NCBI GenBank assembly: GCA_958295915.1
Contig: OY282381.1
Location: forward strand, 3,556,722-3,620,721
From: an uncultured Caldilineaceae bacterium
GTDB lineage: Bacteria > Chloroflexota > Anaerolineae > Caldilineales > Caldilineaceae
Reading direction: 5' to 3'
DNA: 64,000 bases
In this document: in pieces, positions 1-64,000 of the stretch
How the letters are laid out: every line of letters begins with the position of its first letter
Position numbering within the stretch: position 1 is the first letter of the stretch
Translations under genes and position numbers: made by a program
Notes under the pieces: model-generated
The model's database searches: none
The model's input: the letters and a program-made list of their open reading frames with translations, nothing else
What the model was told of the DNA's origin: nothing

Positions 1-1
1 C

Positions 2-433
2 CACGACCGCTCGACGAATCTGCTGGTGCGGGGAATGGATGCGATCATTCACGCCGTGGACCCCGTGCCAGGAGAAGATGTTAGCACGCAGATCGACACG
101 GCTACCCGCTGCACATACAATCTGCTGATGGCCGCGACCGAGGAAGGGGTACCGCGGATAGTGCTGCTGAGCGCACTGGAGCTGATGGCCGATTATCCCG
201 ACCACTATCGGGTAGACGAGCGCTGGCGGCCCCTGCCCCGCACACAACCGCCGACCTTATCGGCGCATCTGGCCGAACAGATCAGCCGCGAGTTCGCCCG
301 CGAAGGCAAGCTGGCGGTGACGATCCTGCGCCTGGGAGACGTGCCCACAGAGACCGTCGCCGCAGCAGTTCATGGGGCGCTGACGAACGCCAGCGCCTGG
401 TCGATAGCGCATATAGGAGAGATAGCCTTATGA
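2..433 (+). CDS. NAD-dependent epimerase/dehydratase-like protein, 5' part outside window
   Basis: The reading frame is open from base 2, so the true start lies upstream; the GTG at 26 is internal. The visible part contains an interrupted Rossmann-type segment (GMDAIIHAVDP, then ATRCTYNLLMAATEEGVPRI), the usual pattern where an extended short-chain dehydrogenase names its chain of neighbours and moves to the next strand. The stop overlaps the next start (ATGA), so the two genes are translationally coupled and may act in one pathway of sugar or polyol oxidation. No catalytic Tyr-x3-Lys is visible in this fragment. The substrate cannot be told. Confidence 0.6.
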   Translation, partial: HDRSTNLLVRGMDAIIHAVDPVPGEDVSTQIDTATRCTYNLLMAATEEGVPRIVLLSALELMADYPDHYRVDERWRPLPRTQPPTLSAHLAEQISREFAREGKLAVTILRLGDVPTETVAAAVHGALTNASAWSIAHIGEIAL

Positions 434-1179
434 ACGTACTCATTCTCGGCGGCGCCGGCATGCTCGGCCCGTATGTGGCGCGCCAACTTGCGCCTCGGTA
501 CACGCTGCGCATCACCGACGTGAAGCCGCCAGCAGAAGAGCTGCCCGGCGAGTTTCGCCTGCTGGACGTATCCGACCTGGACGGGGTCGTGGAAGCGGCC
601 GAGGGCATGGATGCGATTATCAATCTGTCCGTCCTGCGCCGTCACCGCAAAGTCGCCTGGGATGTAAGTGCCCGGGGCTGCTACAATATGATGCAGGCGG
701 CGGTCACACATGGCATTCGCCGGGTGATCAACACCGGCCCTCATTACACAGTCGCAGGCCGGAACATCACCGAGTGCTTCGATTTCGGCATCGGCCCGGA
801 CATTCCCCCTCAATCCGGCGCCGATCTCTATGCCATTACGAAGTCGATGGGCCTGGAAATCTGCCGCATCTTCAGCCAACATCACGACATCAGCGTGCAG
901 ACCTATCTGTTCTACAACTTCAAAGACCCGGCGACCATCCAGCCCGGTGAACACCACGCGCCCTTTGTCATCTCCTGGGAAAACGCGGCCGAAGTCTTCC
1001 CGTTGGGGTTGGAGATCGACCTGGACGCCTTGCCCTCCCGCTGTGAAGTGTTCTATGTGTTCGCCGATATGCCCCATGGCAAATTCAGCAATGAAAAGAC
1101 GAAACGCATCCTCGGCTTCCAACCCCGCCAGGACGTGGAAACGCTGTGGAGGCGGACGGCTGTCCCTCCACATCTGTGA
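430..1179 (+). CDS. NAD-dependent epimerase/dehydratase family protein
   Basis: Extended short-chain dehydrogenase/reductase. The N-terminus has the Rossmann nucleotide-binding glycine motif (LILGGAGMLGPY, residues 4-15), followed by DVSDLDGV and GMDAIINL segments typical of the family. The Tyr-x3-Lys catalytic pair fits DLYAITKSMGLE (about residues 134-145). At 249 residues it is shorter than most epimerases (about 310), mainly in the C-terminal substrate domain. It overlaps the preceding related gene by 4 bases, so both are probably one transcript. Substrate unknown; sugar nucleotide or uronate are possibilities from the family only. Confidence 0.75.
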   Translation: MNVLILGGAGMLGPYVARQLAPRYTLRITDVKPPAEELPGEFRLLDVSDLDGVVEAAEGMDAIINLSVLRRHRKVAWDVSARGCYNMMQAAVTHGIRRVINTGPHYTVAGRNITECFDFGIGPDIPPQSGADLYAITKSMGLEICRIFSQHHDISVQTYLFYNFKDPATIQPGEHHAPFVISWENAAEVFPLGLEIDLDALPSRCEVFYVFADMPHGKFSNEKTKRILGFQPRQDVETLWRRTAVPPHL

Positions 1180-1487
1180 GACATGCGCAGGCGTTCGGTT
1201 CGGTGAAAAGGCTGCCGAAAATTTCGGTAAAGGTGAAAGTGGAAAGTTAGGAAACCCTCCACGATCACTCACCTGAAAACCGTCTGACACCTTACTATTC
1301 TCCTGTTTATAGTTGACACAGATCGACAATGACGGATTGCACAATCTGAAAATCGTTTGCCTACTCATGTTACGCAGTAGTTGACGAAGCGTGTAAAATA
1401 AGGTCAGGAGGTGAATCATGGGCTTCAAGCTCTTTAGATCTGTACACAACTGTCGTCTGAGTCGCTGATTTGAAGCGTTTCCGGTTG
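1180..1487. other. Intergenic stretch at the left edge of the AT-rich island
   Basis: No convincing gene. Base composition changes from GC-rich to AT-rich here. Positions 1366-1416 match (about 50 bases, few differences) the reverse complement of 62803-62863, upstream of the coiled-coil genes. A strong ribosome-binding-like AGGAGGTGA at 1406-1414 precedes an ATG at 1418 that opens only 16 codons (to 1468), too short to call a gene. A TTGACA at 1313-1318 has no good -10 partner. Confidence 0.5.
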
Positions 1488-1515
1488 TTGACAGCGGAAG
1501 ATATACCTCTATAAT
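1488..1515 (+). promoter_or_regulatory. Consensus sigma-70-type promoter for the two NTPase genes
   Basis: TTGACA (1488-1493), 16-base spacer, TATAAT (1510-1515): both boxes match consensus exactly. Transcription would start near 1522, only about 6 bases before the ATG at 1528, so that ATG would lie on an almost leaderless message. An ATG at 1651 is the alternative start. Confidence 0.7.
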
Positions 1516-1527
1516 CAAACAACTTTT

Positions 1528-4500
1528 ATGGGTATAGACGATTCAGAATTTACCGAGCGCAACTCGGTAACTAAACCGCCCATCTGCTTTCATTGCCAGC
1601 ATGATTCCTTTGTACAACCCTTTAACGTGAGCCAAACTCAGGGCATAAAGATGCTTGTTCAAACAATACAAAGACAAGTCCCTATTGGGGAAAACGTTAG
1701 ATTCTTGCGAAAAGATGGACGTGAGATATCTGGATGCCTGGTTGAACTTAGCCAGGATCACGTTACCTTAGATAGTTCAGGAAAACGAACCACAATACTG
1801 ATAGATATGATAGGGGGCTGGGAGATCTTGCAGGACACCTTGCCGCCTGCAAGTGACGAGTCTGTTAGCAAAACTGTCATTTCTGAGCAGGAAAATAGTT
1901 CCGATGGCAGATCGGACATTCCCTCTGACAGAAATCTTGAGGAAGTCCTGAGAATTATTCTTAAGATTGAAGCCCGCTTTCAAGCCAATTTAGCGGCAGT
2001 AAGATTAGAACCACCTCATCCTGATTTTGATCTATCTGCAGAGGAATTCAGAGGAAAGCAAAGTTCATCTGCAATGAATCGAATAAAGAGCAAATATGAG
2101 TATGCGCTCAAAGTCAATGAACTGGGCACGCAATATGGAAGAATCCAATCGATTATTTCCGAACTGGAAACGTTAATAACAGAATATCCCGACTCTAATG
2201 CTGTTTCTCGCTTGTTGGGATACTTCTATTGGCTTGTCGGTAATGTGCAAAAGACTGTTGATATGTACAGCAAGGCTGCACGATCATCGGACTCTGCGAA
2301 AGATTGGTATAGTTTGGCTGTGCTAACCTTCGCTGACAACGACGCACTCGCATGTTACGGATTCAATAAGGTCTATTCACAGGTTGGCGTATCTGAGTAC
2401 CCAGATGCGTGGGATGTCTTTGTAGACCTCGTAGCCAAACATAAAAACTACTCTGCGTTAGCAGACCTGTCGTCGGATCAGGAGCATTTTGAATCTGAGC
2501 AAGCTGGTACGACCTTGTTGGAATCCAGCATATATCTGTTGATCAGGGCCGACAATAAGGATGCCGCAACGAAGTTAGCGAGTCGTTGGATAGGTGGTGA
2601 AGCATCCAAAGTGTTGGTGGCTGAAGCTCTGCGGATCCTTGATAGCGAAGTTTCCCCAGAATACCAACGAGTTACTGAATCTTTTGCGCCAAAACAAAAG
2701 CCAAGTCCACAACTCCCAATGAATATTCCACAGGGCTATATATATACATATAACCCTGAAAGAAATTTCGGCTTCATTAAAGGAGTAGATGATAGGACCT
2801 ACTTTTTTCATCGCAGCGCAGTCTCGGATGAAGATTTGCGAGAAAAGATTCAGAGTCTTAGGGATCGCATTCCAGTAGTATTTGAGACTACTGAGGGTCC
2901 GAAAGGTCCAATAGCGATCGAGATCACTTCGCTTCGCACTCCGGGGGAGGTGTTCAACAGTGCAGTTAAGTATGCAGATATTGGAGATTACCCGAAAGCC
3001 ATTGCCCAAATAAAGAAAGTGTTGAGTCAGGATCCAGATTATCCGGCTGCGGCTGAACGCCATGAAAAGTGGCGTGAATATGCTCGTAAGGCGGGAGTTC
3101 CCCGCGGAACAAATCCGTATGCGCGTGCGAAACGAGCGCAGTTGGTTGAAAAAGATTTTGACAGGGCGGTGCAGTTCTTTCAGCAGGCTATTCAGCAAGG
3201 TGACAACGTTGAAAGCGCAGTCAAGGATCTGGCAGCACTTCAGGCACAGCGAGGCAACCCGCAAGAGTCTGTCAGGATATTGAGCCAGTACCGAAAGCGA
3301 ATGCGGATCAGTGACCGACCGTCCGTGGACAACATGCTCATTGGCCTTTATCAAAAGGCGGGGCGGTATGACGAAGCAATCGAATTGCTTGAAGTCAAAC
3401 TTGGCCAGGCATCTTCAGATAGACAAAAGGCTCAGGTTCAATGGCAAATCGCGAGCTGCTATTTGCGGAATGAAGATTACGATTCGGCTAAAAGTCGCTA
3501 TGAGATCGTTATGAAGCTTCAGCCAAATATGTCTGCGCATCGTAATATCGCTCTATGTATCTTTAAGCAGGGAGACTATGAGCAAGCAGAGAGCCTGCTT
3601 AATGAAATACTTGAAACTTCACCGGATTTTCAAGCCGAGGAGCTCTTGAAGGCGATACGACAGGAACGAGCAGGTCAACAATCTAACATTGATGAAATAA
3701 TAATTGAGACCACGTTACCAAGCCTCTCTAACGAGATCAGTAAATTTACAGAGTTCTTTTTGAATCGCTGCGACTTGCGAGGAGTCCCCTCAGCTCGGGC
3801 TCAAGAAGAGGAAGTTAAATTTAATAGTAAGGATGTCCAGGACCTCGAGAATCTTGCTAGACAATTGGGAACACGACGTCCACGCGAGCGCGCTGAGTAT
3901 TACTTATCTGCAGCTAAGATACTCTTGACGATGGAAGATAGCGACCCAGACCAGCTTTACAAGTACCTGGGGCGCAGCTTTGCATCAAGCGCAGATGCAG
4001 CGGTCGACGACGGAAAGCCGCTGGATGCAGTAAAGGAACTCTATGCTGAATCACTTGTCTATGGTCGTTATTGGAGTGGCTCCAGAAGAGTTGAACAAGA
4101 TGTGTTAAACGCACTCGTGAGATTTTTGTTTTCGACACTTGGTGAGGCTCAGATTCCAAGAACGCCCGAGATTCCTTCCGTTGACGAGACACTCGAGACA
4201 GTACTAACGAACCACCCTGACCCACGTAAGGCGTTCGATGCCATTGCTTATTTGGTTTTCCGCAGCCCCCGTTTTGCAGCTAGGCGCATTTTGGGACGCT
4301 TAAACCGTAAATCCTCATTGCAGGCGATGGCTATTGATTACCTCAAAGTACGAGGGATAGAAGTAGATAGGCCGTTGAAACGGCTCGAAGATTTCGTCCA
4401 CCGATGGAATGAGCTTACACGAAAAACAACGGAGGAAATCCGTCAGATTTCGTCCGAATTGCGCTTTATGATAAAGACGGAAATAACTACTGCATCGCTG

Positions 4501-6363
4501 GAAAGCAGCATTGCACATATTAAAAACATTCCACCTAAGCTATTCTTTGAGTTGGATCAAGAACGCCTTAGACAGCTAGAAAATATATTCAATACTGCTT
4601 ATGAACTATGCATCCAAGACGCTTTTGAGGAACAGGAGAGACTCTGTATTCAAATTCACAATCGATGCCAGGAGCTGATTGACGAAATCGAGGCAGCTCC
4701 CACGAAAGTTTCGATAGAGGAACTTTTTCCCGTAGTAGACTCATTGCGAATGAAAATCTCTGACCGCCTCAAAAATCTGTATGAACAATCGACACCTCAA
4801 TTGACATTGCTGCTTGCGAAAGACTCATACCGCCCCAATCATGATGGAGATTTGAAAGTCCAGATAGAAGTAAGCAACCGGATGGGCCGCAGCCCCGCAG
4901 ATGCCCTGGAACTTGTGGTAGCAGAACAGGAAGATAGCGGTTTTACGCTAACTCAGCAAGAGATAAAGTTAAACAGTTCATTGCGCGGCGGTGATCAACA
5001 TACCTTGTTGGTTCCTCTTCGGGTAGGTAAGGAAGCGTTGAAATCCCAAGCCTTTTCTTTATCTATCTATGCACAATTTCGAAGTCGCTCGGGCGCAACA
5101 CATCAGACTCAAGTCAGTAACTTTGCGATCCGTTTGTACTCAGAGACGGATTTTGAGGTAATCGAAAATCTATATGCCGCGTACGCCGCAGGGGGGCCCG
5201 TTACGGATCCTTCAATGTTCTTTGGCCGAGACGATCTAATTGCCAATGTTGCCAATTCAATCCTGTCTTCACGCAGTCAGAGCAAATGTGTGGTAATTTA
5301 TGGCCAATACCGAACAGGAAAATCATCTATTCTGTATCATCTTAAGACAAGGCTTCAAGAGGATAGTAACCTTCTGATTCTTGACATCGGAAATATCGGA
5401 AAAATGTTAGATCCGCATTCTGGCCAGCCTCTGCTATATCAGATTCTTTGGGCTATTCTTCAAGAACTACAATACACCATCGAAGATCAGGTGGACGCTG
5501 GAATGTCACCGCTGGACCTTACTTTTCCAAGTGACTTGGAGTTCTATCAACATCCGACTCCATTAGGAATGTTCGGTCAAATCTTTCAGGAGTTCCAACG
5601 CACTTCGTCAAGAATAACTAAATGGAAAGAAATATCGGTTGTTCTCTTGGTTGACGAGTTCTCCTACTTGTATGGATTGATCGAGTCAGGGGACCTTCCG
5701 GACTCATTTATGAAAAACTGGAAGGCGCTGTTACAGAGAAACTTTTTCAATGCAGTACTTGTAGGTCAGGATGTAATGCCGAAGTTCAAGCAGCGTTATC
5801 CAAATGAGTTTGGAACCACCCAAGATGAAAGAGTTACCTACTTAAAGCGAGAAGATGCTATTCGACTAATAGATGAGCCGATGCGTTTGGAAGGTCCTCA
5901 TGGTGATAGCAGGTATCGAGGAAAGGCCATCCCCCGAATCCTTGAACTCACAGCTAGTAGTCCGTTTTACATTCAGATCCTTTGCGATCGACTAGTGGAC
6001 TATATGAATGGAGAACGCTCAATATTGGTGACAGAGGCGGATGTAGAACAGGTCAAAGAAGACTTGATTCGAGGCGTGAATGCCTTAGGTCCGGACAAAT
6101 TCGATAACTTGATCAATTCAGGTGATACGTCGGTAGATGCTATTACCAAGGATGATGCATTGGCTGTGTTAAGAGAAATTGCTCGTAATAGCAACAACCC
6201 ATCTAGTTCCTGTAGTCAAGATAGCATTTCATGCGAGATAGCTAGTTCAGTCCGTCAAGTTCTTGACGATTTGGTGAGAAGAGACGTTCTTGAGCGCCAA
6301 AGATCGAACTACTATTCAATCCGGGTCGGTCTATTCAAGGAATGGCTCTTGGTCCACCAATAA
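1528..6363 (+). CDS. Giant TPR / cold-shock-like / STAND-type NTPase protein
   Basis: 1611 residues. Order of parts: small beta-rich N-terminal segment (about 50-100); helical TPR-like repeats (about 200-300); a cold-shock-like segment at 403-465 with RNP1-like NFGFIKG (413-419) and RNP2-like YFFHRSAV (425-432); more TPR-like repeats (about 475-720); a helical region; a beta-sandwich-like segment (about 1088-1210); then a P-loop NTPase with FFGRDDLI entry motif, Walker A GQYRTGKSS (1259-1267), Walker B VVLLVDEF (D1376, E1377), SSPFYIQILC (STAND-like counterpart of GHPY), and a C-terminal winged-helix-like end. The start could be ATG 1651 instead, because the promoter lies only 12 bases before 1528. 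AT-rich compared with flanks, suggesting transfer. It is followed by a second NTPase, probably in the same operon. Proposed sensor/regulator role is inference. Confidence 0.8.
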   Translation: MGIDDSEFTERNSVTKPPICFHCQHDSFVQPFNVSQTQGIKMLVQTIQRQVPIGENVRFLRKDGREISGCLVELSQDHVTLDSSGKRTTILIDMIGGWEILQDTLPPASDESVSKTVISEQENSSDGRSDIPSDRNLEEVLRIILKIEARFQANLAAVRLEPPHPDFDLSAEEFRGKQSSSAMNRIKSKYEYALKVNELGTQYGRIQSIISELETLITEYPDSNAVSRLLGYFYWLVGNVQKTVDMYSKAARSSDSAKDWYSLAVLTFADNDALACYGFNKVYSQVGVSEYPDAWDVFVDLVAKHKNYSALADLSSDQEHFESEQAGTTLLESSIYLLIRADNKDAATKLASRWIGGEASKVLVAEALRILDSEVSPEYQRVTESFAPKQKPSPQLPMNIPQGYIYTYNPERNFGFIKGVDDRTYFFHRSAVSDEDLREKIQSLRDRIPVVFETTEGPKGPIAIEITSLRTPGEVFNSAVKYADIGDYPKAIAQIKKVLSQDPDYPAAAERHEKWREYARKAGVPRGTNPYARAKRAQLVEKDFDRAVQFFQQAIQQGDNVESAVKDLAALQAQRGNPQESVRILSQYRKRMRISDRPSVDNMLIGLYQKAGRYDEAIELLEVKLGQASSDRQKAQVQWQIASCYLRNEDYDSAKSRYEIVMKLQPNMSAHRNIALCIFKQGDYEQAESLLNEILETSPDFQAEELLKAIRQERAGQQSNIDEIIIETTLPSLSNEISKFTEFFLNRCDLRGVPSARAQEEEVKFNSKDVQDLENLARQLGTRRPRERAEYYLSAAKILLTMEDSDPDQLYKYLGRSFASSADAAVDDGKPLDAVKELYAESLVYGRYWSGSRRVEQDVLNALVRFLFSTLGEAQIPRTPEIPSVDETLETVLTNHPDPRKAFDAIAYLVFRSPRFAARRILGRLNRKSSLQAMAIDYLKVRGIEVDRPLKRLEDFVHRWNELTRKTTEEIRQISSELRFMIKTEITTASLESSIAHIKNIPPKLFFELDQERLRQLENIFNTAYELCIQDAFEEQERLCIQIHNRCQELIDEIEAAPTKVSIEELFPVVDSLRMKISDRLKNLYEQSTPQLTLLLAKDSYRPNHDGDLKVQIEVSNRMGRSPADALELVVAEQEDSGFTLTQQEIKLNSSLRGGDQHTLLVPLRVGKEALKSQAFSLSIYAQFRSRSGATHQTQVSNFAIRLYSETDFEVIENLYAAYAAGGPVTDPSMFFGRDDLIANVANSILSSRSQSKCVVIYGQYRTGKSSILYHLKTRLQEDSNLLILDIGNIGKMLDPHSGQPLLYQILWAILQELQYTIEDQVDAGMSPLDLTFPSDLEFYQHPTPLGMFGQIFQEFQRTSSRITKWKEISVVLLVDEFSYLYGLIESGDLPDSFMKNWKALLQRNFFNAVLVGQDVMPKFKQRYPNEFGTTQDERVTYLKREDAIRLIDEPMRLEGPHGDSRYRGKAIPRILELTASSPFYIQILCDRLVDYMNGERSILVTEADVEQVKEDLIRGVNALGPDKFDNLINSGDTSVDAITKDDALAVLREIARNSNNPSSSCSQDSISCEIASSVRQVLDDLVRRDVLERQRSNYYSIRVGLFKEWLLVHQ

Positions 6364-6374
6364 GGCGCAACAAC

Positions 6375-7865
6375 ATGAAGAATGACCTTGAGAATCCATT
6401 TGCCGACTATGGCAGAATCGTAAGCGGTGAACGCTTCATCGGTCGCCAAGCAGATCTGCAGGCAATTGAGAATCGGACCCTCCGACCCTCTGAACCTGGT
6501 AATCTCGCGATTGTTGGAGATGCTAGAGTAGGTAAGAGTAGCCTGGTTTATCAGGCTGTCATGGAACCAAAGGATCGCCTCCTAAAGAACAAGCAGGTTC
6601 CTATCCGGATCAACCTTGCCACATACGATACACGCGCGCATTTCTTTCGGTCTTTGGTCACAGAGTGTTTTGATGAACTCGAAGAACTAGGATGGCTGAC
6701 AGAACCGGTCGTGAATGCGAAAAACCAAGCGCTTCAGGATGAGCTTTCATGGCCTACAGAGTACAGACGCATTCAACGATTCTTTGAAAAGATTAAACAG
6801 GCAGGTTATCGGATTCTATTCATATTGGACGAATTCGATCACGCCCGATATCTGTTTCAAAACGATATTAATAGTTTCCAAGGTCTACGTGAATTATCCT
6901 ACAATCCTAAATGGCGGGTTACATTTATCACTCTATCGCGCAGAACTGTGTATGACATCGAAGTGCAAACAAGGGGGATATCAACGTTCGCGGGGGTTTT
7001 TCATACGCATTATTTAAAAATGTTTCCTGATCAGGAAATGCAAGAATTCTATGGAAAACTAATACCAATCGGCATACAAGTCACCGATGAGATACGTGCC
7101 AGATTTTTTCATTATTGTGGAGGCCATCCATACCTTCTGGATGTGCTGGGATATGAGGCCGTTGAACAATATAGAAAATATAATGATTTTGATTTGGACA
7201 ATGCTGCCCATCGTGTTGAGCATGAATTTCTTGGTCACTATGACCATATGGCAACAAGGCTTGGCGAAAATGAAAACTTCAACCGGCTGCTTCAGATCCT
7301 GTTTGGACCAGTTGTTGATGTGAAGCCAAGTGATATTGACGAGTTGTTGCGATACGGTTTTCTACGCAAGCTGTCTGATGGGAATTACGTAACGTTTTCT
7401 GATCATTTTCAAACATATCTGAAGCTGCGGGAGCGTGAGGTGGATTTGTGGCCGATATGGGGTAAGACAGAAAAATCGCTTCGAAAAGTAATTAGCGCCA
7501 GTATGATAGACCGATATGGAGAATGCTGGATCAGTAAGTTGGAAAAAAGCCGTCCGAATCTAAAACAGATTTTCCAAAATTGTCGAGAGGCGCAGAAAAA
7601 AGAGGAAAAATCATTTGGAAACCGAGCATCCCGCAATCTCATAGATTTCACATATCCGCAAGATTTATTCACCATACTATTTGCCGAATGGCGTGTCTTT
7701 AGACCGGTTTTCAAAAAGGACAAGAACCACTGGGACCAGCGAGCACAACTGCTTGCCAAGGTTCGGAACCCACTTGCGCACAATCGAGATCAGTCTCTCT
7801 ATGAACACGATCGTCAGATTGCAGAAGGATATTGCAAGGAAATCCTTGCTGTGCTGAATCCATAA
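6375..7865 (+). CDS. STAND-type NTPase with C-terminal Swt1-like HEPN domain
   Basis: 496 residues from ATG 6375, chosen because TAAGGCG lies about 8 bases upstream; an in-frame ATG at 6342 would overlap the preceding gene. FIGRQADL entry motif, Walker A GDARVGKSS (48-56), Walker B ILFILDEFD (D152, E153) and GGHPY (249-253) identify a STAND/AAA-like NTPase. Residues about 357-496 resemble Swt1-type HEPN domains: SLRKVI, DRYGECW, DLFTILFAEWRVF and RNPLAH, giving the R-x4-H ribonuclease motif (R464, H469). HEPN proteins with this motif are commonly metal-independent RNases in toxin and antiphage systems. Being 11 bases behind the giant TPR protein, it is probably its effector partner. RNase activity and immunity role are inferred, not shown. 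Confidence 0.8.
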   Translation: MKNDLENPFADYGRIVSGERFIGRQADLQAIENRTLRPSEPGNLAIVGDARVGKSSLVYQAVMEPKDRLLKNKQVPIRINLATYDTRAHFFRSLVTECFDELEELGWLTEPVVNAKNQALQDELSWPTEYRRIQRFFEKIKQAGYRILFILDEFDHARYLFQNDINSFQGLRELSYNPKWRVTFITLSRRTVYDIEVQTRGISTFAGVFHTHYLKMFPDQEMQEFYGKLIPIGIQVTDEIRARFFHYCGGHPYLLDVLGYEAVEQYRKYNDFDLDNAAHRVEHEFLGHYDHMATRLGENENFNRLLQILFGPVVDVKPSDIDELLRYGFLRKLSDGNYVTFSDHFQTYLKLREREVDLWPIWGKTEKSLRKVISASMIDRYGECWISKLEKSRPNLKQIFQNCREAQKKEEKSFGNRASRNLIDFTYPQDLFTILFAEWRVFRPVFKKDKNHWDQRAQLLAKVRNPLAHNRDQSLYEHDRQIAEGYCKEILAVLNP

Positions 7866-7950
7866 CCGGCTCTACTTTTCTCCAATCACTTTTGTGGAAG
7901 AACAGAAATGCTAAAGTGAATCCATTTTGAAATCAAGAGGTTTGATAAGA

Positions 7951-8064
7951 ATGGGACTGGTTGTGGTAAAATTCTCTCTAGGAACAAATGCAGAGCCAAG
8001 AGCAGATCCTCGGCCCAAATTCGACCTGGACCCTGACTTCGAAAAACTCCTTATCTCAAACTAG
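7951..8064 (+). CDS. Possible small protein (37 aa), unrecognised
   Basis: ATG 7951 to TAG 8062-8064 with AAGAGG about 10 bases upstream. The C-terminal part (FDLDPDFEKLLISN) is charged and hydrophilic and looks protein-like, but the frame is short and no family is recognised. It could be a remnant of a third gene of the NTPase island or chance. Same strand as the NTPase pair, 85 bases downstream. Confidence 0.25.
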   Translation: MGLVVVKFSLGTNAEPRADPRPKFDLDPDFEKLLISN

Positions 8065-8164
8065 AAGCACTTTAGTAGCAGCACAGCCTAAACAGTACTC
8101 CCACCCGGACAGCGCATGATCTCACCCACTCATTTACGCAGCCAGGGCTTCAAGACGCACAGAA

Positions 8165-8241
8165 TCTAATGTGCGTTCACATTGAAAACCCGCTCTTTGC
8201 TCGTTTAGAAAGTCTTGGTTTCAAACGGGATTCACATTAGA
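8165..8241. repeat. 9-bp perfect inverted repeat pair at island edge
   Basis: TCTAATGTG at 8165-8173 and its exact reverse complement CACATTAGA at 8233-8241, separated by 59 bases. It lies where composition changes. It could be the end of a mobile segment or a hairpin; no matching copy was found at the left edge. Confidence 0.4.
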
Positions 8242-8302
8242 TATTTCGCCAGAGCCGCGCTGATGCCCAATGCAGTGGCGACCTGACAAGGAACGCGGAG
8301 AC

Positions 8303-8388
8303 CCCAGGACGCGGGACGCAATGAAATCCTTGGTTTTCTTTGCGTCCCTGCGCCTCTGCGTCTTTGTGTTGAATTCATCCTGTGCAGA
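8303..8388 (-). repeat. Dispersed foldback repeat, family A
   Basis: Read on the minus strand it has GGATGAATTCAA at one end, then AAGACGCAGAGGCGCAGGG, a centre like GAAAACCAAGGATTTC, and a GCGTCC-rich second arm. Related copies lie at 36172, 41340, 48268, 50336 and 62122. The end of this copy overlaps the GTG start used for the RNase HII gene. Confidence 0.65.
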
Positions 8389-9035
8389 TCTTGGGCCAGA
8401 ATGCCTACCCCTCCCTCACTGAAGAGCGGCGCCTGTGGCGCGCCGGGTTTGCCCACATCGCCGGGCTGGACGAAGCCGGTCGCGGCGCGTTGGCCGGGCC
8501 TGTTGTGGCCGGCGCGGTCATTCCACCGACAGACTGCGCCCAAGAAGGGGTATGGGCAGAGGTGCAAGACAGCAAACTGCTGTCGCCGGCGCGGCGAGAA
8601 GAGCTGGCCGGGCAGATTCAGGCGCAAGCAGCCGCTTGGTCTGTAGGAGAAGCGTCAGCGGCAGAGATCGATGCGATCGGCATTGCCCCGGCCACGCGCC
8701 TGGCTATGCGTCGAGCTGTCCAGACACTGACCCCGCCAGCGGACCACCTGCTCATCGACTGGGTACAGCTCAAGGCGCTCAATCTTCCCCAGCTAAGTTT
8801 CACGAAAGGGGATCAGCGAATCGTCTCCATCGCCGCCGCTTCCATCCTGGCCAAGGTATACCGCGATCGGCTGCTCTGCCAGCTACATGAAGAATACCCT
8901 GAATATGGTTTTCACAGTCATAAAGGATATGGCGCACAGACCCATCTGGCCGCCATCGAACGGTTCGGCCCCTGCCCCGAGCATCGTCACTCTTTTGCCC
9001 CGATACGGCGCGCTGCCGGCCTGTTCGACAACTGA
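8382..9035 (+). CDS. rnhB: Ribonuclease HII
   Basis: 217 residues. Cleaves the RNA strand of RNA/DNA hybrids and excises single misincorporated ribonucleotides, in the cytoplasm. The hallmark DEAGRGALAGPV starts at D30/E31, followed by DSKLLSPARRE, the third acidic site in LLIDW and the fourth in AKVYRDRL; GFHSHKGYGAQTH is also typical. Length is normal for the family. The start is uncertain: the GTG at 8382 is formed by the end of a family A repeat, and the conserved protein begins around residue 10, so the repeat may have replaced the native start region. It converges on the helicase gene at 9063. Confidence 0.93.
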   Translation: MQILGQNAYPSLTEERRLWRAGFAHIAGLDEAGRGALAGPVVAGAVIPPTDCAQEGVWAEVQDSKLLSPARREELAGQIQAQAAAWSVGEASAAEIDAIGIAPATRLAMRRAVQTLTPPADHLLIDWVQLKALNLPQLSFTKGDQRIVSIAAASILAKVYRDRLLCQLHEEYPEYGFHSHKGYGAQTHLAAIERFGPCPEHRHSFAPIRRAAGLFDN

Positions 9036-9042
9036 CCTGTAT

Positions 9043-9090
9043 GGGCAACCACTAGCCACTGGCTACTGCTCACTGGCCACTGCAGTGAGC
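9043..9090. repeat. Dispersed repeat, family E (CACTGGCCACTG type)
   Basis: Runs of ACTAGCCACTGGCTACTG and CACTGGCCACTGCAGTGAG form overlapping palindromes. It lies in the convergent junction between rnhB and the helicase and extends into the helicase 3' end. Related copies: 12834, 15195, 23986, 29979, 52570. Confidence 0.55.
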
Positions 9091-11903
9091 AGTGCAAGCG
9101 TCAGGCGTTTGGTCTCCAGCACAGGACGCTGTTCATCATCCACCAACAATACAGGACCCACACAGGCAGGACATCCGTAGTGGCAGGCGCAGCCGCGGAT
9201 CAGGTCCGCGGCCCCAGCGATCAGGTCATCGTGGCGCTCGTACATCTGGGCGCTGAAGCCAATCCCGGCGGGGATGCGTTCATAAATATAGATGCGCGGC
9301 CCCCCCATCCCCTCGCGGATGACGGCGACGCCGATATCGCGCCGATCGCACATCAGATGCAGAGGGGCCAGATTGCCCAGCGCGTAGGCCAGCCCATCCA
9401 GGCCGGTGCGGGCGTGGGCGCCCGCCTCCAGGCGCTGATGGCAACGCCGACAGAGTAACATCAGATTGCTGAGCCGGTTGGCATGCCGGTCGTTTTCGTT
9501 CAAGCCCGGAATGTAGCCGAAGGCGCGGAATGGAATCAGATGATGCACATCGTGCTGGCGGCCGCACGTCTCTGGCGCGCCACATTCGACGCAGCGGTAG
9601 CCGTCCCTGGCCCGCGCTTTGGCCCGCTGCTCCTGCCAATTGGGGCCGTAGTCGTTGGGGGCATCCCGCCAGTCTCCTGCCTGCATCAGCGCAATCTGAG
9701 CCTCCGCGGTCACTTCCAGCCAGTAACCGGCGGTGTCCAGTGTGTTGGGTGGGTAGTCAAGGGGCAGAACGCCGAGATTCTCGTGGGTAAAACGCCGCAC
9801 CCGGCGGTACTGCGTTACCTGCGACGTCACCAGGATCTCGCCATAGCCCAACTGCGCGCCGCCGGCGACACGACTCTCCTGCACAGAAAGCGCCTGAATC
9901 TCCGTTTCCGCGCTGGCCTCTGTATAAAACTCCACATCTGCCGGCCACACCCACGCCAGATGCTCGTCCAAGTCTAGCCGTTCCACCAGGTAACTGCGGC
10001 CTTCGTGGATATAGACAGCGCCTTCATGCGCCAGAAATGGCGCGCTGGCGGCGTCGACTTCTCCTATGATTGTGAAAGGGCCATCCTTATTCTGATCATC
10101 AGGATAATCAGAATCTGTTTGCCGCCCCAGGCGTCTCGCCTGCCCAACTGACTCGGAACGATCGGCCGCTCCACCGGTCTGAATCACCACCGGATCGCCG
10201 CCAACGCTGCGCAGGCTAAACTGCCGGGCAGGGTAGCTGGCGCCGCTCCACAGGAAGCGGTCGCCGAAACGCTGCACGGCCCCCTCTTCAGCCAGCAGTT
10301 CGAGGACATCGGCGGTGAAAGGTGACTGGCCGAACATCTCCCCCTCCACAAACGGCAACTCAAAGGCGGCGCAGCGTATCTGATCCACCAGCAGCATCAG
10401 ATTGTCCGCATTGGCGAAGGCGTGCTCCGGCGAACGGTCCAGCAGAAACTGCGGATGATTGACGATAAACTGATCCAGCGCGCCCGCGGTTGCCACCAGC
10501 GCCGCCAGGGAGGTCTCCGTCGTGCGGCCGGCCCGGCCCCACTGCTGCCAGACGCCGGCGATCGTGCCCGGATAGCCGCAGATCAGCGCCGCCTCCAGCT
10601 GGCCGATGTCGATGCCCAACTCCAGCGCATTGGTAGCGACCACCCCGCGCACCGTCCCTGCCCGCAGACCCGCTTCGATCTGTCGCCGTTCCTGGGGCAG
10701 ATATCCGCCGCGATAGCCGCGAATGGCCATTTGGATTCTCTGTTCGGTCTTTGTCCTTTCCTTGTCGCGCCCCACAGTGGCGCGCAATACAACCTTTCTT
10801 TCTCCCATCCCCTCCCCGCTCTCTCCTTGAGCCCAGCCCTCACTGGGGAAATGGTTGAATGCGCCTCTGCTCGAGAGCGGCGCGAAAGGGAGGCGTCGAA
10901 GGCGTTCGCGTATGTAACTGAGAAGGAGTTCAACGGTGAGGCGGGCGCGGCCGAAGACGATGGTTTGCAGTCCGCCCAGCAGGAAGCGGACAGCCAATTC
11001 CTGGCTTTCCAACAGACTGCTGCGGCGCAGACCCCTGACCGGATCGTACAAAGGCGGCGCGTATAGAAGGATGTGCTTCTCGCCCTGTGGCGCGCCGTTG
11101 CGGTCGATGACCTGTACCGGCCGCTCCGTGAGGATCTCTGCCAACTGTTTGGGGTTGGCGATCGTTGCGCTGGTCAGCAGGAATTGGGGTCTGTTCGGGC
11201 TTTGCCCTTCGCGCCTTTGCGCTTTTGCGTCTCTGCGTTGTGTTCCGGGCGCAGCCTTCATGCCGTAATGGGCTGCCACCCGCCGCAGCCGGCGCAAGAC
11301 ATTGGCCACGTGGCTGCCGAAGACGCCGCGATAGCTATGCATCTCGTCGATGATGACGTAGCGCAAACCGGCGAGAAAACGCGCCCAGCCGCCGTGATAG
11401 GGCAGAATGGCAGCGTGAAGCATATCCGGGTTTGTGAGAACCAATCTGGCATTCTGGCGGATGGAGCGACGCTGGGCAGAAGGCGTGTCGCCGTCGTAGG
11501 CGGCGTACTGAAGACGCTCAGGATACTCCTGAGCCCAATCGCCGATGTCCGCCAACTGATCATGGGCCAGGGCTTTGGTAGGGAAGAGGTAGAGCGCTGT
11601 CGCATTCGCATCGTTGAGCAAGGCGTGAAGCGCCGGCAGCGTGTAGCAGAGTGTTTTGCCGCTGGCCGTGGGCGTCACGACGGCGATGTTGTGGCCGCCC
11701 AGGGCCAGGGCGATGGCCTCGGCCTGATGGCTATAGAGCTGTTGAATCCCCCGGCGATGCAGAGCGCTCGCCAGAGCTGGATGCAGACCTGCCGGTATGT
11801 CCACCAGGCAGCCGGCGCGAGCCGGCAACGTCTCCCAGGCTGTGACGTTGGCCATAAAGCCGCTGTCTCGGCGCAAGTCGGCGATGACATCTGCAATGCT
11901 CAT
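9063..11903 (-). CDS. MrfA/YprA-like DEAD/DEAH-box helicase with embedded HNH domain
   Basis: 946 residues from the ATG that overlaps the F420 reductase stop (TGATG). Superfamily 2 helicase: Q-like HQAEAI (59-64), Walker A TPTASGKT (K83), DEMH box (186-189), TSAT (about 244-247), GVVATNALELGIDIG, and QQWGRAGR motif VI. The C-terminal cysteines CACHYGCPAC (about 904) match the metal-binding end of the MrfA/YprA (DUF1998) family, which acts in DNA repair. About 760-820 is an HNH-like module: CVEC, DVHHLIPFR, NLMLLCRRCH. Three stretches look like translated dispersed repeats: 219-238, about 339-389 and about 581-607. They lie between conserved motifs, so the frame survives. Function as helicase is likely; nuclease activity is inferred. 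Confidence 0.88.
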   Translation of the reverse strand: MSIADVIADLRRDSGFMANVTAWETLPARAGCLVDIPAGLHPALASALHRRGIQQLYSHQAEAIALALGGHNIAVVTPTASGKTLCYTLPALHALLNDANATALYLFPTKALAHDQLADIGDWAQEYPERLQYAAYDGDTPSAQRRSIRQNARLVLTNPDMLHAAILPYHGGWARFLAGLRYVIIDEMHSYRGVFGSHVANVLRRLRRVAAHYGMKAAPGTQRRDAKAQRREGQSPNRPQFLLTSATIANPKQLAEILTERPVQVIDRNGAPQGEKHILLYAPPLYDPVRGLRRSSLLESQELAVRFLLGGLQTIVFGRARLTVELLLSYIRERLRRLPFAPLSSRGAFNHFPSEGWAQGESGEGMGERKVVLRATVGRDKERTKTEQRIQMAIRGYRGGYLPQERRQIEAGLRAGTVRGVVATNALELGIDIGQLEAALICGYPGTIAGVWQQWGRAGRTTETSLAALVATAGALDQFIVNHPQFLLDRSPEHAFANADNLMLLVDQIRCAAFELPFVEGEMFGQSPFTADVLELLAEEGAVQRFGDRFLWSGASYPARQFSLRSVGGDPVVIQTGGAADRSESVGQARRLGRQTDSDYPDDQNKDGPFTIIGEVDAASAPFLAHEGAVYIHEGRSYLVERLDLDEHLAWVWPADVEFYTEASAETEIQALSVQESRVAGGAQLGYGEILVTSQVTQYRRVRRFTHENLGVLPLDYPPNTLDTAGYWLEVTAEAQIALMQAGDWRDAPNDYGPNWQEQRAKARARDGYRCVECGAPETCGRQHDVHHLIPFRAFGYIPGLNENDRHANRLSNLMLLCRRCHQRLEAGAHARTGLDGLAYALGNLAPLHLMCDRRDIGVAVIREGMGGPRIYIYERIPAGIGFSAQMYERHDDLIAGAADLIRGCACHYGCPACVGPVLLVDDEQRPVLETKRLTLALLTAVASEQ
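10090..10150 (-). repeat. Family G repeat inside helicase coding sequence
   Basis: Contains TCAGGATAATCAGAATC and GGCGTCTCGCCTGCCCA. A second copy with both elements lies at 12634-12696, between genes. Here it is translated in frame as about 25 residues (SVGQARRLGRQTDSDYP and neighbours). Confidence 0.6.
10735..10885 (-). repeat. Families B and C palindromes inside helicase coding sequence
   Basis: 10861-10884 is a family B palindrome (starts GCGCCTCTGCTCGAGAG) with its conserved TTGAAT flank, and 10767-10785 is a family C palindrome (GCGCCCCACAGTGGCGCGC). Together they encode about 50 extra residues between the RERLRR and IRGYRGGYLP parts of the helicase C-terminal lobe. Confidence 0.65.
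11185..11255 (-). repeat. Family A-type repeat inside helicase coding sequence
   Basis: Minus-strand reading gives ACGCAGAGACGCAAAAGCGCAAAGGCGC-like sequence, translated as TQRRDAKAQRREGQ (helicase residues 221-234). It sits between the DEMH box and the SAT motif without breaking the frame. Confidence 0.65.
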
Positions 11904-12619
11904 CACTCCGGAATCCCCGTAATCCGAATCCCGCTCCCCTTCACTTTGTGGCGCATGTTGATGCCGATGAGGACAGCGGTCAATCCTTCGCTGACGCTGC
12001 TGTTTGCAAGCGCGCCAGCATCGATGCCCCGCATCCCCGCTGCCTGAGCCAGTTCCATAGCCGTCTGCTTTGCCTCTCTGTCGTCGCCGGTTATCAGAAT
12101 ATCGCAGTCGATCGTATGGCTCAGGTCCTTCAGATGGCTGGCGCTGATATTCTGGAAGGCGGCTACCAGCCGCGCCTTGTCCCCCAAAAAGGCCTGGGCC
12201 TCTTCCGCAGCCGACCCTGCCGCCGGACGCCAGACCCGGCTCACCTGTGGCGGTTTCAGAGGAACGACGACGCTGACGACAATCTTGCCCTGACAGCCGG
12301 CCTGAATCTGTTCAAGAATGCCAACCTGGGAATCGTACGGAACGCTGAGGATGATGACAGCCGCGGCCGCGGCCGCAGCCGAGTTTGTATCGCCTGCAAT
12401 GGCTGCGCTGTTGGCCGGCAAAAGCGCGGTCAGTTCCGCCGCCGCGGCACGGGCTTTTTCGCGGCTGCGGCTGCCGATAAGAATCGGATAGCCGGCCGCA
12501 GCCCAGCGCAAGGCCAGGCCAGAACCCTCCGCGCCTGTGCCGCCAATTACGGCGAGTATCGGACGGCTGCGCCGCCACGTCTGCGGGCCATGTGCAGCCG
12601 TCCGATTAGGATGGGGCAT
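11903..12619 (-). CDS. npdG: NADPH-dependent F420 reductase
   Basis: 238 residues from ATG 12619, chosen because AAAGGAGATCTCG precedes it directly; the longer frame is encoded by a dispersed repeat. Reduces coenzyme F420 with NADPH in the cytoplasm. The N-terminal Rossmann motif ILAVIGGTGAEGSGLALRWA and the GSRSREKARAAAAEL segment, where the arginine-rich loop after the second strand binds the NADPH phosphate, are characteristic. VIILSVPYDSQ, KIVVSVVVPL, AFQNISASHL and DILITGDD fit the family. The stop overlaps the helicase start (TGATG), so the two are coupled. Presence implies F420 use in this organism. Confidence 0.88.
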   Translation of the reverse strand: MPHPNRTAAHGPQTWRRSRPILAVIGGTGAEGSGLALRWAAAGYPILIGSRSREKARAAAAELTALLPANSAAIAGDTNSAAAAAAAVIILSVPYDSQVGILEQIQAGCQGKIVVSVVVPLKPPQVSRVWRPAAGSAAEEAQAFLGDKARLVAAFQNISASHLKDLSHTIDCDILITGDDREAKQTAMELAQAAGMRGIDAGALANSSVSEGLTAVLIGINMRHKVKGSGIRITGIPE

Positions 12620-12633
12620 CGAGATCTCCTTTC

Positions 12634-12696
12634 GATCGATCAGGATAATTCGAATAAGGGAGCGTAGACGTCTCGCCTGCCCAGGATTCTGATCGC
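12634..12696. repeat. Family G repeat, intergenic copy
   Basis: GATCAGGATAATTCGAATAA and GACGTCTCGCCTGCCCAGGA, matching the copy inside the helicase at 10090-10150. It lies directly upstream of the F420 reductase ribosome-binding site. Confidence 0.55.
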
Positions 12697-12763
12697 CAAA
12701 ATCTCTCCCATGTCTCCTGCGCTCGTTCCCGGCTGCAGGTGGTGATGGCCGCCTCGTCAACAA

Positions 12764-12826
12764 TCAGCAACGTCTCGTGTCGTCAAATGTAATGACCGTC
12801 GCGTTGTGAATCAGCGTTCCCATCAT
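12764..12826 (-). pseudogene. Stub of an amidohydrolase-like N-terminus
   Basis: ATG-ATG at 12826/12823 opens MMGTLIHNATVITFDDTRRC and then stops. TLIHNATVITFDD is the usual first beta strand of composite-domain amidohydrolases. A frame change gives LLIVDEAAITTC immediately after. Nothing more of such an enzyme follows. Too short for certainty. Confidence 0.3.
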
Positions 12827-12833
12827 TAAACCA

Positions 12834-12885
12834 GTGGGTAGTGGCCAGTGAGTAGGGGCAACCACAAGGGTTGCCCAACAGAGCA
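12834..12885. repeat. Dispersed repeat, family E with GGGCAACC arms
   Basis: GGTAGTGGCCAGTGAGTAGG followed by GGGCAACCACAAGGGTTGCCC, a perfect hairpin with a 5-base loop. The same GGGCAACCAC element occurs at 9042 and 15189. Confidence 0.5.
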
Positions 12886-12907
12886 GCGCCACGACACAAT
12901 CAAACCA

Positions 12908-12979
12908 GTTTTTAGTTGCCAGTTTTTCGTTTTTAGCAACTGCGCTGTTACTCGAAACTGAAAACGCAAAACTAGAAAC
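12908..12979. repeat. 72-bp imperfect palindrome, family F copy 1
   Basis: Starts GTTTTTAGTTGCCAG and ends CGCAAAACTAGAAAC. It is base-for-base identical to 21383-21454. AT-rich foldback structure. Confidence 0.85.
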
Positions 12980-13044
12980 TATCAGTAGGGCAAGTATACG
13001 GTTGCCCGTTAGAAACGCAAACACAGAGACGCGCCCAGCCCGAT

Positions 13045-13074
13045 TTTTCCCTTTCAGCCTGAACTCTTTATACT
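13045..13074 (+). promoter_or_regulatory. Possible promoter of the sugar epimerase gene
   Basis: TATACT at 13069-13074, preceded 18 bases upstream by a weak TTTTCC (13045-13050). The start codon follows 39 bases later with AGGAG in between. The -10 box is good, the -35 poor. Confidence 0.4.
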
Positions 13075-13113
13075 GCTTTATCAGGACTTGAACACTCAGA
13101 AGAGGAGCGTTGC

Positions 13114-14064
13114 GTGAAAATACTCGTCACGGGTGGAGCTGGCTTTATCGGTAGTCACATCTCGCACTGGCTGCGCAAGGCCGGCCACGAGATCGCAATC
13201 ATCGACAATCTGCGCACCGGCAAACAGACCAATGTACCCGCAGATGTGCCGCTTTATGAAGCGGACATTCGCGACCAGGCACGGCTGGCAGAACTGTTTG
13301 CCAAGGAACGTCCGCAGGTGATTGTGCATCAGGCCGCCCTGGCGAACGTGCGCGAAAGTATGCAGGATCCGATCACATATGCCGAAGTGAACATAATCGG
13401 CGCCCTGCATCTGCTGGAGTTGGCAAAGAAATACAACTGCCGCAAATTCGTCTTTGCCAGCACGGGAGGCGCGGTGTACGGAGAGGGCTTCAGTGAAACG
13501 GAGCGCATCCTGCCCTTCACCGAGGACAGCCCTCCACAGCCCAAAGACAATTACGGCGCCAACAAGCTTAGCTGCGAGTATTACATCGATCTATATAGCC
13601 AGAACTACGACCTGCCCTACGTCATCCTACGCTATTCGAACGTGTACGGCCCCCGGCAGGATGCCAAGGGAGAGGCCGGCGTCATCGCCATTTTCACGGG
13701 CGCAATGTTGGCCGCTCATCCGACCCACATCACCGGCGACGGCGCCCAAACGCGGGATTTTATCTACGTGGACGACATCGCCAGGGCGAACGTCCTGGCC
13801 GTTGCCGGAGATGTGACCGGCATTTACAATGTGGGCACAGGCCAGCCGACAGACATCAACACCATCCATCGCCTGCTTGCAGAACTGACCGACTACCGCC
13901 TGAAACCCTCCCACCTGCCCGCGCCGGCCAGCGAAGTGCGGGCTACGTATCTGGACAGCTCCAAAGCGGGACAGGAGTTGGGTTGGGAAGCGGAGGTCGA
14001 TCTGCGGGAGGGTCTGCGCCGCACTGTAGAGTGGGCCAGAAAGAACCAGAAACAAGAGTGCTGA
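13114..14064 (+). CDS. galE: UDP-glucose 4-epimerase-like NAD-dependent epimerase
   Basis: 316 residues, GTG start with AGGAG 6 bases upstream. Extended short-chain dehydrogenase that interconverts sugar nucleotides, typically UDP-glucose and UDP-galactose. The NAD-binding GGAGFIGSH (7-15), NLRTGK, VHQAALANVRESM, FASTGGAVYG, catalytic YGANK (Y147, K151), RYSNVYGPRQ, RDFIYVDDIA and YNVGTG are all in order. Length is normal. It is followed 6 bases later by a glycosyltransferase, so both probably serve polysaccharide or glycolipid synthesis. Exact epimer specificity cannot be read from the sequence. Confidence 0.9.
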   Translation: MKILVTGGAGFIGSHISHWLRKAGHEIAIIDNLRTGKQTNVPADVPLYEADIRDQARLAELFAKERPQVIVHQAALANVRESMQDPITYAEVNIIGALHLLELAKKYNCRKFVFASTGGAVYGEGFSETERILPFTEDSPPQPKDNYGANKLSCEYYIDLYSQNYDLPYVILRYSNVYGPRQDAKGEAGVIAIFTGAMLAAHPTHITGDGAQTRDFIYVDDIARANVLAVAGDVTGIYNVGTGQPTDINTIHRLLAELTDYRLKPSHLPAPASEVRATYLDSSKAGQELGWEAEVDLREGLRRTVEWARKNQKQEC

Positions 14065-14070
14065 AAAAAG

Positions 14071-15162
14071 ATGCGCATCGTCGTCAGTGGTTGGTTCTGG
14101 GAGCGGCCCAGCGCCGGCAGCGGTCAGTATCTGCGCCGGCTGTTGCCCCATCTGATGGCTTTGCCCCCGTCAAATGGGGTAGAAAAAGCCGCAAAACAAC
14201 AACCCTGTGCGCCAAGATACACACTGCTTCTGCCACAACAGCCGCCAACAGGTGGCGATGCTGAGTACAGCCCTTCGGACCGGCAACCGCGCGCGCGTGC
14301 TTCTGAGTCGAAGAGTGGCGCTCCACATCTCCAGATCGCCGTCATCTCCCCACCTCGTCAACTGCCCCGCCAACTGGCGAAGCTCTATTGGGAGCAGGTA
14401 GTTGTGCCCCGCGCCGCGCGACATCTGCGCGCGGATGTGCTGCTGGTCCCATATTGGGCTGCGCCTCTCTGGCAGCCGATGCCGACGGTAGTAACCGTCC
14501 ATGATCTGATCCCTCTGCTTTTGCCTGTCTATCGCGCCGGATGGTTGGGCCGCCTGTATACTGGGCTGGTCAGTCATACGACCCGGCGCTGCGCGGCCAT
14601 TTTAACTGTCAGTGAAGCGGGAAAGCGGGATATCATCGCCCATCTGGGGACGCCAGCGGAGCGAGTGTTCGCTGTCCATCATGGCCCGAACGTAGAAATC
14701 GAGCCAGCCGCGCGCCGGCATAGATCCCCCGGCAACGAACGTTCTTGGTCGCCCGGTGTATCGACTCATAAACCAGGCGAGAGGCAGGTCGCGCAAAAGT
14801 ATGCGCTGCCGGAACGCTACTTTCTCTATTTGGGCGGCTTCGATGCGCGCAAAAATCTGTTGGGGATCGTGCGCGCCTATCGACGCTATCTGGACCAGAA
14901 CGGGGATCCGGCCGTGCAACTGGTGGTGGCGGGCAAGCTGCCGCTTGTGGATACGGCCTTCTACCCGGATCCACAGCGGCTCGTCCGCCATCTCAATCTG
15001 ACCGGCCAGGTGCGCTTCATCGGTTGGGTGAACGAAGACGACAAAGCGCAACTCTATGCGGGGGCCACTGCCTTCCTCTTCCCCAGCACATACGAGGGTT
15101 TCGGCATGATGCTGCTGGAGGCCATGGCCGCCGGTACGCCGGTGATCACCAGTTCGGAGTAG
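14071..15162 (+). CDS. Glycosyltransferase family 4-like protein, C-terminally truncated
   Basis: 363 residues. Retaining glycosyltransferase of the GT-B fold: TVHDLIPLLLP, ILTVSEAGKRDI, YFLYLGGFDARKNL, RFIGWVNEDDKAQLYAGA and FLFPSTYEGFGMMLLEAMAAGTPVITS are the standard donor-domain landmarks, including the E-x7-E motif. The frame stops at TAG 15160-15162 right after VITSSE. Relatives continue here for about 50-70 residues (LPEVVGDAA-type helix). A family E repeat begins about 30 bases further on. Low-complexity segments around residues 30-90 and 208-230 resemble repeat-derived insertions. Possibly inactive or partly active; the acceptor is unknown. Confidence 0.75.
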   Translation: MRIVVSGWFWERPSAGSGQYLRRLLPHLMALPPSNGVEKAAKQQPCAPRYTLLLPQQPPTGGDAEYSPSDRQPRARASESKSGAPHLQIAVISPPRQLPRQLAKLYWEQVVVPRAARHLRADVLLVPYWAAPLWQPMPTVVTVHDLIPLLLPVYRAGWLGRLYTGLVSHTTRRCAAILTVSEAGKRDIIAHLGTPAERVFAVHHGPNVEIEPAARRHRSPGNERSWSPGVSTHKPGERQVAQKYALPERYFLYLGGFDARKNLLGIVRAYRRYLDQNGDPAVQLVVAGKLPLVDTAFYPDPQRLVRHLNLTGQVRFIGWVNEDDKAQLYAGATAFLFPSTYEGFGMMLLEAMAAGTPVITSSE

Positions 15163-15194
15163 GGGCTGGCCTTGCGCGCCGACCCTGTGGGCAA

Positions 15195-15262
15195 CCACAA
15201 CTGCAGTGGCCAGTCACCAGTAACGGCGCTGGCCACTGGAAGCTGACTACTGGCCACTGGAT
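15195..15262. repeat. Dispersed repeat, family E
   Basis: AACTGCAGTGGCCAGTCACC and GCGCTGGCCACTGGAAGCTG and ACTACTGGCCACTGGA form overlapping palindromes. It separates the truncated glycosyltransferase from the convergent LysM gene and supplies that gene's stop codon. Confidence 0.6.
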
Positions 15263-18036
15263 TCTGTCTTGGGTACATAGCAGACTTGCCGCACGGTCAG
15301 CGCCGGGTGATCGTAGCCAAACTCTCCCGTAATCTGCCACAGGGACGAATTGCTTATAAAGATCGGCCTTACCGCGGCGCAGGCTGCCGCAGGATCACCG
15401 TTGGCGCTGTAGGTCTCTAACCAAATGCGGGCCGCTTCGGTGAATTTGCTCTGCGGCTGGCTATGAGAGAGCGTTGCCAGCATCGACTCGGCCGTCGGCC
15501 GATTGTGGCTCAGGGTCAGAATCTGCACCAGTCGGAAGCTGGCCAGCCCCCGCAGCAGGGCCATCTCCTCCGCAGGATCCGTACCGTAAATGCTGCATGG
15601 CTGCAAGCCTGACGCTTCCAGCGCGGCAGTGTACAGCTCGATGGCCGCAGCATAACCGAACACATCCGCCGTCTGCAAAGCTACATCCGCCTCGATTAGC
15701 CGCAGCCCCAAGCAGTTGTTCCCCTCACGTTCCCGGTCATACATCCAGCTGAAGCGTCGAAAGGACGCGCCCTCGATGCTGTACCAGATTTCCGTGTGGG
15801 GAACGCTCAGCCCGCCCTCCACAGTGCCACTGACCCCACCAGTGAGCCGCAGACGACGGACAGCTGTCGGCCGTTCATAATCCGCTATTTCCACGATAAC
15901 CGTGCCTTCCGCGATGCTCGCGCCCGGCTCAATGACATCCCGGTAGGTATTCGCGGTGCCGTCCCAGGCGATCACCTCCACGCTCAAGAGACAGAAAGTG
16001 GTACAACTCTCCAACTGCCAGATCAACTCCGATCTGCCGTCCGCATTGACGTCGCCTATCGCCAGTAGCTTGGGCTTGCCATGCATGTTCGGCGCGTAGG
16101 CGTTCTGATACCTGCCGTCCTCCTGCTTGTGCAGAATGATGATAGTCCCATCTTCGCCGCCCGGCCCGTAACCGACATCGCCGATGATCGTCGGTATGGC
16201 GATTACATCTTCCAGGCCGTCGTCGTTCAGGTCGTAGATCAGCAGCCCCCCGCGGTCGTCGCGCATCGCATCGCAGGCCTGCAGCCAGGCTGCGATAAGC
16301 AGCGAATCCCCCGACACCAGATTCACCATCACAGGCAGGGGAGAGAGATAATCCGCAGCTGTCTGCGGGCACTCCGGCAATCCGTCGATCTGGGCAAGAC
16401 GCGGATTCAGACGCGCCCGCGAGGTAAAGGACAGGATCGGGCAGACGTCATGCGCGCTGAATGTCGGATTGGCGTATCCGTAATCGGCCAGCACATCCAC
16501 AACGCTTTGCGTAACGGCCGCGAATTCGTTCACCACTCCGCAGGCCTTTCGGGGATCACCGGTTTGCTGGTAGGCCTTTAGCCAGCGTCGGGCTACCTCC
16601 GTGTAGATCTGTTCGCTATATTCGGATTCCAGTCGTTGCGCCCGGGCGGCGGCCAGCGCCGGATCGGCTGTATAGCCAGCGATCACAGCCAAGCGGAAGA
16701 GCGCAAAGCTGCGTAGTTCGGATAGCTCGTTGCTGCGTTCCCAGCAGGCCCGCAGATCCATGTTCTCGACCGCGGCTGTATAGAGTGCCTGCGCATTTTC
16801 GGTGTGTTCGTCGGCAAAGGCCCGGTTGGCATCCAGCACAGTGTGATAGAGGCAGTCGCTGGGGCTCAAACTCTCGCTGCTCAATGTGTACGGCGCGCCA
16901 TCTGTGCTGCTCCACACCGCCGTGTGCGCACGCTGTGGCCCGGCCCCGGCGCCGGTATACTCTCCCCCTGTCAGACGGATATCCTTGGGTATGCCGGGTT
17001 CGTCGCCGCCGGTCAATGATACATTCGCCGACGCCATTGTGATCGTGCCTTTGCTCCAATCCTGCCAGGCGACGCCATCCCAACTGCGGACGTGGACGGT
17101 GACAAAGCAGGTGCTGGTTCCACAGATGGTATCGCTCCAGATCACATCCGTCTGGTTGTCGGCATTGATGTCCTTCGTCGCCAGTAGCTCTATCTTCCCG
17201 CTAGCGGTGGTCGTGTAGCGCAGAGAGTGCGCTTCGCCGCCGCCGAGGAGTACGAGTTTCTGGCGTCCGTCCGCAGCTGTCCGCTCGTCGTCAATGATGG
17301 TGTATACGATCACGGCATCGTCCGCGCGATTGCCGCTGAGATCGGCGCTGACCAAGATGTTCAGTTCGGCCCCGCAACCCGCTAAAAATGCCGTGACTTG
17401 CGCGTAGCGATCGGTTGTGGGTGTATCGAACACAGCGGTCAATGCCTGGCCCAGATCGGCAGACATGGCTGGACATGGAGGAAAAGGCCCAGACGGGGAC
17501 GACGGCGCATGGATCCGCTGCGAAGGAGGGGTGGGCAGATCCGCGGCAGCCGGTGTATCGGTGGCTGCCGATGCAGGTGTCGGTGTGATGGGCGCCGGCG
17601 ACGAACCCGGGGCAGAAGTCGCTGCCGGCGTGGGCGATGGGAGAATGTCCGGTATCAACAGACGTTCACCGACAATCAGCACATTATCCTGCCGTTGCGC
17701 TCTGGGGTTCGCCGCCTGCAGAAGGCGCACAGACAGACCGAACTTTTCAGCAACTGTCATCCAGCCATCCCCTTGTTTGACGATATAAAACTTCTCCTCC
17801 CAACCAGGCCCGCCGGGGATGAACAGACGCTCGCCCACAATCAGCCAACCGCTCGAGCGCACCGCCTGCGGATTCGCTTTCTGCAACTCCTCTACCGTCA
17901 GCCCGACCCGTTGGCCCACCAGTTCCCAGCTATCTCCCGGCTGCACCGTGTATGTATAGCCATTTTCCTGTGCCGCAACAGTAACCATCTGGAACAGGCA
18001 AAGTAACGCGATCAATAGCGACAAAAGCCGGCCCAT
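15247..18036 (-). CDS. Exported LysM protein with duplicated FG-GAP-like/helical module
   Basis: 929 residues; ATG preceded by AGAGGAGGAA. Signal peptide at 1-22 (hydrophobic LLSLLIALLCLFQ, AxA-like cleavage), two LysM domains (about 28-74 and 82-129: YTVQPGDSW and YIVKQGDGW) that usually bind peptidoglycan-type glycans, then a Pro/Thr/Ser/Ala-rich linker (about 130-185). The rest is two copies of one module (about 190-560 and 560-929), each with Asp-rich repeats (DLSGNRADD, DINADNQTD; DLNDDGLED, DVNADGRSE) resembling FG-GAP/VCBS calcium loops, a helical TPR-like part and an AC-x-VxxxF end. Probably cell-surface, function unknown. The last residues and the stop lie in a family E repeat. Confidence 0.8.
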   Translation of the reverse strand: MGRLLSLLIALLCLFQMVTVAAQENGYTYTVQPGDSWELVGQRVGLTVEELQKANPQAVRSSGWLIVGERLFIPGGPGWEEKFYIVKQGDGWMTVAEKFGLSVRLLQAANPRAQRQDNVLIVGERLLIPDILPSPTPAATSAPGSSPAPITPTPASAATDTPAAADLPTPPSQRIHAPSSPSGPFPPCPAMSADLGQALTAVFDTPTTDRYAQVTAFLAGCGAELNILVSADLSGNRADDAVIVYTIIDDERTAADGRQKLVLLGGGEAHSLRYTTTASGKIELLATKDINADNQTDVIWSDTICGTSTCFVTVHVRSWDGVAWQDWSKGTITMASANVSLTGGDEPGIPKDIRLTGGEYTGAGAGPQRAHTAVWSSTDGAPYTLSSESLSPSDCLYHTVLDANRAFADEHTENAQALYTAAVENMDLRACWERSNELSELRSFALFRLAVIAGYTADPALAAARAQRLESEYSEQIYTEVARRWLKAYQQTGDPRKACGVVNEFAAVTQSVVDVLADYGYANPTFSAHDVCPILSFTSRARLNPRLAQIDGLPECPQTAADYLSPLPVMVNLVSGDSLLIAAWLQACDAMRDDRGGLLIYDLNDDGLEDVIAIPTIIGDVGYGPGGEDGTIIILHKQEDGRYQNAYAPNMHGKPKLLAIGDVNADGRSELIWQLESCTTFCLLSVEVIAWDGTANTYRDVIEPGASIAEGTVIVEIADYERPTAVRRLRLTGGVSGTVEGGLSVPHTEIWYSIEGASFRRFSWMYDREREGNNCLGLRLIEADVALQTADVFGYAAAIELYTAALEASGLQPCSIYGTDPAEEMALLRGLASFRLVQILTLSHNRPTAESMLATLSHSQPQSKFTEAARIWLETYSANGDPAAACAAVRPIFISNSSLWQITGEFGYDHPALTVRQVCYVPKTESSGQ

Positions 18037-18100
18037 TGAATTCTTCCTCCTCTAGAAATGCAATCAAATCTGTGTTCATTTTATAGAGGGTACGTTGGTC

Positions 18101-18129
18101 AGTATACTTCCTGTTCACCGAGCGGACAA
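18101..18129 (-). promoter_or_regulatory. Promoter of the LysM gene
   Basis: On the minus strand TTGTCC (18129-18124), 17-base spacer, TATACT (18106-18101). The start codon at 18036 lies about 55 bases downstream of the expected transcription start. Confidence 0.55.
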
Positions 18130-18161
18130 GCATAGATCAATATGCTGTGAGCCTGTTACGA

Positions 18162-18191
18162 TTAGCCGGCCTGTTCGTCACGGGGTACAAT
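18162..18191 (+). promoter_or_regulatory. Possible leaderless promoter of the TrmA-like gene
   Basis: TTAGCC (18162-18167), 18 bases, TACAAT (18186-18191), then ATG at 18198 only 6 bases later. The transcript would start at or next to the ATG. No properly spaced ribosome-binding site is present. Confidence 0.4.
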
Positions 18192-18197
18192 GCAGGG

Positions 18198-19595
18198 ATG
18201 AACGCGCTTGTTTCTATCGAATTGACGCATGTGGCTGCCACCGGGGAAGCCATCGCTCGGGACAAGGATGGCCGCGTGGTCTTCGTCGCCGATGCCATCC
18301 CCGGTGAAACTGTCGAGGTCGAAATCGTCGAAGAAACGAAGCGCTGGCGCCGAGGAATCCTGCGCACGGTGCTGAAGGCCAGCCCGGATCGGGTGATGGC
18401 TCTCTGCCCGCACTTTGGACCCCCCCAGCCGGTCGCTTTGTCCGACGGTCGCGTCCTCAATGAATCCGGCGCGCCCCGCTGCGCCGGTTGTGTGTGGCAG
18501 CAAATCGACTACGAACGCCAGTTGGCTCTGAAACGGGAGATCGTTGTCGATACCCTGACCCGCAACGGACGCCCCGGCAAGACGTGGGAACAGAGCAGAC
18601 AGATCATCGAAACGCTGGTGGCGGAGGTGGTAGCCCTCGGCGCGCAAGAAGCTGAAAATGCCGTGCTGGATTTCGGCTTCCGCACACAGATGCGTTTCGA
18701 TGTGGGACAATCCGGCCGCCTGACCCTTACGGGGCGCAATGGCGACCGCCTGGCAATCGATGAATGTCCTCTCCATCACCCGCAGCTCGCACAACTTTTT
18801 GCAGGATTCCGTGTCGATAAGAATGAAGATCTCTCTACAGCGGTGCACCGCGTTACGCTGGCCGTGGGCGGCACAGCCGACTTCCTGAGCGACAGGGCAA
18901 AGGGTGTGCTCATCCTGCATAGCCACCGCGACGAACCGCCCGGCCTGGAACTGGAGCTGCCGGTGAATGCCTTTCTGCTCCATGAAAGAGATGAACCTTC
19001 CCTGGAACTGCTGGTGGGCGACTGGACCTACAGCGCGCAAGTGGACGGCCATCCGCTGACCGCCTACCCCCCAATTGGCGACGACATCCACGCCGGACAT
19101 CTGCTGGCGGATGAAGTCCTGGTGGCTGTAGCCGCAGAACTCCTCGAACTGAAGCCTTTCGAGCATCTTCTGGAACTGTGGGCCGACATCGGCGCACGCG
19201 CAACCCTGCTGGCGGAACAGGTCGCCACAATCATCGCCGTTGAAGAGGCCGAACTGGCCGTGGCCGCCTTGCGCGCCAATCTGGCCGGGCTGGACAACGC
19301 CGACGCCTGGCAGGGAGAGATGCTCCCTACTATACGTAAGCTGCGCCGAGCCGGATACCGCTTCGATGCTGTGCTGCTCACGCCACCGGATGGGGCCATC
19401 GAGCCGGAGTTGTTTTCCTTGCTCACACGTATGCGCATCCGTCGTTGTGGCTTGATCACAGCCGACCCGCTAAGCCTGGCCCGGGCGCTGACGGCAGTAG
19501 ACGAGGCTGGATATCGCCTGGCAGCGGTGCAGCCCATCGATCTTCAGCCCCACCAGCCGGGCGTGACGCTTGTCGCACGCTTTGACAGGAAGTGA
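18198..19595 (+). CDS. TrmA/RlmD-family-like protein lacking catalytic motifs
   Basis: 465 residues from ATG 18198, where the TRAM domain begins (ELTHVAATGEAIARDKDGRVVFVADAIPGE, up to about 60). Family members methylate uridine-5 in tRNA or 23S rRNA. The four iron-sulfur cysteines are kept: C70, C95, C98 (CAGC) and C190, with the FRTQMRF that follows in the family. The methyltransferase part is not: where relatives have a DLYCGxGxF SAM motif there is LELWADIGARATLL; DPPR is LTPPDG; and the SCNP nucleophile is ITADP, with no cysteine. It therefore looks like a catalytically dead but full-length RNA-binding protein, or a divergent enzyme. Confidence 0.75.
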   Translation: MNALVSIELTHVAATGEAIARDKDGRVVFVADAIPGETVEVEIVEETKRWRRGILRTVLKASPDRVMALCPHFGPPQPVALSDGRVLNESGAPRCAGCVWQQIDYERQLALKREIVVDTLTRNGRPGKTWEQSRQIIETLVAEVVALGAQEAENAVLDFGFRTQMRFDVGQSGRLTLTGRNGDRLAIDECPLHHPQLAQLFAGFRVDKNEDLSTAVHRVTLAVGGTADFLSDRAKGVLILHSHRDEPPGLELELPVNAFLLHERDEPSLELLVGDWTYSAQVDGHPLTAYPPIGDDIHAGHLLADEVLVAVAAELLELKPFEHLLELWADIGARATLLAEQVATIIAVEEAELAVAALRANLAGLDNADAWQGEMLPTIRKLRRAGYRFDAVLLTPPDGAIEPELFSLLTRMRIRRCGLITADPLSLARALTAVDEAGYRLAAVQPIDLQPHQPGVTLVARFDRK

Positions 19596-19724
19596 GGGCG
19601 CGTCTCAAGGTGGGGGTGAGTTTCTCTCTCCTCTATTGGGCAAGTCCACCGCCCGCCGGCAGCTATATTGGATTCGGTAAGCGGGTTACGCAATACGCAA
19701 TATGCGTAATCGGACGAACAACAG
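19596..19724. other. Intergenic stretch with family H element
   Basis: 19596-19620 (GGGCGCGTCTCAAGGTGGGG) resembles the element found three times at the right end (62091, 62875, 63743). 19686-19711 holds TACGCAATACGCAATATGCG, a common short repeat. The next gene has no strong ribosome-binding site. Confidence 0.4.
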
Positions 19725-20603
19725 ATGACCGCTCCAATTCAAATCCGTACCCTGACCTCTGTTGAAGACTGCCGCCGCCTGCAGGATGTGCAAAACCGCA
19801 TCTGGCGCAGTGAGCCAGACGATATTATGCCGATTCATGTGCTGATCACCCAGGCCAAGAATGGTGGCCTGCTTCAGGGCGCATTTGCCAGGGAGGGCGC
19901 GCATGAGACAGACGGTATGGTCGGTTTTTCTTTCGGCTGGCCGGCATTTGGCCGGAATAGCGCCGGCCAGCGACGGCTCAAGTTTTGCAGCCATATCGTC
20001 GGTGTTCTGCCCGATTGGCAAGGGCGCGGCATCGGTCTCCAACTCAAGCTATCCCAGCGGCAAGAGTTGCTGCGCCAAGGGTGGACCGACTGGGTCACCT
20101 GGACATATGACCCTCTGCAGCGAGTGAACGGACGGCTGAATATCCACCGCCTGGGCGGCGTCAGCGCCACATATCTGCGCAATATGTACAGTGAGATGCA
20201 CGACAGCCTCAACGCCGATATGCCGACAGACCGCTTTCAGGTGGACTGGTATCTGAATAGCCCACAGGTGGAGAAAGCCCTCTCCGTCGACCGCCGGCCC
20301 TCTCGAGGCGAACCGACTGGGTGGCGAACCTCTGATTTGCAACGCGCCCGCACCCGCTTGGTAAGCGCCAGCCATGATCTGCGGGCCCCGATCGAGCCAG
20401 CGCCAACCCCGGACAGCCGGCCGTATGCGCTCCCTCTACCGGACAATGTCGATGTCTTGCGCCGCGTCAGTGACATTCTGCTGTTCGACTGGCGGATGTA
20501 TGTCCGTCATGCCGCCGAAAGCTGCCTGGCCGCCGGCTACACGCTGGTGGACTGTATCCTGATTGAAGATGAGTGGCATTATATCTTCGCCTTTCGGGTC
20601 TGA
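19725..20603 (+). CDS. Predicted GNAT-superfamily acetyltransferase (COG3375-like)
   Basis: 292 residues. IRTLTSVEDCRRLQDVQNRIW at the N-terminus and VGFSFGWPAFG, then CSHIVGVLPDWQGRGIGLQLKLSQR, with the acetyl-CoA-binding Q/RxxGxG/A loop as QGRGIG. WTYDPLQRVNGRLNIHRLGGVSATYLRNMY is highly typical of the COG3375 group. The substrate of this group is unknown. The gene stands alone, upstream of sodN. Confidence 0.8.
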   Translation: MTAPIQIRTLTSVEDCRRLQDVQNRIWRSEPDDIMPIHVLITQAKNGGLLQGAFAREGAHETDGMVGFSFGWPAFGRNSAGQRRLKFCSHIVGVLPDWQGRGIGLQLKLSQRQELLRQGWTDWVTWTYDPLQRVNGRLNIHRLGGVSATYLRNMYSEMHDSLNADMPTDRFQVDWYLNSPQVEKALSVDRRPSRGEPTGWRTSDLQRARTRLVSASHDLRAPIEPAPTPDSRPYALPLPDNVDVLRRVSDILLFDWRMYVRHAAESCLAAGYTLVDCILIEDEWHYIFAFRV

Positions 20604-20634
20604 CTGTTTTCGTGGTGGGAGCGGTCACCGAAAA

Positions 20635-20663
20635 TTGACGCTTTCCTCTGTCTTCGGTATACT
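20635..20663 (+). promoter_or_regulatory. Promoter of sodN
   Basis: TTGACG (20635-20640), 17-base spacer, TATACT (20658-20663). The start codon at 20804 gives a leader of about 134 bases, which contains a family B palindrome. Confidence 0.6.
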
Positions 20664-20702
20664 TTTCACAATGCAGCCCTGAGCAGTTCCCGCAGGGTTC
20701 CC

Positions 20703-20725
20703 GCGCCTCTCTCTAGCAGAGGCGC
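20703..20725. repeat. Family B palindrome in the sodN leader
   Basis: 23-bp palindrome GCGCCTCT-CTCTAGC-AGAGGCGC followed by ATTTAAC, the family's conserved flank. It would form a hairpin in the sodN transcript leader. Confidence 0.75.
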
Positions 20726-20803
20726 ATTTAACATCTTCAAGTCAGGATAATTTTGGACGCGTCATAACTTTTGACCTTCTTTATAACACAGAAAGGATTC
20801 TAC

Positions 20804-21256
20804 ATGTTTCAGAAAGCCATTGCCAGACTACTCGCCAAGACCGCAGTGAAAACTGTCAGCGCCCACTGTGACGGACCCTGCGGTGTGTATGACCCAGCCT
20901 CTGCTCGCATTGCCGCAGAAGCGGCTCTTTCGATGACCAAGAAGATCATGGCCCTGGACCCGACAGGGATTGCCGATAGCAATACCCTTTCCCGCTTCAT
21001 CAGCATCAAAGAGGAGCAGGCGCACCTGGCCAAGACAGAGTTGCTGGTTCTCTGGACCGACTACTTCAAGCCGGAGCATCTGGACCAGTACCCGGACCTG
21101 CATGACAAGTTCTGGAAGGCCGCCAAGTTGTGCTCGGCTGTCAAACAGGAAGTCAATGAGGAGGCAGCCAACAATCTGATGGCGGCCATTGAGGATATCC
21201 ACAATATCTTCTGGGCCACGAAAGGGCGGGATGTGACCTATTACGTGGCCACCTGA
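20804..21256 (+). CDS. sodN: Nickel superoxide dismutase
   Basis: 150 residues from ATG 20804, with AAAGGA 6 bases upstream. Disproportionates superoxide with a nickel centre. The nickel hook HCDGPCGVY (H21-Y29) matches the family signature HCxxPCGxY; the mature enzyme must begin with H21, whose free amino group, H and cysteines C22 and C26 ligate nickel. Residues 1-20 (MFQKAIARLLAKTAVKTVSA) are the propeptide to be removed by SodX, which is encoded downstream. The remaining 130 residues form the four-helix bundle (ARIAAEAALSMTKKI, IKEEQAHLAKTELLVLWTDYF). Length is normal. A terminator follows. Confidence 0.95.
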   Translation: MFQKAIARLLAKTAVKTVSAHCDGPCGVYDPASARIAAEAALSMTKKIMALDPTGIADSNTLSRFISIKEEQAHLAKTELLVLWTDYFKPEHLDQYPDLHDKFWKAAKLCSAVKQEVNEEAANNLMAAIEDIHNIFWATKGRDVTYYVAT

Positions 21257-21339
21257 GCCTGGGCAAGCCGTGAGCCATGAAGCGACACCAGAGATAGCGC
21301 GCCTGGTGAATCTTCATGCCACCTGTAGATAGAAATAGC

Positions 21340-21372
21340 GGCCGGACTCATCACAGGGTCCGGCCGTTTTCT
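21340..21372 (+). terminator. Rho-independent terminator after sodN
   Basis: GGCCGGAC (21340-21347), 10-base loop, GTCCGGCC (21358-21365), then GTTTTCTT. An 8-bp perfect GC-rich stem and T-tract. Confidence 0.8.
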
Positions 21373-21382
21373 TGCCTCGGAA

Positions 21383-21454
21383 GTTTTTAGTTGCCAGTTT
21401 TTCGTTTTTAGCAACTGCGCTGTTACTCGAAACTGAAAACGCAAAACTAGAAAC
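21383..21454. repeat. 72-bp imperfect palindrome, family F copy 2
   Basis: Identical over all 72 bases to 12908-12979. It lies between the sodN terminator and sodX. Confidence 0.85.
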
Positions 21455-21471
21455 CAGGAGACAGGGGCGGA

Positions 21472-21876
21472 ATGTGGAAGCGGAACCCGCGCCTCTCTCG
21501 AGCAGAGGCGCATTCAACCCTTCCCCGTAGCGGCTGGCGGGAGATGGCGTTATGGCTGCTACGCAGGCGGCGGCTATTCCGGGTAACCGGGGAATCCATG
21601 ATGCCGACACTATGCGCCGGAGCGGTTGTGCTGTTGGATCCCTATGCCTACCGTAAGGGCGTAGTGCCCCAGGAGGACGAAATCGTTGTAGCGCGGCATC
21701 CCCGCCAGGCGGAACTGTGGATCATCAAGCGGGTGGCGGCGGTGATCGAAAGCGATACCGCGGCCATACGGCTTGTGCTGTCCAGCGACAACCGGGCAGC
21801 CGGCGCGGATAGCCGCGCCTTCGGAGCGGTTGCGGGCGACCTCGTCCTGGGGCGGGTGACCAGTCTCCTGCGCTGA
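21472..21876 (+). CDS. sodX: Nickel-type superoxide dismutase maturation protease
   Basis: 134 residues from ATG 21472. S26-type signal-peptidase-like serine protease that trims the SodN propeptide so that the nickel-binding histidine becomes N-terminal. The nucleophile is S42 in VTGESMMPTL and the general base K86 in ELWIIKRVAA; VVLLDPYAYR and DEIVVARHP are typical. The conserved protein begins at about M25 (ATG 21544). Residues 6-17 are encoded by a family B palindrome (21489-21511), inserted in frame between the ribosome-binding region and the body. Start is therefore either 21472 (GGGGCGG upstream) or 21544. Pairing with sodN supports the call. Confidence 0.88.
   Translation: MWKRNPRLSRAEAHSTLPRSGWREMALWLLRRRRLFRVTGESMMPTLCAGAVVLLDPYAYRKGVVPQEDEIVVARHPRQAELWIIKRVAAVIESDTAAIRLVLSSDNRAAGADSRAFGAVAGDLVLGRVTSLLR
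21489..21511. repeat. Family B palindrome inside the sodX 5' end
   Basis: GCGCCTCT-CTCGAGC-AGAGGCGC followed by ATTCAAC. Translated in frame as part of RLSRAEAHSTL if the 21472 start is used. Confidence 0.75.
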
Positions 21877-21946
21877 ATGAACGGAGGCCCAGAGATCTGG
21901 GCGAAATACCACGCCCGTTTTCTCTGTCGATGGGCGCGTCATCGCC

Positions 21947-21969
21947 GCGCCTCTGCTCGAAAGAGGCGC
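21947..21969. repeat. Family B palindrome between sodX and the permease gene
   Basis: GCGCCTCT-GCTCGAA-AGAGGCGC followed by ATTCAAC. It lies in the convergent junction and could act as a bidirectional terminator hairpin. Confidence 0.75.
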
Positions 21970-21978
21970 ATTCAACAC

Positions 21979-22926
21979 CTACCTGCGCTGACGGGGATCG
22001 AGTGCATCCCGCAGGCCATCACCGATGAAGTTGATGCTGAGAATCGTCAGGGAGATGAATAGACCAGGCCAAATGACCAGCCAGGGGTTTTGGGTGATGA
22101 AATCTTTGTTCTCGAAGAGCAATCGGCCCCAGGTAGGCACATTGGAAGGGAAGCCCAGCCCGAGGAAGGACAAGGCGGATTCTGTGAGAATCGCCGATGC
22201 GACCCCCAAGGTTGCCGAGACGATAATGGGGCTGAGAACGTTCGGCAAAATGTGTTGCCACAGGATCGAATGCTCCCGCGTTCCGACGCTGATCGCAGCT
22301 TCGACGAATTCCTTCTCTTTGATCGACAGTACGGCCCCACGCACAACCCGGGCTGTCGGCATCCACCCCAAAACACCGATGACGAACACAACCAGAAGAA
22401 AGATGCCCAGTTCCGGGCCGAGTGATGCCTTCAGCGAGTCTCGGAATAGCATGATGATTACGAGAAGCAGAGGGAGGCTGGGCAAAGCCAGCATCAGATC
22501 CGTGAACCGCATAAAGGGATTATCCAGCCGACGAAAGTAACCGGATAAGATACCGACGAGCGTGCCGAATGTGATGGCGACCAGCATGGCGACGATACCG
22601 ACCGCAATCGAGATGCGTCCGCCAAAGAGATTGCGCGCCAAAGTATCTCGCCCCAGATCGTCAGTGCCGAGCGGATATTGCCAAGAGGGTGGTTGGTTGA
22701 TCGAGTCGATGTCATCGACGATAAAGCTGTACTCCGGATCCACTGTGTATACGAGCGGGCCAGCGACGACACCGAGACCCAGCAGCGAAAGCGCCACGAT
22801 GCCAATGATCGCCAGTGTATGCCGACGGAAACGTAGCCAGACATCGCCCCACAGGGTGCGATACTGGCGCTGCGAAAGTTCAACGGCCAAGTTGTCGGCA
22901 GAAGCTGTTTGCGTGCGGACGGCCAT
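21979..22926 (-). CDS. Peptide-type ABC transporter permease (DppC/OppC family)
   Basis: 315 residues from ATG 22926, chosen for GGAG 5 bases upstream; a GTG at 22932 is less likely. Inner-membrane subunit of a peptide/opine/nickel-type importer. N-terminal helix HTLAIIGIVALSLLGLGVVAGPLVY, the family's YPLGTDDLGRDTLARNLFGGRISI, about five further membrane helices, and the EAA loop EAAISVGTREHSILWQHILPN that docks on the ATPase. It ends INFIGDGLRDALDPRQRR, typical for the family. Downstream of the DppB-type gene by 29 bases and in the same operon. No ATPase genes follow. Confidence 0.92.
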   Translation of the reverse strand: MAVRTQTASADNLAVELSQRQYRTLWGDVWLRFRRHTLAIIGIVALSLLGLGVVAGPLVYTVDPEYSFIVDDIDSINQPPSWQYPLGTDDLGRDTLARNLFGGRISIAVGIVAMLVAITFGTLVGILSGYFRRLDNPFMRFTDLMLALPSLPLLLVIIMLFRDSLKASLGPELGIFLLVVFVIGVLGWMPTARVVRGAVLSIKEKEFVEAAISVGTREHSILWQHILPNVLSPIIVSATLGVASAILTESALSFLGLGFPSNVPTWGRLLFENKDFITQNPWLVIWPGLFISLTILSINFIGDGLRDALDPRQRR

Positions 22927-22955
22927 AATCACTCCAATTGCTACAACTATCTCGA

Positions 22956-23972
22956 CTAATTGTATCGAATACGGGGATCGAGTACGCCATAGATGATATC
23001 GGCAATCAGATTGAAAACAACGATCAAACAGGCAAAGATAAACGTGACCGTCTGCACCAGGGGGATGTCATTGAGTTGAATTGCGCCGATCAGAAGAGCC
23101 CCCAGACCGTTTACGCGGAAGATCTGTTCGGTGATGATGGCTCCGCTGAAAATGGCGGGAATGCCCAACGCGATCAGGGTGACGACAGGAACTAGGCTGT
23201 TGCGCAAAATGTGCCGAATGACGACATAGCGTTCCCGGAATCCCTTGGCCGTGGCCGTGCGCACATAGTCCATCGGAATGTTGTCCAGCATCGACGAACG
23301 CGTAAAACGGGCCAAAGTCGCTGCCTGAAAGAAACCGAGAACAGCCACGGGCATAATGCTCTGTTTGAGCTGCTGGACAAAGCTCTCCCAGTCTACAACC
23401 TTGAGATTCGTGTCGTAGATCATAGGAAACCATTTCAGTTTCACGCTGAACAACAGAATCAGTAAGAGCCCGGTGAAAAAGGTCGGGATTGAATACCCGA
23501 TGAGGGAGATGAAGGTGCCCGCCTGATCAAAGATGGAATATTGGCGGATTGCGGAGATCACCCCTACAGGGATTGCGATCACAATCGCCACCACGTATGC
23601 CAGCCCCACCACCCACAGGGTCTGTGGCATACGCTCTACAATCATATCCATGACCGGGGTGCCGCGACTTCCCCAAGAGGTTACCCGTATACGCTTTTCC
23701 GAATCGCCGATCTGAATATCGAATGTCTTTTCGATCAGCGCCAGCGGCTCATTGATGAAAAACTGACGCAGCCACAGTGAATATTTGACTGGCAGGGGTT
23801 CATCCAGCCCCATCACCTTGCGAATCTGCTGGCGGATCTCCGGACGAATGGTTTCCGGCAGCGCGCTCGTCGGATCACCGGGCGCGAGATCCAGCACCGC
23901 AAAGATTACGAAGCTGATAGCGATGAGAGTTGGAATGATCGTCAGAAGGCGACGGATGAGATATTGGCCCAT
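22956..23972 (-). CDS. Peptide-type ABC transporter permease (DppB/OppB family)
   Basis: 338 residues. Starts MGQYLIRRLLTIIPTLIAISFVIFAVLDLAPGDP, the classic first helix of DppB/OppB. Long periplasmic loop, then TLWVVGLAYVVAIVIAIPVGVISA, FFTGLLLILLFSVKL, EAA-like region TATAKGFRERYVVIRHILRNSLVPVVT, and LNDIPLVQTVTFIFACLIVVFNLIADIIYGVLDPRIRY at the end. It pairs with the DppC-type subunit downstream and the binding protein upstream. Slightly longer than usual because of the loop around residues 60-100. Confidence 0.92.
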   Translation of the reverse strand: MGQYLIRRLLTIIPTLIAISFVIFAVLDLAPGDPTSALPETIRPEIRQQIRKVMGLDEPLPVKYSLWLRQFFINEPLALIEKTFDIQIGDSEKRIRVTSWGSRGTPVMDMIVERMPQTLWVVGLAYVVAIVIAIPVGVISAIRQYSIFDQAGTFISLIGYSIPTFFTGLLLILLFSVKLKWFPMIYDTNLKVVDWESFVQQLKQSIMPVAVLGFFQAATLARFTRSSMLDNIPMDYVRTATAKGFRERYVVIRHILRNSLVPVVTLIALGIPAIFSGAIITEQIFRVNGLGALLIGAIQLNDIPLVQTVTFIFACLIVVFNLIADIIYGVLDPRIRYN

Positions 23973-23985
23973 GGCGAGAACATCC

Positions 23986-24047
23986 TGCAGTGGTCAGTGG
24001 TCAGGAACTGCAGTTCCTGACCACTGGTGACTGGCTACTGGTGTTTG
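23986..24047. repeat. Dispersed repeat, family E
   Basis: CAGTGGTCAGTGGTCAGGAA, CTGCAG, TTCCTGACCACTGGTGACTG and GCTACTGG form a long hairpin. It lies between the binding-protein and permease genes of the operon and could weaken read-through. Confidence 0.6.
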
Positions 24048-24048
24048 C

Positions 24049-25821
24049 TTAGCGGCGCCATTCGGCAATATTCCACATCTCACTGTCCCAACCGTTGATC
24101 CAGACGCCTTGCAGGGTATCCAAGTGCGCGGAAACTCTGCCTCGGTACACCAGCGGAATCTGGTAGAAATTCTGCACGTTGATATCGTTGAGCCGTTTCA
24201 CCAGCGCCTCGCGCTCCGCTCCGACCGGGGTTCGGGTCAGTTCCTCGGACAGCGCATCATACTCGGCGCTGCAGCCGCGGAAAATGTTCGAGCCGGCCCA
24301 GCCGTTCTCTCGTACCGGGATCTGGCTGCAGATCCAAGTCGACAGATGCTGCTGCGGGTCGATGCTCGGACCGGTCGTGTACATCTGTATGTCTGTGTAG
24401 AACTTCTGGTAGGTGTCCGGGCTATTGGGATCGCCGCCGAAGAAGACGCTGGCATCGTGGTTGATCAGTTCGGTCTCGATACCGATCTGGCTCCACCACT
24501 GGCGAATGAGGGCCTGTGTCTTCTGCCGCACAGAGTTCGTGGAAGTCTGGTAAGAGACCTTCAGCGGCATGCCGTTGTATTCACGGATGCCGTCGCCGTC
24601 GCTGTCGAGAACGCCGTTCTCGTCCAGCAGTGTATTGGCGCCTTCGATATCCTGGGTCAGACAACCATCGTTGGCGGTCGAAGCATAATGGAGTGGAGCC
24701 GGAATTACATTGCAGGTAGGCTGGCCGGCAAAGCCGTAGAGCTGCTCCGAGATGAGGCTGCGATCGATCGCCATAGACAGGGCCTGTGGAATCGGCGTGA
24801 ATGTCAGGAACGGATGGGGATTTGCGCCATCCAGGTACTCGGAGCGGTCGTCGCCCAAAGCAGAGTCCGGATTCGTCTGGTTGACCAAGATGCGCTCGAC
24901 AAGGCCGGCGAAAGAAGCCACCACTTTGCCCAGCCCGGCCTCTTCCATAGCCCGCAGAATGTCCGGCTCCACCTGTAAGTTCCAGGCGTAGTCGGCTTCC
25001 CCGGTCTCCAGCACGGCGCGCGCCGCCGACGCGGCATCGCCGCCGCCCTTGAAAATCACGCGGTCAAAATAGGGCGTGTCGCCGTGGTAGAACGGGTTGC
25101 GTTCGTAGACGGCCACATCATTCACCTTGAAATCAACGATACGATACGGGCCTGTGCCCAGAGGAGCTGTGTTCTGCTCATTACAGGTCTGAGCGGCCGT
25201 GCCGACACAGTCAGCAAACTGCGCTTTGCTGATGATCGGTGTGTTGGCGCTGACAAACGCGTTATACGGATAGGGCGTTGGCGCGTCGAAGGTGATCCGG
25301 ACAGTGAGCGCGTCGAGAGCTTCCACAGAGGCGATGCCCAAGAACCCCTCACTGGATGTGCAGCCGGTCTCCTCATCGGTGCAATACTGCCATGTGAACA
25401 CCACATCATCGGCCGTCACATCGCTGCCATCCGACCACATCAGGCCTTCCTTCAGCCTCCAGGTGATCGACATCAGGTCCTCGGCAAAGTCGCCGTTCTC
25501 AATCGTCGGGATTTCGACAGCCAGCTTTGGTACTATGGCGCCATTTGGGTCGTAGTTGGCCAGGGGTTCGAGGGTGACCGCGCCGGCATCATGATCCTTT
25601 GTGCCACCAGACAGGTACGGGCCAGGCAAAGAGGCGGCCTGCCAGTAGAGGATCGTAAGAACTTTCTCCTCATCGGCCATCTCCTCTTCGGCGCTGGGCG
25701 CGTCAGCGGCTGCCCCCTCTCCGTCGGATGTCGACGTGGCCCCTGGACACGCTGCCAGAACAAAAGCCATCGCCATCAAGAGGGCGATGATTCGCAAGGA
25801 CGAACTGTGCCTTCCCATCAT
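24049..25821 (-). CDS. Peptide-type ABC transporter substrate-binding lipoprotein
   Basis: 590 residues from ATG 25821, 6 bases after AAGGAG; the ATG at 25827 abuts the binding site. Family 5 extracellular solute-binding protein for peptides or similar compounds. Lipoprotein signal with lipobox VLAAC (C25). Family landmarks: VTLEPLANYDPNGAIVPKLA, ITWRLKEGLMWSDGSDVTADDVVFTW, APLGTGPYRIVDF, RNPFYHGDTPYFDRV, and LSMAIDRSLISEQLYGFAG. First gene of the operon with the two permeases. Substrate not readable from sequence. Confidence 0.92.
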   Translation of the reverse strand: MMGRHSSSLRIIALLMAMAFVLAACPGATSTSDGEGAAADAPSAEEEMADEEKVLTILYWQAASLPGPYLSGGTKDHDAGAVTLEPLANYDPNGAIVPKLAVEIPTIENGDFAEDLMSITWRLKEGLMWSDGSDVTADDVVFTWQYCTDEETGCTSSEGFLGIASVEALDALTVRITFDAPTPYPYNAFVSANTPIISKAQFADCVGTAAQTCNEQNTAPLGTGPYRIVDFKVNDVAVYERNPFYHGDTPYFDRVIFKGGGDAASAARAVLETGEADYAWNLQVEPDILRAMEEAGLGKVVASFAGLVERILVNQTNPDSALGDDRSEYLDGANPHPFLTFTPIPQALSMAIDRSLISEQLYGFAGQPTCNVIPAPLHYASTANDGCLTQDIEGANTLLDENGVLDSDGDGIREYNGMPLKVSYQTSTNSVRQKTQALIRQWWSQIGIETELINHDASVFFGGDPNSPDTYQKFYTDIQMYTTGPSIDPQQHLSTWICSQIPVRENGWAGSNIFRGCSAEYDALSEELTRTPVGAEREALVKRLNDINVQNFYQIPLVYRGRVSAHLDTLQGVWINGWDSEMWNIAEWRR

Positions 25822-25879
25822 GTGCATCTCCTTTTCAGTACTGGATATGGTTTACGTTGTATGGTTTGTGAAGCGAACC

Positions 25880-25903
25880 CACGCCTCTCTCTAGCAGAGA
25901 CAC
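25880..25903. repeat. Degenerate family B palindrome
   Basis: ACGCCTCTCTCTAGCAGAGAC followed by ACATATTCAAC. Upstream of the binding-protein gene. The rest of 25828-26036 is AT-richer and holds no recognised gene. Confidence 0.55.
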
Positions 25904-26036
25904 ATATTCAACCTATGGCGCAAGCGCGTCACAAAATCAAGGACGTTGAAACAATTGTATAACAAACTACAGCAGATGACACACTATGATTATGCATTCC
26001 TCGATTTCATCCTGTCCATCATATAGATCAGAAGAA

Positions 26037-26529
26037 TCACAGTTCAGACGATACCGCTGGCGCATCGCAGATTTCCGGGTTCTGCTTCAGGTATTCGAGC
26101 AGGGCCTCCGCGGCCCACTGGTGGCCGGCGGCGTTCCAGTGGGAGTCATGCGCGAACTGGGCATACTCGCCCCTGCCGCCCTGGCCGAGTATGTAGTCGA
26201 ACTGGTCGATGACGGGAATGCCGCGCACTGCAGCCATTTCATTCATAAGAGGTTCCCTCGGGGAACGCGCCGGGCCGCCGAAAAGCGCGTCAAAACGACC
26301 GTTGGTCATTTTCAGCCCGGCGCAGTAGTCAAAGTAATCCAGATTGAGGCGGAAACAGCCGTCCTCTTTCAGGTCAATGAGATTGTCCAGAATGGTGGGA
26401 GCGTATTTCGACTCGCCATAAGGCGCCAAGCCCATCATCTTGTACTCGCCGGAACTGACCTTGAAGCCGGTGTAGCAGGTGAAGGCTGCGTAGAGCAGAC
26501 CCAGTGAGTGGGGAAAGTGAATCTCCTAT
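26037..26529 (-). pseudogene. Fusion remnant: carbamoyltransferase fragment joined to SGNH-hydrolase C-terminus
   Basis: Read from about 26526, the frame gives FPHSLGLLYAAFTCYTGF, then VSSGEYKMMGLAPYGE and the following FRLNLDYFDY, which is an internal stretch of NodU/CmcH-type carbamoyltransferases. After about 26250 it changes to IPVIDQFDYILGQ and AHDSHWNAAGHQWAAEALLEYL, which is the C-terminus of an SGNH/GDSL hydrolase (the D-x2-H pair). A stop (TAG) just upstream at about 26530 closes the frame, so the N-terminal half of the first gene is gone. The two gene types are often neighbours, so one in-frame deletion can explain the fusion. Not expected to be active. Confidence 0.65.
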
Positions 26530-26563
26530 ATCTGCTGCACGCAATACGCAGCCCCTTGCCAAA

Positions 26564-28129
26564 TCACCCGTTGGTCGTGACAAGCGCTTCCCCGAATCGT
26601 TGAATCCCCGCCGTAACCCGGGGCGGCAACCGACGGGCGCGGGCTTCGAGAAACGCCAGAATCCGCTCCGCTTGGACGCCCTCGTCGGCAGCCCTTTTCA
26701 GGCTGCGGCGGCCGATCTGGTAGACGAATTGCGGATAACTGGCCTGCCAACCGCTGAATCGTTCAACGCGAAACCGATCCATCAGCGCTGTGCCCAGAGG
26801 CAGCCGTACTGTGAAATCATCCTCGACAACGATAGGGCGACGGGGCGCTTCATCCGGGAGAACGCTGTCGTGTCCCAACCAGCGCGCGCCCCAACCGCTG
26901 AGCGAAAACAGCGGATCGTCCCCCGCGGAAGGCTCGGCCAAATCCATGGCCGAGAGCCAATAGAGAGGGCCGTTAAGCAAAAAACGCAGCAGCGCCCCTT
27001 CTACCCGTTCCCAATGCGCGAAACCCCGCAGAAATTCCTGCGTATTGTCATCACGTATATACCAACTGTCATAGTCTCCGCTGGGCCGTTGAAAATCGGG
27101 GAACGTTTCTTTGATGGCATCGATGACATCCCTCTGACTATACCACGCGCCAGGTTGTAGCCGGGCCAGGAGTTGCAGAACTATCGCCCGGGTCTGGCGG
27201 GGATCATTATGCCAATCGCCGCCGGAACAGTCGAGGCCGGGGATACGGCACAGATCGTTCCAGTCAGGGGACGTGCGCCAGGCCTCCCACAGGCTAAAGC
27301 GCTGCTCCGGCCGGGTCTGCTCCAAAAAAGCATAGACCCGATTGCCCGTCAGACGCACCCGTTCGTCGTCAGCCCGGCGCAGCCACCCCAGCCGGTTTGC
27401 CAGGTGCAGGAGCAGCGCTACGCGGGTCTCCTCGAAATGGGCGACCGCATCCGCTGGCGCGAAAGGAGACACGAATCCGTTGGCCGATTGCAGACGCATC
27501 AGCAGCCGGCTGATGTCGTCCGACTCCGGGGTCCCGTCGGTATGCAGACGCAACCCTTCAGTGTGCAGAAATCCCAACAGGGTGCCGGCATCTTCTAGGA
27601 AGGCATCCTCCGCGAGGAGCATACGGCCGGCCGGCGGTGGCGGCGCCGGAATCGCCGGCAACCCTCCTTCCCCGTCCGCGGTTGTCGGCTGCGGAAGCCA
27701 GGGCAGAATGTCACTGGGAATATAGACAATGGTATGGGCGTTCTGGCCTGCGCCTTTGAACCCACGGCCGACCAGTCCGTAGTAGAAAAGCAGTTCGGCC
27801 ACGCTTTCCGGCGCGTGCCAGGGTTGTTCCCGCTCCAACTTGGCCGGTCCCATCTGGCGGATGCTGCCGAATTCGCGGCTGAACTGAGCCTCCCGCAGCT
27901 CGCCGCCCTCCGCCAGCAGAAGATCCAGAGCCGGCTTTGCCTGGGGATGGAAATCGGTGACATCCTCAAAGGCCATCAACACAGACGTCGGCTCGGTAAT
28001 CTGACCGCCCAAGCTATCGATCGTCGCCCATCTGCTTTCATCCCCAGCCAGAAAGGCGCCGCGCAGCTCTGCAATCACGTGCAGAAGGATATCCGGGTAG
28101 TCGGCGAGCATCTGGTTGGTATGCGGCAT
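26564..28129 (-). CDS. Helicase-associated (XPB/Ssl2-like N-terminal) domain protein, perhaps C-terminally truncated
   Basis: 521 residues. The C-terminal third, IVVEDDFTVRLPLGTALMDRFRVERFSGW then FVYQIGRRSLKRAADEGVQAERILAFLEARARR, matches the helicase-associated domain found in XPB/Ssl2-like and related bacterial proteins. The N-terminal two thirds are helical (DYPDILLHVIAELRGAFLAGD) with a proline-rich linker at about 158-166. The function of these proteins is unknown; a role beside helicases or DNA repair is suggested by the domain name only. It ends soon after the domain, where relatives usually carry more sequence, and borders the remnant at 26529, so a deletion may have removed the C-terminus. 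Confidence 0.65.
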   Translation of the reverse strand: MPHTNQMLADYPDILLHVIAELRGAFLAGDESRWATIDSLGGQITEPTSVLMAFEDVTDFHPQAKPALDLLLAEGGELREAQFSREFGSIRQMGPAKLEREQPWHAPESVAELLFYYGLVGRGFKGAGQNAHTIVYIPSDILPWLPQPTTADGEGGLPAIPAPPPPAGRMLLAEDAFLEDAGTLLGFLHTEGLRLHTDGTPESDDISRLLMRLQSANGFVSPFAPADAVAHFEETRVALLLHLANRLGWLRRADDERVRLTGNRVYAFLEQTRPEQRFSLWEAWRTSPDWNDLCRIPGLDCSGGDWHNDPRQTRAIVLQLLARLQPGAWYSQRDVIDAIKETFPDFQRPSGDYDSWYIRDDNTQEFLRGFAHWERVEGALLRFLLNGPLYWLSAMDLAEPSAGDDPLFSLSGWGARWLGHDSVLPDEAPRRPIVVEDDFTVRLPLGTALMDRFRVERFSGWQASYPQFVYQIGRRSLKRAADEGVQAERILAFLEARARRLPPRVTAGIQRFGEALVTTNG

Positions 28130-28400
28130 TGGCGTATTCCATATTGTCAGCTCTGCCGGTTTGCGCTACTTTGTGCCGGCGCGCTGCCTTCCACAACCGC
28201 GCAGCGGCCACTATAGCTCCCGGCTACCCACCCTTGAGCCTGATCGGGCCTTGCCCAACAGGATAACAATGTGAGACAATAGTGAGCAACAGATCGTTTC
28301 GACCGTCAATGAGGCAAAGTAACTATTGGCGATGAAAAACGAACGGGTACACACATCCATGTCGCAAGGCATGGATCCTAGCGATTGGAGGTCTGTTAAA
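28130..28400. other. Divergent intergenic region
   Basis: Between the minus-strand helicase-associated gene and the plus-strand DUF1232 gene. TTGCCC (28251-28256), 18 bases, GACAAT (28275-28280) is a possible weak plus-strand promoter. No gene seen. Confidence 0.3.
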
Positions 28401-28775
28401 ATGGCCCGCAATCCATCCAGTGCGCCCCAAAGCGGCGGCTGGCGCTTTACAGATATTGTACGGGATCTTGCCATAGCTTGGCAACTGATGGGCGACCCGC
28501 AGGTGTCTTTTCTGCTCAAACTCGGTTTGCCCCTGTTCGCGCTATGCTACTGGCTATCGCCTATCGATCTGTTGACGGGCATGCCCTTCGACGATATCGC
28601 CGTCATCATCCTGGCAGGCCGTTTGTTCGTGCAGATGGCTCCGCAAGCGGCCGTGCAGCGCGCGTTGGTGCGGCTCGGCCGCATCGCGCCGGGTGAACCG
28701 GATCGAGATGTTTGGGATATCTGGGATGAGGACGACAATACGATCCCCGGCGATTGGCGTATCGTCGATGAATAG
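28401..28775 (+). CDS. DUF1232 (YkvA-like) membrane protein
   Basis: 124 residues from ATG 28401, preceded by TTGGAGGT with 8 bases spacing; the frame also extends upstream to 28326 without a better site. The core is SFLLKLGLPLFALCYWLSPIDLLTG, a membrane-embedded segment with the DUF1232 signature W-L-x-P-x-D-L, followed by PFDDIAVIILAGRLFVQM. The acidic C-terminus (DRDVWDIWDEDDN) is probably cytoplasmic. The function of the family is unknown. Confidence 0.8.
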   Translation: MARNPSSAPQSGGWRFTDIVRDLAIAWQLMGDPQVSFLLKLGLPLFALCYWLSPIDLLTGMPFDDIAVIILAGRLFVQMAPQAAVQRALVRLGRIAPGEPDRDVWDIWDEDDNTIPGDWRIVDE

Positions 28776-28817
28776 CGGATGTCCAGTTCAAGTTGCGCCC
28801 ATCACAGAGGCAGCGCT

Positions 28818-29993
28818 ATGCCAGACACTCTACATGAACAGGTCGCTCAATCTATCGACCGCCAGCGGCTGATCGACACCGCAGTGGCATTGGTCGAGAC
28901 GCCCAGCCCTACCCGCAGCGCCGGGCCGGCAGCGGACCGACTGGCGCAGATTTTGGCCGCTGATGGCTTTCCCGTCCAGCGGCGCGACGCCGACTGGCCG
29001 CACGCCCCGGCCGTCGTCGTGTCGCTGCCAAGCGGCAAACCAGGGCGTACCCTCCAATTCGACGGCCATCTGGATACAGTGCATCTGCCCTTTGTGCCGC
29101 CCCGGGTAGAGGACGGCATCCTGTACGGCTCCGGCGCCTCGGATATGAAAGGCGGCATTGCTGCCCTGGTGGAGGCCCTGCGGGTATTGCGGGCGCTGGA
29201 CGCGCTGCCCAAGGGCAGTGTGCTGTTCACCGCGCACGAGCACCACGAGGGACCCTGGGGCGACCGCCGGCAGGTCTACGCCTTGATCCGCGAGGGCCTC
29301 ATCGGCGATGCCGTGATGCTGCCGGAATATCTGGCGGATCCGTTGCCGTTGGCAGGCCGAGGTGTGGCGATCTTCCAGGCGACGATCCGCCGGGAGGGCC
29401 CGGCCGTGCATGAAGTGCTGCGACCACCGGGCCTGCCGGATGTCGTGGCCGCCGGCGCGCTGCTGATCAACCGTCTGCACGCATGGCGCGAACGGCTGAA
29501 GCAAAACCACCATCCCTACGCCGGCCACGACTCCACTTTCGTAGGCGCCATTCAGGCCGGCGAAATCTACAACCAGTCGCCGACGGAATGCGTCGTGCAG
29601 GGCACCCGTCGCTGGATTACGCCCGCAAGCGGCGAGGCCGTGCAGACCGAGTTTGAGCGGCTTGTGACCGAGGTCGCCGCCGAAACCGGCACAGATATCG
29701 AGCTCGCATACAGCGTGCAAGGCGATGCCTATCGGATCGATGCCGATAGCCCAATCGTGCAGGCCTTTCAGCAAGCCCACACCGCCGTGACCGGCTCAGC
29801 CCTGCCATTGGGGGCCAAGCCTTTCCTGGACGATGGCAATACCTATGCCGCCCAGGCCGGCATCCCCGCGCTGACCCACGGGCCGGCGGCAACCGGCGCG
29901 CACACCCTGCACGAGGCCGTCCCCGTAGATGAGCTGATGCGGGTAGCCAAGGTCTACGCGCTCACGGCGATTGCCTATTGCAGTGGTCAGTAG
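28818..29993 (+). CDS. M20-family metallopeptidase/deacylase (ArgE/DapE-like)
   Basis: 391 residues from ATG 28818 with GAGG upstream. Zinc-dependent amidohydrolase of amino-acid or peptide derivatives, cytoplasmic. Zinc ligands appear in LQFDGHLDTVH (H and D), SGASDMKGGIAALV, TAHEHHEGPWG (general base and ligand Glu), and the final histidine in GAHTLHEAVPVDEL. The dimerisation segment lies between. The substrate is not evident. The last codons CAGTGGTCAGTAG are a family E repeat, so the C-terminal CSGQ and the stop come from the repeat. The following gene is a dioxygenase on the same strand. Confidence 0.88.
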   Translation: MPDTLHEQVAQSIDRQRLIDTAVALVETPSPTRSAGPAADRLAQILAADGFPVQRRDADWPHAPAVVVSLPSGKPGRTLQFDGHLDTVHLPFVPPRVEDGILYGSGASDMKGGIAALVEALRVLRALDALPKGSVLFTAHEHHEGPWGDRRQVYALIREGLIGDAVMLPEYLADPLPLAGRGVAIFQATIRREGPAVHEVLRPPGLPDVVAAGALLINRLHAWRERLKQNHHPYAGHDSTFVGAIQAGEIYNQSPTECVVQGTRRWITPASGEAVQTEFERLVTEVAAETGTDIELAYSVQGDAYRIDADSPIVQAFQQAHTAVTGSALPLGAKPFLDDGNTYAAQAGIPALTHGPAATGAHTLHEAVPVDELMRVAKVYALTAIAYCSGQ

Positions 29994-29996
29994 GAA
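29979..29996. repeat. Short family E repeat at the M20 gene end
   Basis: TTGCAGTGGTCAGTAGGAAC overlaps the last codons and the stop of the peptidase gene. Confidence 0.4.
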
Positions 29997-30053
29997 CAGG
30001 CTTTGTGCCTGCCCACTAACCACCGCAGCTCAAACAGCACAGGAGAAAAACAG

Positions 30054-30887
30054 ATGAACGTAGAATCGCACGTGGCCGAACTTGAGCGAGATGGGTACAC
30101 TGTCATCCCCAACGCTCTCTCGCCAGAGGAAGTGCGTGCCACGTATCAGGCTGTTGAAGAGCTGCTGGCGGCTGAGGAAGCCATTGCCCGACGCACCGGT
30201 ACGCAATCAGACAATCTGTTAACCGCGCATACCATCGTGGGTAAGCACCCGGTCTTTTATGAGTTCTTTCTCAATCCACCGACGATGCAAATCGTGCGGC
30301 AGATGATCGGCGACGAGGCGCTACTCTATGATGCGAATATTCGCATACCGATGCCCACCGGGGCGGCGAACAAGCGCCAGGGCTTCCAACTGCACGTGGA
30401 TCGCGAAGACTACACTGTCCTCCCCTTCGTCGAAGGGAAACACTTTCCCATGGCGATGAACGTCACCTGGTGTTTGGTTGATTTTACCATCGAAAACGGC
30501 GCTACACTGCTATGGCCCGGCTCACACCAATCTTGTCGGGTGCCCGATCCCGAAAGCCGGCCGCCAGGCTACGTGTATGCCGAAGCGCCGGCCGGCTCGG
30601 CTGTCATCTGGGACGCAGCTATCTGGCACGCCAGTGGCATCAATCACGGCGACAGCCCACGCTATGCAGTCTTGGCCTATTACATCCGTTCCTGGATGCG
30701 AGGCAAGACAGACAGCCTGCGTTTTATACCGCCCGATGTGCGCCCCATTTTGTCGGAGGAGGCGCGACACCTCCTTGGCTTCCGGCCAGCCCCGCCCGAC
30801 TATTCGGATGTCAAGGCGCTCAGCCCGAAGCAGCTTGCAGCCTTGACCGTGGAGGAGAAGAAAGTCCTCGGCTTCGCTATCTACTAG
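30054..30887 (+). CDS. Phytanoyl-CoA dioxygenase (PhyH) family protein
   Basis: 277 residues from ATG 30054, GGAGA upstream. Fe(II)/2-oxoglutarate-dependent oxygenase on the jelly-roll fold. The iron triad is visible: LHVDRED gives H114 and D116, and the distal histidine lies in IWHASGINHGDSPRYAV (H192 or H198), with the 2-oxoglutarate-binding arginine in SPRYAV. TLLWPGSH is typical. Substrate unknown. It is followed 40 bases later by a sugar ABC cassette, so hydroxylation of an imported compound is possible. Confidence 0.87.
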   Translation: MNVESHVAELERDGYTVIPNALSPEEVRATYQAVEELLAAEEAIARRTGTQSDNLLTAHTIVGKHPVFYEFFLNPPTMQIVRQMIGDEALLYDANIRIPMPTGAANKRQGFQLHVDREDYTVLPFVEGKHFPMAMNVTWCLVDFTIENGATLLWPGSHQSCRVPDPESRPPGYVYAEAPAGSAVIWDAAIWHASGINHGDSPRYAVLAYYIRSWMRGKTDSLRFIPPDVRPILSEEARHLLGFRPAPPDYSDVKALSPKQLAALTVEEKKVLGFAIY

Positions 30888-30927
30888 GATGCGCCCCTGA
30901 TCGATTCTCATAAGGAGGAACTAAGCC

Positions 30928-32301
30928 ATGAACGAACAAAAAAAGGCTGATGAACGCCAACTGAGTCGGCGCGGCTTTTTGCAGGTATCGGCCGCCGGTG
31001 TGACGAGTGTGGCAGCCGGCTCATTGCTGTCCGCATGCGCGCCGCTGGCCCCCGGCACAGCGCCAGCAGTCGTCAAGAGCGAACCGGTCACCATCAAGGT
31101 AATGTCCTGGTGGTGGGTAGAGAAAGGCTCTGATGTAGCCTTGCGCAATCTCGTCAAGAAGTTCGAAAAGGCATATCCAGAGATCAAGGTGGAAGAGGTC
31201 AGTTTCCCCAGCAACATCTACGAGGACGCACAGTACAGTCAGATGGCCGCCGGCAAGCTCGATGCCGACGTGATGCACACGCTTGAAGGCACAGGCATAA
31301 AGCTGATAGAAGGGGGCTTCCTGGAGTCGCTGAATGACGTTGGCAAGAAAGCCGGCATCTGGGAATATGACGCCATCAAGAAGATACCTCCGTGGTTTTG
31401 GAGCAATAGGGCAACCTTTGATGACCCGCCAGACGATTCCGGGGATCTCTTTGTGTTGATGTTCAACACGGCCCAGGACGGCCTCATCTACAATATGGAC
31501 ATCATTGACCAAGCCGGCGCCAAGCTGCCCGAAACCCAGGACGAAGCGTATGAGTTAGCTAAGTCCCTCACAGACCGGCCGAACCAGTTCGGGTGGGCCA
31601 ACCGACATACGGTCCCCGAAAAAGTCGGTTTCTTCCGTGATATGATCCCCTGGCTTCTGGGGTATGGCGGTGTGTATGCGGAAGGCCAGCAGCCGAAGGT
31701 GGACACCGAACCGATGATCAATACGTTGGCCCACTGGAGGCGAATGTACATCGACAGTTTCCCTCAAGGCTCTGACGCGGCCACCTTTCGCCGCATGATT
31801 GCCGAAGGTAAGGTCGCCTTGTACACCGATAACAACGCCTTACCGCCTAACTTCTTCAACATGAACCCAGATTCTGAGGGTTTCATCCGCTCCGCGCCAT
31901 TACCCTGGCCGAATCGGAGGGGGGCGTCGTTCCCATCCTATTGGGCATGGCCCGCTGACTCTCCTCCTGAGAAGAAAGAGGCGGCGAGGACTTTCCTCGA
32001 ATTCTGGGCAACGCCCGAGAATTTCAAGGAGATAACGTGGGCCCGGAAAGACCCCCCCATGATCCCTCAGGCAAATACCCCGGAGTATCTGGCATCGCTG
32101 CCATGGATGTCAGGATTCGCTACCACCGATGCAGTCCCCTGGCTGTTCGTTATGGGCGATTTCAAAGGTCACGTGGAGGAGTTCCGGACCACCGTCGTCG
32201 AGTATGCCTCAGAAGTCGTCGTCGGCACGCTGAGCCCCGAGGAGGGCGCCCAAAAGGCCCAGAAAGATCTCGAAATCTTGGCTGATCGGTTGTTCGGCTA
32301 A
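30928..32301 (+). CDS. Sugar ABC transporter substrate-binding lipoprotein (family 1)
   Basis: 457 residues, AAGGAGG upstream. Tat-type signal SRRGFLQ (RR at 14-15) with lipobox LLSAC (C37), so it is exported folded and anchored. TIKVMSWWWVEKGSDVALRNLVKKFEKAYPEIKVE is the usual start of MalE-like family 1 binding proteins, and ADVMHTLEGTGIKLIEGGFLESL and FLEFWATPENFKEI also fit. First gene of a cassette with two permeases and a GH127-like hydrolase. Probably binds an oligosaccharide or glycoside. Confidence 0.92.
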   Translation: MNEQKKADERQLSRRGFLQVSAAGVTSVAAGSLLSACAPLAPGTAPAVVKSEPVTIKVMSWWWVEKGSDVALRNLVKKFEKAYPEIKVEEVSFPSNIYEDAQYSQMAAGKLDADVMHTLEGTGIKLIEGGFLESLNDVGKKAGIWEYDAIKKIPPWFWSNRATFDDPPDDSGDLFVLMFNTAQDGLIYNMDIIDQAGAKLPETQDEAYELAKSLTDRPNQFGWANRHTVPEKVGFFRDMIPWLLGYGGVYAEGQQPKVDTEPMINTLAHWRRMYIDSFPQGSDAATFRRMIAEGKVALYTDNNALPPNFFNMNPDSEGFIRSAPLPWPNRRGASFPSYWAWPADSPPEKKEAARTFLEFWATPENFKEITWARKDPPMIPQANTPEYLASLPWMSGFATTDAVPWLFVMGDFKGHVEEFRTTVVEYASEVVVGTLSPEEGAQKAQKDLEILADRLFG

Positions 32302-32391
32302 CACACTACGAGGGCGTGCCGTGGACTCCGCTCTTTGGGTTGTGGCGGAACGACAGGTCTAACTGTACATGCTGCGGGAAAGGCTGGTATT

Positions 32392-33309
32392 GTGGTCGGA
32401 TCAGAACGGCGAATACGTTTGTCGTTTTCCACACGACGACGCCTCTTTTCCCTTGCCATGGCTTTGCCTGTAGCCATATACCTGGCTATTGTGTTTGCGT
32501 ATCCGATAGGCCAGGAGATCTACCTGAGTTTCACCGACGCGCGCTTGCTCGATCGGACCCCGCCGGCATGGGTGGGGCTTGATAACTACCGCTCATTGGC
32601 CGGCAGCGGAAAATTTTGGCTGGTGATAGGGAATACCCTTTTCTACGCTGTCGTGGCCAACGCCGCCATCATCGCTCTTGCGTTGGCGCTCGCGCTGCTG
32701 CTGAATCGGGCGTTTCGTGGCCGCAAGCTGGCGCGCGTGATCACCTCCCTGCCGTGGGCCTTCCCAGAAGTGGCCGCCGTCCTGGTCTGGAGTTGGATGT
32801 ACAACAAAGACTTCGGCGTCATGAACGTCTTCGTTCGCTGGCTGCCAGGCGTCACCGAGAACCCAAGCTGGCTCTTGGATCCCAAAATGGCCTGGTTTTC
32901 CATCGTGCTTATGACGGTTTGGAAGATTTTCCCCTTCTTCAGTCTGATTATACTAACAGCCCTGCAGTTGATCGATAAGGAACTGTACGCTGCAGCCAAG
33001 ATAGATGGGGCCGGGTCATTTCAACTGTTCCGTCATATCACGTTGCCGGGAATCGCCCCAACCTTGGGAATCATGACCCTGTTGATAACCATTTGGGGCT
33101 TCCGTCGTTTCTCCATCATCTATCTGCTGACCGGGGGTGGCCCAGGTGTGAGAACAGCTACGCTGGTGGTCTTCACATATATCACCGCCATCAGGTCATT
33201 GAATGTGGGACTCGGCGGAGCCATGGCTATCGTGGGCTTGATAATGTCGCTTGTAATCACAGTCATCTATGTGTTTGTGACCCGCCGTTTGGGTCAGGCG
33301 CAAATCTAG
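32392..33309 (+). CDS. Sugar ABC transporter permease (MalF/UgpA type)
   Basis: 305 residues from GTG 32392 (AAAGGCTGG upstream); a TTG at 32335 would give 324, and the start is uncertain. Six membrane helices (LFSLAMALPVAIYLAIVFAYPIG, TLFYAVVANAAIIALALALALLL and others). YPIGQEIYLSFTDARL and WVGLDNYRSLAGSGKFW are family landmarks; EAA loop KELYAAAKIDGAGSFQLFRHITLPGIAPT; GGGPGVRTATLVVFTY. Forms the channel with the next gene. Confidence 0.9.
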   Translation: MVGSERRIRLSFSTRRRLFSLAMALPVAIYLAIVFAYPIGQEIYLSFTDARLLDRTPPAWVGLDNYRSLAGSGKFWLVIGNTLFYAVVANAAIIALALALALLLNRAFRGRKLARVITSLPWAFPEVAAVLVWSWMYNKDFGVMNVFVRWLPGVTENPSWLLDPKMAWFSIVLMTVWKIFPFFSLIILTALQLIDKELYAAAKIDGAGSFQLFRHITLPGIAPTLGIMTLLITIWGFRRFSIIYLLTGGGPGVRTATLVVFTYITAIRSLNVGLGGAMAIVGLIMSLVITVIYVFVTRRLGQAQI

Positions 33310-33339
33310 GAAGTTGGGAACCGCAGAGGGGGGTACAGG

Positions 33340-34209
33340 ATGCGGAAGTCACCTGCGCTTGCAAGCCAGAGATGGGCACTCGTCAGGAAGCGCGCCGGAC
33401 GCATTGCGCTGTATGTCACAGTTGCTTTTGTCTGTGTGGTCATTGTCTTTCCACTCTACTGGCTGGTGATAAACGCCTTAATCCCGGGTAGAGAAGTATT
33501 CCAGTATCCGCCGGCCTTCTTTCCCCGAACCTTGCGCCTGAACGCCTACCAGGAGATCATACAGCTTCATCCCATCCTGACCTGGCTCAAGAACTCGGTT
33601 ATCGTCTCCTCGGGGACCGTGCTTTTGGCCTTGATCCTGGAGATCATGGGCGCGTATGCTTTGAGCCGGCATGGCTGGCCCGGCCGGGGTCTGTTGGCAT
33701 TAGGGCTTCTGAGCACCCAGATGATCCCATCAGCTGTCCTGGTCATCCCCATCTTTATCATCTTCCGACAGGCAAGCCTGGTCGACTCACACATTGGCCT
33801 GATCTCAGTAGACACAGCACTGACAGTGCCCGTCGGCATCTGGATTCTTAAAGGGGCTTTCGATACGGTGCCGGAAGAGATATCTGACGCAGCCCTGGCC
33901 GATGGCTGCACTGAATTGGGGGTCCTCATTCGTATGTTACTGCCCCTATCCCTGCCGTCCCTGGTTGCTGTAGCCGTGATCGCGTTCTTCACTGCCTGGG
34001 ACGAGTACGTCTTTGCCTCGGTGTTCATCATTTCACAGTCGTTACGGGTCTTCTCTGTGGGTATTTCTACCTTCATTGGAGAAATGGCCACACCGATTGA
34101 TCTGATCTTTGCCGCTGCCAGCATCTTTGTGATCGCGCCGCTCATCTTTTACGCAATTGTTGAACGCTACCTGATCTCGGGCCTCAGCGCAGGGGCCGTG
34201 AAGGGGTAG
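33340..34209 (+). CDS. Sugar ABC transporter permease (MalG/UgpE type)
   Basis: 289 residues. First helix VTVAFVCVVIVFPLYWLVINAL, then LTWLKNSVIVSSGTVLLALILEIMGAYALSR, typical of MalG-type subunits, and EAA loop EEISDAALADGCTELGVLIRMLLPLSLPSL. Ends RYLISGLSAGAVKG, the usual C-terminus that contacts the ATPase. Second permease of the cassette; no ATPase follows. Confidence 0.92.
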   Translation: MRKSPALASQRWALVRKRAGRIALYVTVAFVCVVIVFPLYWLVINALIPGREVFQYPPAFFPRTLRLNAYQEIIQLHPILTWLKNSVIVSSGTVLLALILEIMGAYALSRHGWPGRGLLALGLLSTQMIPSAVLVIPIFIIFRQASLVDSHIGLISVDTALTVPVGIWILKGAFDTVPEEISDAALADGCTELGVLIRMLLPLSLPSLVAVAVIAFFTAWDEYVFASVFIISQSLRVFSVGISTFIGEMATPIDLIFAAASIFVIAPLIFYAIVERYLISGLSAGAVKG

Positions 34210-34266
34210 TCTGGGAACGAAAGTTGTGCCTAAGTCTGACTATCTATGGCAGGAAGAATAAAGTTC

Positions 34267-36165
34267 ATGAGTGATGATAAGATGACCTATCCGGCCCCGG
34301 AATTCGAAGAACCCAAAGTGCCGGGCCAGCGCTATGAGGCTGTAGTGCCCGACACGCTGGATCTGGCCGAACGGGCAGCCTGGGCCATCAACGGGATTGG
34401 GGGAGGTATCGACCCTAATCTGGACCACCAGATGTGGTTTCACATCAACTACGCTTGCAACCCACCCTACATGCAGCATCACGGAGCAGACACCACCTGT
34501 GACGCCTTGTTGGCGCCAACCCTCCCGCTCCTGCGCACGATGAGTGGCAGCACAGAGCACGTAGACGCAGAGGTGGGGCTGATGAGGCATCTGCTGCGCG
34601 ACACCTCCCCCCAGGATGGACTGTACTACAATATCTACCAGCCAAACCGCCCCTGGCATTCAGAATATGGACATGCGGATAGGCCGCTCATCGCCGAAGA
34701 CTTTGCCGTCACGGTCGCCCAAGCCCATCTGCTGGAGGCCATGTTGTTCTGGCGAGAGCTGAGCGGCGACCCGGCCTGGGAGAAACGCATTCGGGCGATG
34801 GTGGATGGGTTGATCCAGATCGCGATCTACAAGGATGAATATGCCTACTACCCGGACGGAGGGTTTGCCGAAGTGTGCGGCTACCCGCGCTCGGGCTGGC
34901 GGCATACCGCTGAACCGCAGGATGACTACGACAATGCTGAAGGCTCAGTGACCAGCTATTATGGCGACATCATACGCGTGCTGCCGCTCTGGTATCTGGA
35001 AAGCGGTGATGAACGGGCTTTGGATCTGGCCGGCCGGCTGGCGCGCTTCTGCATGCAGCCCAGGTTCTGGGGTGGAAATCCAGAGCCGGTAATGGTTGCC
35101 GGGAATGAGCTGGGACATTTCAACTTCCATGCCCACAACCGCCTCCTGATCCTCGCCGGCATGTTGGAGTACGCGCATGTGGCCAACGACGCGCGGGTGC
35201 TGGAGTTTGTGCAGCGGGGCTACGAGTTCGCGCTGACCCTGGGTATAGCGAAGCTGGGCTGGATCACGGCCCCCTTCTGGGGCGGCAATGAAGGTCTGAA
35301 TGAAGCTTGCACCTTCTGTGACCTCCTCAGGCTCGGCATCCGTCTGAGTGATGCAGGGGTGGGGGACTACTGGGACGTGGTGGATGCGGTCGTGCGCAAC
35401 CACCTGGCCGAGCAACAGCTCTTGGACGCCGATATTCTGCGGAAGGTAGTGGAAGCCAGCCCGCCCAGAGGGAATGCGGTCCTCCCGCGCAAGGAGAATG
35501 AACAAGGAGAATGCGACGAAAACGTGATCCAGCGCACCCTGGGCATGTTCGGCTCATGCGCCACCCCGGTCGGAGTGCCCCGTCCATGGGTCATGCAGTG
35601 TTGCAGCGGGAATGCCCCCAAAGCGCTGTACTACGCTTGGGATGGCGCCGTGCGCCACGACCAGGGGACAGTGACGGTCAACCTGTTGCTCAACCGCGCT
35701 TCGGCCTGGGTGGATGTAGATAGCTTCTTGCCCTATCAGGGCAAGGTGTCGATCCACGTCAAAGATGCCCACCGGGTAGCGGTTCGCCTGGCCTCGTGGA
35801 TGCCCAGACGCGCATTGGAAACCCGCGTCAATGAGACAGCGCGGGAGGGAGTACAGCTTGGCGGCTACCTGGTGTTCGACGATCTCAAGCCAGGAGATAC
35901 AATTACGCTGGACTTCCCGATGGTAGAATCCAGAACGACCTACACAGCCAACGCCCACCGTCCAGGCAGCAGCAGAAGTAAGGTACGGGAGACAAAGTAT
36001 ACTTGCGCCTTCCGGGGTAGCACAATGGTAGACATCTCACCGCGAGATAACGACCCGACCACCTACCCCTTCTATCTGCGAGACCACATGCGACAGGCGC
36101 CGAATACGGCCCCAATGAGGACCGTGACCCGCTTCGTGCCCGAGCGCGCTATCGTGAGTTGGTAG
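34267..36165 (+). CDS. GH127-like (beta-L-arabinofuranosidase-type) glycoside hydrolase
   Basis: 632 residues from ATG 34267, chosen for AGGAAG upstream; ATG 34246 is in frame. Predicted alpha/alpha-barrel with a C-terminal beta domain. The zinc/cysteine site of GH127, where a cysteine is the nucleophile, is recognisable: E346-x-C348 in NEACTF and adjacent C445-C446 in QCCSGN. Helical landmarks such as DGLYYNIYQPNRPWHSEYG and LIAEDFAVTVAQAHLLEAMLFWRE fit. No signal peptide, so it acts inside the cell on an imported glycoside. It follows the sugar permeases by 57 bases. Substrate is probably an arabinofuranoside or similar, inferred from the family. Confidence 0.75.
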   Translation: MSDDKMTYPAPEFEEPKVPGQRYEAVVPDTLDLAERAAWAINGIGGGIDPNLDHQMWFHINYACNPPYMQHHGADTTCDALLAPTLPLLRTMSGSTEHVDAEVGLMRHLLRDTSPQDGLYYNIYQPNRPWHSEYGHADRPLIAEDFAVTVAQAHLLEAMLFWRELSGDPAWEKRIRAMVDGLIQIAIYKDEYAYYPDGGFAEVCGYPRSGWRHTAEPQDDYDNAEGSVTSYYGDIIRVLPLWYLESGDERALDLAGRLARFCMQPRFWGGNPEPVMVAGNELGHFNFHAHNRLLILAGMLEYAHVANDARVLEFVQRGYEFALTLGIAKLGWITAPFWGGNEGLNEACTFCDLLRLGIRLSDAGVGDYWDVVDAVVRNHLAEQQLLDADILRKVVEASPPRGNAVLPRKENEQGECDENVIQRTLGMFGSCATPVGVPRPWVMQCCSGNAPKALYYAWDGAVRHDQGTVTVNLLLNRASAWVDVDSFLPYQGKVSIHVKDAHRVAVRLASWMPRRALETRVNETAREGVQLGGYLVFDDLKPGDTITLDFPMVESRTTYTANAHRPGSSRSKVRETKYTCAFRGSTMVDISPRDNDPTTYPFYLRDHMRQAPNTAPMRTVTRFVPERAIVSW

Positions 36166-36171
36166 GATGAA

Positions 36172-36275
36172 TGCAACGCAAAGACGCAAACGCCGCAGGG
36201 TCGCCAGGAAATCCCTGGTTTTCCTTGCGGCTCCGTGTCCTGGCGACCCTGCGTTCCTTTTCAAGTAGTTTCAGT
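36172..36275. repeat. Foldback repeat, family A
   Basis: About 104 bases: arm AACGCAAAGACGCAAACGCC, centre GGAAATCCCTGGTTTTCC, return arm TGTCCTGGCGACCCTGCG. The same structure as 41340-41445. It lies between the convergent hydrolase and ribokinase genes. Confidence 0.75.
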
Positions 36276-36283
36276 AGAAATTC

Positions 36284-37186
36284 TCACGCCAAGGCTGAGG
36301 CAGCGGACAAATTATTGTCGAGTTCCTCATGGAACGGTATCGACACGGCTGCGCCGGGCCTCGTCACACAGATCGCAGCCGCCTTGGCCGCCCGGCCTAG
36401 GGCCGTCTCCGCCGATTGACCGGCCACCAACCCTGCCAGAAAGTAGCCGATGAATGTGTCTCCGGCAGCTGTGGTGTCCACAGCCTCGACCGCTTCCGCC
36501 TCTGTGATGATGCGCTCCGCGCCGTTGACATAGAGGGAGCCATCACCGCCGAGGGTGAGCAGGAGCGCCGCCTGGGGAAAGCGGCTATGCAGCGCCTCCA
36601 AAATGGCTGCCGGGGTCTCTGCGCCGGCCAGAGCCGCCCCCTCCGTGCGGTTGACCACAAACAAGGAGACGCCATCCAGCGGATAGTCGTGCACGTCTGG
36701 AGTCATGGGCGCCGGGTTGAAGGCAACAGAGAGCCCTCGCCCGGCCGCAGCCTGTAGAATGTCCGGCATGGCGCTGATTTCATTTTGCAGCAGCAGCCAA
36801 TCCCCCGACCCAAACTGTGCCAGCACGCGTCGGACATCAGCGGCGGTGATCATCAGATTGGCCCCGCCGTACAGCAGAATCGCATTCTCGCCGCCGCGAT
36901 CCACCTGAATGATGGCATGCCCTGTGGGCGCATCGTCCACCAGTACATGCTCCACGTTCACCCCTTCCGCGGCCAATTGCTCCCGCAGCCAGATGCCTTC
37001 CGCGCCGACCCGCCCAGCGTGGAACACCGGCGCGCCGGCGCGGGCCAGGGCAACCGACTGATTCGCCCCCTTGCCTCCCTGAAACCGACGATAGGCTGCG
37101 CTTGCCAGCGTCTCCCCCGGACGCACGAAGCGCTCCACCTGATAGACGTGATCGATGTTGAGAGAGCCGAAAACGAGAATAGACAT
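36284..37186 (-). CDS. rbsK: Ribokinase-like PfkB-family sugar kinase
   Basis: 300 residues from ATG 37186. Phosphorylates a pentose such as ribose using ATP in the cytoplasm. N-terminal VFGSLNIDHVYQVERFVRPGETL, the substrate-binding GGKGANQSVALARAGA, AFNPAPM, FVVNRTEGAAL, LTLGGDGSLY, and the anion hole/catalytic DTTAAGDTFIGYF with its conserved aspartate. No ribosome-binding site; TACAAT ends 7 bases before the ATG, suggesting a leaderless message. Ribokinase is the closest call, but another sugar kinase of the family is possible. Confidence 0.87.
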   Translation of the reverse strand: MSILVFGSLNIDHVYQVERFVRPGETLASAAYRRFQGGKGANQSVALARAGAPVFHAGRVGAEGIWLREQLAAEGVNVEHVLVDDAPTGHAIIQVDRGGENAILLYGGANLMITAADVRRVLAQFGSGDWLLLQNEISAMPDILQAAAGRGLSVAFNPAPMTPDVHDYPLDGVSLFVVNRTEGAALAGAETPAAILEALHSRFPQAALLLTLGGDGSLYVNGAERIITEAEAVEAVDTTAAGDTFIGYFLAGLVAGQSAETALGRAAKAAAICVTRPGAAVSIPFHEELDNNLSAASALA

Positions 37187-37193
37187 AGTTGTG

Positions 37194-37199
37194 ATTGTA
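37194..37199 (-). promoter_or_regulatory. Possible leaderless -10 box of the kinase gene
   Basis: TACAAT on the minus strand, followed by 7 bases and the ATG at 37186. No clear -35 box. The same arrangement is seen at 18186-18198. Confidence 0.35.
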
Positions 37200-37216
37200 C
37201 CATTGAAAGCTGGAAC

Positions 37217-37239
37217 GCGCCTCTGCTCGAAAGAGGCGC
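37217..37239. repeat. Family B palindrome
   Basis: GCGCCTCT-GCTCGAA-AGAGGCGC. Divergent intergenic region between the kinase and the adenine deaminase remnant. Confidence 0.75.
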
Positions 37240-37278
37240 GTATCGAGAGCCAAAAGAATCCCCCATCTCCGCCTCCTG

Positions 37279-37287
37279 TGCTATAAT
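37279..37287 (+). promoter_or_regulatory. Extended -10 promoter of the adenine deaminase remnant
   Basis: TGC-TATAAT, with a consensus -10 at 37282-37287. No convincing -35. The start codon GTG lies at 37326 with AAGGAG in between. Confidence 0.5.
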
Positions 37288-37325
37288 GCCCGCAAGCCTT
37301 GCCGCCATCACCCCAAGGAGTGACT

Positions 37326-37682
37326 GTGCTCACCCCTGAACCGCTCGCCGTCGCTCGCCGCGAACAGCCCGCTGATCTGTTGCTGCGCAACAGACGCCTG
37401 ATCAACGTTCTCTCCGGCGAAATCGAAGCGCTGTTGGACGCGGCCCACGAGCTCGGCTCTCCCCTTCACGACCCGTTCATGGCGATGAGTTTCATGGCTC
37501 CGAAAGTGATCCCAAAGCTGAAGTTGACGGATCAGGGGCTGGTGGATGTGGAAGCGTTTACGTTTGTGGATCTTTTGCTACGCCATACGTGTAGGGACAG
37601 GCCTTTGCGGTATGAGCGCCCTTCAGATGTTGAACTGGCGGGAATGCCGAAATGCCTGGCCACTGATTCGAGTGAGGCATAA
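37326..37682 (+). pseudogene. ade: Adenine deaminase with catalytic middle deleted
   Basis: 118 residues from GTG 37326 (AAGGAG 6 bases upstream). Residues 1-33, with REQPADLLLRNRRLINVLSG, are the N-terminus of adenine deaminase. From about residue 35 the frame continues with DAAHELGSPLHDPFMAMSF and APKVIPKLKLTDQGLVDV, which is the enzyme's C-terminus. Full enzymes have roughly 550-600 residues, so about 450, including all metal ligands, are missing while frame, start and promoter remain. The last 30 residues look unrelated. No deaminase activity is expected. It sits 3 bases before an aminotransferase gene and so still provides the leader for it. Confidence 0.7.
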
Positions 37683-37685
37683 CCG

Positions 37686-38879
37686 ATGTTCGAAACGATC
37701 AACCCCGCCCCGGCCGATGCGATTCTGGGGCTGTCGGAAGCATTTCAGAAGGACCCGAACCCGCAGAAGATCAATTTGGGTGTGGGCGTCTACAAAGATG
37801 AGAATGGACAGACGCCGGTCCTGGCCTCCGTGAAGGAAGCGGAGCAGCGGCTGCTGCAGACGGAGGCGACAAAAAGCTACCTGCCTATCGATGGCTTGGA
37901 GACGTACGCGGCTCTTTGCCAGCAGATCGTTTTCGGCGCCAAGCATGCCATCCTCACCGACGGGCGGGCGGCCACAGTGCAGACGCCCGGCGGTACTGGC
38001 GCGCTGCGCGTGGCCGCAGACTTTGTGCGGCGGATCTTCCCCCAAGCTACGGTCTGGTTGAGCGACCCGACCTGGCCGAATCATCCCAATGTGTTCGGCG
38101 CCGCCGGCCTGCAGGTGGCCTCCTATCCGTACTTCGATGCCGCCGCCAGCGCTGTGGACTTCGACCGCATGATGGCCGCGCTGGAGGCCATCCCCGCCGG
38201 GGATGTGCTGCTGCTCCACGGTTGCTGCCACAACCCCACCGGGGCCGATCTCTCGCCGGCACAGTGGCAGACAGTCGCTTCCCTCTGCGCCGAGCGCGGC
38301 ATTTTGCCCCTGCTGGATTTCGCCTACCAGGGCTTCGGCGACGGCCTGAAAGAGGACGCGGTCGGTGTGGGGATCGTTGCCAATCATAGCCGGGAGTTTC
38401 TGGTGGCCAGCTCCTATTCGAAGAATTTCGGCCTGTATAACGAACGAGCGGGCGCGCTGACGCTTGTGGCCGCCGACGCAGATGCGGCTGACGCAGCCCG
38501 CAGCCATCTGAAGATCTGCATTCGCACGAACTACTCGAATCCGCCGGCCCATGGGGGCCAGATTGTGGCGACGATCTTAGGGGATGCAGACCTGCGCCGC
38601 CGCTGGGAAGCGGAACTGGCGACAATGCGCAACCGCATCAACGATATGCGCCATCTGTTCGTCGAAACACTGAACGAGCAGGAGGTGACGCGCGACGTCT
38701 CGTTCATCGCCCGTCAGCGGGGAATGTTCAGCTACAGCGGCCTGACGCCGGCCCAAGTACAGGCCCTGCGCGCGCGACACTCAGTGTATATCGTCGGCTC
38801 CGGGCGCATCAACGTCGCGGGGATGACAACAGCCAATATGGACTATCTATGCACTGCCATTGCTGACGTTTTGCAGTGA
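37686..38879 (+). CDS. Aromatic/aspartate aminotransferase (AspC/TyrB type)
   Basis: 397 residues. Pyridoxal-phosphate enzyme of class I, subgroup Ib. MFETINPAPADAILGLSEAFQKDP and KINLGVGVYKDENGQTPVL are the classic N-terminus. PGGTGALRVAADFV, WLSDPTWPNHPNVF, CCHNPTGADLSPAQW, LDFAYQGFGDGL, and the cofactor lysine K246 in SYSKNFGLYNERAG; the substrate arginine is in GSGRINVAG. Length is normal. Possibly transcribed with the adenine deaminase remnant before it. Confidence 0.92.
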   Translation: MFETINPAPADAILGLSEAFQKDPNPQKINLGVGVYKDENGQTPVLASVKEAEQRLLQTEATKSYLPIDGLETYAALCQQIVFGAKHAILTDGRAATVQTPGGTGALRVAADFVRRIFPQATVWLSDPTWPNHPNVFGAAGLQVASYPYFDAAASAVDFDRMMAALEAIPAGDVLLLHGCCHNPTGADLSPAQWQTVASLCAERGILPLLDFAYQGFGDGLKEDAVGVGIVANHSREFLVASSYSKNFGLYNERAGALTLVAADADAADAARSHLKICIRTNYSNPPAHGGQIVATILGDADLRRRWEAELATMRNRINDMRHLFVETLNEQEVTRDVSFIARQRGMFSYSGLTPAQVQALRARHSVYIVGSGRINVAGMTTANMDYLCTAIADVLQ

Positions 38880-38929
38880 CGTCAAGCAGCTCTAATCGAA
38901 AGTATATCACGCCAGACAGGTGATCGCTG

Positions 38930-40099
38930 ATGAAATCCCTCTCTCAACTGCTCGAGTCGGTGCCGGGCAGTGTGACAACGCTGATGATGCAGAAAGGCCG
39001 TGAACTGGCCGCCCAGGGCCTGGATGTGATCAACCTGGCCGGAGGTGAGCCAGATTTCGACACGCCTGCGCACATCCAACAGGCGGCGTTCGACGCTATC
39101 GCCGCCGGCGACACCCACTACCCGCCCGCCTTCGGTAAAGCGGAACTGCTGCAGGCGATCTGCGCCAAATTGGAACGGGAAAACAACGTGCAGGCGCTGC
39201 CGGAGCAGCTGCTGGTCACCCCCGGCGGCAAGTGGGCGATTTATGTTGCTTTGGCGTCGATACTTAATCCCGGCGACGAAGTGATGATCCTCGACCCGGC
39301 CTGGGTGAGCTACGCGCCGATGGCGCGGCTGAACCAGGGCATACCAGTGCACGTGCCCCTGCCGGCGGCAGACAACTTCCGCGTCCGCGCCGCGCAGTTA
39401 GAGGCGTATGTCAGCGAAAAGACAAAGCTGCTCATGATCTGCTCGCCCAACAACCCAACCGGTCGGGTGTTGAGCCAGGACGAACTCGATGCCATCGCCG
39501 ACGTGGCCCAACAGCACGATCTGTACGTCCTCAGTGACGAAATCTACGAGCATATCCTCTATGATGGCGCGCGCCATCGCTCCATCGCCAGCATGCCGGG
39601 GATGGCCGAGCGCACAATCCTTATCAACGGCTTCAGCAAGAACTACGCCATGACCGGCTGGCGCCTGGCCTGGCTGGCTGCCCCGTTGCCGGTTGCCAGG
39701 TTGGCCCGCGCCTATCAGACCCAGAGCGTCACCTCCGCCGCCAGCTTTGCCATGGCGGCGGGCGCCGTCGCCTTGAACGGTCCCCAGGACTGCGTGCAAG
39801 AGATGGTGGCCGCGTATGCTCGACGCCGCAACTTTCTTCTGGACGCATTGGCGGAGATCCCCGGCATCAGAAGCAGTCCCATCGAAGGCGCCTTTTATCT
39901 CTTCGTCCAATTCACCCAGACCGACAAGAAGAGCCTGGAAATCTCGCAGATCCTGCTGGAAGACGGGCTGATCGCCACCACGCCGGGCATCGCCTTCGGA
40001 GAAGCGGGCGAAGGCTACGTGCGCCTCAGCTTTGCCACGGGGATGTCCGATCTGGAGAAGACCGTCGAGCGATTGGCCCGCATCGCGCCAGGTTTGTGA
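38930..40099 (+). CDS. Class I aminotransferase (AspB-like aspartate aminotransferase)
   Basis: 389 residues, AGGTGAT upstream. Pyridoxal-phosphate aminotransferase of subgroup I-gamma type: INLAGGEPDFDTPAHIQQAAFDAI, THYPPAFGKAELLQAI, LLVTPGGKWAIYVAL, CSPNNPTGRVLSQDEL, YVLSDEIYEHILYDG, cofactor lysine K237 in NGFSKNYAMTGWRLAW. The arginine for the substrate carboxylate lies in EGYVRLSFATG. Probably acts on aspartate or a related amino acid; exact substrate uncertain. A permease gene begins 9 bases after its stop. Confidence 0.92.
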   Translation: MKSLSQLLESVPGSVTTLMMQKGRELAAQGLDVINLAGGEPDFDTPAHIQQAAFDAIAAGDTHYPPAFGKAELLQAICAKLERENNVQALPEQLLVTPGGKWAIYVALASILNPGDEVMILDPAWVSYAPMARLNQGIPVHVPLPAADNFRVRAAQLEAYVSEKTKLLMICSPNNPTGRVLSQDELDAIADVAQQHDLYVLSDEIYEHILYDGARHRSIASMPGMAERTILINGFSKNYAMTGWRLAWLAAPLPVARLARAYQTQSVTSAASFAMAAGAVALNGPQDCVQEMVAAYARRRNFLLDALAEIPGIRSSPIEGAFYLFVQFTQTDKKSLEISQILLEDGLIATTPGIAFGEAGEGYVRLSFATGMSDLEKTVERLARIAPGL

Positions 40100-40108
40100 G
40101 GCCCCTTT

Positions 40109-40969
40109 ATGGATATCACGCTTCTCCAGTATCTTCTTGCCATTCTCGCCGGCATCGTCGCCGGCATCATCAACACACTGGCCGGCAGTGGTTCAGCGGT
40201 GACTCTGCCGATGCTCGTCGTTCTGGGCTTGGATCCCAGTGTCGCCAACGCTACCAATCGGATCGGCGTGATTGTGCAGAATCTGGTTGGGATCGCTACC
40301 TTTGTCCGCAGCGGACAGATGGACTTGCGAGGTGGAGAGGCGGGACAGCGCCCACCGAGTAGGAGCGCTCCCGGACGCCCACTGGACGCCCAGTCCCTGC
40401 GATTCGGTCTCTGGCTGACGGCCGCGAGCATGCCAGGCGCGCTGATCGGCGCGTATGTGGCGACGCTCCTGGACAAGAACGCCATGAATCTCGCCATCGG
40501 CGGGATGTTGGTGATCGTCCTCATTATGATCTTCCTCAACCCGCAGAAATGGCTGCGGGAACAATCAGATGTGCGCGCCGAACGCCCCAGGCTGCCTGTG
40601 CTGGCGCTGTTCTTCGCTATCGGCATCTATGGCGGCTTCATCCAGGCGGGGGTGGGCGTCTTTCTGCTGACAGCGATGGTTTTGGGCGTGGGCTATTCGC
40701 TTGTCCACGCCAACGCGATCAAGCTGCTGATTGTGCTGGCCTTGAACATTGTGGCCTTTGCCGTCTTCATCTTTTCGCCGCTGGAAGTCGATTGGGGCAT
40801 CGGCGCGCTGATGGCTGTAGGCCAGAGCATAGGCGCCTGGGCCGCGGTGCGCTTTGCCGTGACCGTGAAAGACGCCAACCGCTGGGTGCGTTATCTTCTG
40901 ATCGTTGTCGTAATCTACTCGATTCTGCGCTTCTTCGGTCTGCTGGATCTGATCTCCGGCCTGTTCTGA
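40109..40969 (+). CDS. TauE/SafE (TSUP, DUF81) family membrane transporter
   Basis: 286 residues, about eight membrane helices. Starts LLQYLLAILAGIVAGIINTLAGSGSAVTLPMLVVLGLDPSVANATNRIGV, the canonical first TSUP repeat with the GxGxxxTLP-like turn. The second repeat is FFAIGIYGGFIQAGVGVFLLTAMVLGVGYSLVHANAIKLLIVLALNIVA. Members move sulfite, sulfoacetate or other organic anions. A hydrophilic stretch at about 75-95 (GGEAGQRPPSRSAPGRPLDA) is unusual and may be repeat-derived. It follows the aminotransferase closely, so may share its transcript. Confidence 0.88.
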   Translation: MDITLLQYLLAILAGIVAGIINTLAGSGSAVTLPMLVVLGLDPSVANATNRIGVIVQNLVGIATFVRSGQMDLRGGEAGQRPPSRSAPGRPLDAQSLRFGLWLTAASMPGALIGAYVATLLDKNAMNLAIGGMLVIVLIMIFLNPQKWLREQSDVRAERPRLPVLALFFAIGIYGGFIQAGVGVFLLTAMVLGVGYSLVHANAIKLLIVLALNIVAFAVFIFSPLEVDWGIGALMAVGQSIGAWAAVRFAVTVKDANRWVRYLLIVVVIYSILRFFGLLDLISGLF

Positions 40970-41218
40970 TCAGAAGTAGAGAGAGGGTAGAAGTGAGGAG
41001 TGAGAGGCTGTTTCTCTCCCCTCCCGCTGGTGATGCTGGGTAGCGCAGTCGAAGAACCAACCAATAAACGGCGTCTGCTCCGGCGCCGGGTCCCCCGCCT
41101 TTGCGAACCGCAAGGCATTTATGAATTCGGCCATCTCCTTGGAATCAATAGGGTCAGGACAGTCAAGCTCCTTATGAATCCTAAGATCTATTGGTTGCCT
41201 CCAAGAATCAGAGCGCAT
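40970..41218 (-). CDS. Small hypothetical protein (82 aa)
   Basis: ATG 41218 with AAAGGA about 10 bases upstream and a promoter at 41246-41274. The first 60 residues look protein-like (DLRIHKELDCPDPIDSKEMAEFINALRFAKAGD and FIGWFFDC). The C-terminal HSSLLPSLYF and the stop are encoded by a family I repeat. No family is recognised. Confidence 0.45.
   Translation of the reverse strand: MRSDSWRQPIDLRIHKELDCPDPIDSKEMAEFINALRFAKAGDPAPEQTPFIGWFFDCATQHHQREGRETASHSSLLPSLYF
40972..41030. repeat. Dispersed repeat, family I
   Basis: CAGAAGTAGAGAGAGGGTAG and AAGTGAGGAGTGAGAG, then TTTCTCTCCCCTCCC. Matches the reverse complement of 45251-45285 (CAGAAGTAGCGAGAGGGTAG). Lies in the convergent end of the TSUP gene and the small ORF. 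Confidence 0.6.
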
Positions 41219-41245
41219 ATGTCCATTTTCCTTTCTTTGGAAATG

Positions 41246-41274
41246 GATATATGATTTTCGAGGGATGGGAACAA
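41246..41274 (-). promoter_or_regulatory. Promoter of the small ORF at 40970
   Basis: On the minus strand TTGTTC (41274-41269), 17 bases, TATATC (41251-41246), 28 bases before the ATG at 41218. Confidence 0.45.
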
Positions 41275-41339
41275 TATAGATCGAATTGGCGCGGCAGCCA
41301 AAGAATGGGGCACAGAGGGAACAGCCGGGCGGTCGACAT

Positions 41340-41445
41340 AGGATGAATGTAACGCCAAGACGCAGACGCCGCAGGGACGCAATGAAATCTCTGGTTTTCT
41401 TTGCGTCTCCGCGTCTTGGCGACCCTGCCTTCCTTTTCAAGATCT
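41340..41445. repeat. Foldback repeat, family A
   Basis: GGATGAATGTAACGCCAAGA, central GCAATGAAATCTCTGGTTTTC, return arm CCGCGTCTTGGCGACCCTGC. Nearly the same as 36172-36275. It ends about 55 bases before the fadN start. Confidence 0.75.
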
Positions 41446-41500
41446 GGACAGAAAGAAATCTGTGCGCGCGGCAACACAGTGCACCACCAGGAGCAGCCCT

Positions 41501-43972
41501 ATGAGCGAACCAATCACCCATGTGACCGTCATCGGCGCCGGCACGATGGGCGCGGCCATCGCCGGCCACCTGGCCAATGCCGGCATCTCCTCCCATCTGC
41601 TGGATGTGACGCCGACGGAACTGACGCCAGCCGAGCAGACCCAAGGTCTCTCGCTGCACGATCGCGCCGTGCGCAACCGCATCGTCCAGACCGGATTCGA
41701 ACGGATGACACAGGCCAGGCCGGCCAATCTCTTCAGCCCGGCGCGAGCCGATCTGATCACCCTGGGCAATATAGAGGACGATCTGAATGCTGCGGCCGGG
41801 CAGAGTGACTGGATTATCGAAGCCATCGTCGAGCGGCCGCGCCCCAAGCAAGAGCTGATGGCGAAACTGGACGCCGTGGCCCCAGCGGATGCGACCATCA
41901 GTACCAACACCTCTGGCATTCCCCTCCACATCATCAGCGAGGGGCGGAGCCAGGCATTCAAACGACGCTTTCTGGGCACTCACTTTTTCAACCCGCCCCG
42001 CTACCTCCACCTGCTGGAGATCATCCCCAGCTCCGAGACGGATGCGGCGATTGTCGCGCGCATGAAAGCCTTCGCCGAGAAGCGTCTGGGCAAAGGCGTC
42101 GTCATAGCCAAAGATACCCCCAATTTCGTCGGCAACCGCATGTTCAGCTACATCCAGAGCGACCTGATGGAGTTCGCCATCGCAAACAGCTACACCATTG
42201 AGGAGGTGGACCGCCTGACCGGCCCGCTCATCGGACGGCCCAAAACCGCCACCTTCCGCCTGTTGGATGTGGTGGGCGTCGACGTGGCCGCGATGGTGGG
42301 CGAGAATCTCTATGACCTGATCCCCGACGACGAGGACCGGGATATCCTGCGAGGGCCGCTGGGATCCGCCGTGCTCAACACGCTCCTGGCGAACCGTCTC
42401 TTCGGCGGCAAAAGCGGCCAGGGCTTCTACAAAACCGTCTTGGACGAGAAGGGCAAAAAGAGCTTCTGGGGACTGGATTTGAAAGCCGCTGCCGAAGGCA
42501 AACTGGACTATATCGAACCGGCCCGCGCCAGCTGGGCCAGCGTCGACGATGTGAAGAACGAACCGCTGCCCGAACGCCTGCGTCGCCTGGTCGCGCGCTC
42601 CATGGCCCGCCAAGATAAACCCGCTGACCTGCTCTGGCATACCCTCAGCCGCACACTGGCCTACGCCTCGAAGCGGCTCCCGGAGATCGCAGACAGCCCC
42701 AAAGAGATCGACAATGCCATGAAGTGGGGCTTCGGCTGGGAGATGGGGCCCTTCGAAATCTGGGACGCGCTGGGCGTGGCCGATACCACAGCCCGTATGG
42801 AATCTGAAGGGGTGTCGGTCGCCGCTTGGGTGCAGGAGATGCTCGCCCGCGGTCACGGGTCATTCTACAAAAGCGAGCAAGAAGGAGATAGGAGAGAAGA
42901 CCCTCTCACTCCTGCTCCCTATAACCCGCGGCGCGGGGAGTATGAGCCTGCCGATGAAAGCGAGCGGGTGGTAAGTGTGGCCGCTCTGAAGCGCGGACGG
43001 GGCGCGCTGGCGGAGAACGACTCTGCCAGCTTGCTGGATATGGGCGACGGCGTGCTGCTCCTGGAGTTCCACACGAAGATGAACGCGCTGGACACAGATG
43101 TCAGCGCTATCGTCAACGCCGCCATCGAGCGCCTCCACGGGGATGCCGCCGGGCTGGTTATCGGGAATCAGGGAGGCAACTTCAGCGCCGGAGCCAACCT
43201 CTTTCTGATTGGGCTGCTGGCCCAGTCCGGCCAGGCCGACCAGTTGGGCGCGGCTATCGACAGCCTGCAACAGATGATCCAGCAGATGCGCCTCGCGCCC
43301 AAGCCAGTGGTGGCTGCGCCCTATCGACTCGCCCTCGGCGGTGGCGCCGAGGTGTCGATGGGCGCCGACCGCATCGTCGCGCACGCCGAACTGTACATGG
43401 GCCAGGTGGAGGTGGGCGTTGGCCTGATCCCGGCCGCCGGCGGATGCAAAGAGTTGGTGCGTCGTCACGTCAACCCGCACATGCAGGAGCAAAACGTCAA
43501 CCCCAGCCCCTATCTCCAGCAGGTTTTCGAGCTGATCGGCTTTGGCAAGGTCTCGACATCAGCGGAAGAGGCCCGTCAGATGGGCTTTCTGGGGCGGCTC
43601 GACCGCATTGTGATGAACTACGATCACCTGCTGGCTGAGGCCAAGGAGGAAGTCCTGCGCATGGCCGACGACGGCTACAGGCCGCCCCCTGTCACCGGCA
43701 ATATCTACGCCGGCGGCCGGGATCAGCTCGCCAATCTGCGAGTTGGCGTTTACTTACTCAGGGAAGCGGGCCGCATCAGCGCGCACGACGCCGCGATCGC
43801 TGACTGCCTGGCCTATGTCCTCTGTGGCGGCGAACTCAGTCAGCCGGCCTGGATGGACGAACAGTACTTTCTCGATCTGGAGCGGGAAGCGTTCATAACT
43901 CTGGCCGGTCGTGCTGAAACCCAGGAGCGCATCTGGTATATGTTGCAGAATGGAAAACCGTTGCGCAACTGA
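41501..43972 (+). CDS. fadN: 3-hydroxyacyl-CoA dehydrogenase / enoyl-CoA hydratase fusion (FadN type)
   Basis: 823 residues from ATG 41501, AGGAG 7 bases upstream. Catalyses two steps of fatty-acid beta-oxidation. The dehydrogenase comes first: VTVIGAGTMGAAIAGHLANAG, WIIEAIVERPRPKQELMAKLD, STNTSGIPLHII, LGTHFFNPPRYLHLLEIIP (catalytic H), PNFVGNRMF. The hydratase/isomerase part follows from about 510: LLEFHTKMNALDTDV, FSAGANLFLI, and APYRLALGGGAEVSMGADRIVAHAELYMGQVEVGVGLIPAAGG. This order is the FadN type, unlike FadB. A polar stretch at about 463-485 (EQEGDRREDPLTPAPYNPRR) looks like a translated family I repeat. Followed by its thiolase partner. Confidence 0.93.
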   Translation: MSEPITHVTVIGAGTMGAAIAGHLANAGISSHLLDVTPTELTPAEQTQGLSLHDRAVRNRIVQTGFERMTQARPANLFSPARADLITLGNIEDDLNAAAGQSDWIIEAIVERPRPKQELMAKLDAVAPADATISTNTSGIPLHIISEGRSQAFKRRFLGTHFFNPPRYLHLLEIIPSSETDAAIVARMKAFAEKRLGKGVVIAKDTPNFVGNRMFSYIQSDLMEFAIANSYTIEEVDRLTGPLIGRPKTATFRLLDVVGVDVAAMVGENLYDLIPDDEDRDILRGPLGSAVLNTLLANRLFGGKSGQGFYKTVLDEKGKKSFWGLDLKAAAEGKLDYIEPARASWASVDDVKNEPLPERLRRLVARSMARQDKPADLLWHTLSRTLAYASKRLPEIADSPKEIDNAMKWGFGWEMGPFEIWDALGVADTTARMESEGVSVAAWVQEMLARGHGSFYKSEQEGDRREDPLTPAPYNPRRGEYEPADESERVVSVAALKRGRGALAENDSASLLDMGDGVLLLEFHTKMNALDTDVSAIVNAAIERLHGDAAGLVIGNQGGNFSAGANLFLIGLLAQSGQADQLGAAIDSLQQMIQQMRLAPKPVVAAPYRLALGGGAEVSMGADRIVAHAELYMGQVEVGVGLIPAAGGCKELVRRHVNPHMQEQNVNPSPYLQQVFELIGFGKVSTSAEEARQMGFLGRLDRIVMNYDHLLAEAKEEVLRMADDGYRPPPVTGNIYAGGRDQLANLRVGVYLLREAGRISAHDAAIADCLAYVLCGGELSQPAWMDEQYFLDLEREAFITLAGRAETQERIWYMLQNGKPLRN

Positions 43973-44020
43973 CAAACCAGTGCCTAATTCCTGATTCTAA
44001 TTCCCAAGGAGCATACAGTC

Positions 44021-45199
44021 ATGATCAGCGCTGTTATCGTTTCCGCCGCCCGTACGGCTGTGGGCAAAGCCCCCCGGGGTACCCTGCGCACGACCCGACC
44101 CGAGGAAATGGCCGCTACGGTGATTCGATCTGTGATGGAGCGCGCCCCCACAGTGGACGCCCAGGATATCGACGATGTGATTATGGGCTGTGCCATGCCG
44201 GAAGCCGAGCAGGGCATGAATGTAGGCCGCATCGCCAGTTTGCGCGCCGGTCTGCCGGTGGACGTGCCGGCCCAGACAGTCAACCGCTTCTGCTCCAGCG
44301 GCTTGCAGACCATCGCCCTGGCAGCTCAGCAGATTATGAGCGGGATGGGTGAAGCCGTCATCGCCGGCGGCGTGGAAACCATGTCCCAGGTGCCGATGAG
44401 CAGCAATAAATTTATGGCCAACCCGACGCTGGCCCAGGAATATCCCGCTGTCTACATCAGTATGGGGCTAACCGCAGAAAATCTGGCGCGTCAGTTTGAG
44501 GTGACCCGAGAAGAGCAGGATGCCTTCGCCAAGCGCAGTCATCAGCGGGCCGCCGCAGCCCAGGACGCCGGCAAATTCGACGACGAAATCGCGCCTCTGG
44601 AGGTGGAAATCACGCTTGGCGAAGGCAAGAATACCCAGACATACCAGACGACCTTCGACAAGGACGAGGGCATCCGCCGAGATACGTCCACAGAGGCGCT
44701 GGCAAAGCTGCGCCCGGTCTTCCACGCCCAAGGGACCGTCACCGCCGGCAATAGCAGCCAGACAAGCGACGGCGCCGCGGCCGTGCTGGTGATGAATGAG
44801 GAGAAGGCAAAGAGCCAGGGACTCGAACCGATAGCTCGCTTCCGCAGTTTCGCCGTCGCCGGCGTCCCGCCGGAGGTGATGGGCATCGGTCCGCTGGCTG
44901 CTGTGCCCAAGGCGCTCAAGCTGGCCGGAGTAAGTCTCGACCAGATCGATCTGGTGGAACTGAACGAAGCCTTCGCCGCTCAAGCTCTGGCTGTCATCCG
45001 CGAGCTGGGGATGGACGAAGACACAGTAAACGTCAACGGCGGCGCCATCGCCCTGGGACACCCATTGGGCTGCACCGGCGCCAAGCTGACCGTGCAGATG
45101 CTCCACGAGCTGGCCCGGCAGGACAAGCGGCTTGGCCTCGTCACAATGTGCATCGGCGGCGGCATGGGCGCAGCCGGTGTTGTAGAACGGCTCAACTGA
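44021..45199 (+). CDS. fadA: Acetyl-CoA acyltransferase (thiolase)
   Basis: 392 residues, AAGGAG 9 bases upstream. Cleaves 3-ketoacyl-CoA with CoA, the last step of beta-oxidation. Nucleophile C91 in [52 protein letters not shown] (catalytic H), and second cysteine in [13 protein letters not shown]. Normal length. It lies 48 bases after fadN, so the two form a fatty-acid degradation operon. Confidence 0.95.
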
Positions 45200-45285
45200 G
45201 AAGCGAGGGCAGAGGAGAGAAAAATCCAGGAGTGAGAAAATAGAAGTTGTTTCTCACCTCTACCCTCTCGCTACTTCTGCTGAAT
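45200..45285. repeat. Family I foldback between convergent genes, possible bidirectional terminator
   Basis: GAAGCGAGGGCAGAGGAGAG pairs with CTCTACCCTCTCGCTACTTC, and inside it GTGAGAAA pairs with TTTCTCAC. It follows fadA and overlaps the last codons of the convergent oxidoreductase gene, whose VARG end and stop it encodes. Confidence 0.55.
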
Positions 45286-46393
45286 CACAGTCCCAATCGC
45301 GGGAATTGGGCACCTCCAGCCACTCGCCATCGCGGCGGATCGACTCCTGACTGACCAGACCCGGCAGTGTCATGTCCATGGCCATGTGGATATCGATGGC
45401 CGCTGGTTTGCGGCCTTGCACTGCGTCCACGAAATCCATCACCTCAAAGTAGTCGCCCCCGCCATGGCCGGCGCTGACAGCTTCGGCCGGCGGCTCGCGC
45501 CAGATATCCGGCAGGTATTCCTCCTCGAACCGCTCCAGAGGCGCCCAATCATTGGGATCCCGGCAGAAATCTTCCAGCCAGACCCAGTTGCCTTCACCGG
45601 GGCGTCGCTTGCTTTCGTAGGCGCCTTTGGTCCCCTGGAGCGTGTAGTTGGTCATGGCGTGCGGACGCTTGGAAAGCATGTCTACACGTACGCGGATCAG
45701 TTTGTCGCCGCTCGTCTTGCAGAGGAGCAGCGTCGTATCTTCCATTGCATGCTCCGGATCGCTCCAGATACCCGTGCCGATGCAGCTGATGCGTTCAGGC
45801 CGCTCCTTGATCCACTGCAAACAAGGGCCCAAACTGTGGGTGGGGTAGGTGCAGCCGTTGACGCCGACCTGCCAGTAGTACCGCCAGGTCGGGCTGCCGT
45901 CCGCCATGTGGTGCAGGCTGGAGAGTTCATGCAGATATTCGCCCTCAGCGTAGTAGGTCTCGCCAAAGAGGCCGGCCTCCACCATCGCCTTCACCAGCAC
46001 ATTGGGCTTCATGTACATGTAGTTTTCCGCCATCATATAGATCGCTGCGCTCTGTTTGCAAGCTTGCGCCAGCCAACGGCACTCGTCCAGCGAGACCGCG
46101 GCCGTCACCTCGCTCAGCACATGAATGTCCCGCTGCAGCGCGGCGATCGATTGAGGAGCGTGGTACTGCATGGGCGACGAGACCACCACCACATCGGGTC
46201 TGGCATCGTCCAGCATCGTTTCAAAGACGCTATAGAGCTGGTTGACGCCTGTGGCGCGCCCCGCCTCGCTCAGGGTCTCTGCCTTGGGGTCACAGAGAGC
46301 CACAATTTCGGTTTCGGGGTGGGTTTGAAATGCTTTGAAGAATGAACTGGCGCGGCGCGCGCCCGAGAACGCGACTTTGATCTCCTTGGCCAT
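45260..46393 (-). CDS. Gfo/Idh/MocA family oxidoreductase
   Basis: 377 residues from ATG 46393 (AGGTG upstream). NAD(P)-dependent sugar dehydrogenase-like protein. Rossmann part [33 protein letters not shown] and [16 protein letters not shown]. The usual EKP is SEVTA, and the C-terminal part has [15 protein letters not shown] for the catalytic histidine region. This variant, without the EKP lysine, is found in some members acting on glycosides. Last gene of a minus-strand run (dioxygenase, hydrolase, this gene) with a 19-base gap to the hydrolase. The stop comes from a family I repeat. Confidence 0.87.
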
Positions 46394-46412
46394 TGCTTTC
46401 ACCTGCGCTTTA

Positions 46413-47459
46413 TTACAGATACGTCCCAAAAAATTTTGCTGCCTCTTCAACACCACCCCAGCCATGTCCGCTCGGATGGATCTGCTTCCACAATCGATCC
46501 GCCGCGTCTGCGGCCTCATAAATGCGCTTTACCCCCTCATACCCTTTGCGCAGATCGTGGATAAAGAAACAGTCGTCGTAAATACCCATATCCAGCAACA
46601 GGGGGCGCGGCGCAATCAGCCCGGCGATGTCATCCGTGTCGAACCAGGCGTAGATGCCGGGCACAATCTGTGAGCCACAGAAATTGATGCGATCGAAAGC
46701 GAATGCTTTCCAGGGGTTGATGTAGCCCATAATGTCGGCGGCCGCAATGCGCGGCTCGGCGGCCACGGTCCACGCGGTCATGGTGCCGCCCTGAGACAGG
46801 CCCATCATCCCGATGCGTTTGGGATCGACCTCAAGGCGGCTCTCCAGATAATCGACACAACATTTCATATCCCAGATATTCAGTGTCAGAGGCCATCGGT
46901 TCAGCATGGTGCCGCGTAGATAGTTGACATTACACGGATCGCGGCCAGGGAAAGGGTCGCGCCCATCACGGCGTTCCCCGAAACCGCGTAGATCGGGGGA
47001 AATCGTCAGATAGCCAGCCTTGGCCATCTGCAGGCCGTAGTCGTAGTTATGCGTATCAATGTTGGCGCTCAGATCAGCGGTGGCGCGGATCCCGGCCACC
47101 GCATCTTTCCCATAGAGGCCGTGTCCGTGCGAGCAGATGAGCGCCGCATTCGAGCCATCCGCCGCCATGGTCTTGGGGCGCAGAACCTGACAAGGCACGC
47201 TCATATATGGCTCTGAGTTGAAGACCACGCGCTCGCGAATCAGGTCGCCATCTTCCACACTGCTCTCGACTTCGGCATCCAATGGGACCGGGGCGGGAAA
47301 ATCACCCAATAGCTCCATATATTTGGTCCGCGCTGTCCTGTGCCAACTTTCCCAATCCATCGTCTGCTGATCGAAATGCAGTTTGGGCGTCCAACTTTCG
47401 ACCTGATTGTCCCAATATGCCTGCATAGAGAAGTTGCGTCTCGTCATAGGTATCTTCAT
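46413..47459 (-). CDS. Alpha/beta hydrolase, acetyl-xylan-esterase/dienelactone-hydrolase-like
   Basis: 348 residues, GGGAG upstream. Serine hydrolase: nucleophile S222 in MMGLSQGGT; acid probably in PRPLLLDMGIYDDCF; histidine in HPSGHGWGG. ALICSHGHGLYGKDAVAG gives the oxyanion region, and SPDLRGFGERR and GTMLNRWPLTLNIWDMKCCVDYL are typical of the group that removes acyl groups from carbohydrates. No signal peptide. Lies between a PhyH protein and a Gfo/Idh/MocA protein with gaps of 14 and 19 bases, so it belongs to the same catabolic operon. Confidence 0.82.
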   Translation of the reverse strand: MKIPMTRRNFSMQAYWDNQVESWTPKLHFDQQTMDWESWHRTARTKYMELLGDFPAPVPLDAEVESSVEDGDLIRERVVFNSEPYMSVPCQVLRPKTMAADGSNAALICSHGHGLYGKDAVAGIRATADLSANIDTHNYDYGLQMAKAGYLTISPDLRGFGERRDGRDPFPGRDPCNVNYLRGTMLNRWPLTLNIWDMKCCVDYLESRLEVDPKRIGMMGLSQGGTMTAWTVAAEPRIAAADIMGYINPWKAFAFDRINFCGSQIVPGIYAWFDTDDIAGLIAPRPLLLDMGIYDDCFFIHDLRKGYEGVKRIYEAADAADRLWKQIHPSGHGWGGVEEAAKFFGTYL

Positions 47460-47473
47460 AGGTATCTCCCGTT

Positions 47474-48256
47474 TCAGAGCACCGGATATTGTCCCGAATA
47501 GCCCGAATTTCCACCCAGGATGCCCCGCAACTCATCATCCCTGACAGTTTGCAAGACGTAGCTGGGGACTTCGGTGCCGGGCCAGTTGACAAACCAATTG
47601 GGCGTGAAGCCGTAGAACATGGTATAGCGCGTATTTTCACTCAGAATGGGGACGCCGCTGTGGAGGAGTGTTTCCGTAAAGTGCAGAATGCCGCCAGCTT
47701 GCGCGGTCAACTCCACAATAGGGCATTGCCCTTTCAACGTTTCATATGTCCCCTCAAGCCTGTGAGAACCATCCAGTACCATTGTGCCGCCATCGCCAGG
47801 AGCAACGTCGGTCAGGTAGGTGATGTTGTTGAGAAAGGCGCTGTGAATCAGCTGTGGGTCGCTATCGTGGGCAAAGGTGCCCCATTTGGGGCGCAGGCCC
47901 CGATGCCAGCTCATATTGTCCGGGTCGCGCAGCGCAGCGTAGCGAGTGTGGCGCTGAGGATGGGGCCGTTTGATCATGGCGTGGCAGGTCTCGTATTTGA
48001 TCTCAGCCCCCATCAGCTGACGATTCGCCTCCAGCACCCGCGGGATCATGATCCACTCACGAAAGATTGGGTCACAGTTTACCATGCAGTCGATGTTGAT
48101 AATCTCATCGTCATCAGCATGCGCGACCGGGCGCGTATATTGGGCCTGCCGTTCCAGGGCGGCTTTATAGGCATCGATCTGTTCTAGGCTGAGCGCATCT
48201 TCCTCAAGTACCCAGCCGTGCTCCGCAAAGTGATGCAACTGTTCGTAGGTTAACAT
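47474..48256 (-). CDS. Phytanoyl-CoA dioxygenase family protein with altered iron motif
   Basis: 260 residues. PhyH-type fold: LTYEQLHHFAEHGWVLEEDALS start, NITYLTDVAPGDGGTMVLDGSHR, ILHFTETLLHSGVPILSENTRYTMFYGF with the distal histidine and 2-oxoglutarate arginine. Where the family has H-x-D it reads SWHRG (H118, G120), lacking the carboxylate ligand. An aspartate slightly downstream (AHDSD, 130-133) might substitute, or this could be a subgroup with another metal or halogenase-like site. First gene of the three-gene run down to 45260. Confidence 0.8.
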   Translation of the reverse strand: MLTYEQLHHFAEHGWVLEEDALSLEQIDAYKAALERQAQYTRPVAHADDDEIINIDCMVNCDPIFREWIMIPRVLEANRQLMGAEIKYETCHAMIKRPHPQRHTRYAALRDPDNMSWHRGLRPKWGTFAHDSDPQLIHSAFLNNITYLTDVAPGDGGTMVLDGSHRLEGTYETLKGQCPIVELTAQAGGILHFTETLLHSGVPILSENTRYTMFYGFTPNWFVNWPGTEVPSYVLQTVRDDELRGILGGNSGYSGQYPVL

Positions 48257-48267
48257 TTTGATTCTCT

Positions 48268-48410
48268 CAAGGAACGCAGGGTCGCCAGGACGCCAAGAGA
48301 CTATGATTCGTATGATTGAGAAGATGGCCAGGATAACATCGACTCATAGTCAATCATATCATAGTCAATCATAGTCGCGTCCTTTGTCTTGAATTCATCC
48401 TGTGTCGACC
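48268..48410. repeat. Composite repeat: family A ends around an inner AT-rich palindromic segment
   Basis: Outer parts AAGGAACGCAGGGTCGCCAG and TTGAATTCATCCTGTG are family A ends. Between them is GACTATGATTCGTATGATTG, then CATAGTCAATCATATCATAG and further CAATCATAGTC units. The inner element also appears, shorter, at 50336. The repeat lies between the dioxygenase and the upstream oxidoreductase. Confidence 0.65.
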
Positions 48411-48436
48411 GTCCATTCGTTCAAGTGGCGCGCGTT

Positions 48437-49468
48437 TCAAAACCAATGGGGCGCCTGTGGCCGTTTGGCGCGAATCGAATCGAGAGCCGCCGCACAGACC
48501 GACACAATCTGCGCGCCTCTGCGCGCCGGGATCGGATTGCCAATCTTGCCGTCGAGCAGATCCAGAAAATCGACCACCGAGCGTCCCCAACCATGACCAC
48601 CGACCACCGCATCGGCCGATGCCTCCTGAATAGCAGTCGGCTCCTCGTCGCGGCGATACAACCTGCCCTTCCACAGCGTTCCCTCCGTGCCGTAGACAGC
48701 CAGAAAACCACCGCCCATGCCCTCGCCCATGCCATGACCGGAGCAGCCGCTGGTCACAAAAACCTTGCCGAGGACGCCATTCGCAAACTGGAGGATCACA
48801 ACATAACAATCATCGGCCGGAAAGACCGGAACGCTGAGTTTATTGCTATAGGCGTAGACCTCGCTGACCGCAGAATCGACCGTCCACAGGATGAGATCCA
48901 GAGGATGACAGCCGCCGCCCAGCAGGATATTCTGCGGGTTCTGCTGATCGATGCGCCAGGCTGTGTGATGCGTGCCTTGGGGGGAATAATGGCTCCACAT
49001 GTCGTGGATATAATCGCCTTGGACAAAAAAGATATCGCCAATCGCGCCGCGTTTGGCCATCTGCGCCATCTCGTGCCAGGGGTGCATATAGCGCATGGTC
49101 TGGTCGGTCATAACGTGGACCCCGCTCTGCGCCTCGGCATCGAGGATGCGCTGCGCATCGGCCACCGTAGTCGCCAGCGGCTTTTCCACCAGGGCATGAC
49201 AACCCCGCTCCAACGCCATAACCGTCTGCTCGGCATGGAGGTGATCCGGCCCCGCCACGACCACCACGTCAGGCTGGGTCTCGCGCAAGAGCTGGGCGTA
49301 ATCGCAGCCGGTCGCGGCCTGCGGGTACTGCTTCCGCATTCTGTCCAGCTGCGCCTGCTGGGGATCGACGACCCCCACGATTTCTCCGCGGCCATCGGTC
49401 GTGGCAACTTGGGCCACGCTGCGTCCTGCGCTGCCGCCTCCGCTGATCAGAAATCTGAATTGGCTCAT
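48437..49468 (-). CDS. Gfo/Idh/MocA family oxidoreductase, type I
   Basis: 343 residues, GAGGT upstream. Rossmann part FLISGGGSAGRSVAQVATTDGRGEIVGVVDP, VVVAGPDHLHAEQTVMALERGCHALVEKPLATTV with the EKP lysine, and LGGGCHPLDLILW with the catalytic histidine. Closely similar to the protein at 59685-60719 over its whole length (MTDxTMRYxxPW, FVQGDYIHDMW/FIQGDYIHDMT, VTSGCSG), so the two are paralogues. Lies 20 bases after a PhyH gene. Sugar or inositol-type substrate probable. Confidence 0.9.
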   Translation of the reverse strand: MSQFRFLISGGGSAGRSVAQVATTDGRGEIVGVVDPQQAQLDRMRKQYPQAATGCDYAQLLRETQPDVVVVAGPDHLHAEQTVMALERGCHALVEKPLATTVADAQRILDAEAQSGVHVMTDQTMRYMHPWHEMAQMAKRGAIGDIFFVQGDYIHDMWSHYSPQGTHHTAWRIDQQNPQNILLGGGCHPLDLILWTVDSAVSEVYAYSNKLSVPVFPADDCYVVILQFANGVLGKVFVTSGCSGHGMGEGMGGGFLAVYGTEGTLWKGRLYRRDEEPTAIQEASADAVVGGHGWGRSVVDFLDLLDGKIGNPIPARRGAQIVSVCAAALDSIRAKRPQAPHWF

Positions 49469-49488
49469 AATAACCTCATCCTTTTGTT

Positions 49489-50307
49489 CTATTCCTCCGA
49501 AGTGGGAATTTTATCGGGATCCAGGAAGGCGACATCGCTGTCATCGTCTTCAAATCGGGTCATCCCGACTTCTTTGATGGCGCTGTCCGACGCCTTATCA
49601 AGCGGCGTATAGCTGGGGTGATGGGCTTCCCGGTAGGGATTGTTCCGCGCGGCATTGTAGCAGCAGATGAGTGACCAGCGCGGGCTGTCCGAACGGTTCT
49701 GATCCGAACGGTGCAGGATATTGCAATGAAAGAAGAGAGCGTCGCCTGGATCCATTTCACAATAGACCAATTCAAGACGTTTTTCAACCTCGGCAACGCG
49801 TTCCAGCTCCGCGCCCGCCTGATCTCCGGTCTCTGTATGGGTGATACGACCCAAATGCTGAGAACCCTTCAGCACCTGCATACAACCATTCTCACGCGTT
49901 GCCGGATCGACAGCGATCGAGACGCTCGACAAGAGCGGATAGAGAACGTAGTTGTCATACCAATAACCGTAATCCTGATGCCAGGCCCAAGCGCCCCCGA
50001 CTTTGGCATCCTTTAAGATCATCTTCGAATGATAGTGATAGACCTCGCCCTCGAGTAACTGCTCCATGGCATCGACGACCCGGTGACAGCGCGCATACAT
50101 GCCATAGATGCCATTCCCAGGATGGTTCCACAGTGTAAGACGGACGATGCCCCCTTCGCCATCGGCGCGCCCAAAGGATTGCTGATCCAATCGGCGATCC
50201 TCAATGGCAGTGCGGCGTAGCAGTTCGATCTCTTCGGCATCGAAAAGCGCTCTGACAATGACATAACCGTCGCCATGATAGGCCTGAATCTGTTCGTGTG
50301 TAAGCAT
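49489..50307 (-). CDS. Phytanoyl-CoA dioxygenase family protein
   Basis: 272 residues from ATG 50307 (GAGGAA upstream). Fe(II)/2-oxoglutarate oxygenase. Iron ligands H110 and D112 in AWAWHQDYGYW; distal histidine and arginine in ALFFHCNILHRSDQNRSDSPRWSLICCYN. LTHEQIQAYHGDGYVIVRALFDAEEI is a standard start. Unlike the protein at 47474, the metal site is complete. Next to a type I oxidoreductase, suggesting consecutive oxidation steps. Confidence 0.9.
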   Translation of the reverse strand: MLTHEQIQAYHGDGYVIVRALFDAEEIELLRRTAIEDRRLDQQSFGRADGEGGIVRLTLWNHPGNGIYGMYARCHRVVDAMEQLLEGEVYHYHSKMILKDAKVGGAWAWHQDYGYWYDNYVLYPLLSSVSIAVDPATRENGCMQVLKGSQHLGRITHTETGDQAGAELERVAEVEKRLELVYCEMDPGDALFFHCNILHRSDQNRSDSPRWSLICCYNAARNNPYREAHHPSYTPLDKASDSAIKEVGMTRFEDDDSDVAFLDPDKIPTSEE

Positions 50308-50335
50308 TAAAGCGTTTCCTCTCTTTTCACGTTGC

Positions 50336-50425
50336 CAGAGATGAATGCAACGCAAAGGACGCGACTACGATCGACCATGATTCATAGTCTCTTTGCGTCT
50401 CCGCGTCCTGGCGTTCCTTTCCAAA
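50336..50425. repeat. Family A repeat with inner CATGATTCATAGT segment
   Basis: GATGAATGCAACGCAAAGGA, then ACTACGATCGACCATGATTC, then TTTGCGTCTCCGCGTCCTGG. The centre differs from other family A copies and resembles the inner part of 48268-48410. The remaining bases to 50529 hold no recognised gene. Confidence 0.6.
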
Positions 50426-50529
50426 ACCTGATGACCTTTCCGATCAGTCTGACGATGTACTGCGGGTCATCGGCGCGATTGGGGTCGTTGACGATGCCGC
50501 TGCGTTTGCCATATTGTCGCTCCAGACAA

Positions 50530-51021
50530 TCATGGGAGTTGCTTCTCCATCGCAATCACCGTAAGCGTTATATCTTCTACCCTCTCCTCATGCCGGGATA
50601 TCGCTTTGAAGCCTTGTTTCCGGTAGAACGACAGCCCTTTCTCATTTTGTTCCTCGACCTCAAGTCGGACTCTCCTTGCCCCGGGAAAAGCGATTATGCT
50701 CGCTTCTAATAGCTGGCTGCCGATTCCTTGACGTTGATAGTGAGGTTTCACATACAGGCGGGCTACCGCTACCAGGTCAGCGCTCCGTTTCCGCGCCGTC
50801 GCGAGTCCAAGGATAGCATTGTTCTCGTCTTTTGCGACGCCGAAGAAAACCTTTGGGTTTTGAATCTCAGAGGCCAGGAGTTGTGGACTGTGCCAGAGTG
50901 TCGTCACCCTCTGTATTACGTCTTGGGGTATACATGAGCTATAGGTATCAAGCCAGGTCTCTCTGAGCGCCTGCTTGATTTCCGGCGCTTCTTCAACTTT
51001 GGCCCGCTGAACGCTGACCAT
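50530..51021 (-). CDS. GNAT family N-acetyltransferase
   Basis: 163 residues from ATG 51021, chosen for GGAGGTTGAG directly before it. VSVQRAKVEEAPEIKQALRETWLDTYSS, ILGLATARKRSADLVAVARLYVKPHYQRQGIGSQLLEA with the acetyl-CoA loop QRQGIG, and LEVEEQNEKGLSFYRKQGFKAI. Standard length. Less GC-rich than its neighbours, so possibly acquired. The substrate is unknown. Confidence 0.87.
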   Translation of the reverse strand: MVSVQRAKVEEAPEIKQALRETWLDTYSSCIPQDVIQRVTTLWHSPQLLASEIQNPKVFFGVAKDENNAILGLATARKRSADLVAVARLYVKPHYQRQGIGSQLLEASIIAFPGARRVRLEVEEQNEKGLSFYRKQGFKAISRHEERVEDITLTVIAMEKQLP

Positions 51022-51036
51022 CTCAACCTCCGTCCG

Positions 51037-51078
51037 CCGCTCGCAAAGCGCCTGACCGCTTTGCGTTGAATTCATCCT
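51037..51078. repeat. Partial family A repeat
   Basis: CGCTTTGCGTTGAATTCATCCT, the right end of family A as seen at 8340-8382 and 48385-48402. It lies between two GNAT genes. Confidence 0.45.
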
Positions 51079-51657
51079 CTATTGCCGGATCTTGGGCCAA
51101 TCCTGCGGCGTAAACGCCCAGCCAACCTGCAGGCACACCGCGCGCCAGCGTTCCTCCATATCCGGGGCATACAAAAAAGGTATCCACCCCAGCCGCAGAT
51201 AGATGCTGATCGCGGGCAGACGCCAGTCATCAGTGTTGAGGTAGATGTTCCGATAACCGGCTTGGAGCAGACGGCGCACAACGGACGCGCAGACAGTCAT
51301 GCCCAAGCCCTTGCCGGCATGGTCGGTATGGCCCGCGACCCAGCCCAACTCGCCGGCAAAGGGATGTAGCTCCCGAGGATTGTGGTTGGCCATGGCCGTG
51401 GCCACGATCTCGCCGCTGGCCCGATGCACAATCAGAAACCAGCCGCCAGGCAGAATCTTCAAAAGCCATGGGCGCAGGATCTCATCATCCCAGCCCTTGA
51501 AACCCGCCAGATCCATGACTTTGTAAAAGCCAGCTTCGTCCCCGGGCTGGTAGGTGCGCAATGTATAGCCGATTGGAACATGGACAGCGGGCGGCGAATC
51601 GAGCAGATGCGCCGGCCAGATCATCTTCAGCTGTTGCTTGGATCTTTCTTCGCTCAT
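51079..51657 (-). CDS. GNAT family N-acetyltransferase
   Basis: 192 residues, AAAGGA upstream. YTLRTYQPGDEAGFYKVMDLAGF start, ATAMANHNPRELHPFAGELGWVAGHTDHAGKGLGMTVCASVVRRLL with a loop GKGLGM for the acetyl-CoA pyrophosphate, YLNTDDWRLPAISIYLRLGWIPF end. It starts 5 bases after the permease gene stop, so is transcribed with the sugar ABC cassette. Substrate unknown. Confidence 0.85.
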   Translation of the reverse strand: MSEERSKQQLKMIWPAHLLDSPPAVHVPIGYTLRTYQPGDEAGFYKVMDLAGFKGWDDEILRPWLLKILPGGWFLIVHRASGEIVATAMANHNPRELHPFAGELGWVAGHTDHAGKGLGMTVCASVVRRLLQAGYRNIYLNTDDWRLPAISIYLRLGWIPFLYAPDMEERWRAVCLQVGWAFTPQDWPKIRQ

Positions 51658-51662
51658 GCGAT

Positions 51663-52553
51663 CTATCCTTTGATTCCTGTAATCACAATCCCCTGCAAAA
51701 ACGTGCGCTGGGTGAAGAAGAAGATGACAATCGGTACCAGCGTAGAGACAACCGTCATCGCCATCAGATACTGAATGTCAGTCTCCGTGCGTCCCTTAAA
51801 GCGGCTGAGCCCCAATGTGATGGTGAACAACTTGGGCGAGTTGATATAGATCAGCGGAGCGAAAAAATCATTCCAACTATAGGTGAATTGGTAGATGGCC
51901 ACCACGATCAGCGCCGCCCGGACCTGGAATAAGAGGATGCGCCAGAAGACGCCGAAACGACTGCAACCGTCGATCAGCGCGGCGTCATCCAACTCGCGCG
52001 GGATGGTCATAAAGAACTGCCGCAGGAGAAAGATGCTGAAGGCATCGCCAAAAAAGAGCGGCACAACCAGCGGCTTGAATGTGTTTACCCACTCCAAGGC
52101 GCTGAAGATCATGAACAACGGGATCAGCGTCACCTGCATCGGCAACATCATCGTGCTTAGCACGATAATAAACAGCGTTGTCCGGCCGGGAAACTGAATG
52201 CGCGCAAAAGCATAGGCTGCGATCGAACAGGAAAGCAGTACGGCCACCACATTGAGCGAGGCGACAAAGGCGGTATTGGAGAAGAATGTCAGAAAATCGC
52301 CTTTCAGCCAGGCCTCAACGTAATTGGCCCAGCGATAGGTAGGCGGAATCCAAACCGGCGGAATGCGCCAGATCATATTCTGCTCTTTGCCAGCGGTCAG
52401 CAGCATCCAGGCCCAAGGCGTAAGGAAAAGAGCCGCTCCTGGCAGCACCAGAATCCATAACCCGGCTTGGCGGAAGACAGAGCGCCACAATGGCCCGCTT
52501 GGACGACTGAAGGCAGGCTTTTCCCGTTCCACCAAAACACTTTCCGAATGCAC
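51663..52553 (-). CDS. Sugar ABC transporter permease (MalG type)
   Basis: 296 residues from GTG 52553, GGAG about 8 bases upstream. Six membrane helices; LWILVLPGAALFLTPWAWMLLTAG first, FFSNTAFVASLNVVAVLLSCSIAAYAFARIQFPGR, and EAA loop RELDDAALIDGCSRFGVFWRILLFQVRAALIV. Ends RTFLQGIVITGIKG, the usual MalG-type terminus. Pairs with the permease at 52670 and the binding protein at 53694. Confidence 0.93.
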   Translation of the reverse strand: MHSESVLVEREKPAFSRPSGPLWRSVFRQAGLWILVLPGAALFLTPWAWMLLTAGKEQNMIWRIPPVWIPPTYRWANYVEAWLKGDFLTFFSNTAFVASLNVVAVLLSCSIAAYAFARIQFPGRTTLFIIVLSTMMLPMQVTLIPLFMIFSALEWVNTFKPLVVPLFFGDAFSIFLLRQFFMTIPRELDDAALIDGCSRFGVFWRILLFQVRAALIVVAIYQFTYSWNDFFAPLIYINSPKLFTITLGLSRFKGRTETDIQYLMAMTVVSTLVPIVIFFFTQRTFLQGIVITGIKG

Positions 52554-52569
52554 CTCTTCTCTCCTACTC

Positions 52570-52658
52570 CTGGGATAACTGCAGTTTCCAGTGGCCAGTG
52601 ATCAGTAGCCAGTAACTGCAGTTTCTGACCAGTGGCCACTGGTGACTGGTCACTGGAT
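52570..52658. repeat. Dispersed repeat, family E, long copy
   Basis: AACTGCAGTTTCCAGTGGCC, AGTGATCAGTAGCCAGTAAC, TGCAGTTTCTGACCAGTGGC, CACTGGTGACTGGTCACTGG. It lies between the two permease genes of the cassette. Confidence 0.65.
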
Positions 52659-52669
52659 TTCTCTCTCCT

Positions 52670-53593
52670 CTACCTGGCCGTCTCCCCTTCATAATAGACC
52701 CAGCGTCGGGAAGAATACTGAAAAAGCAAAGTAAACGCGATGATAATCGCGAACAGAACCCATGCAGCCGCCGACGCATAGCCGAAGCGGATCTGCAGGA
52801 AGGCCTTGCGATAGAGAAAGAGCACCATGCTCAAGGTGGCATTGTTGGGCCCGCCTTGGGTCATGATAAAGGCCTGGGTAAAGAACTGAAAAGCGCCTAT
52901 CAGACTGATGGTCACATTGAAGAAGATGGTGGGCGTCAGCATAGGGAGGGTGACATGCCAGAATTTGCGCCAGTTATTGGCGCCGTCGATGGTAGCGGCT
53001 TCATAGAGATGGGTCGGAATGCCCTGTAAGCCCGCCAGATAGAGAAGCATGTTGGCCCCCACGCCCCAGACGCTCATGATAATCAATGACGGAAGCGCCC
53101 AGGTAGAGGAATAGAGCCACGACGGCCCCTGGACGCCAAAGATCGCAAGAAAATTATTGATGAGACCAGCGCGTGGGTTGAAGATTTGCAGCCAAAGCAA
53201 GGACACGGCTACGCCAGAAATCACGGTGGGCAGATAGTAGATGGTGCGCCAGACACCCAACCCCAACAGCTTCTGGTTCAGCGCCAGGGCGATCAGGAGA
53301 GCGATGCTTGACCCGAGCGGCACCGTTGTAAAGGCATAGATGAACGTGACTCTGAGGCTCTTCCAGAAGAGGTCCTCCCGAAACAGATCCCGGTAGTTGT
53401 CCAGCCCGACGAAGAATGTGCGGGTCAGGAGATCGGACTCGAAAAAGCTCAATCCCAGAGAAAAGAGCATAGGCCCAAACACAAACGACAGGAATCCAAC
53501 CATCCAAGGCAGCAAGCAAAGATAGGCCGTGATCAAATCCTGTCGCTTCTGCGAAGACCCCAATCTCCACCGTTTAGCCAAACGCAATGCCAT
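52670..53593 (-). CDS. Sugar ABC transporter permease (MalF type)
   Basis: 307 residues, GAGGT upstream. DLITAYLCLLPWMVGFLSFVFGPMLFSLGLSF, FVGLDNYRDLFREDLFWKSLRVTFIYAFTTVPLG, EAA loop THLYEAATIDGANNWRKFWHVTLPMLTPTIFFN, and FIMTQGGPNNATLSMVLFLYRKAF. Normal length with six helices. Confidence 0.93.
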   Translation of the reverse strand: MALRLAKRWRLGSSQKRQDLITAYLCLLPWMVGFLSFVFGPMLFSLGLSFFESDLLTRTFFVGLDNYRDLFREDLFWKSLRVTFIYAFTTVPLGSSIALLIALALNQKLLGLGVWRTIYYLPTVISGVAVSLLWLQIFNPRAGLINNFLAIFGVQGPSWLYSSTWALPSLIIMSVWGVGANMLLYLAGLQGIPTHLYEAATIDGANNWRKFWHVTLPMLTPTIFFNVTISLIGAFQFFTQAFIMTQGGPNNATLSMVLFLYRKAFLQIRFGYASAAAWVLFAIIIAFTLLFQYSSRRWVYYEGETAR

Positions 53594-53663
53594 GATGAAA
53601 CCTCAACCGCGCAAGTCTGACGAACTTTCAATCTGTGTCTGATTTAGATACAAGGTGCAGAGA

Positions 53664-53690
53664 AGGACGCCCACAAGGGGCGTCCCTACT
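53664..53690. repeat. Dispersed palindrome, family D
   Basis: AGGACGCCCACAAGGGGCGTCCCTAC, a hairpin of GGACGCCC/GGGCGTCC. A related copy lies at 59549-59574. Confidence 0.6.
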
Positions 53691-53693
53691 GTG

Positions 53694-55115
53694 TCAGCCC
53701 ATGCGCGCGAGCGTCTCCTTTTGCGCCTCGGTCACCTGCTGAGCGATATCTTCCAGAATATCCACAGGCGCGGCGCCTTCCACGTAGATGCGCTCCATCG
53801 CCGGGATGAGCAGCTCCTCAGCCACGGATTGGAAGCGGAAAAGCTGCGGGCCGCGCGCCTCGCCGCTCTTTAGCTGCTCCAGGATCACCTCCAGCTGCAC
53901 CGGTTCCAGCCGACCCTCGATCTCGCGCAAAATCGAGGGCCACTTGTCCGCAGAGCTGGCCAAGCCCGGTAGACGCCCCGACATGCGAGCCACATTGTCC
54001 TGGTACCACTCGCCCGCTCCGATCCATTTCACGAAGTTCCAGACGGCGTCATGGTTGCCGCGTTCGGCAACGCCCTTATAGACGCACCACTGATCGGGCG
54101 CGCCCATGCAGACCCGATCCACGGGGCCCGTCGGGATATGGTTGATATCCCAGGAGCCTTCCTCCATCGCATCCGCCAGATCGAAGAACTGGTCCGCGCT
54201 GCGTTCAGCAAACGCCACAATATTGGCCGGAAGCACGCCTGTCCAGGTGTTGGGAATGCCGGAGGCGTTCACCTGATTGGTCTGCGCAAGACAGTTGAGA
54301 TCCCACATGTTTTCGCGGATCCATTCAAACGCCTGCAGCGCCGGCTCCTCTCCCAACAGACAGGTCATCAGGGTGTCCTCATCCCGCACCATGCCGCCCC
54401 ACGCCTCGACATAGTAGAAGTAGCCCAACACGAAGCTGGGACGCAGTTGGCCGCCCCAGCGGGTTATCTGACCGTTGTCATCGCGTTGCGTCAGTTCGAT
54501 CGCCGTCTGAGCGCAGTCTTCAACAGTCCAATCCTGGGCCGGGAAGGCGACGCCAGCCTCTTCAAAGGCGGGCTTGCTGTAGTAGACGCTGGTGACATCG
54601 ATGTTCGTCACCAGCGCCATGCGGATCTGGGTAATCTGATCCCAGCATTGGTCCCAGCCAGCCTTCAGGAAGATATCATCGGCATCCGGGATGTCGAGAT
54701 CGACCAGAGGCTGCAGATCCAACAGCTGCTGCTTTTCTGCCCAAGTGTTGATGATAGGTGGCCAGGTAGACATCACATCCGGCGCCGTGCCGGCGGCCAT
54801 GTTGGTCAGCACTTTGGTGGACCAACCATCGCCGTGCGGCTCCCACAGGATTTCAACGTCCCCATGCTCTTCATAATAGCGTGGAAAAGCTTCCATCTGA
54901 TGATATTCAGCCCATTGGATGCCGGGAACATTGGCGAACCAATCGAAGCTGGCCAAGCGGATCTGGGTGGGCTCGGCAGCCGACTCCTGTGAGGTATCCT
55001 GGGAGCCCGCTGAATCACTTGGCCCACCGGTTGGCGCACAGGCAGCCAGGGCCGCTGTGCCCACCGCGCCGGCCCCCAGACGTAACAGATCGCGACGAGA
55101 CAAACGATAGGACAT
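53694..55115 (-). CDS. Sugar ABC transporter substrate-binding lipoprotein (family 1)
   Basis: 473 residues from ATG 55115, AGAGGAGGAA upstream. Tat signal LSRRDLLRL (RR at 7-8) and lipobox LAAC (C26). QMEAFPRYYEEHGDVEILWEPHGDGWSTKVLTNMAAGTAPDVMSTW is typical of family 1 sugar-binding proteins, as are LPANIVAFAERSADQFFDLA and WNFVKWIGAGEWYQDNVARMSGRLPGL. Binding protein of the cassette 51663-53593. Substrate unknown. Confidence 0.92.
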   Translation of the reverse strand: MSYRLSRRDLLRLGAGAVGTAALAACAPTGGPSDSAGSQDTSQESAAEPTQIRLASFDWFANVPGIQWAEYHQMEAFPRYYEEHGDVEILWEPHGDGWSTKVLTNMAAGTAPDVMSTWPPIINTWAEKQQLLDLQPLVDLDIPDADDIFLKAGWDQCWDQITQIRMALVTNIDVTSVYYSKPAFEEAGVAFPAQDWTVEDCAQTAIELTQRDDNGQITRWGGQLRPSFVLGYFYYVEAWGGMVRDEDTLMTCLLGEEPALQAFEWIRENMWDLNCLAQTNQVNASGIPNTWTGVLPANIVAFAERSADQFFDLADAMEEGSWDINHIPTGPVDRVCMGAPDQWCVYKGVAERGNHDAVWNFVKWIGAGEWYQDNVARMSGRLPGLASSADKWPSILREIEGRLEPVQLEVILEQLKSGEARGPQLFRFQSVAEELLIPAMERIYVEGAAPVDILEDIAQQVTEAQKETLARMG

Positions 55116-55144
55116 AGGTATTTCCTCCTCTGGAAGGTTGTTTT

Positions 55145-55165
55145 GCGCGCTACTGTGGAGCGCGC
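55145..55165. repeat. Palindrome, family C
   Basis: GCGCGCTACTGTGGAGCGCGC. Related palindromes: 10767-10785 and 61959-61977. It lies upstream of the binding-protein gene. Confidence 0.6.
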
Positions 55166-55232
55166 TATGTTTGGTAACGAGTAGGTGATTATGAGTGGCT
55201 GTCAAGCATCCAGAATCGCTTCTTTCCCCTTT

Positions 55233-56246
55233 CTATTCTACCTTCTCCACCGCAGCCGGCAACCCGGTGCGAATCGATTCCCAGCAAGCCGCGGCCGTGG
55301 CAATCACCTTCGCGCCGGCCACCTCATCGATTAGCGGCCGCTTGTCTTCGCGTAGACATGTCTCAAAATGACGCATATAACGCCACACCTCATGGCCATG
55401 CCCCGGTTCGCGCGGAAAATCGAGAGGCATGACAGGCTGCCCTTCGATCTTGTCCAGAACAAGCCGATCATTGACAAAAGATCCCTTGTCACCGAAGATG
55501 CTCAAACCCAACATAGGGAGAGGCGGTTCAACCAATCCAAAAACGGCCAATACACGGGCGACCATACCGGACTGAAAACGTAGGTTGATCAGAAAATTGT
55601 CATGTTTGCCAGCCGGATAGCGGGAATCCATCTGGCTGCATGAGGCATAGACGAAGACCTCCTCCACATCGCCGAAAAACCAGCAGAGCAGATCGATAGG
55701 GTGGCATGCGCCGCCGTACAGCCAATCCTGTGGATGTTCATGACGCCAGGGCGTGCGATCCATCACCGGGCGCATGTCGTGGACATAGTGGGCCTCGGCG
55801 AACAGGGGACGCCCCAGATCGCCGTCATCGTACAGCTTCTTGGCCGCCATGAACCGGGGCGCGAAGCGGCAAGTCTGCCCGACCAGAAACTTCACGCCCC
55901 GCGCCCGCACCAGGCGCGCCACCCGCCTGGCCTCTTCCAGAGAGACCACCATGGGTTTGGTGCAAATGATGTGTTTGCCGGCGGCGACGGCCGCTTCGAT
56001 CTGCTCGCTATGCAGGTGGTCGGGGGTGTAGATGCCGACCACGTCGATATCCGGCCTCTCCAACAACTCCTGATAGTCTGAGGTGACAAACCCTATGCTA
56101 TGCCGCTCTCCGGTCTGCTGCAACAAGGACGCATTCGCGTCGCAGAGGGCGCGCACCTGCAGACGCGACGCCGCGTCCCGGTTGATAGCCAACATATTGG
56201 CGCCCATGCCCAGACCGATCACCCCTACCCCAATCTCTTTGCTCAT
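55233..56246 (-). CDS. Gfo/Idh/MocA family oxidoreductase, type II
   Basis: 337 residues from ATG 56246. Rossmann start IGVGVIGLGMGANMLAINRD, VVGIYTPDHLHSEQIEAAVAAGKHIICTKPMVVSL, GGACHPIDLLCW with the catalytic histidine. The usual EKP is CTKP, keeping the lysine but not the glutamate. VKFLVGQTCRFAPRFMAAKKLYDDGDLG and HYVHDMRPVMDRTPWR are shared with the protein at 60771, its paralogue. Lies between two ABC cassettes. Confidence 0.9.
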   Translation of the reverse strand: MSKEIGVGVIGLGMGANMLAINRDAASRLQVRALCDANASLLQQTGERHSIGFVTSDYQELLERPDIDVVGIYTPDHLHSEQIEAAVAAGKHIICTKPMVVSLEEARRVARLVRARGVKFLVGQTCRFAPRFMAAKKLYDDGDLGRPLFAEAHYVHDMRPVMDRTPWRHEHPQDWLYGGACHPIDLLCWFFGDVEEVFVYASCSQMDSRYPAGKHDNFLINLRFQSGMVARVLAVFGLVEPPLPMLGLSIFGDKGSFVNDRLVLDKIEGQPVMPLDFPREPGHGHEVWRYMRHFETCLREDKRPLIDEVAGAKVIATAAACWESIRTGLPAAVEKVE

Positions 56247-56304
56247 CAGACCCCCATACCCCAAAAGGGAAGACCTTCCCGCGGTTTCGTTTCCATCCTT
56301 GTTC

Positions 56305-57210
56305 TCAGCCTTTGATGCCTGTCAGCGCAATACCCCTCACCAAGTTGCGCTGAAAGATGAAGAACACAATGAGGGGTGGAATCAAGGTCAGCGCTGAACT
56401 TGCCATCAATTTTGAATATTCGTGGGCGCCGAACGTGTTGGACATGCCTCGCAGCGCAAGAGGAAGTGTGTAATTGCGGGCATCGGCAATGACCACCAAC
56501 GGCCACAGGTAAGCATTGAAAGTGGCCCTGAATGTAAAGATGGCAAGCACAGAGATGACCGGCTTCATCAGCCCCACAATGATGTGGGAGTAGATAGTGA
56601 AATCGCCCGCGCCGTCAATCTTGGCAGCATCGTAGAGCTCAACCGGGATCCCGTATACGAACTGACGGCACAGGAAGATGCCGAAAGAGGAAAAAATCGC
56701 TGGCACGATGAGCCCCGCCAGGGTGTTCAGGAGTTGCAACCTGTCCATGATCACATACAGGGGAATCAGGAGAGTCAGAAAAGGTACCATCGTGGTAGAA
56801 AGGACGAAGTAGAAAAGAAATTCGCGGCCGGGGAATTTAAGCCGGGCAAAGGCGTAGCCCCCGAGCGTGGATGTGAAAAGCACAGCCGCGACCGTCAGCA
56901 CTGTGACCACAATGCTGTTCACGTAGGCGCGGGTAAGCCGCGCCCCACCGATCTGATGGGTCAGAACCGCTTGGAAGGCCTCCAGAGTCCACGGCTCCGG
57001 AAGCAGCCTGGGCGGTATGCGAACGATGTCGTTAGACGTCTTAAACGCGGACAGGATCAGCCAGGCGAAGGGGTAGAGCATGCCCAAGCCGCCGATGACA
57101 AGAATGGCGACGAGCAGCCACGTCTGCCACGAGCTGAATCTCCGCCCGTGCTTTGTATGGTTACGGATAGCTGCTCTGCCGGGTTCAGGCAGGCTCGTTG
57201 ATGCCGACAT
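56305..57210 (-). CDS. Sugar ABC transporter permease (MalG type)
   Basis: 301 residues, GGAG upstream. TWLLVAILVIGGLGMLYPFAWLILSAFKTSNDIVRIPPRLLPEPWTLEAFQ, AYVNSIVVTVLTVAAVLFTSTLGGYAFARLKFPGREF, EAA loop VELYDAAKIDGAGDFTIYSHIIVGLMKPVISV, and terminus RNLVRGIALTGIKG. Lies 10 bases after its partner permease. Confidence 0.93.
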   Translation of the reverse strand: MSASTSLPEPGRAAIRNHTKHGRRFSSWQTWLLVAILVIGGLGMLYPFAWLILSAFKTSNDIVRIPPRLLPEPWTLEAFQAVLTHQIGGARLTRAYVNSIVVTVLTVAAVLFTSTLGGYAFARLKFPGREFLFYFVLSTTMVPFLTLLIPLYVIMDRLQLLNTLAGLIVPAIFSSFGIFLCRQFVYGIPVELYDAAKIDGAGDFTIYSHIIVGLMKPVISVLAIFTFRATFNAYLWPLVVIADARNYTLPLALRGMSNTFGAHEYSKLMASSALTLIPPLIVFFIFQRNLVRGIALTGIKG

Positions 57211-57220
57211 CCGCTCTCCG

Positions 57221-58156
57221 TTAATATTCCCAGGACTTTCTGCGTCGTTGCAACTCGAATAGAGTGGCGCTGAGCAGAACGATGAACATAGCGATGGAAA
57301 CCGCTGCGCCGTAGCCCAGGTTCAAGACCTCGAAGCCAAGCTGGTAGGTGTAGAGAGAAAGAGTGCGTGTGCTGTGGCCCGGCCCAGGCATCAGTTGGAA
57401 AGGTTCGAACAACTGCATCGTGCCGATAATGCTGGTCACAACCTGATAGGCTAAGGCCGGTTGGATCAGGGGCATCGTGACGGACCGGAAGCGCTGCCAG
57501 GCATTGGCGCCATCCAGTTGCGCCGCTTCCAGCAGACTATCCGGCACTTCGTTGATAGCGGCCAACAGCACGATGGACGAGTTTCCCAGAAAGATCCAAA
57601 CCACCATCGCGGTGATGCTCCACAGAGCCTGGTCCCCACTGTGCAAAAAAGGCTGCGAGGGCAGACCAAGAGACTCCAGAATGGTGTTGATGGCGCCGCC
57701 GTTGGGTCTATAGAGCCAGCGCCACAGAAACACACTGACTACGCCCGGCATGATGACGGGCAGATTGTAGACGGCCAACAGGATGTACTGAAGGACCGGG
57801 CGTAAGTGGCTGAGCGCCAGGGCCAGGAGCAGGGCCAAGCTGATGGCAACGATGATCTCGACGACGGAAAAGCGGACAGTGACCCACAGCGCGCCCCAGA
57901 ACCCCGGATCGTCGACCAATTTGGCAAAGTTGCGGGCGCCCACGAAGACGGGCGTCTGAATGTAATCCCAATTGTGAAAGGAGAGCCAGATGGCCGTCCC
58001 GAACGGGACCACAAACATAAGCAGATAGAAAACGGTCAGCGCGAACGCGTAGCCCATACCCAGCCAGCTATACCGGGATAACCACGAACGCGCCAACCGC
58101 GCCGGCAATCTGTATAAGGTGACACAGCCATCGGTCGCGTGTGCCGTATCCGCCAT
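57221..58156 (-). CDS. Sugar ABC transporter permease (MalF type)
   Basis: 311 residues. WLGMGYAFALTVFYLLMFVVPFGTAIWLSFHNWDYIQTPVFVGARNFAKLVDDPGFW, six helices, EAA loop DSLLEAAQLDGANAWQRFRSVTMPLIQPALAY, and LMPGPGHSTRTLSLYTYQLGF. Second-last gene of the cassette 56305-59587. Confidence 0.92.
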   Translation of the reverse strand: MADTAHATDGCVTLYRLPARLARSWLSRYSWLGMGYAFALTVFYLLMFVVPFGTAIWLSFHNWDYIQTPVFVGARNFAKLVDDPGFWGALWVTVRFSVVEIIVAISLALLLALALSHLRPVLQYILLAVYNLPVIMPGVVSVFLWRWLYRPNGGAINTILESLGLPSQPFLHSGDQALWSITAMVVWIFLGNSSIVLLAAINEVPDSLLEAAQLDGANAWQRFRSVTMPLIQPALAYQVVTSIIGTMQLFEPFQLMPGPGHSTRTLSLYTYQLGFEVLNLGYGAAVSIAMFIVLLSATLFELQRRRKSWEY

Positions 58157-58195
58157 CGACCCGTTCTCCAGGCTTTCTGCGGCGATGCGCTCTGC

Positions 58196-59587
58196 CTACA
58201 CGTTCCTGCCTAAGCGTTCCAAGGCTGTGTCTTCCAATTCCTGCATCTGGGCGTCGATATTGGCGAGCGCTTCCTCCACCCCGATCTCGTTGGTGAGCGC
58301 CCTCTCTACCTCGCGAGCCGCCGGCGCCGGGTTCGCCACATGGTGACCAGCGTACCTGGCGACAGGCCACACGCCCAGGGCGCATTTCTTGGAAACGACG
58401 CCAAACTTGGTTTCCTCGATGCGCGGGTCGGCATAGACCATTGGACTCATGAGGCTGCCGGAATAGAATTCCATGGCCTGCAGTTGCCCTTCTACGCTCA
58501 TGATCATATCGATGAAGGAGATAGCGGCGTCCAGCTTGTCAGAATCATCGGCCAATCGCCTTGACAAGGCCCAGGAACCAATCGGGCTGGGAACGAGCGC
58601 CCTTTCCCGGGCGTCAGGGAGGCTTGGCATCACCACGGCTTCAACAGGCAGATCGTACTGATTGACAATCACACTGTAGGTCCAGGATCCCATTCCCTCC
58701 ATGGAGAGAATGCCATTGGCTATATCCTGCCAGATGTTGTCGATAAAGTCCCAGTCAAACAGCCGATGTTCGTGGACAATGTCGTGCATGAACTGCAGGG
58801 CAGCGACGCCTTCCTCACTGTTGTAGGTGAACGTGGCCGTCTCCTGATCGTAAGGGCTGCCGCCGAGCTGGTACATCAGCGTCTGGATGTAGTAGTACAT
58901 CATCCCCTTGATCGTCCAGGAAGCATGGGTCATTTGCCCGGAACTGTCGATCTTGGTCACCCTCTTGCAGTCCTCGATGACCACGCCGAGATCATCCCAT
59001 TGCTCCCAATCCGCGCCTTCCGCCGCAAAGTGCTCCGTGTTCAACACCAGCACGCAGTCGGACAGACCAGAGATATAGGGATAGTAGAAGACCTTGCCCT
59101 CGGGCGCGTCCACAGCTGTGAATGCAGCCGGGAAGAAGCGCTCCTCGAGGGCTCTGCGACCGCCGGCCAGCTCGGTGATCTCCAGGAAGATCTGGCTGAT
59201 GTCGGTGGCGACAACCCAGTCCGTATACAGATAGTTGACATCGCCCTCATTCCCGGTTGCAATCGAAGGCAGCAGCTTGGCGAGAAGATCGCTGTAGCCG
59301 ATAGGCTGCGTGTTGATCGTAACGCCAGGTTCCACCTCGGCGAAGGTTTCGGTGGCCCAGGCCAGAATCCGGTTCATGCCATCCCAATCCTGATGCCAAA
59401 CAGTGACATCGGTTTCGATCGGCGCCGGTTGAGCCGACGCCTCGCTGTCCGTCATCTCGTCCACAGCCACCGGCGCGCAAGCCGCCAACAGCGTGCCCGC
59501 GGCCGCGGCCGAGGAAAGCTGCAAGAAACCTCGACGACTCATTCTCAGGACATCCACAAAGGGCGTCCCTACTATGCCATACTGCAT
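58196..59587 (-). CDS. Sugar ABC transporter substrate-binding lipoprotein (family 1) with repeat-derived N-terminus
   Basis: 463 residues from ATG 59587, AAGGAA 7 bases upstream. The Tat signal MSRRGFLQLSSAAAAGTLLAAC starts only at residue 16 (ATG 59542), with RR at 18-19 and lipobox cysteine C37. Residues 2-15 (QYGIVGTPFVDVLR) are encoded by a family D repeat at 59549-59574. Binding protein landmarks: NRILAWATETFAEVEPGVTINTQPI, LLAKLLPSIATGNEGDVNYLYTD. Either the repeat lengthened the signal peptide or translation now begins at 59542. Confidence 0.9.
   Translation of the reverse strand: MQYGIVGTPFVDVLRMSRRGFLQLSSAAAAGTLLAACAPVAVDEMTDSEASAQPAPIETDVTVWHQDWDGMNRILAWATETFAEVEPGVTINTQPIGYSDLLAKLLPSIATGNEGDVNYLYTDWVVATDISQIFLEITELAGGRRALEERFFPAAFTAVDAPEGKVFYYPYISGLSDCVLVLNTEHFAAEGADWEQWDDLGVVIEDCKRVTKIDSSGQMTHASWTIKGMMYYYIQTLMYQLGGSPYDQETATFTYNSEEGVAALQFMHDIVHEHRLFDWDFIDNIWQDIANGILSMEGMGSWTYSVIVNQYDLPVEAVVMPSLPDARERALVPSPIGSWALSRRLADDSDKLDAAISFIDMIMSVEGQLQAMEFYSGSLMSPMVYADPRIEETKFGVVSKKCALGVWPVARYAGHHVANPAPAAREVERALTNEIGVEEALANIDAQMQELEDTALERLGRNV
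59549..59574. repeat. Family D repeat inside the binding-protein 5' end
   Basis: GGACATCCACAAAGGGCGTCCCTACT, related to 53664-53690. Translated in frame (VGTPFVDVL). Confidence 0.6.
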
Positions 59588-59621
59588 TGTTGTTTCCTTT
59601 CTGCCCTGCTGGGCCTGATTC

Positions 59622-59684
59622 GTTTTTAGTTTTTCGTTTCGAGTAACTGCAGTTCACTGACTACTGGAAACTGACAACTAAGAA
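59622..59684. repeat. Partial family F and E repeats
   Basis: GTTTTTAGTTTTTCGTTTCGAGTAAC resembles family F; CAGTTCACTGACTACTGG resembles family E. Between a binding-protein gene and the upstream oxidoreductase. Confidence 0.4.
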
Positions 59685-60719
59685 CTAACTAACGTGAAAC
59701 CACTCCGGGGATTGGGGCTGGCCTGTGCGCGCGGCGTTGAGTCCGGCTTCGCAGACGGCTACGTTGTTTGCGCCGGCTTTCGAGGAAATGGGATTGGCGC
59801 GCTTGCCCTCCAGAAGATCCAGAAAATCCACCACCGAGCCTGCCCAGCCGTGCCCTCCCACCACATTGCCAGCAGACGAGTCCTCAAGCGCCACAGGCTC
59901 TTGGCCGCGCCGGTACAGGCTCCCCTCGCGCAGGGCGCCGTCTCGTCCGTAGCCCTCGAAGAAGCCGTGCCATGTCGGCCCCGAACAGCCACTGGTCACA
60001 TGACATTTGCCGAGAACGCCGTTCTCGAACCGCATAATGAGTATGTAGCAATCTTCACTGGGGAACTCAGGAACGCACTTCGCGCTGCTGTACATGCAAA
60101 CTTCCTCCACCGGCGAGTCCACAGCCCACAGGATCAGATCGATGGGGTGAATGCCGCCACCCAGGAGAATGTTCTGGGGATTCTCACTGTGGATCCGCCA
60201 TGGCGTGTGATGCTTCCCTTGGGGCGAATACCATGCTGTCATGTCATGAATATAGTCGCCCTGGATGAAGAACAGCTCCCCGATTTGCCCCGCTCTCGTT
60301 GCCAGAACCATCTCTCTCCACGGGTAGACATAGCGCATGGTATGGTCGGTCATCACATGTAAGCCGGTGCGCTCCTCGACCTCGATGACCCGACGGGCAT
60401 CCGCCACCGTGGTCGTGAATGGCTTTTCCACCAGGGCATGACATCCGTGTTCCAGCGCGGTGATCGTCTGGTCTGCGTGAAGATGGTCCGGCCCGGCGAT
60501 AACCACGGCATCCGGCTGCGTCTGTTCCAGCAGCTTCTCATAGTTGTCGCTGGCCATGGCATCGGGGAATTGAGCCTGGGCCTTGTCGCGTTGCGCGTCT
60601 ACCGGATCGAACAGACCGACGATCTGCCCCCGACCGTCAGCCGCCGCAACCTGGGCGCAATGCAGGCCCGCTCCCCCGGCCCCACAGATGAGGATTTTTG
60701 TAAAACGACCGCTCTGCAT
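59685..60719 (-). CDS. Gfo/Idh/MocA family oxidoreductase, type I
   Basis: 344 residues from ATG 60719, AAGGAG upstream. ILICGAGGAGLHCAQVAAADGRGQIVGLFDP, VVIAGPDHLHADQTITALEHGCHALVEKPFTTTV with EKP, LGGGIHPIDLILWAVDS with the catalytic histidine. Paralogue of 48437-49468. Second gene of the minus-strand operon that begins at 61832. Confidence 0.9.
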   Translation of the reverse strand: MQSGRFTKILICGAGGAGLHCAQVAAADGRGQIVGLFDPVDAQRDKAQAQFPDAMASDNYEKLLEQTQPDAVVIAGPDHLHADQTITALEHGCHALVEKPFTTTVADARRVIEVEERTGLHVMTDHTMRYVYPWREMVLATRAGQIGELFFIQGDYIHDMTAWYSPQGKHHTPWRIHSENPQNILLGGGIHPIDLILWAVDSPVEEVCMYSSAKCVPEFPSEDCYILIMRFENGVLGKCHVTSGCSGPTWHGFFEGYGRDGALREGSLYRRGQEPVALEDSSAGNVVGGHGWAGSVVDFLDLLEGKRANPISSKAGANNVAVCEAGLNAARTGQPQSPEWFHVS

Positions 60720-60770
60720 CTCTGCTTTCTCCTTCCTGTCAGGAGGGTTCGGGTTGATGGCTGACGACAA

Positions 60771-61832
60771 TCAGAAATCGCTGAACACATCGACCGCATT
60801 GCCGGTGCGCACCGACTCCCAGGCCGCTTCCCCAGCGGCCACCGACTTTGCGCCATCGAGTACGCCTGGAGAAGGCTCCTCATCGTTGTCCAGACAGTGC
60901 TGGAAATGACGCATATAGCGGATGACAGTAGCCCCATGCCCGTAGGAACTGAGATCGCGCTCCGCTTCATAGAGCGTGGTCTCCACGCCCTGATCCAGGC
61001 TCTTGTCGAGGACCACGCGGATCTGGCCTGGCTCGTTGTCGGTAAACTCCCCTTGCAAGCTCCCTTTGGCGCCGTAGATGCCGAACTGCATCATCGGTGT
61101 CGGCGGATGAACGATGCCATAGAGACCCGATACCCGGCCGATGACCCCCGATGTAAACTCGACGTTCAGGAAGAAGTTGTTCTGCATGGGATAGGCTTCG
61201 GTCAGGCCCCCTTTGTTGGCGATGGCGTGGACTCTCCTGATATCTCCGCCGAACGCGCGGAGAACGTCGATGCTGTGCACGCAGCCTCCAAACATGAAAT
61301 CCTGGGGCATGTGAAGCCGCCAGGGGGTCGTGTCAAAGATGGGACGCATATCATGCAGGTAGTAGCTCTCCAGGGCGATCAGATCACCCAGCTCGCCGTC
61401 GTCGAGCCGCTTCTTGGCATCCAGAAACTGTCGGTCGAAGCGCATAGTCTGCCCGACCAGAAATTTGGCGCCGCTCGCCCGCACCAGATCCACCAGCCTC
61501 CTGGCATCCTCGAGGGCGGTGACCATGGGTTTAGTGCAGATCACGTGCTTGCCGTTGCGCAGAGCGGCAATGCAGGACTCGGCATGCAGCGCGTCTGGCG
61601 AATAGACGCAGACCACGTCCACATCGTCACGATCGACCAGCTCGCGGTAGTCCGTGGTCCAGAAAGGGATGCCGAACTGCCGGGCCGCCTGTTCGAGAAC
61701 GTCGGGACGGCGCGCGCAGGCAGCCGTGATCGTGTAGCGCAGATCGGGCTCGTCTTGCAACAACGTCATGGTCGATGCCATATTGGCCGGCCCCATACCG
61801 ATGATGCCGAGCCGGATTGGTGAACCGTTCAT
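60771..61832 (-). CDS. Gfo/Idh/MocA family oxidoreductase, type II
   Basis: 353 residues from ATG 61832, GAGGAGG upstream. IRLGIIGMGPANMASTMTLLQDEPDLRYTITAACARRPD, VVCVYSPDALHAESCIAALRNGKHVICTKPMVTAL (CTKP in place of EKP), FGGCVHSIDVLRAFGG with histidine. Paralogue of 55233-56246. First gene of the operon after the promoter at 62045-62073. Confidence 0.9.
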   Translation of the reverse strand: MNGSPIRLGIIGMGPANMASTMTLLQDEPDLRYTITAACARRPDVLEQAARQFGIPFWTTDYRELVDRDDVDVVCVYSPDALHAESCIAALRNGKHVICTKPMVTALEDARRLVDLVRASGAKFLVGQTMRFDRQFLDAKKRLDDGELGDLIALESYYLHDMRPIFDTTPWRLHMPQDFMFGGCVHSIDVLRAFGGDIRRVHAIANKGGLTEAYPMQNNFFLNVEFTSGVIGRVSGLYGIVHPPTPMMQFGIYGAKGSLQGEFTDNEPGQIRVVLDKSLDQGVETTLYEAERDLSSYGHGATVIRYMRHFQHCLDNDEEPSPGVLDGAKSVAAGEAAWESVRTGNAVDVFSDF

Positions 61833-61958
61833 GTTTTGCCTCCTCACAGCGAAACGCCGCGCATCAATTGCCGATGCGGTTTCAGTCCGAGAACGAAATC
61901 CAGTCTGGTCGCTGATTGACATAGCGAGGACAAGGAGCAGGGGAGAATCTACCTACAA

Positions 61959-61977
61959 CGCGCCCTACAGTGGCGCG
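61959..61977. repeat. Palindrome, family C
   Basis: CGCGCCCTACAGTGGCGCG. It would fold in the leader of the minus-strand operon. Related: 10767 and 55145. Confidence 0.6.
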
Positions 61978-62044
61978 CCAATGAAATCCTTTACAAAGAT
62001 CGTTTAAGGTACTGAGCGACTTGGTTCAGGTTTATGTTCACAGC

Positions 62045-62073
62045 AGAATAGTGGCAGGCGGGGTATTTGTCAA
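62045..62073 (-). promoter_or_regulatory. Promoter of the minus-strand sugar operon
   Basis: On the minus strand TTGACA (62073-62068), 17 bases, TATTCT (62050-62045). Expected transcription start near 62038, about 200 bases before the ATG at 61832; the leader contains a family C palindrome. Confidence 0.65.
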
Positions 62074-62121
62074 GCGGAAAATGTTGCGAGGGTGCGTCTC
62101 AAGATGGGGATGATGAATTTT

Positions 62122-62206
62122 TAACGCAAAGACGCAAAGGCGCAAAGGCGCCAGGATTTTTTCGGGGGTTTCCTTGGGGCTTCGCGTCCTGGCGTCATTC
62201 GGGGGT
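62122..62206. repeat. Family A-type repeat
   Basis: TTAACGCAAAGACGCAAAGG, CGCAAAGGCGCCAGGATTTT, CTTCGCGTCCTGGCGTCATT. The arms pair imperfectly. Confidence 0.6.
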
Positions 62207-62288
62207 AGGCTGCGCTGTGCGGGTCTGTCCTCTGCGGGTTTGTGATCCTGGGCGTTCTGTCACGGTGTATCTGTGGGGCGCGTGTTGG

Positions 62289-62726
62289 CTAGGGCAACTG
62301 CGCCAGGAGGTCACGGAGCAGCGGGAACAGAATGCCTGCAATCCCGATGCCCATCATCCACTTGAGCGCTCTCTGTTCCGATTGGACGGCCTGCACAGTG
62401 ACGCGAACATCCGCCATCTCCCCTTGCAGCTCCGACTTGACGGCTGCGATATCCCCTTGCAGCTCCGACTTGACAGTTGCGATATCCGACCTGACGGCTG
62501 CGATATCCCCTTGCAGCTCCGACTTGACAGTTGCGATATCCCCTTGCAGCTCCGACTTGACGGCTGCTATATCCGACTTGACGGTCTGCAGATCGGCTTT
62601 GGTTGCCAGGTGTTCGTATGCGCCTTCGATGCGGGCGAGGCGTTCAGTTGGCATCGGGGCATTGCGTTGCGCTTCCAGCCGTGCGATGCGTTCTTCCAGG
62701 GAGGCGGGCGCCGCTGTCGTTGCCAT
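62289..62726 (-). CDS. Coiled-coil protein with C-terminal membrane helix, copy 1
   Basis: 145 residues; AGGAG 9 bases upstream. ASLEERIARLEAQRNA, then TERLARIEGAYEHLATKADLQTVK, then four 11-residue repeats of the form DIA(A/T)VKSELQG interrupted by one 7-residue unit DIAAVRS, then VRVTVQAVQSEQRALKWMMGIGIAGILFPLLRDLLAQLP with one membrane helix at the end. The repeats should form a long coiled coil on the membrane surface. It resembles DUF1640-type coiled-coil proteins, whose function is unknown. Two further copies lie upstream. Confidence 0.8.
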   Translation of the reverse strand: MATTAAPASLEERIARLEAQRNAPMPTERLARIEGAYEHLATKADLQTVKSDIAAVKSELQGDIATVKSELQGDIAAVRSDIATVKSELQGDIAAVKSELQGEMADVRVTVQAVQSEQRALKWMMGIGIAGILFPLLRDLLAQLP

Positions 62727-62766
62727 AGGTTTAGTCTCCTGACCGGTCAGATGAGGAGGTTGACTT

Positions 62767-62789
62767 GCGCCTCTGCTCGGAAGAGGCGC
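62767..62789. repeat. Family B palindrome, upstream of coiled-coil copy 1
   Basis: GCGCCTCT-GCTCGGA-AGAGGCGC. The same element stands at 63636-63658 before copy 2. The perfect palindrome CTGACCGGTCAG lies between it and the start codon (62738-62749). Confidence 0.7.
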
Positions 62790-62802
62790 TGTAGAAGTCG
62801 AT

Positions 62803-62863
62803 CTTTCACATCCTGCCCTTATTCTCTTATTCTACCCGCTTTGTCAACTACTGCGTAACCATG
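62803..62863 (-). promoter_or_regulatory. Promoter-like module, family J
   Basis: Minus strand reads TTACGCAGTAGTTGACAAAG, CGGGTAGAATAAGAGAATAA, GGGCAGGATGTGAAAG. TTGACA followed by 17 bases and GAATAA could be a promoter for coiled-coil copy 1. The module recurs at 63672-63732 and, with few changes, at 1366-1416 before the NTPase genes. Confidence 0.5.
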
Positions 62864-62960
62864 AATACGGAATGGGTGCGTCTCAAGATGGGGATGAAGT
62901 CCTCTGCGGGTTTGTGATCCTGGGCGTTCTGTCACGGTGTATCTGTGGGGCGCGTGTTGG

Positions 62961-63596
62961 CTAGGGCAACTGCGCCAGGAGGTCACGGAGCAGCGGGAAC
63001 AGAATGCCTGCAATCCCGATGCCCATCATCCACTTGAGCGCTCTCTGTTCCGATTGGACGGCCTGCACAGTGACGCGAACATCCGCCATATCCCCTTGTA
63101 GCTCCGATTTGACGGCTGCGATATCCCCTTGTAGATCCGACTTGACGGCTGCGATATCCCCTTGCAGCTCCGACTTGACGGCTGCGATATCCCCTTGCAG
63201 CTCCGACTTGACGGCTGCGATATCCCCTTGCAGCTCCGACTTGACGGCTGCTATCTCTCCTTGCAGATCCGACTTGACGGCTGCGATATCCCCTTGCAGC
63301 TCCGACTTGACAGTTGCGATATCCCCTTGCAGCTCCGACTTGACAGTTGCGATATCCCCTTGCAGCTCCGACTTGACAGTTGCGATATCCGACCTGACGG
63401 TTGCGATATCCCCTTGTAGATCCGACTTGACGGTTGCTATATCCGCCTTGACGGTCTGCAGATCGGCTTTGGTTGCCAGGTGTTCGTATGCGCCTTCGAT
63501 GCGGGCGAGGCGTTCAGTGGGCATCGGGGCGTTGCGTTGCGCTTCCAGCCGTGCGATGCGTTCTTCCAGGGAGGCGGGCGCCGCTGTCGTTGCCAT
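62961..63596 (-). CDS. Coiled-coil protein with C-terminal membrane helix, copy 2
   Basis: 211 residues. N- and C-terminal parts are practically identical to copy 1, but it has ten 11-residue repeats (DIA(A/T)VKS(E/D)LQG) and one 7-residue unit DIATVRS. The 66 extra residues equal six repeats, so the copies differ by gain or loss of whole 33-bp units. The membrane helix MMGIGIAGILFPLLRDLL is kept. Same likely role as copy 1, with a longer rod. Confidence 0.8.
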   Translation of the reverse strand: MATTAAPASLEERIARLEAQRNAPMPTERLARIEGAYEHLATKADLQTVKADIATVKSDLQGDIATVRSDIATVKSELQGDIATVKSELQGDIATVKSELQGDIAAVKSDLQGEIAAVKSELQGDIAAVKSELQGDIAAVKSELQGDIAAVKSDLQGDIAAVKSELQGDMADVRVTVQAVQSEQRALKWMMGIGIAGILFPLLRDLLAQLP

Positions 63597-63635
63597 AGGT
63601 TTAGTCTCCTGACCGGTCAGAGAGGAGGTTGACTT

Positions 63636-63658
63636 GCGCCTCTGCTCGGAAGAGGCGC
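63636..63658. repeat. Family B palindrome, upstream of coiled-coil copy 2
   Basis: GCGCCTCT-GCTCGGA-AGAGGCGC, as at 62767-62789. Confidence 0.7.
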
Positions 63659-63828
63659 TGTAGAAGTCGATCTTTCACATCCTGCCCTTATTCTCTTATT
63701 CTACCTGCTTTGTCAACTACTGCGTAACCATGAATACGAATAGGTGCGTCTCAAGATGGGGATGAAGTCCTCTGCGGGTTTGTGATCCTGGGCGTTCTGT
63801 CACGGTGTATCTGTGGGGCGCGTGTTGG

Positions 63829-64000
63829 CTAGGGCAACTGCGCCAGGAGGTCACGGAGCAGCGGGAACAGAATGCCTGCAATCCCGATGCCCATCATCCA
63901 CTTGAGCGCTCTCTGTTCCGATTGGACGGCCTGCACAGTGACGCGAACATCCGCCATCTCCCCTTGTAGCTCCGACTTGACGGCTACGATATCCCCTTGC
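63829..64000 (-). CDS. Coiled-coil protein, copy 3, cut by window end
   Basis: The stop lies at 63829-63831 and the C-terminal 56 or so codons are visible, with the membrane helix and DMADVRV-type end shared with copies 1 and 2. The start lies beyond the window, so the repeat number is unknown. Confidence 0.75.
   Translation of the reverse strand, partial: QGDIVAVKSELQGEMADVRVTVQAVQSEQRALKWMMGIGIAGILFPLLRDLLAQLP

What the first reader, a model, noticed from the sequence alone, without database searches (positions are those of the whole stretch)
18198..19595. TrmA/RlmD-like protein that keeps the iron-sulfur cysteines but lost the catalytic cysteine
TRAM domain and C70/C95/C98/C190 are present, while the SAM motif, DPPR and SCNP positions read ADIGA, TPPDG and TADP. 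The gene is full length and in good codon context, so it may be a pseudoenzyme that binds RNA or an enzyme with new chemistry.
Basis: partly seen in the sequence, partly recalled or inferred. Interest (0 to 1): 0.6.

Follow-up and report, generated by a model that had tools for sequence, protein, structure and literature searches.

The report
Dead RNA methylase kept by evolution
The gene encodes an RNA-methylating enzyme of the RlmD/TrmA kind whose chemical machinery is gone but whose iron-sulfur and RNA-binding body is preserved, and the same loss has happened several times in related bacteria, which suggests that the protein matters for something other than adding methyl groups.

Summary
Window 18198-19595 (+) is a live, full-length gene of the RlmD/TrmA (m5U methyltransferase) family from a Caldilineaceae bacterium (Chloroflexota, Anaerolineae). 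It keeps the TRAM domain, the fold (AlphaFold pLDDT 93; RumA at 2.7 A over 399 residues) and all four iron-sulfur cysteines. It has lost the nucleophile (Cys389 to Ala422), the general base (Glu424 to Thr457) and the uridine/methyl-site residues Gln265, Asp363 and Arg366. No intact copy was found in the genome. This is not decay: orthologues are in 16 of 17 genomes of the genus, close pairs have dN/dS 0.13-0.29, and the promoter is conserved. Nor is it isolated. In a systematic sample of 80 Anaerolineae genomes, 18 carry a dead copy, all with four cysteines; AU tests reject a single loss and support at least four. In other Chloroflexota classes, 60 of 60 sampled genes keep the catalytic quartet while 15 of 60 lack an iron-sulfur cysteine. 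I read it as a recurrently evolved iron-sulfur pseudo-methyltransferase kept for a non-catalytic, probably RNA-binding (chaperone or assembly) job. RNA binding is untested. The 'lost SAM motif' is a change private to this sequence; relatives keep the glycines.

The parts
18162..18191 (+). Putative promoter: TTAGCC (18162-18167), 18 nt, TACAAT (18186-18191), then 6 nt to the ATG, so probably a leaderless mRNA
   Evidence: TANAAT at the same distance from the ATG in 16 of 16 genus members while sequence further upstream diverges
18198..19595 (+). Pseudo-methyltransferase gene of the RlmD/TrmA family, 465 aa plus stop
   Evidence: AlphaFold2 mean pLDDT 93.4
18207..18377 (+). TRAM (OB-fold) domain, residues about 4-60
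   Evidence: Pfam PF01938 24.5 bits over residues 14-48; strands in the model
18405..18407 (+). C70, first iron-sulfur cysteine (E. coli C81)
   Evidence: alignment
18420..18479 (+). Caldilineaceae-specific insert between iron-sulfur cysteines 1 and 2 (residues about 75-94; P78, V79 and N88 invariant in 20 of 20)
18480..18491 (+). C95 and C98, second and third iron-sulfur cysteines (E. coli C87, C90)
18765..18767 (+). C190, fourth iron-sulfur cysteine (E. coli C162)
19053..19592 (+). Class I (Rossmann-like) methyltransferase domain, residues 286-465, catalytically degenerate but under strong purifying selection
   Evidence: NG86 dN/dS 0.09-0.25 for this domain in nine close pairs; fold match
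19092..19100 (+). A299 and H301 (E. coli Q265 and N267); H301 is invariant in 20 of 20 Caldilineaceae sequences
19185..19193 (+). Motif I D330-I-G332: Gly to Asp at residue 330 is private to this sequence
19380..19391 (+). TPPD at the DPPR motif (D363 to T395, R366 to D398)
19458..19469 (+). TADP at the SCNP motif (nucleophile C389 to A422)
   Evidence: strand 416-421 then helix 424-436 in the model
19566..19568 (+). T457 at the general-base position (E424), Thr in 20 of 20 Caldilineaceae sequences

Best explanation
It is a pseudo-methyltransferase, descended from a working RlmD-type 23S rRNA m5U methyltransferase. Shown by sequence: it lacks what the known m5U reaction needs, because the nucleophile, the general base and the residues that hold the flipped uridine are gone, with no replacement cysteine at the site. 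Shown: the gene is live, conserved and under purifying selection over its whole length including the methyltransferase domain, and the same end state was reached several times in Anaerolineae. Inferred: the [4Fe-4S] cluster still assembles and staples the TRAM/central RNA-binding face, and the protein works by binding and remodelling RNA (rRNA in ribosome assembly, or tRNA) without modifying it, like the catalysis-independent chaperone activity of E. coli TrmA. Inferred: because tRNA m5U54 is made by TrmFO in these genomes, only the rRNA methyl group was given up. Likelihoods: 0.9 that it makes no m5U, 0.85 that it is a maintained functional protein, about 0.5 that the function is RNA chaperone or ribosome assembly.
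For: Catalytic residues. No intact copy in the single-contig genome (99% complete): the protein search found only itself at E<=10; in the rumA search the other hits are short stretches of the generic methyltransferase domain, at most 29.3 bits, and PF05958 found nothing over its cut-off. Genus-wide conservation: 16 of 17 genomes. Selection. Promoter footprint. Model pLDDT 93.4 with RumA 2bh2 at Z 36.8, 2.7 A over 399 residues. Recurrence: 18 of 74 classifiable genomes in a systematic class sample carry a dead copy, 17 of them only a dead copy, 18 of 18 with CCCC; one-clade AU tests rejected for all dead genes (p 0.0004) and for four groupings of dead lineages (p 3.7e-05 to 0.003). Double dissociation: 60 of 60 genes of other classes keep QDCE and 15 of 60 lack an aligned iron-sulfur cysteine (Fisher p 1.2e-05 and 1.7e-06). 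TrmFO is present in the own genome (622.6 bits) and in 18 of 18 dead-copy genomes of the sample. Precedents: TrmA protein, not its activity, reported essential, and bovine TRMT2B lacking its cysteine (PMC7237155, passages read); TrmA as tRNA chaperone (PMC11301382, passages); active RlmCD has no cluster, so the cluster is not catalytic (PMC5614603, passages).
Against: RNA binding is inferred, not shown. The Caldilineaceae proteins are more acidic (mean net charge -23) than intact Chloroflexota ones (mean -16), mostly in the central domain. The groove arginine R128 (RlmCD R127, important for RNA binding in PMC6235398) is kept in only 37 of 67 dead genes and 13 of 20 Caldilineaceae, though this sequence has it (R162). 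One genus member (G007, 98% complete) has no match, so the gene is not indispensable. Four of 67 dead genes have lost one or more iron-sulfur cysteines, so the cluster is not required everywhere. No conserved RNA-related neighbour was found in Caldilineaceae.
Confidence: 0.7

Rival explanations
1. Repurposed enzyme: the pocket now does another reaction, with SAM or another ligand, using newly fixed residues.
For: In Caldilineaceae the site has new fixed residues: H301 at N267 and T457 at E424 in 20 of 20, acidic D/E at the nucleophile position in 19 of 20. G296, G298 and E315 of the cofactor pocket are kept in 66, 67 and 58 of 67 dead genes. The methyltransferase domain has low dN/dS (0.09-0.25).
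Against: Replacements differ between lineages (S, D, G, E, H, Q, R, A at the nucleophile) and between the window and its sisters (A versus D/E), and D330 interrupts motif I in this very sequence, so no shared new active site is seen.
Confidence: 0.15
2. SAM- or SAH-binding sensor: the protein binds the cofactor without transferring methyl and uses it to gate RNA binding.
For: Cofactor-pocket glycines and ribose-binding glutamate are kept while target-base residues are lost (RlmCD E333 contacts the ribose, PMC5614603 passages).
Against: Glycines may be kept for the fold alone. F263 at the homocysteine pocket (RlmCD F281) is kept in 13 of 67. The window sequence has D330.
Confidence: 0.1
3. Gene in decay (pseudogene) or an assembly error.
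For: Catalytic residues are lost and the window copy has private changes at two positions otherwise conserved in its clade.
Against: Open full-length frame, 16 of 17 genomes of the genus, dN/dS 0.13-0.29, conserved promoter.
Confidence: 0.02
4. Still an m5U methyltransferase with a displaced nucleophile (C417).
For: C417 is present in all 16 genus members.
Against: It lies at the far end of the strand before the site, is absent from the other four Caldilineaceae sequences in A1, and general base, Q265, D363 and R366 are gone too.
Confidence: 0.03

Closest known systems
E. coli RlmD (RumA), 23S rRNA m5U1939 methyltransferase
   Same: TRAM, central and methyltransferase domains, four iron-sulfur cysteines, whole fold (Z 36.8, 2.7 A over 399 residues, 24% identity)
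   Different: Nucleophile, general base and the Q, D and R of the uridine site are all replaced; insert between iron-sulfur cysteines 1 and 2
S. pneumoniae RlmCD (SP_1029)
   Same: Fold (Z 37.8, 2.2 A over 418 residues)
   Different: RlmCD is active and has no iron-sulfur cluster (PMC5614603, passages): the mirror image of this protein
E. coli TrmA as tRNA chaperone with a catalysis-independent role
   Same: Possible mode of action
   Different: TrmA is also active and lacks the TRAM part and the first three cysteines; chaperone action is not shown here
Bovine mitochondrial TRMT2B, natural Cys-to-Tyr variant
   Same: A naturally dead family member, proposed to be a chaperone (PMC7237155, passages)
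   Different: Eukaryotic; the paper reports loss of the cysteine in some species. Here three or four of the quartet are lost in 64 of 67 genes and the loss recurs across bacterial families

Membership tests
RlmD/TrmA m5U methyltransferases (TIGR00479, COG2265) | Homology and overall fold | tested here: met
   1uwv E 1.9e-19; RumA and RlmCD fold over about 400 residues
RlmD/TrmA m5U methyltransferases (TIGR00479, COG2265) | Curated equivalog score (183.55 bits) | tested here: not met
   126.2 bits
RlmD/TrmA m5U methyltransferases (TIGR00479, COG2265) | Nucleophilic cysteine | tested here: not met
   A422; no cysteine at the site in any of the 20 Caldilineaceae sequences
RlmD/TrmA m5U methyltransferases (TIGR00479, COG2265) | General-base glutamate | tested here: not met
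   T457, Thr in 20 of 20
RlmD/TrmA m5U methyltransferases (TIGR00479, COG2265) | Gln and Asp of the uridine/methyl site | tested here: not met
   A299, T395
RlmD/TrmA m5U methyltransferases (TIGR00479, COG2265) | SAM-binding motif I and ribose-binding acidic residue | tested here: inconclusive
   G332 and E349 kept, G330 changed to D here only; binding not measured
RlmD-type iron-sulfur proteins | Four cysteine ligands | tested here: met
   C70, C95, C98, C190; the cluster itself was not measured
tRNA/RNA chaperones of the TrmA kind | Catalysis-independent RNA folding activity | not testable with these tools
   needs a folding assay

The most novel reading that the evidence does not exclude
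In Anaerolineae the RlmD protein has been uncoupled from its chemistry again and again: the enzyme dies, the iron-sulfur RNA-binding body and the cofactor pocket stay. In other classes of the same phylum the reverse occurs. The protein's selected job there would be non-catalytic (an RNA chaperone or assembly factor, possibly gated by SAM/SAH), and these lineages would be natural catalytic-dead replacements that separate the role of an rRNA methylase from that of its methyl mark.
Probability: 0.4. Interest if true: 0.8.

Novelty: new variant of a known kind. Interest (0 to 1): 0.62.

Why it matters
Whether rRNA and tRNA methylases are kept for their methyl mark or for the act of binding RNA is an old question, raised for TrmA, TruB and Trm2. 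A bacterial class in which about a quarter of sampled genomes carry a conserved methylase without its chemistry gives many natural tests of it, and separates the iron-sulfur cluster's role from catalysis. It also warns that annotating these genes as '23S rRNA methyltransferase' would predict m5U where none should be.

Tried and rejected
Pseudogene, assembly error and displaced nucleophile were considered and rejected (see rivals). An active paralogue as partner in this genome: none found. A replacement m5U1939 enzyme of the TrmFO/RlmFO kind: the genome has one TrmFO match, over the curated cut-off. Loss of the rRNA target: the loop holding U1939 is present exactly, twice (the pattern and the place of U1939 in it are recalled, in line with the numbering in PMC6235398).

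Gene neighbourhood: in the genus the order around the gene is conserved (LysM protein upstream on the other strand, GNAT-like gene downstream), and in other lineages PNPase is near four of the loci compared: two dead, one intact, one with only Q265 changed. None of this fixed a function.

TrmFO absence goes with an intact gene in 6 of 6 genomes, but the association is not significant (p 0.33).

dN/dS over all 207 intact pairs had median 0.67. I set it aside as saturation: most of those pairs are far apart in protein sequence yet show low apparent dS at high GC. In the seven intact pairs with dS under 0.5 the range is 0.04-0.25. The 126 dead pairs include duplicates of the same genomes under two locus ids.

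Trees: one search left out near-duplicates and fragments (111 rows used) and still held the catalytic columns, so (143 rows; 70 rows chosen by me) removed them. The quick trees have many weak forks; only with the AU tests is used for independence, and those groups were named after seeing the tree. The set of 67 dead and 83 intact genes is enriched for low scorers by choice, so it gives no frequency; 18 of 74 does. In that sample one genome (G293) had only a fragment and is not counted, and two genes cut off before residue 424 (L241, L244) were counted as intact. In one search a gap at a quartet position counts as lost. The loci were found through a pattern that includes the CxGC motif, so they were left out of the iron-sulfur counts. 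The 60 genes of other classes were taken from listed, that is stronger, matches.

A residue-level superposition was not possible: coordinates of the model are not in the script box. Literature: no paper on dead bacterial RlmD/TrmA was found in the searches; the library lacks most subscription papers.

Full report
WHAT IS THERE. The frame at 18198-19595 (+) is a 465-aa gene. It matches RlmD (TIGR00479, 126.2 bits, cut-off 183.55), TRAM and RumA 1uwv. Aligned to E. coli RlmD, the four iron-sulfur cysteines are C70, C95, C98 and C190, while Q265, D363, R366, C389, H422 and E424 read A299, T395, D398, A422, G455 and T457. The protein has five cysteines; the fifth, C417, is at the start of the strand before the nucleophile position and, among the 20 sequences of alignment A1, is found in the 16 of the genus only.

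SETTING. The window lies in a single-contig genome of 5.06 Mb (99% complete). Related named contigs are Caldilineaceae MAGs, so the host is a Caldilineaceae bacterium (Chloroflexota, Anaerolineae). No other RlmD/TrmA gene was found in the genome: the protein search found only itself; in the rumA search the remaining hits are short stretches of the generic methyltransferase domain, at most 29.3 bits; and PF05958 gave nothing over its cut-off. TrmFO, which makes tRNA m5U54, is present (622.6 bits), and the 23S loop with U1939 is intact in both copies found.

IT IS A LIVE GENE. In the order, 28 of 46 genomes have a match: 16 of 17 in the genus, 7 of 7 in a Litorilinea-like genus (one a fragment), one of one and one of two in two other genera carry the window's type, and three genomes carry only the short intact type (residues were read for the loci, and the rest of the order-level hits rest on the profile score). 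Nine close pairs have NG86 dN/dS of 0.13-0.29, the methyltransferase domain 0.09-0.25. Seven close intact pairs (dS under 0.5) give 0.04-0.25, so constraint on the dead form is of similar order. The sequence upstream is diverged except for a -35/-10-like pair ending 6 nt before the ATG; TANAAT is in place in 16 of 16. The AlphaFold2 model, from 72 sequences, has pLDDT 93.4 and fits RumA 2bh2 with Z 36.8, 2.7 A over 399 residues.

IT IS NOT ALONE. A systematic sample was taken of 80 Anaerolineae genomes (every fourth handle from G037 to G409, 94 in all, of which 14 were dropped to fit the limit of 80). 75 had a match and 74 could be classified: 54 intact only, 18 with a dead copy (one of them also intact), 2 with only Q265 changed. 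All 75 genes read kept four cysteines. Over all genes not found through an iron-sulfur pattern (152: 67 dead, 83 intact, 2 partial; enriched for dead), the dead come from 11 families and 41 genera as coded by the tool. 34 of 67 lost all four quartet residues, 30 lost three, 3 lost two. Iron-sulfur cysteines are complete in 63 of 67. Kept counts in the 67 dead genes: C389 0 (by definition), Q265 4, D363 25, R366 7, F263 13, H422 10, E424 7; against G296 66, G298 67, E315 58, R76 67, Q93 67.

IT HAPPENED MORE THAN ONCE. With the catalytic columns removed, a careful tree of 70 rows needs ten changes of the dead/not-dead label. Holding all dead rows together costs 622 log units (p 0.0004). Joining Caldilineaceae+f15 with f20, f20 with f35, Caldilineaceae+f15 with f35, or L071 with Caldilineaceae+f15 is rejected (p 3.7e-05, 0.003, 0.003, 0.002). 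I read this as at least four losses, the groups having been named after the tree was seen; L071 was tested against Caldilineaceae+f15 only, but sits inside an intact clade with 100/100 support. In other classes of the phylum 60 of 60 genes keep QDCE and 15 of 60 lack one or more aligned cysteines: catalysis and cluster come apart in opposite directions (Fisher p 1.2e-05 and 1.7e-06; rows are related by descent, so these p values are only a guide).

HOW IT LIKELY WORKS. In RlmCD the target uridine is held by Q283, D381, residue 443 (Glu, Gln in the crystal), R384 and F281, R127 holds the next phosphate, and E333 holds the cofactor ribose (PMC6235398 and PMC5614603, passages; R127 maps to RumA R128 by the alignment). 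The residues for the flipped uridine are the ones lost; the fold core, cluster ligands and cofactor-pocket glycines are the ones kept. RumA's cluster loop touches RNA through G89 (PMC5614603), and G89 is kept in 20 of 20 Caldilineaceae and 54 of 67 dead genes. The 3' hairpin of the RumA substrate sits between TRAM and the catalytic domain (PMC6235398), a surface away from the target base. I therefore infer RNA binding without modification. Against this: acidic charge (-23 against -16), and R128 kept in only 37 of 67. TrmA's reported non-catalytic essential role and chaperone activity (PMC7237155, PMC11301382, passages) are the nearest precedent; the original TrmA papers were not read.

WHAT IS OPEN. 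In Caldilineaceae the old site has new fixed residues (H301, T457 in 20 of 20, acidic in 19 of 20 at the nucleophile), so a repurposed pocket remains possible. The window copy itself differs from its sisters at two places (A422, D330), which argues that neither is vital.

VERDICT. Observation confirmed; pseudoenzyme reading supported; RNA-binding half untested; the recurrent, clade-wide loss with iron-sulfur retention is the new part. No report of it was found in the searches and 75 of an open-access library.

Noticed in passing
window 20804-21253 and 21472-21873 (+): Nickel superoxide dismutase (Pfam Sod_Ni, E 1.5e-47) followed by a small S26-type signal peptidase, probably its maturation protease; both conserved beside the gene in the genus.
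   Followed up: partly
window 15250-18036 (-): 929-aa protein with two LysM domains and a roughly duplicated C-terminal part with weak FG-GAP matches, conserved upstream in the genus and in other Caldilineaceae.
   Followed up: no
window 19725-20600 (+): GNAT-like protein by eye, but no Pfam family at E 0.01; conserved downstream in the genus and two other Caldilineaceae loci.
   Followed up: no
L017, L018, L065, L066 C-termini: Litorilinea-type orthologues carry an extra K/R-rich C-terminal tail ending in KKGSGTKRSR, which looks like a nucleic-acid-binding tail.
   Followed up: no
L250, L252, L254, L255, L260, L265, L267, L272, L291, L301-L304, L306, L308: In other Chloroflexota classes RlmD-type genes with an intact catalytic quartet lack one or more aligned iron-sulfur cysteines (15 of 60).
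   Followed up: partly
L073, L082, L108, L127: PNPase gene close to the RlmD-like gene in four loci of other lineages, dead, intact and intermediate.
   Followed up: no

Follow-up and report, generated by a model that had tools for sequence, protein, structure and literature searches.

At the high-coordinate end of the window, i.e. the whole 64,000-nucleotide stretch analysed (G000:C1:3556722-3620721 of a single-contig genome of 5,064,531 bp), genes for the same repeat-rich membrane protein stand in tandem and differ widely in length, which raises the question of what multiplied these genes and what alters the size of their products. The array consists of five minus-strand units (G000 3619013-3622482), instead of the three described in the initial annotation, and the window covers the first 2.3 of them (Table 1). 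Reading of the whole genome gives proteins of 145, 211, 156, 145, and 185 residues for units 1 to 5, all built alike: a head of 47 residues, the last of them ATKADLQ, is followed by a rod and then by a tail of 25 residues that starts at LKW. The respective rods measure 73, 139, 84, 73, and 113 residues, each fitting 11a+7b+8. The four and ten 11-residue repeats first counted in units 1 and 2 were found again, and the third unit has five; in place of the single 7-residue unit assigned to each gene, two are interspersed in each rod and one lies in the neck (b=3 in units 1-3). The intergenic spacers are of 237, 235, 236, and 236 bp when the stop codon is counted in the spacer, and every difference in unit length therefore sits in the rod. 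With the rod set aside, units 2-5 share 98.5-99.8% identity, unit 1 being 92-93% identical to the others in an alignment that takes in downstream sequence where unit 1 differs. With ends so similar and rods ranging from 73 to 139 residues, the repeat number must therefore change faster than point mutations accumulate. The tandem repeats, whose 33-bp arrays score up to 508 in Tandem Repeats Finder, are real and recent, as had been proposed, and the single-contig genome speaks against a simple collapsed assembly, although the repeat numbers may contain errors.

Table 1. Positions of the array units and their associated elements within the window
Feature	Position	Strand	Remark
Array unit 1 gene	62289..62726	-	145 aa; four 11-mers and three 7-mers in the rod, between head and tail anchor
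Unit 1 rod-coding repeats, 73 residues	62367..62585	-	coordinates computed from segmentation
Array unit 2 gene	62961..63596	-	211 aa; ten 11-mers and three 7-mers in the rod; PF07798 above cut-off
Unit 2 rod-coding repeats, 139 residues	63039..63455	-	coordinates computed from segmentation
Array unit 3 gene, truncated by window end	63829..64000	-	whole gene 156 aa, five 11-mers, G000 3620553-3621020 without stop codon
Spacer between units 2 and 1 (unit 1 leader and unit 2 3' part)	62727..62960	-	
Spacer between units 3 and 2	63597..63828	-	
Altered cassette left end (ATGGTTACGCAGTAGTTGACAAAG) upstream of unit 1	62839..62862	-	
Altered cassette left end upstream of unit 2	63708..63731	-	
Junction repeat GGTGCGTCTCAAGATGGGGATGA, low-coordinate array edge	62091..62113	+	read from sequence
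Junction repeat GGTGCGTCTCAAGATGGGGATGA between units 1 and 2	62875..62897	+	read from sequence
Junction repeat GGTGCGTCTCAAGATGGGGATGA between units 2 and 3	63743..63765	+	read from sequence
Palindrome in unit 1 leader, copy of dispersed REP-like repeat	62767..62789	-	
Same REP-like palindrome in unit 2 leader	63636..63658	-	

With regard to the product, the idea of a membrane coiled-coil rod of varying length is supported. The prediction is of a coiled-coil stalk that continues into a membrane anchor at the C-terminus: the AlphaFold2 model is a single helix spanning residues 27-142 (mean pLDDT 87, pTM 0.42), and a hydropathy peak at residues 124-142 (Kyte-Doolittle mean 1.68) agrees with it. 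No hydrophobic stretch was detected at the N-terminus, the 19-residue segments starting at residues 1-80 reaching a maximal mean of 0.35; the protein is therefore more likely tail-anchored, with its rod in the cytoplasm, and the surface protein suggested by the initial annotation is left unsupported. As read from the units, hydrophobic residues are spaced 4, 4, 3 in the 11-mer and 4, 3 in the 7-mer, so that, judging from coiled-coil geometry, either unit would continue the hydrophobic seam and the rod could be shortened or lengthened without breaking the fold. The rods may be assembled as coiled coils, a role as scaffold being a tentative suggestion. A coiled coil that leads to a membrane anchor at the C-terminus is likewise found in the CCDC90-like/DUF1640 proteins (Pfam PF07798; MCUR1, CCDC90B, yeast Put6/Put7), and the comparison with DUF1640 recommended at the outset holds for part of the family: the curated cut-off of 33.5 bits is exceeded by unit 2 (43.8), unit 5 (40.2), and the two genus relatives L123 (44.4) and L124 (50.4), whereas unit 1 (29.9) stays below it and no match was listed for L018 and L021, the two shortest copies scanned. 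In contrast to that family, the rod is made here of near-identical 11/7 units and exists in many copies per genome. Since other coiled-coil profiles match too, the PF07798 match is weak evidence of family membership. Solved structures included no convincing relative, 6h9l, which we take to be a prokaryotic CCDC90 homologue, appearing at E 0.18, and phage records gave weak matches only, over the coiled coil.

DNA and protein searches recovered 18 copies with the shared head in the one chromosome, five of them in the array and a further two at 939902-941544, the rest being single; the head search returns 17 heads, the frameshifted L019 being the 18th copy. Reading frames are intact in all of them except L019 and L020, and the rods of the 16 intact copies span 30-174 residues. 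The rods of 17 segmented copies fit 11a+7b+8; in L017, the real unit is a new one of 17 residues, and part of the head is merged into the repeat. Three divergent members (L023, L024, and L025) are additionally present in the genome. They were left out of a copy tree, which was itself discarded because it positioned L013 and array unit 1, with their differing 3' flanks, unreliably. Upstream of L010 and L011 lies the same host-like DNA, and the two also agree in the repeats joined to them; recombination therefore surely made some of the copies.

The flanks of the dispersed copies, once aligned, reveal that these start with TCATGTTACGCAGTAGTTGACAAAGC and finish with TGCGTAACATGA, and that they sit in cassettes of about 640-740 bp (638-743 bp) delimited by 14-bp terminal inverted repeats (TIRs; ACTCATGTTACGCA). 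Their interior is composed of a leader, the rod gene, and a 3' part, a passenger gene being thus present and a transposase absent. A search for the left end with up to three mismatches hit 13 sites, against none for the reversed-pattern control, and the right-end search hit seven, again against none. Boundaries on both sides were found for eight elements: the gene-bearing L014, L015, L016, L018, L019, and L020, the gene-less L026, and L103 with transposase remains. With ACTCATGTTACGCA as ends, exact 5-bp target duplications flank six of these eight elements, including four of the six gene-bearing ones, compared to 0/56 swapped pairs. The duplication is imperfect in L019 (4/5 bases) and absent from L020 (2/5 bases), and the left TIR of L014 is damaged, with 6/14 positions matching. 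The outward shift of the boundary by 2 bp was made with knowledge of the flanks, and the intact elements later agreed with it; in a scan of 567 boundary settings, 5 bp with ends 2 bp out ranks at the top, tied only with two 4-bp subsets thereof. A 9-bp duplication, the first fit (55/72 bases), was replaced by this setting. The TIR pattern had no match in the named genomes and, among the 17 genomes of the genus, was found in the own genome and as one left-end relic in G016, nowhere else. That the dispersed copies form a non-autonomous mobile cassette with a CCDC90/DUF1640-type coiled-coil passenger, and hence that the genes are the cargo of a transposon-derived element dispersed round the chromosome, is well supported and had been overlooked by the initial annotation.

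Two elements deserve separate mention. L026 (G000 1279759-1280025) is a gene-less cassette of 267 bp that has the two ends as well as an exact 5-bp duplication, which makes it a genuine miniature element within this family. In L017, a TnpB-like gene (IS200/IS605 type, judged by eye) lies at about 1079-2561 (G000 3086578-3088060), within the cassette left end, between TATATACTTAACTGCACAAG and TTGTGCAGTCAAGTATATAATTCCC.

As to the source of such ends, solo left ends at 3390944, 1969842, and 3558086 (window 1365) lead into short frames, one of which, MDFKLSDLYSDYLLSS, presumably resembles a transposase N-terminus. The solo left end of the window (1365-1390) has one mismatch and precedes a short frame that has a ribosome-binding-like site, the right-end searches giving no right end for it. 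The 24-residue relic peptide matched no family and no plasmid, and among 61 genomes only itself and one chance-level sequence. A transposase consensus used as a query matched NCBIfam NF049921, of the IS701 family, and a decayed transposase of this type (IS701_2) is present at G000 4418272-4419003 (profile search match 4418278-4418952). This relic has an exact left TIR, 11/14 positions of the right TIR, and the duplication ATATG, and its main pieces are 46-64% identical to the intact transposase of L160. No intact transposase of NF049921 type was found in the own genome, and mobility today is therefore unlikely. Likewise, NF049921 was above cut-off in 0/17 genus genomes, and six NF049921 fragment loci from genomes of the same genus bear no TIR of the cassette type.

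At the level of the class, 26/396 genomes match NF049921 at E<=1e-40, 16 of them above cut-off, and intact elements found there have ends differing from those of the cassette at one or few bases. Among 16 class loci checked, ACTCACGTTACGCA-like TIRs stand at both ends in four (L146, L147, L160, and L161) and at the left only in L143; six loci (L135, L136, L137, L141, L144, and L145) have ends of the TAGGACTTwCGC type instead, and for the other five no matching ends were found, in some because no frame was detected or another one was taken. L147, L160, and L161 are intact elements with exact 5-bp duplications, L147 and L161 being copies in one genome, and L146 starts at a contig edge, without left flank.

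The units of the window itself depart from this pattern. Their left end, ATGGTTACGCAG, has three mismatches to the TIR pattern and they have no right TIR, so they are derived, tandem-amplified copies rather than bounded elements, and it is their homology to the dispersed copies that points to a mobile origin for them too. In unit 1, the cassette sequence breaks off near CCTACCCCCGAAT and gives way to ACGCAAAG-type repeats. Repeats of the ACGCAAAGACGCAAAG type adjoin derived copies, at window 62120-62190 and in the flanks of L010, L011, and L013, and the recombination by which these copies spread perhaps took place there. Besides, the palindrome GCGCCTCT-N7-AGAGGCGC, REP-like and dispersed in the genome, occurs seven times in the window compared to 0.05 expected, the copies away from the array lying at 10861-10883, 20703-20725, 21489-21511, 21947-21969, and 37217-37239. 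A riboswitch or attenuator in the leader was considered and rejected, the hairpin being barely stabler than shuffled sequences (z -1.32) and being itself a copy of this palindrome; an Rfam search of the window gave nothing at gathering thresholds.

Outside the own genome, relatives are confined and divergent. The full protein matches in 16/17 genus genomes, the own one included, the others having one to six divergent matches each, and apparent orthologues with the head MTMATESERIARIEGAYEHLATKAD, present in seven genus genomes, measure 128-186 aa; rod length therefore varies between species too. At E<=1e-5, the head is detected in 10/396 class genomes, all of the same genus: 17 heads of the cassette type are in the own genome, and of the 395 other genomes nine (same genus) have divergent ones only, covering part of the head at 54-90% identity, and 386 have none. 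In G010, of the same genus, four short genes follow each other in a run (L041, 443-1680), with a ERLARLEGAYEHLATKAD-type head and nearly no rod. Named relatives of the protein belong to uncultured Caldilineaceae at 11/12 loci, the other being an Elusimicrobia contig, and the host is for this reason assigned to the Caldilineaceae; some of these Caldilineaceae bins presumably come from sponges. In the accessible literature, mostly without subscription journals, no paper matching was found on sponge Chloroflexota or on tandem-repeat passenger genes in miniature elements.

How these copies arose can be read in several ways. The tandem arrangement in the window, together with the upstream DNA and joined repeats common to L010 and L011, would suit a plain expansion of the gene family in which duplication and gene conversion, but not transposition, spread the copies; such a process is nevertheless very unlikely in the light of the exact target duplications of six of the eight bounded elements, never seen in the 56 controls, and of transposase-type TIRs common to the transposase relic. 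Very probably, the family is instead a mobile insertion cassette, namely a non-autonomous derivative of the ISAba11/IS701_2 type in which a chromosomal CCDC90-like gene replaces the transposase. A surface protein variable in length or phase, whose diversity would serve its contacts with a host or with phages, appears the most improbable reading: the lack of a signal peptide-like stretch, the C-terminal anchor, and a repeat sequence that is conserved and not diversified all argue against it, even though rod length differs between near-identical copies and between the orthologues of the seven genus genomes. Moreover, the repeat changes are in frame and therefore allow no on/off switching, and the similarly built Bdr proteins are associated with the inner membrane, their function being unknown, according to the available part of PMC10016077.

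It could also be that the gene is a selfish cargo devoid of cell function, with repeats drifting neutrally. Over 120 pairs of the 16 copies (L019, L020, L023, L024, and L025 being set aside), dN/dS amounts to 0.29 for the head, 0.63 for the tail, and 0.41 for both together; the tail value, indicating weak constraint, and the frameshifts in two of the 18 copies would fit such a cargo. However, the other 16 frames are intact while the leaders and 3' parts of six cassettes bear indels of 1, 3, 8, 10, 13, and 28 bp, the gene is kept by the genus relatives, and variant codons number 16 nonsynonymous to 13 synonymous, where 2.54:1 would be expected (p 0.04, one-sided, with shared descent ignored and copies that are non-independent). 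Constraint on the protein is thus likely but modest, and a purely selfish cargo rather doubtful.

For the mobile insertion cassette, we infer the following order of events. An insertion sequence with ACTCATGTTACGCA ends would have been active in the lineage, and a derivative made of the left end, leader, rod gene, and right end would have been mobilised in trans, inserting at nine or more places with 5-bp duplications. The insertion sequence would then have decayed, with a single relic and some solo left ends as its remains, while one derived copy may have lost its intact ends, joined other dispersed repeats, and been amplified into the five-unit array. In-frame gain and loss of 33-bp and 21-bp units, by slippage or unequal crossing-over, would finally outpace point mutations. 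The product would most likely be a membrane rod anchored by its tail and lying on the cytoplasmic side, serving the cell as a spacer or scaffold.

Several known systems share part of these features. With ISAba11/NF049921 (transpos_IS701_2) elements, the family has in common ends of the ACTCAyGTTACGCA type, a relic transposase in the same genome, and 5-bp duplications, a 5-bp repeat being characteristic of ISAba11 in the accessible text of PMC7885321; in contrast to them, the cassette has no transposase. Classic IS701 differs by its 4-bp duplications, as stated in the part available of PMC2266710. In the accessible section of PMC5444012, elements of IS type that carry a passenger gene are called mobile insertion cassettes. 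As in such cassettes and in IS-derived MITEs, IS-type TIRs and target duplications surround a passenger gene with no internal transposase, these TIRs being found in the dispersed copies, whose ends are common to the NF049921 relic, and not in the array units of the window. Unlike there, the passenger is a coiled-coil membrane protein variable in repeat length, and part of the family has multiplied as a tandem array without intact ends.

Repeats in many paralogues, membrane association, and repeat numbers shifting between near-identical genes are also known from the Bdr proteins of Borrelia, whose repeat we take to be of 11 residues. The plasmid records matching the protein are from Borrelia or Borreliella in 113 cases out of 123, with tblastn E-values down to 3e-29 for records annotated Bdr. 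The best-scoring of these matches begin at query residue 52, after the head, and among the matches listed a few reach residue 8, at 30-34% identity; since the best ones fall in the repeats, they do not demonstrate common ancestry. The matched Bdr records are, besides, plasmids and not an IS cassette. In the available part of PMC3303823, bdrT is described with about nine repeats in one strain versus six in another, in orthologues otherwise 99.4% identical, and the turnover of Bdr repeats would, by analogy, be the closest working parallel to the rods described here.

The transposon could have supplied the copies and repeat turnover the lengths, giving 16 intact membrane rods graded in 11- and 7-residue steps; that their mixture sets membrane spacing is conceivable, if distinctly unlikely. 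The family links two things that are usually separate, a gene-multiplying insertion-sequence cassette and an in-frame repeat tract altering the length of the product. Its 16 intact copies in one chromosome constitute a natural experiment on the rate at which a coiled-coil rod lengthens or shortens, and provide a chromosomal counterpart, outside pathogens, to the Borrelia Bdr proteins.
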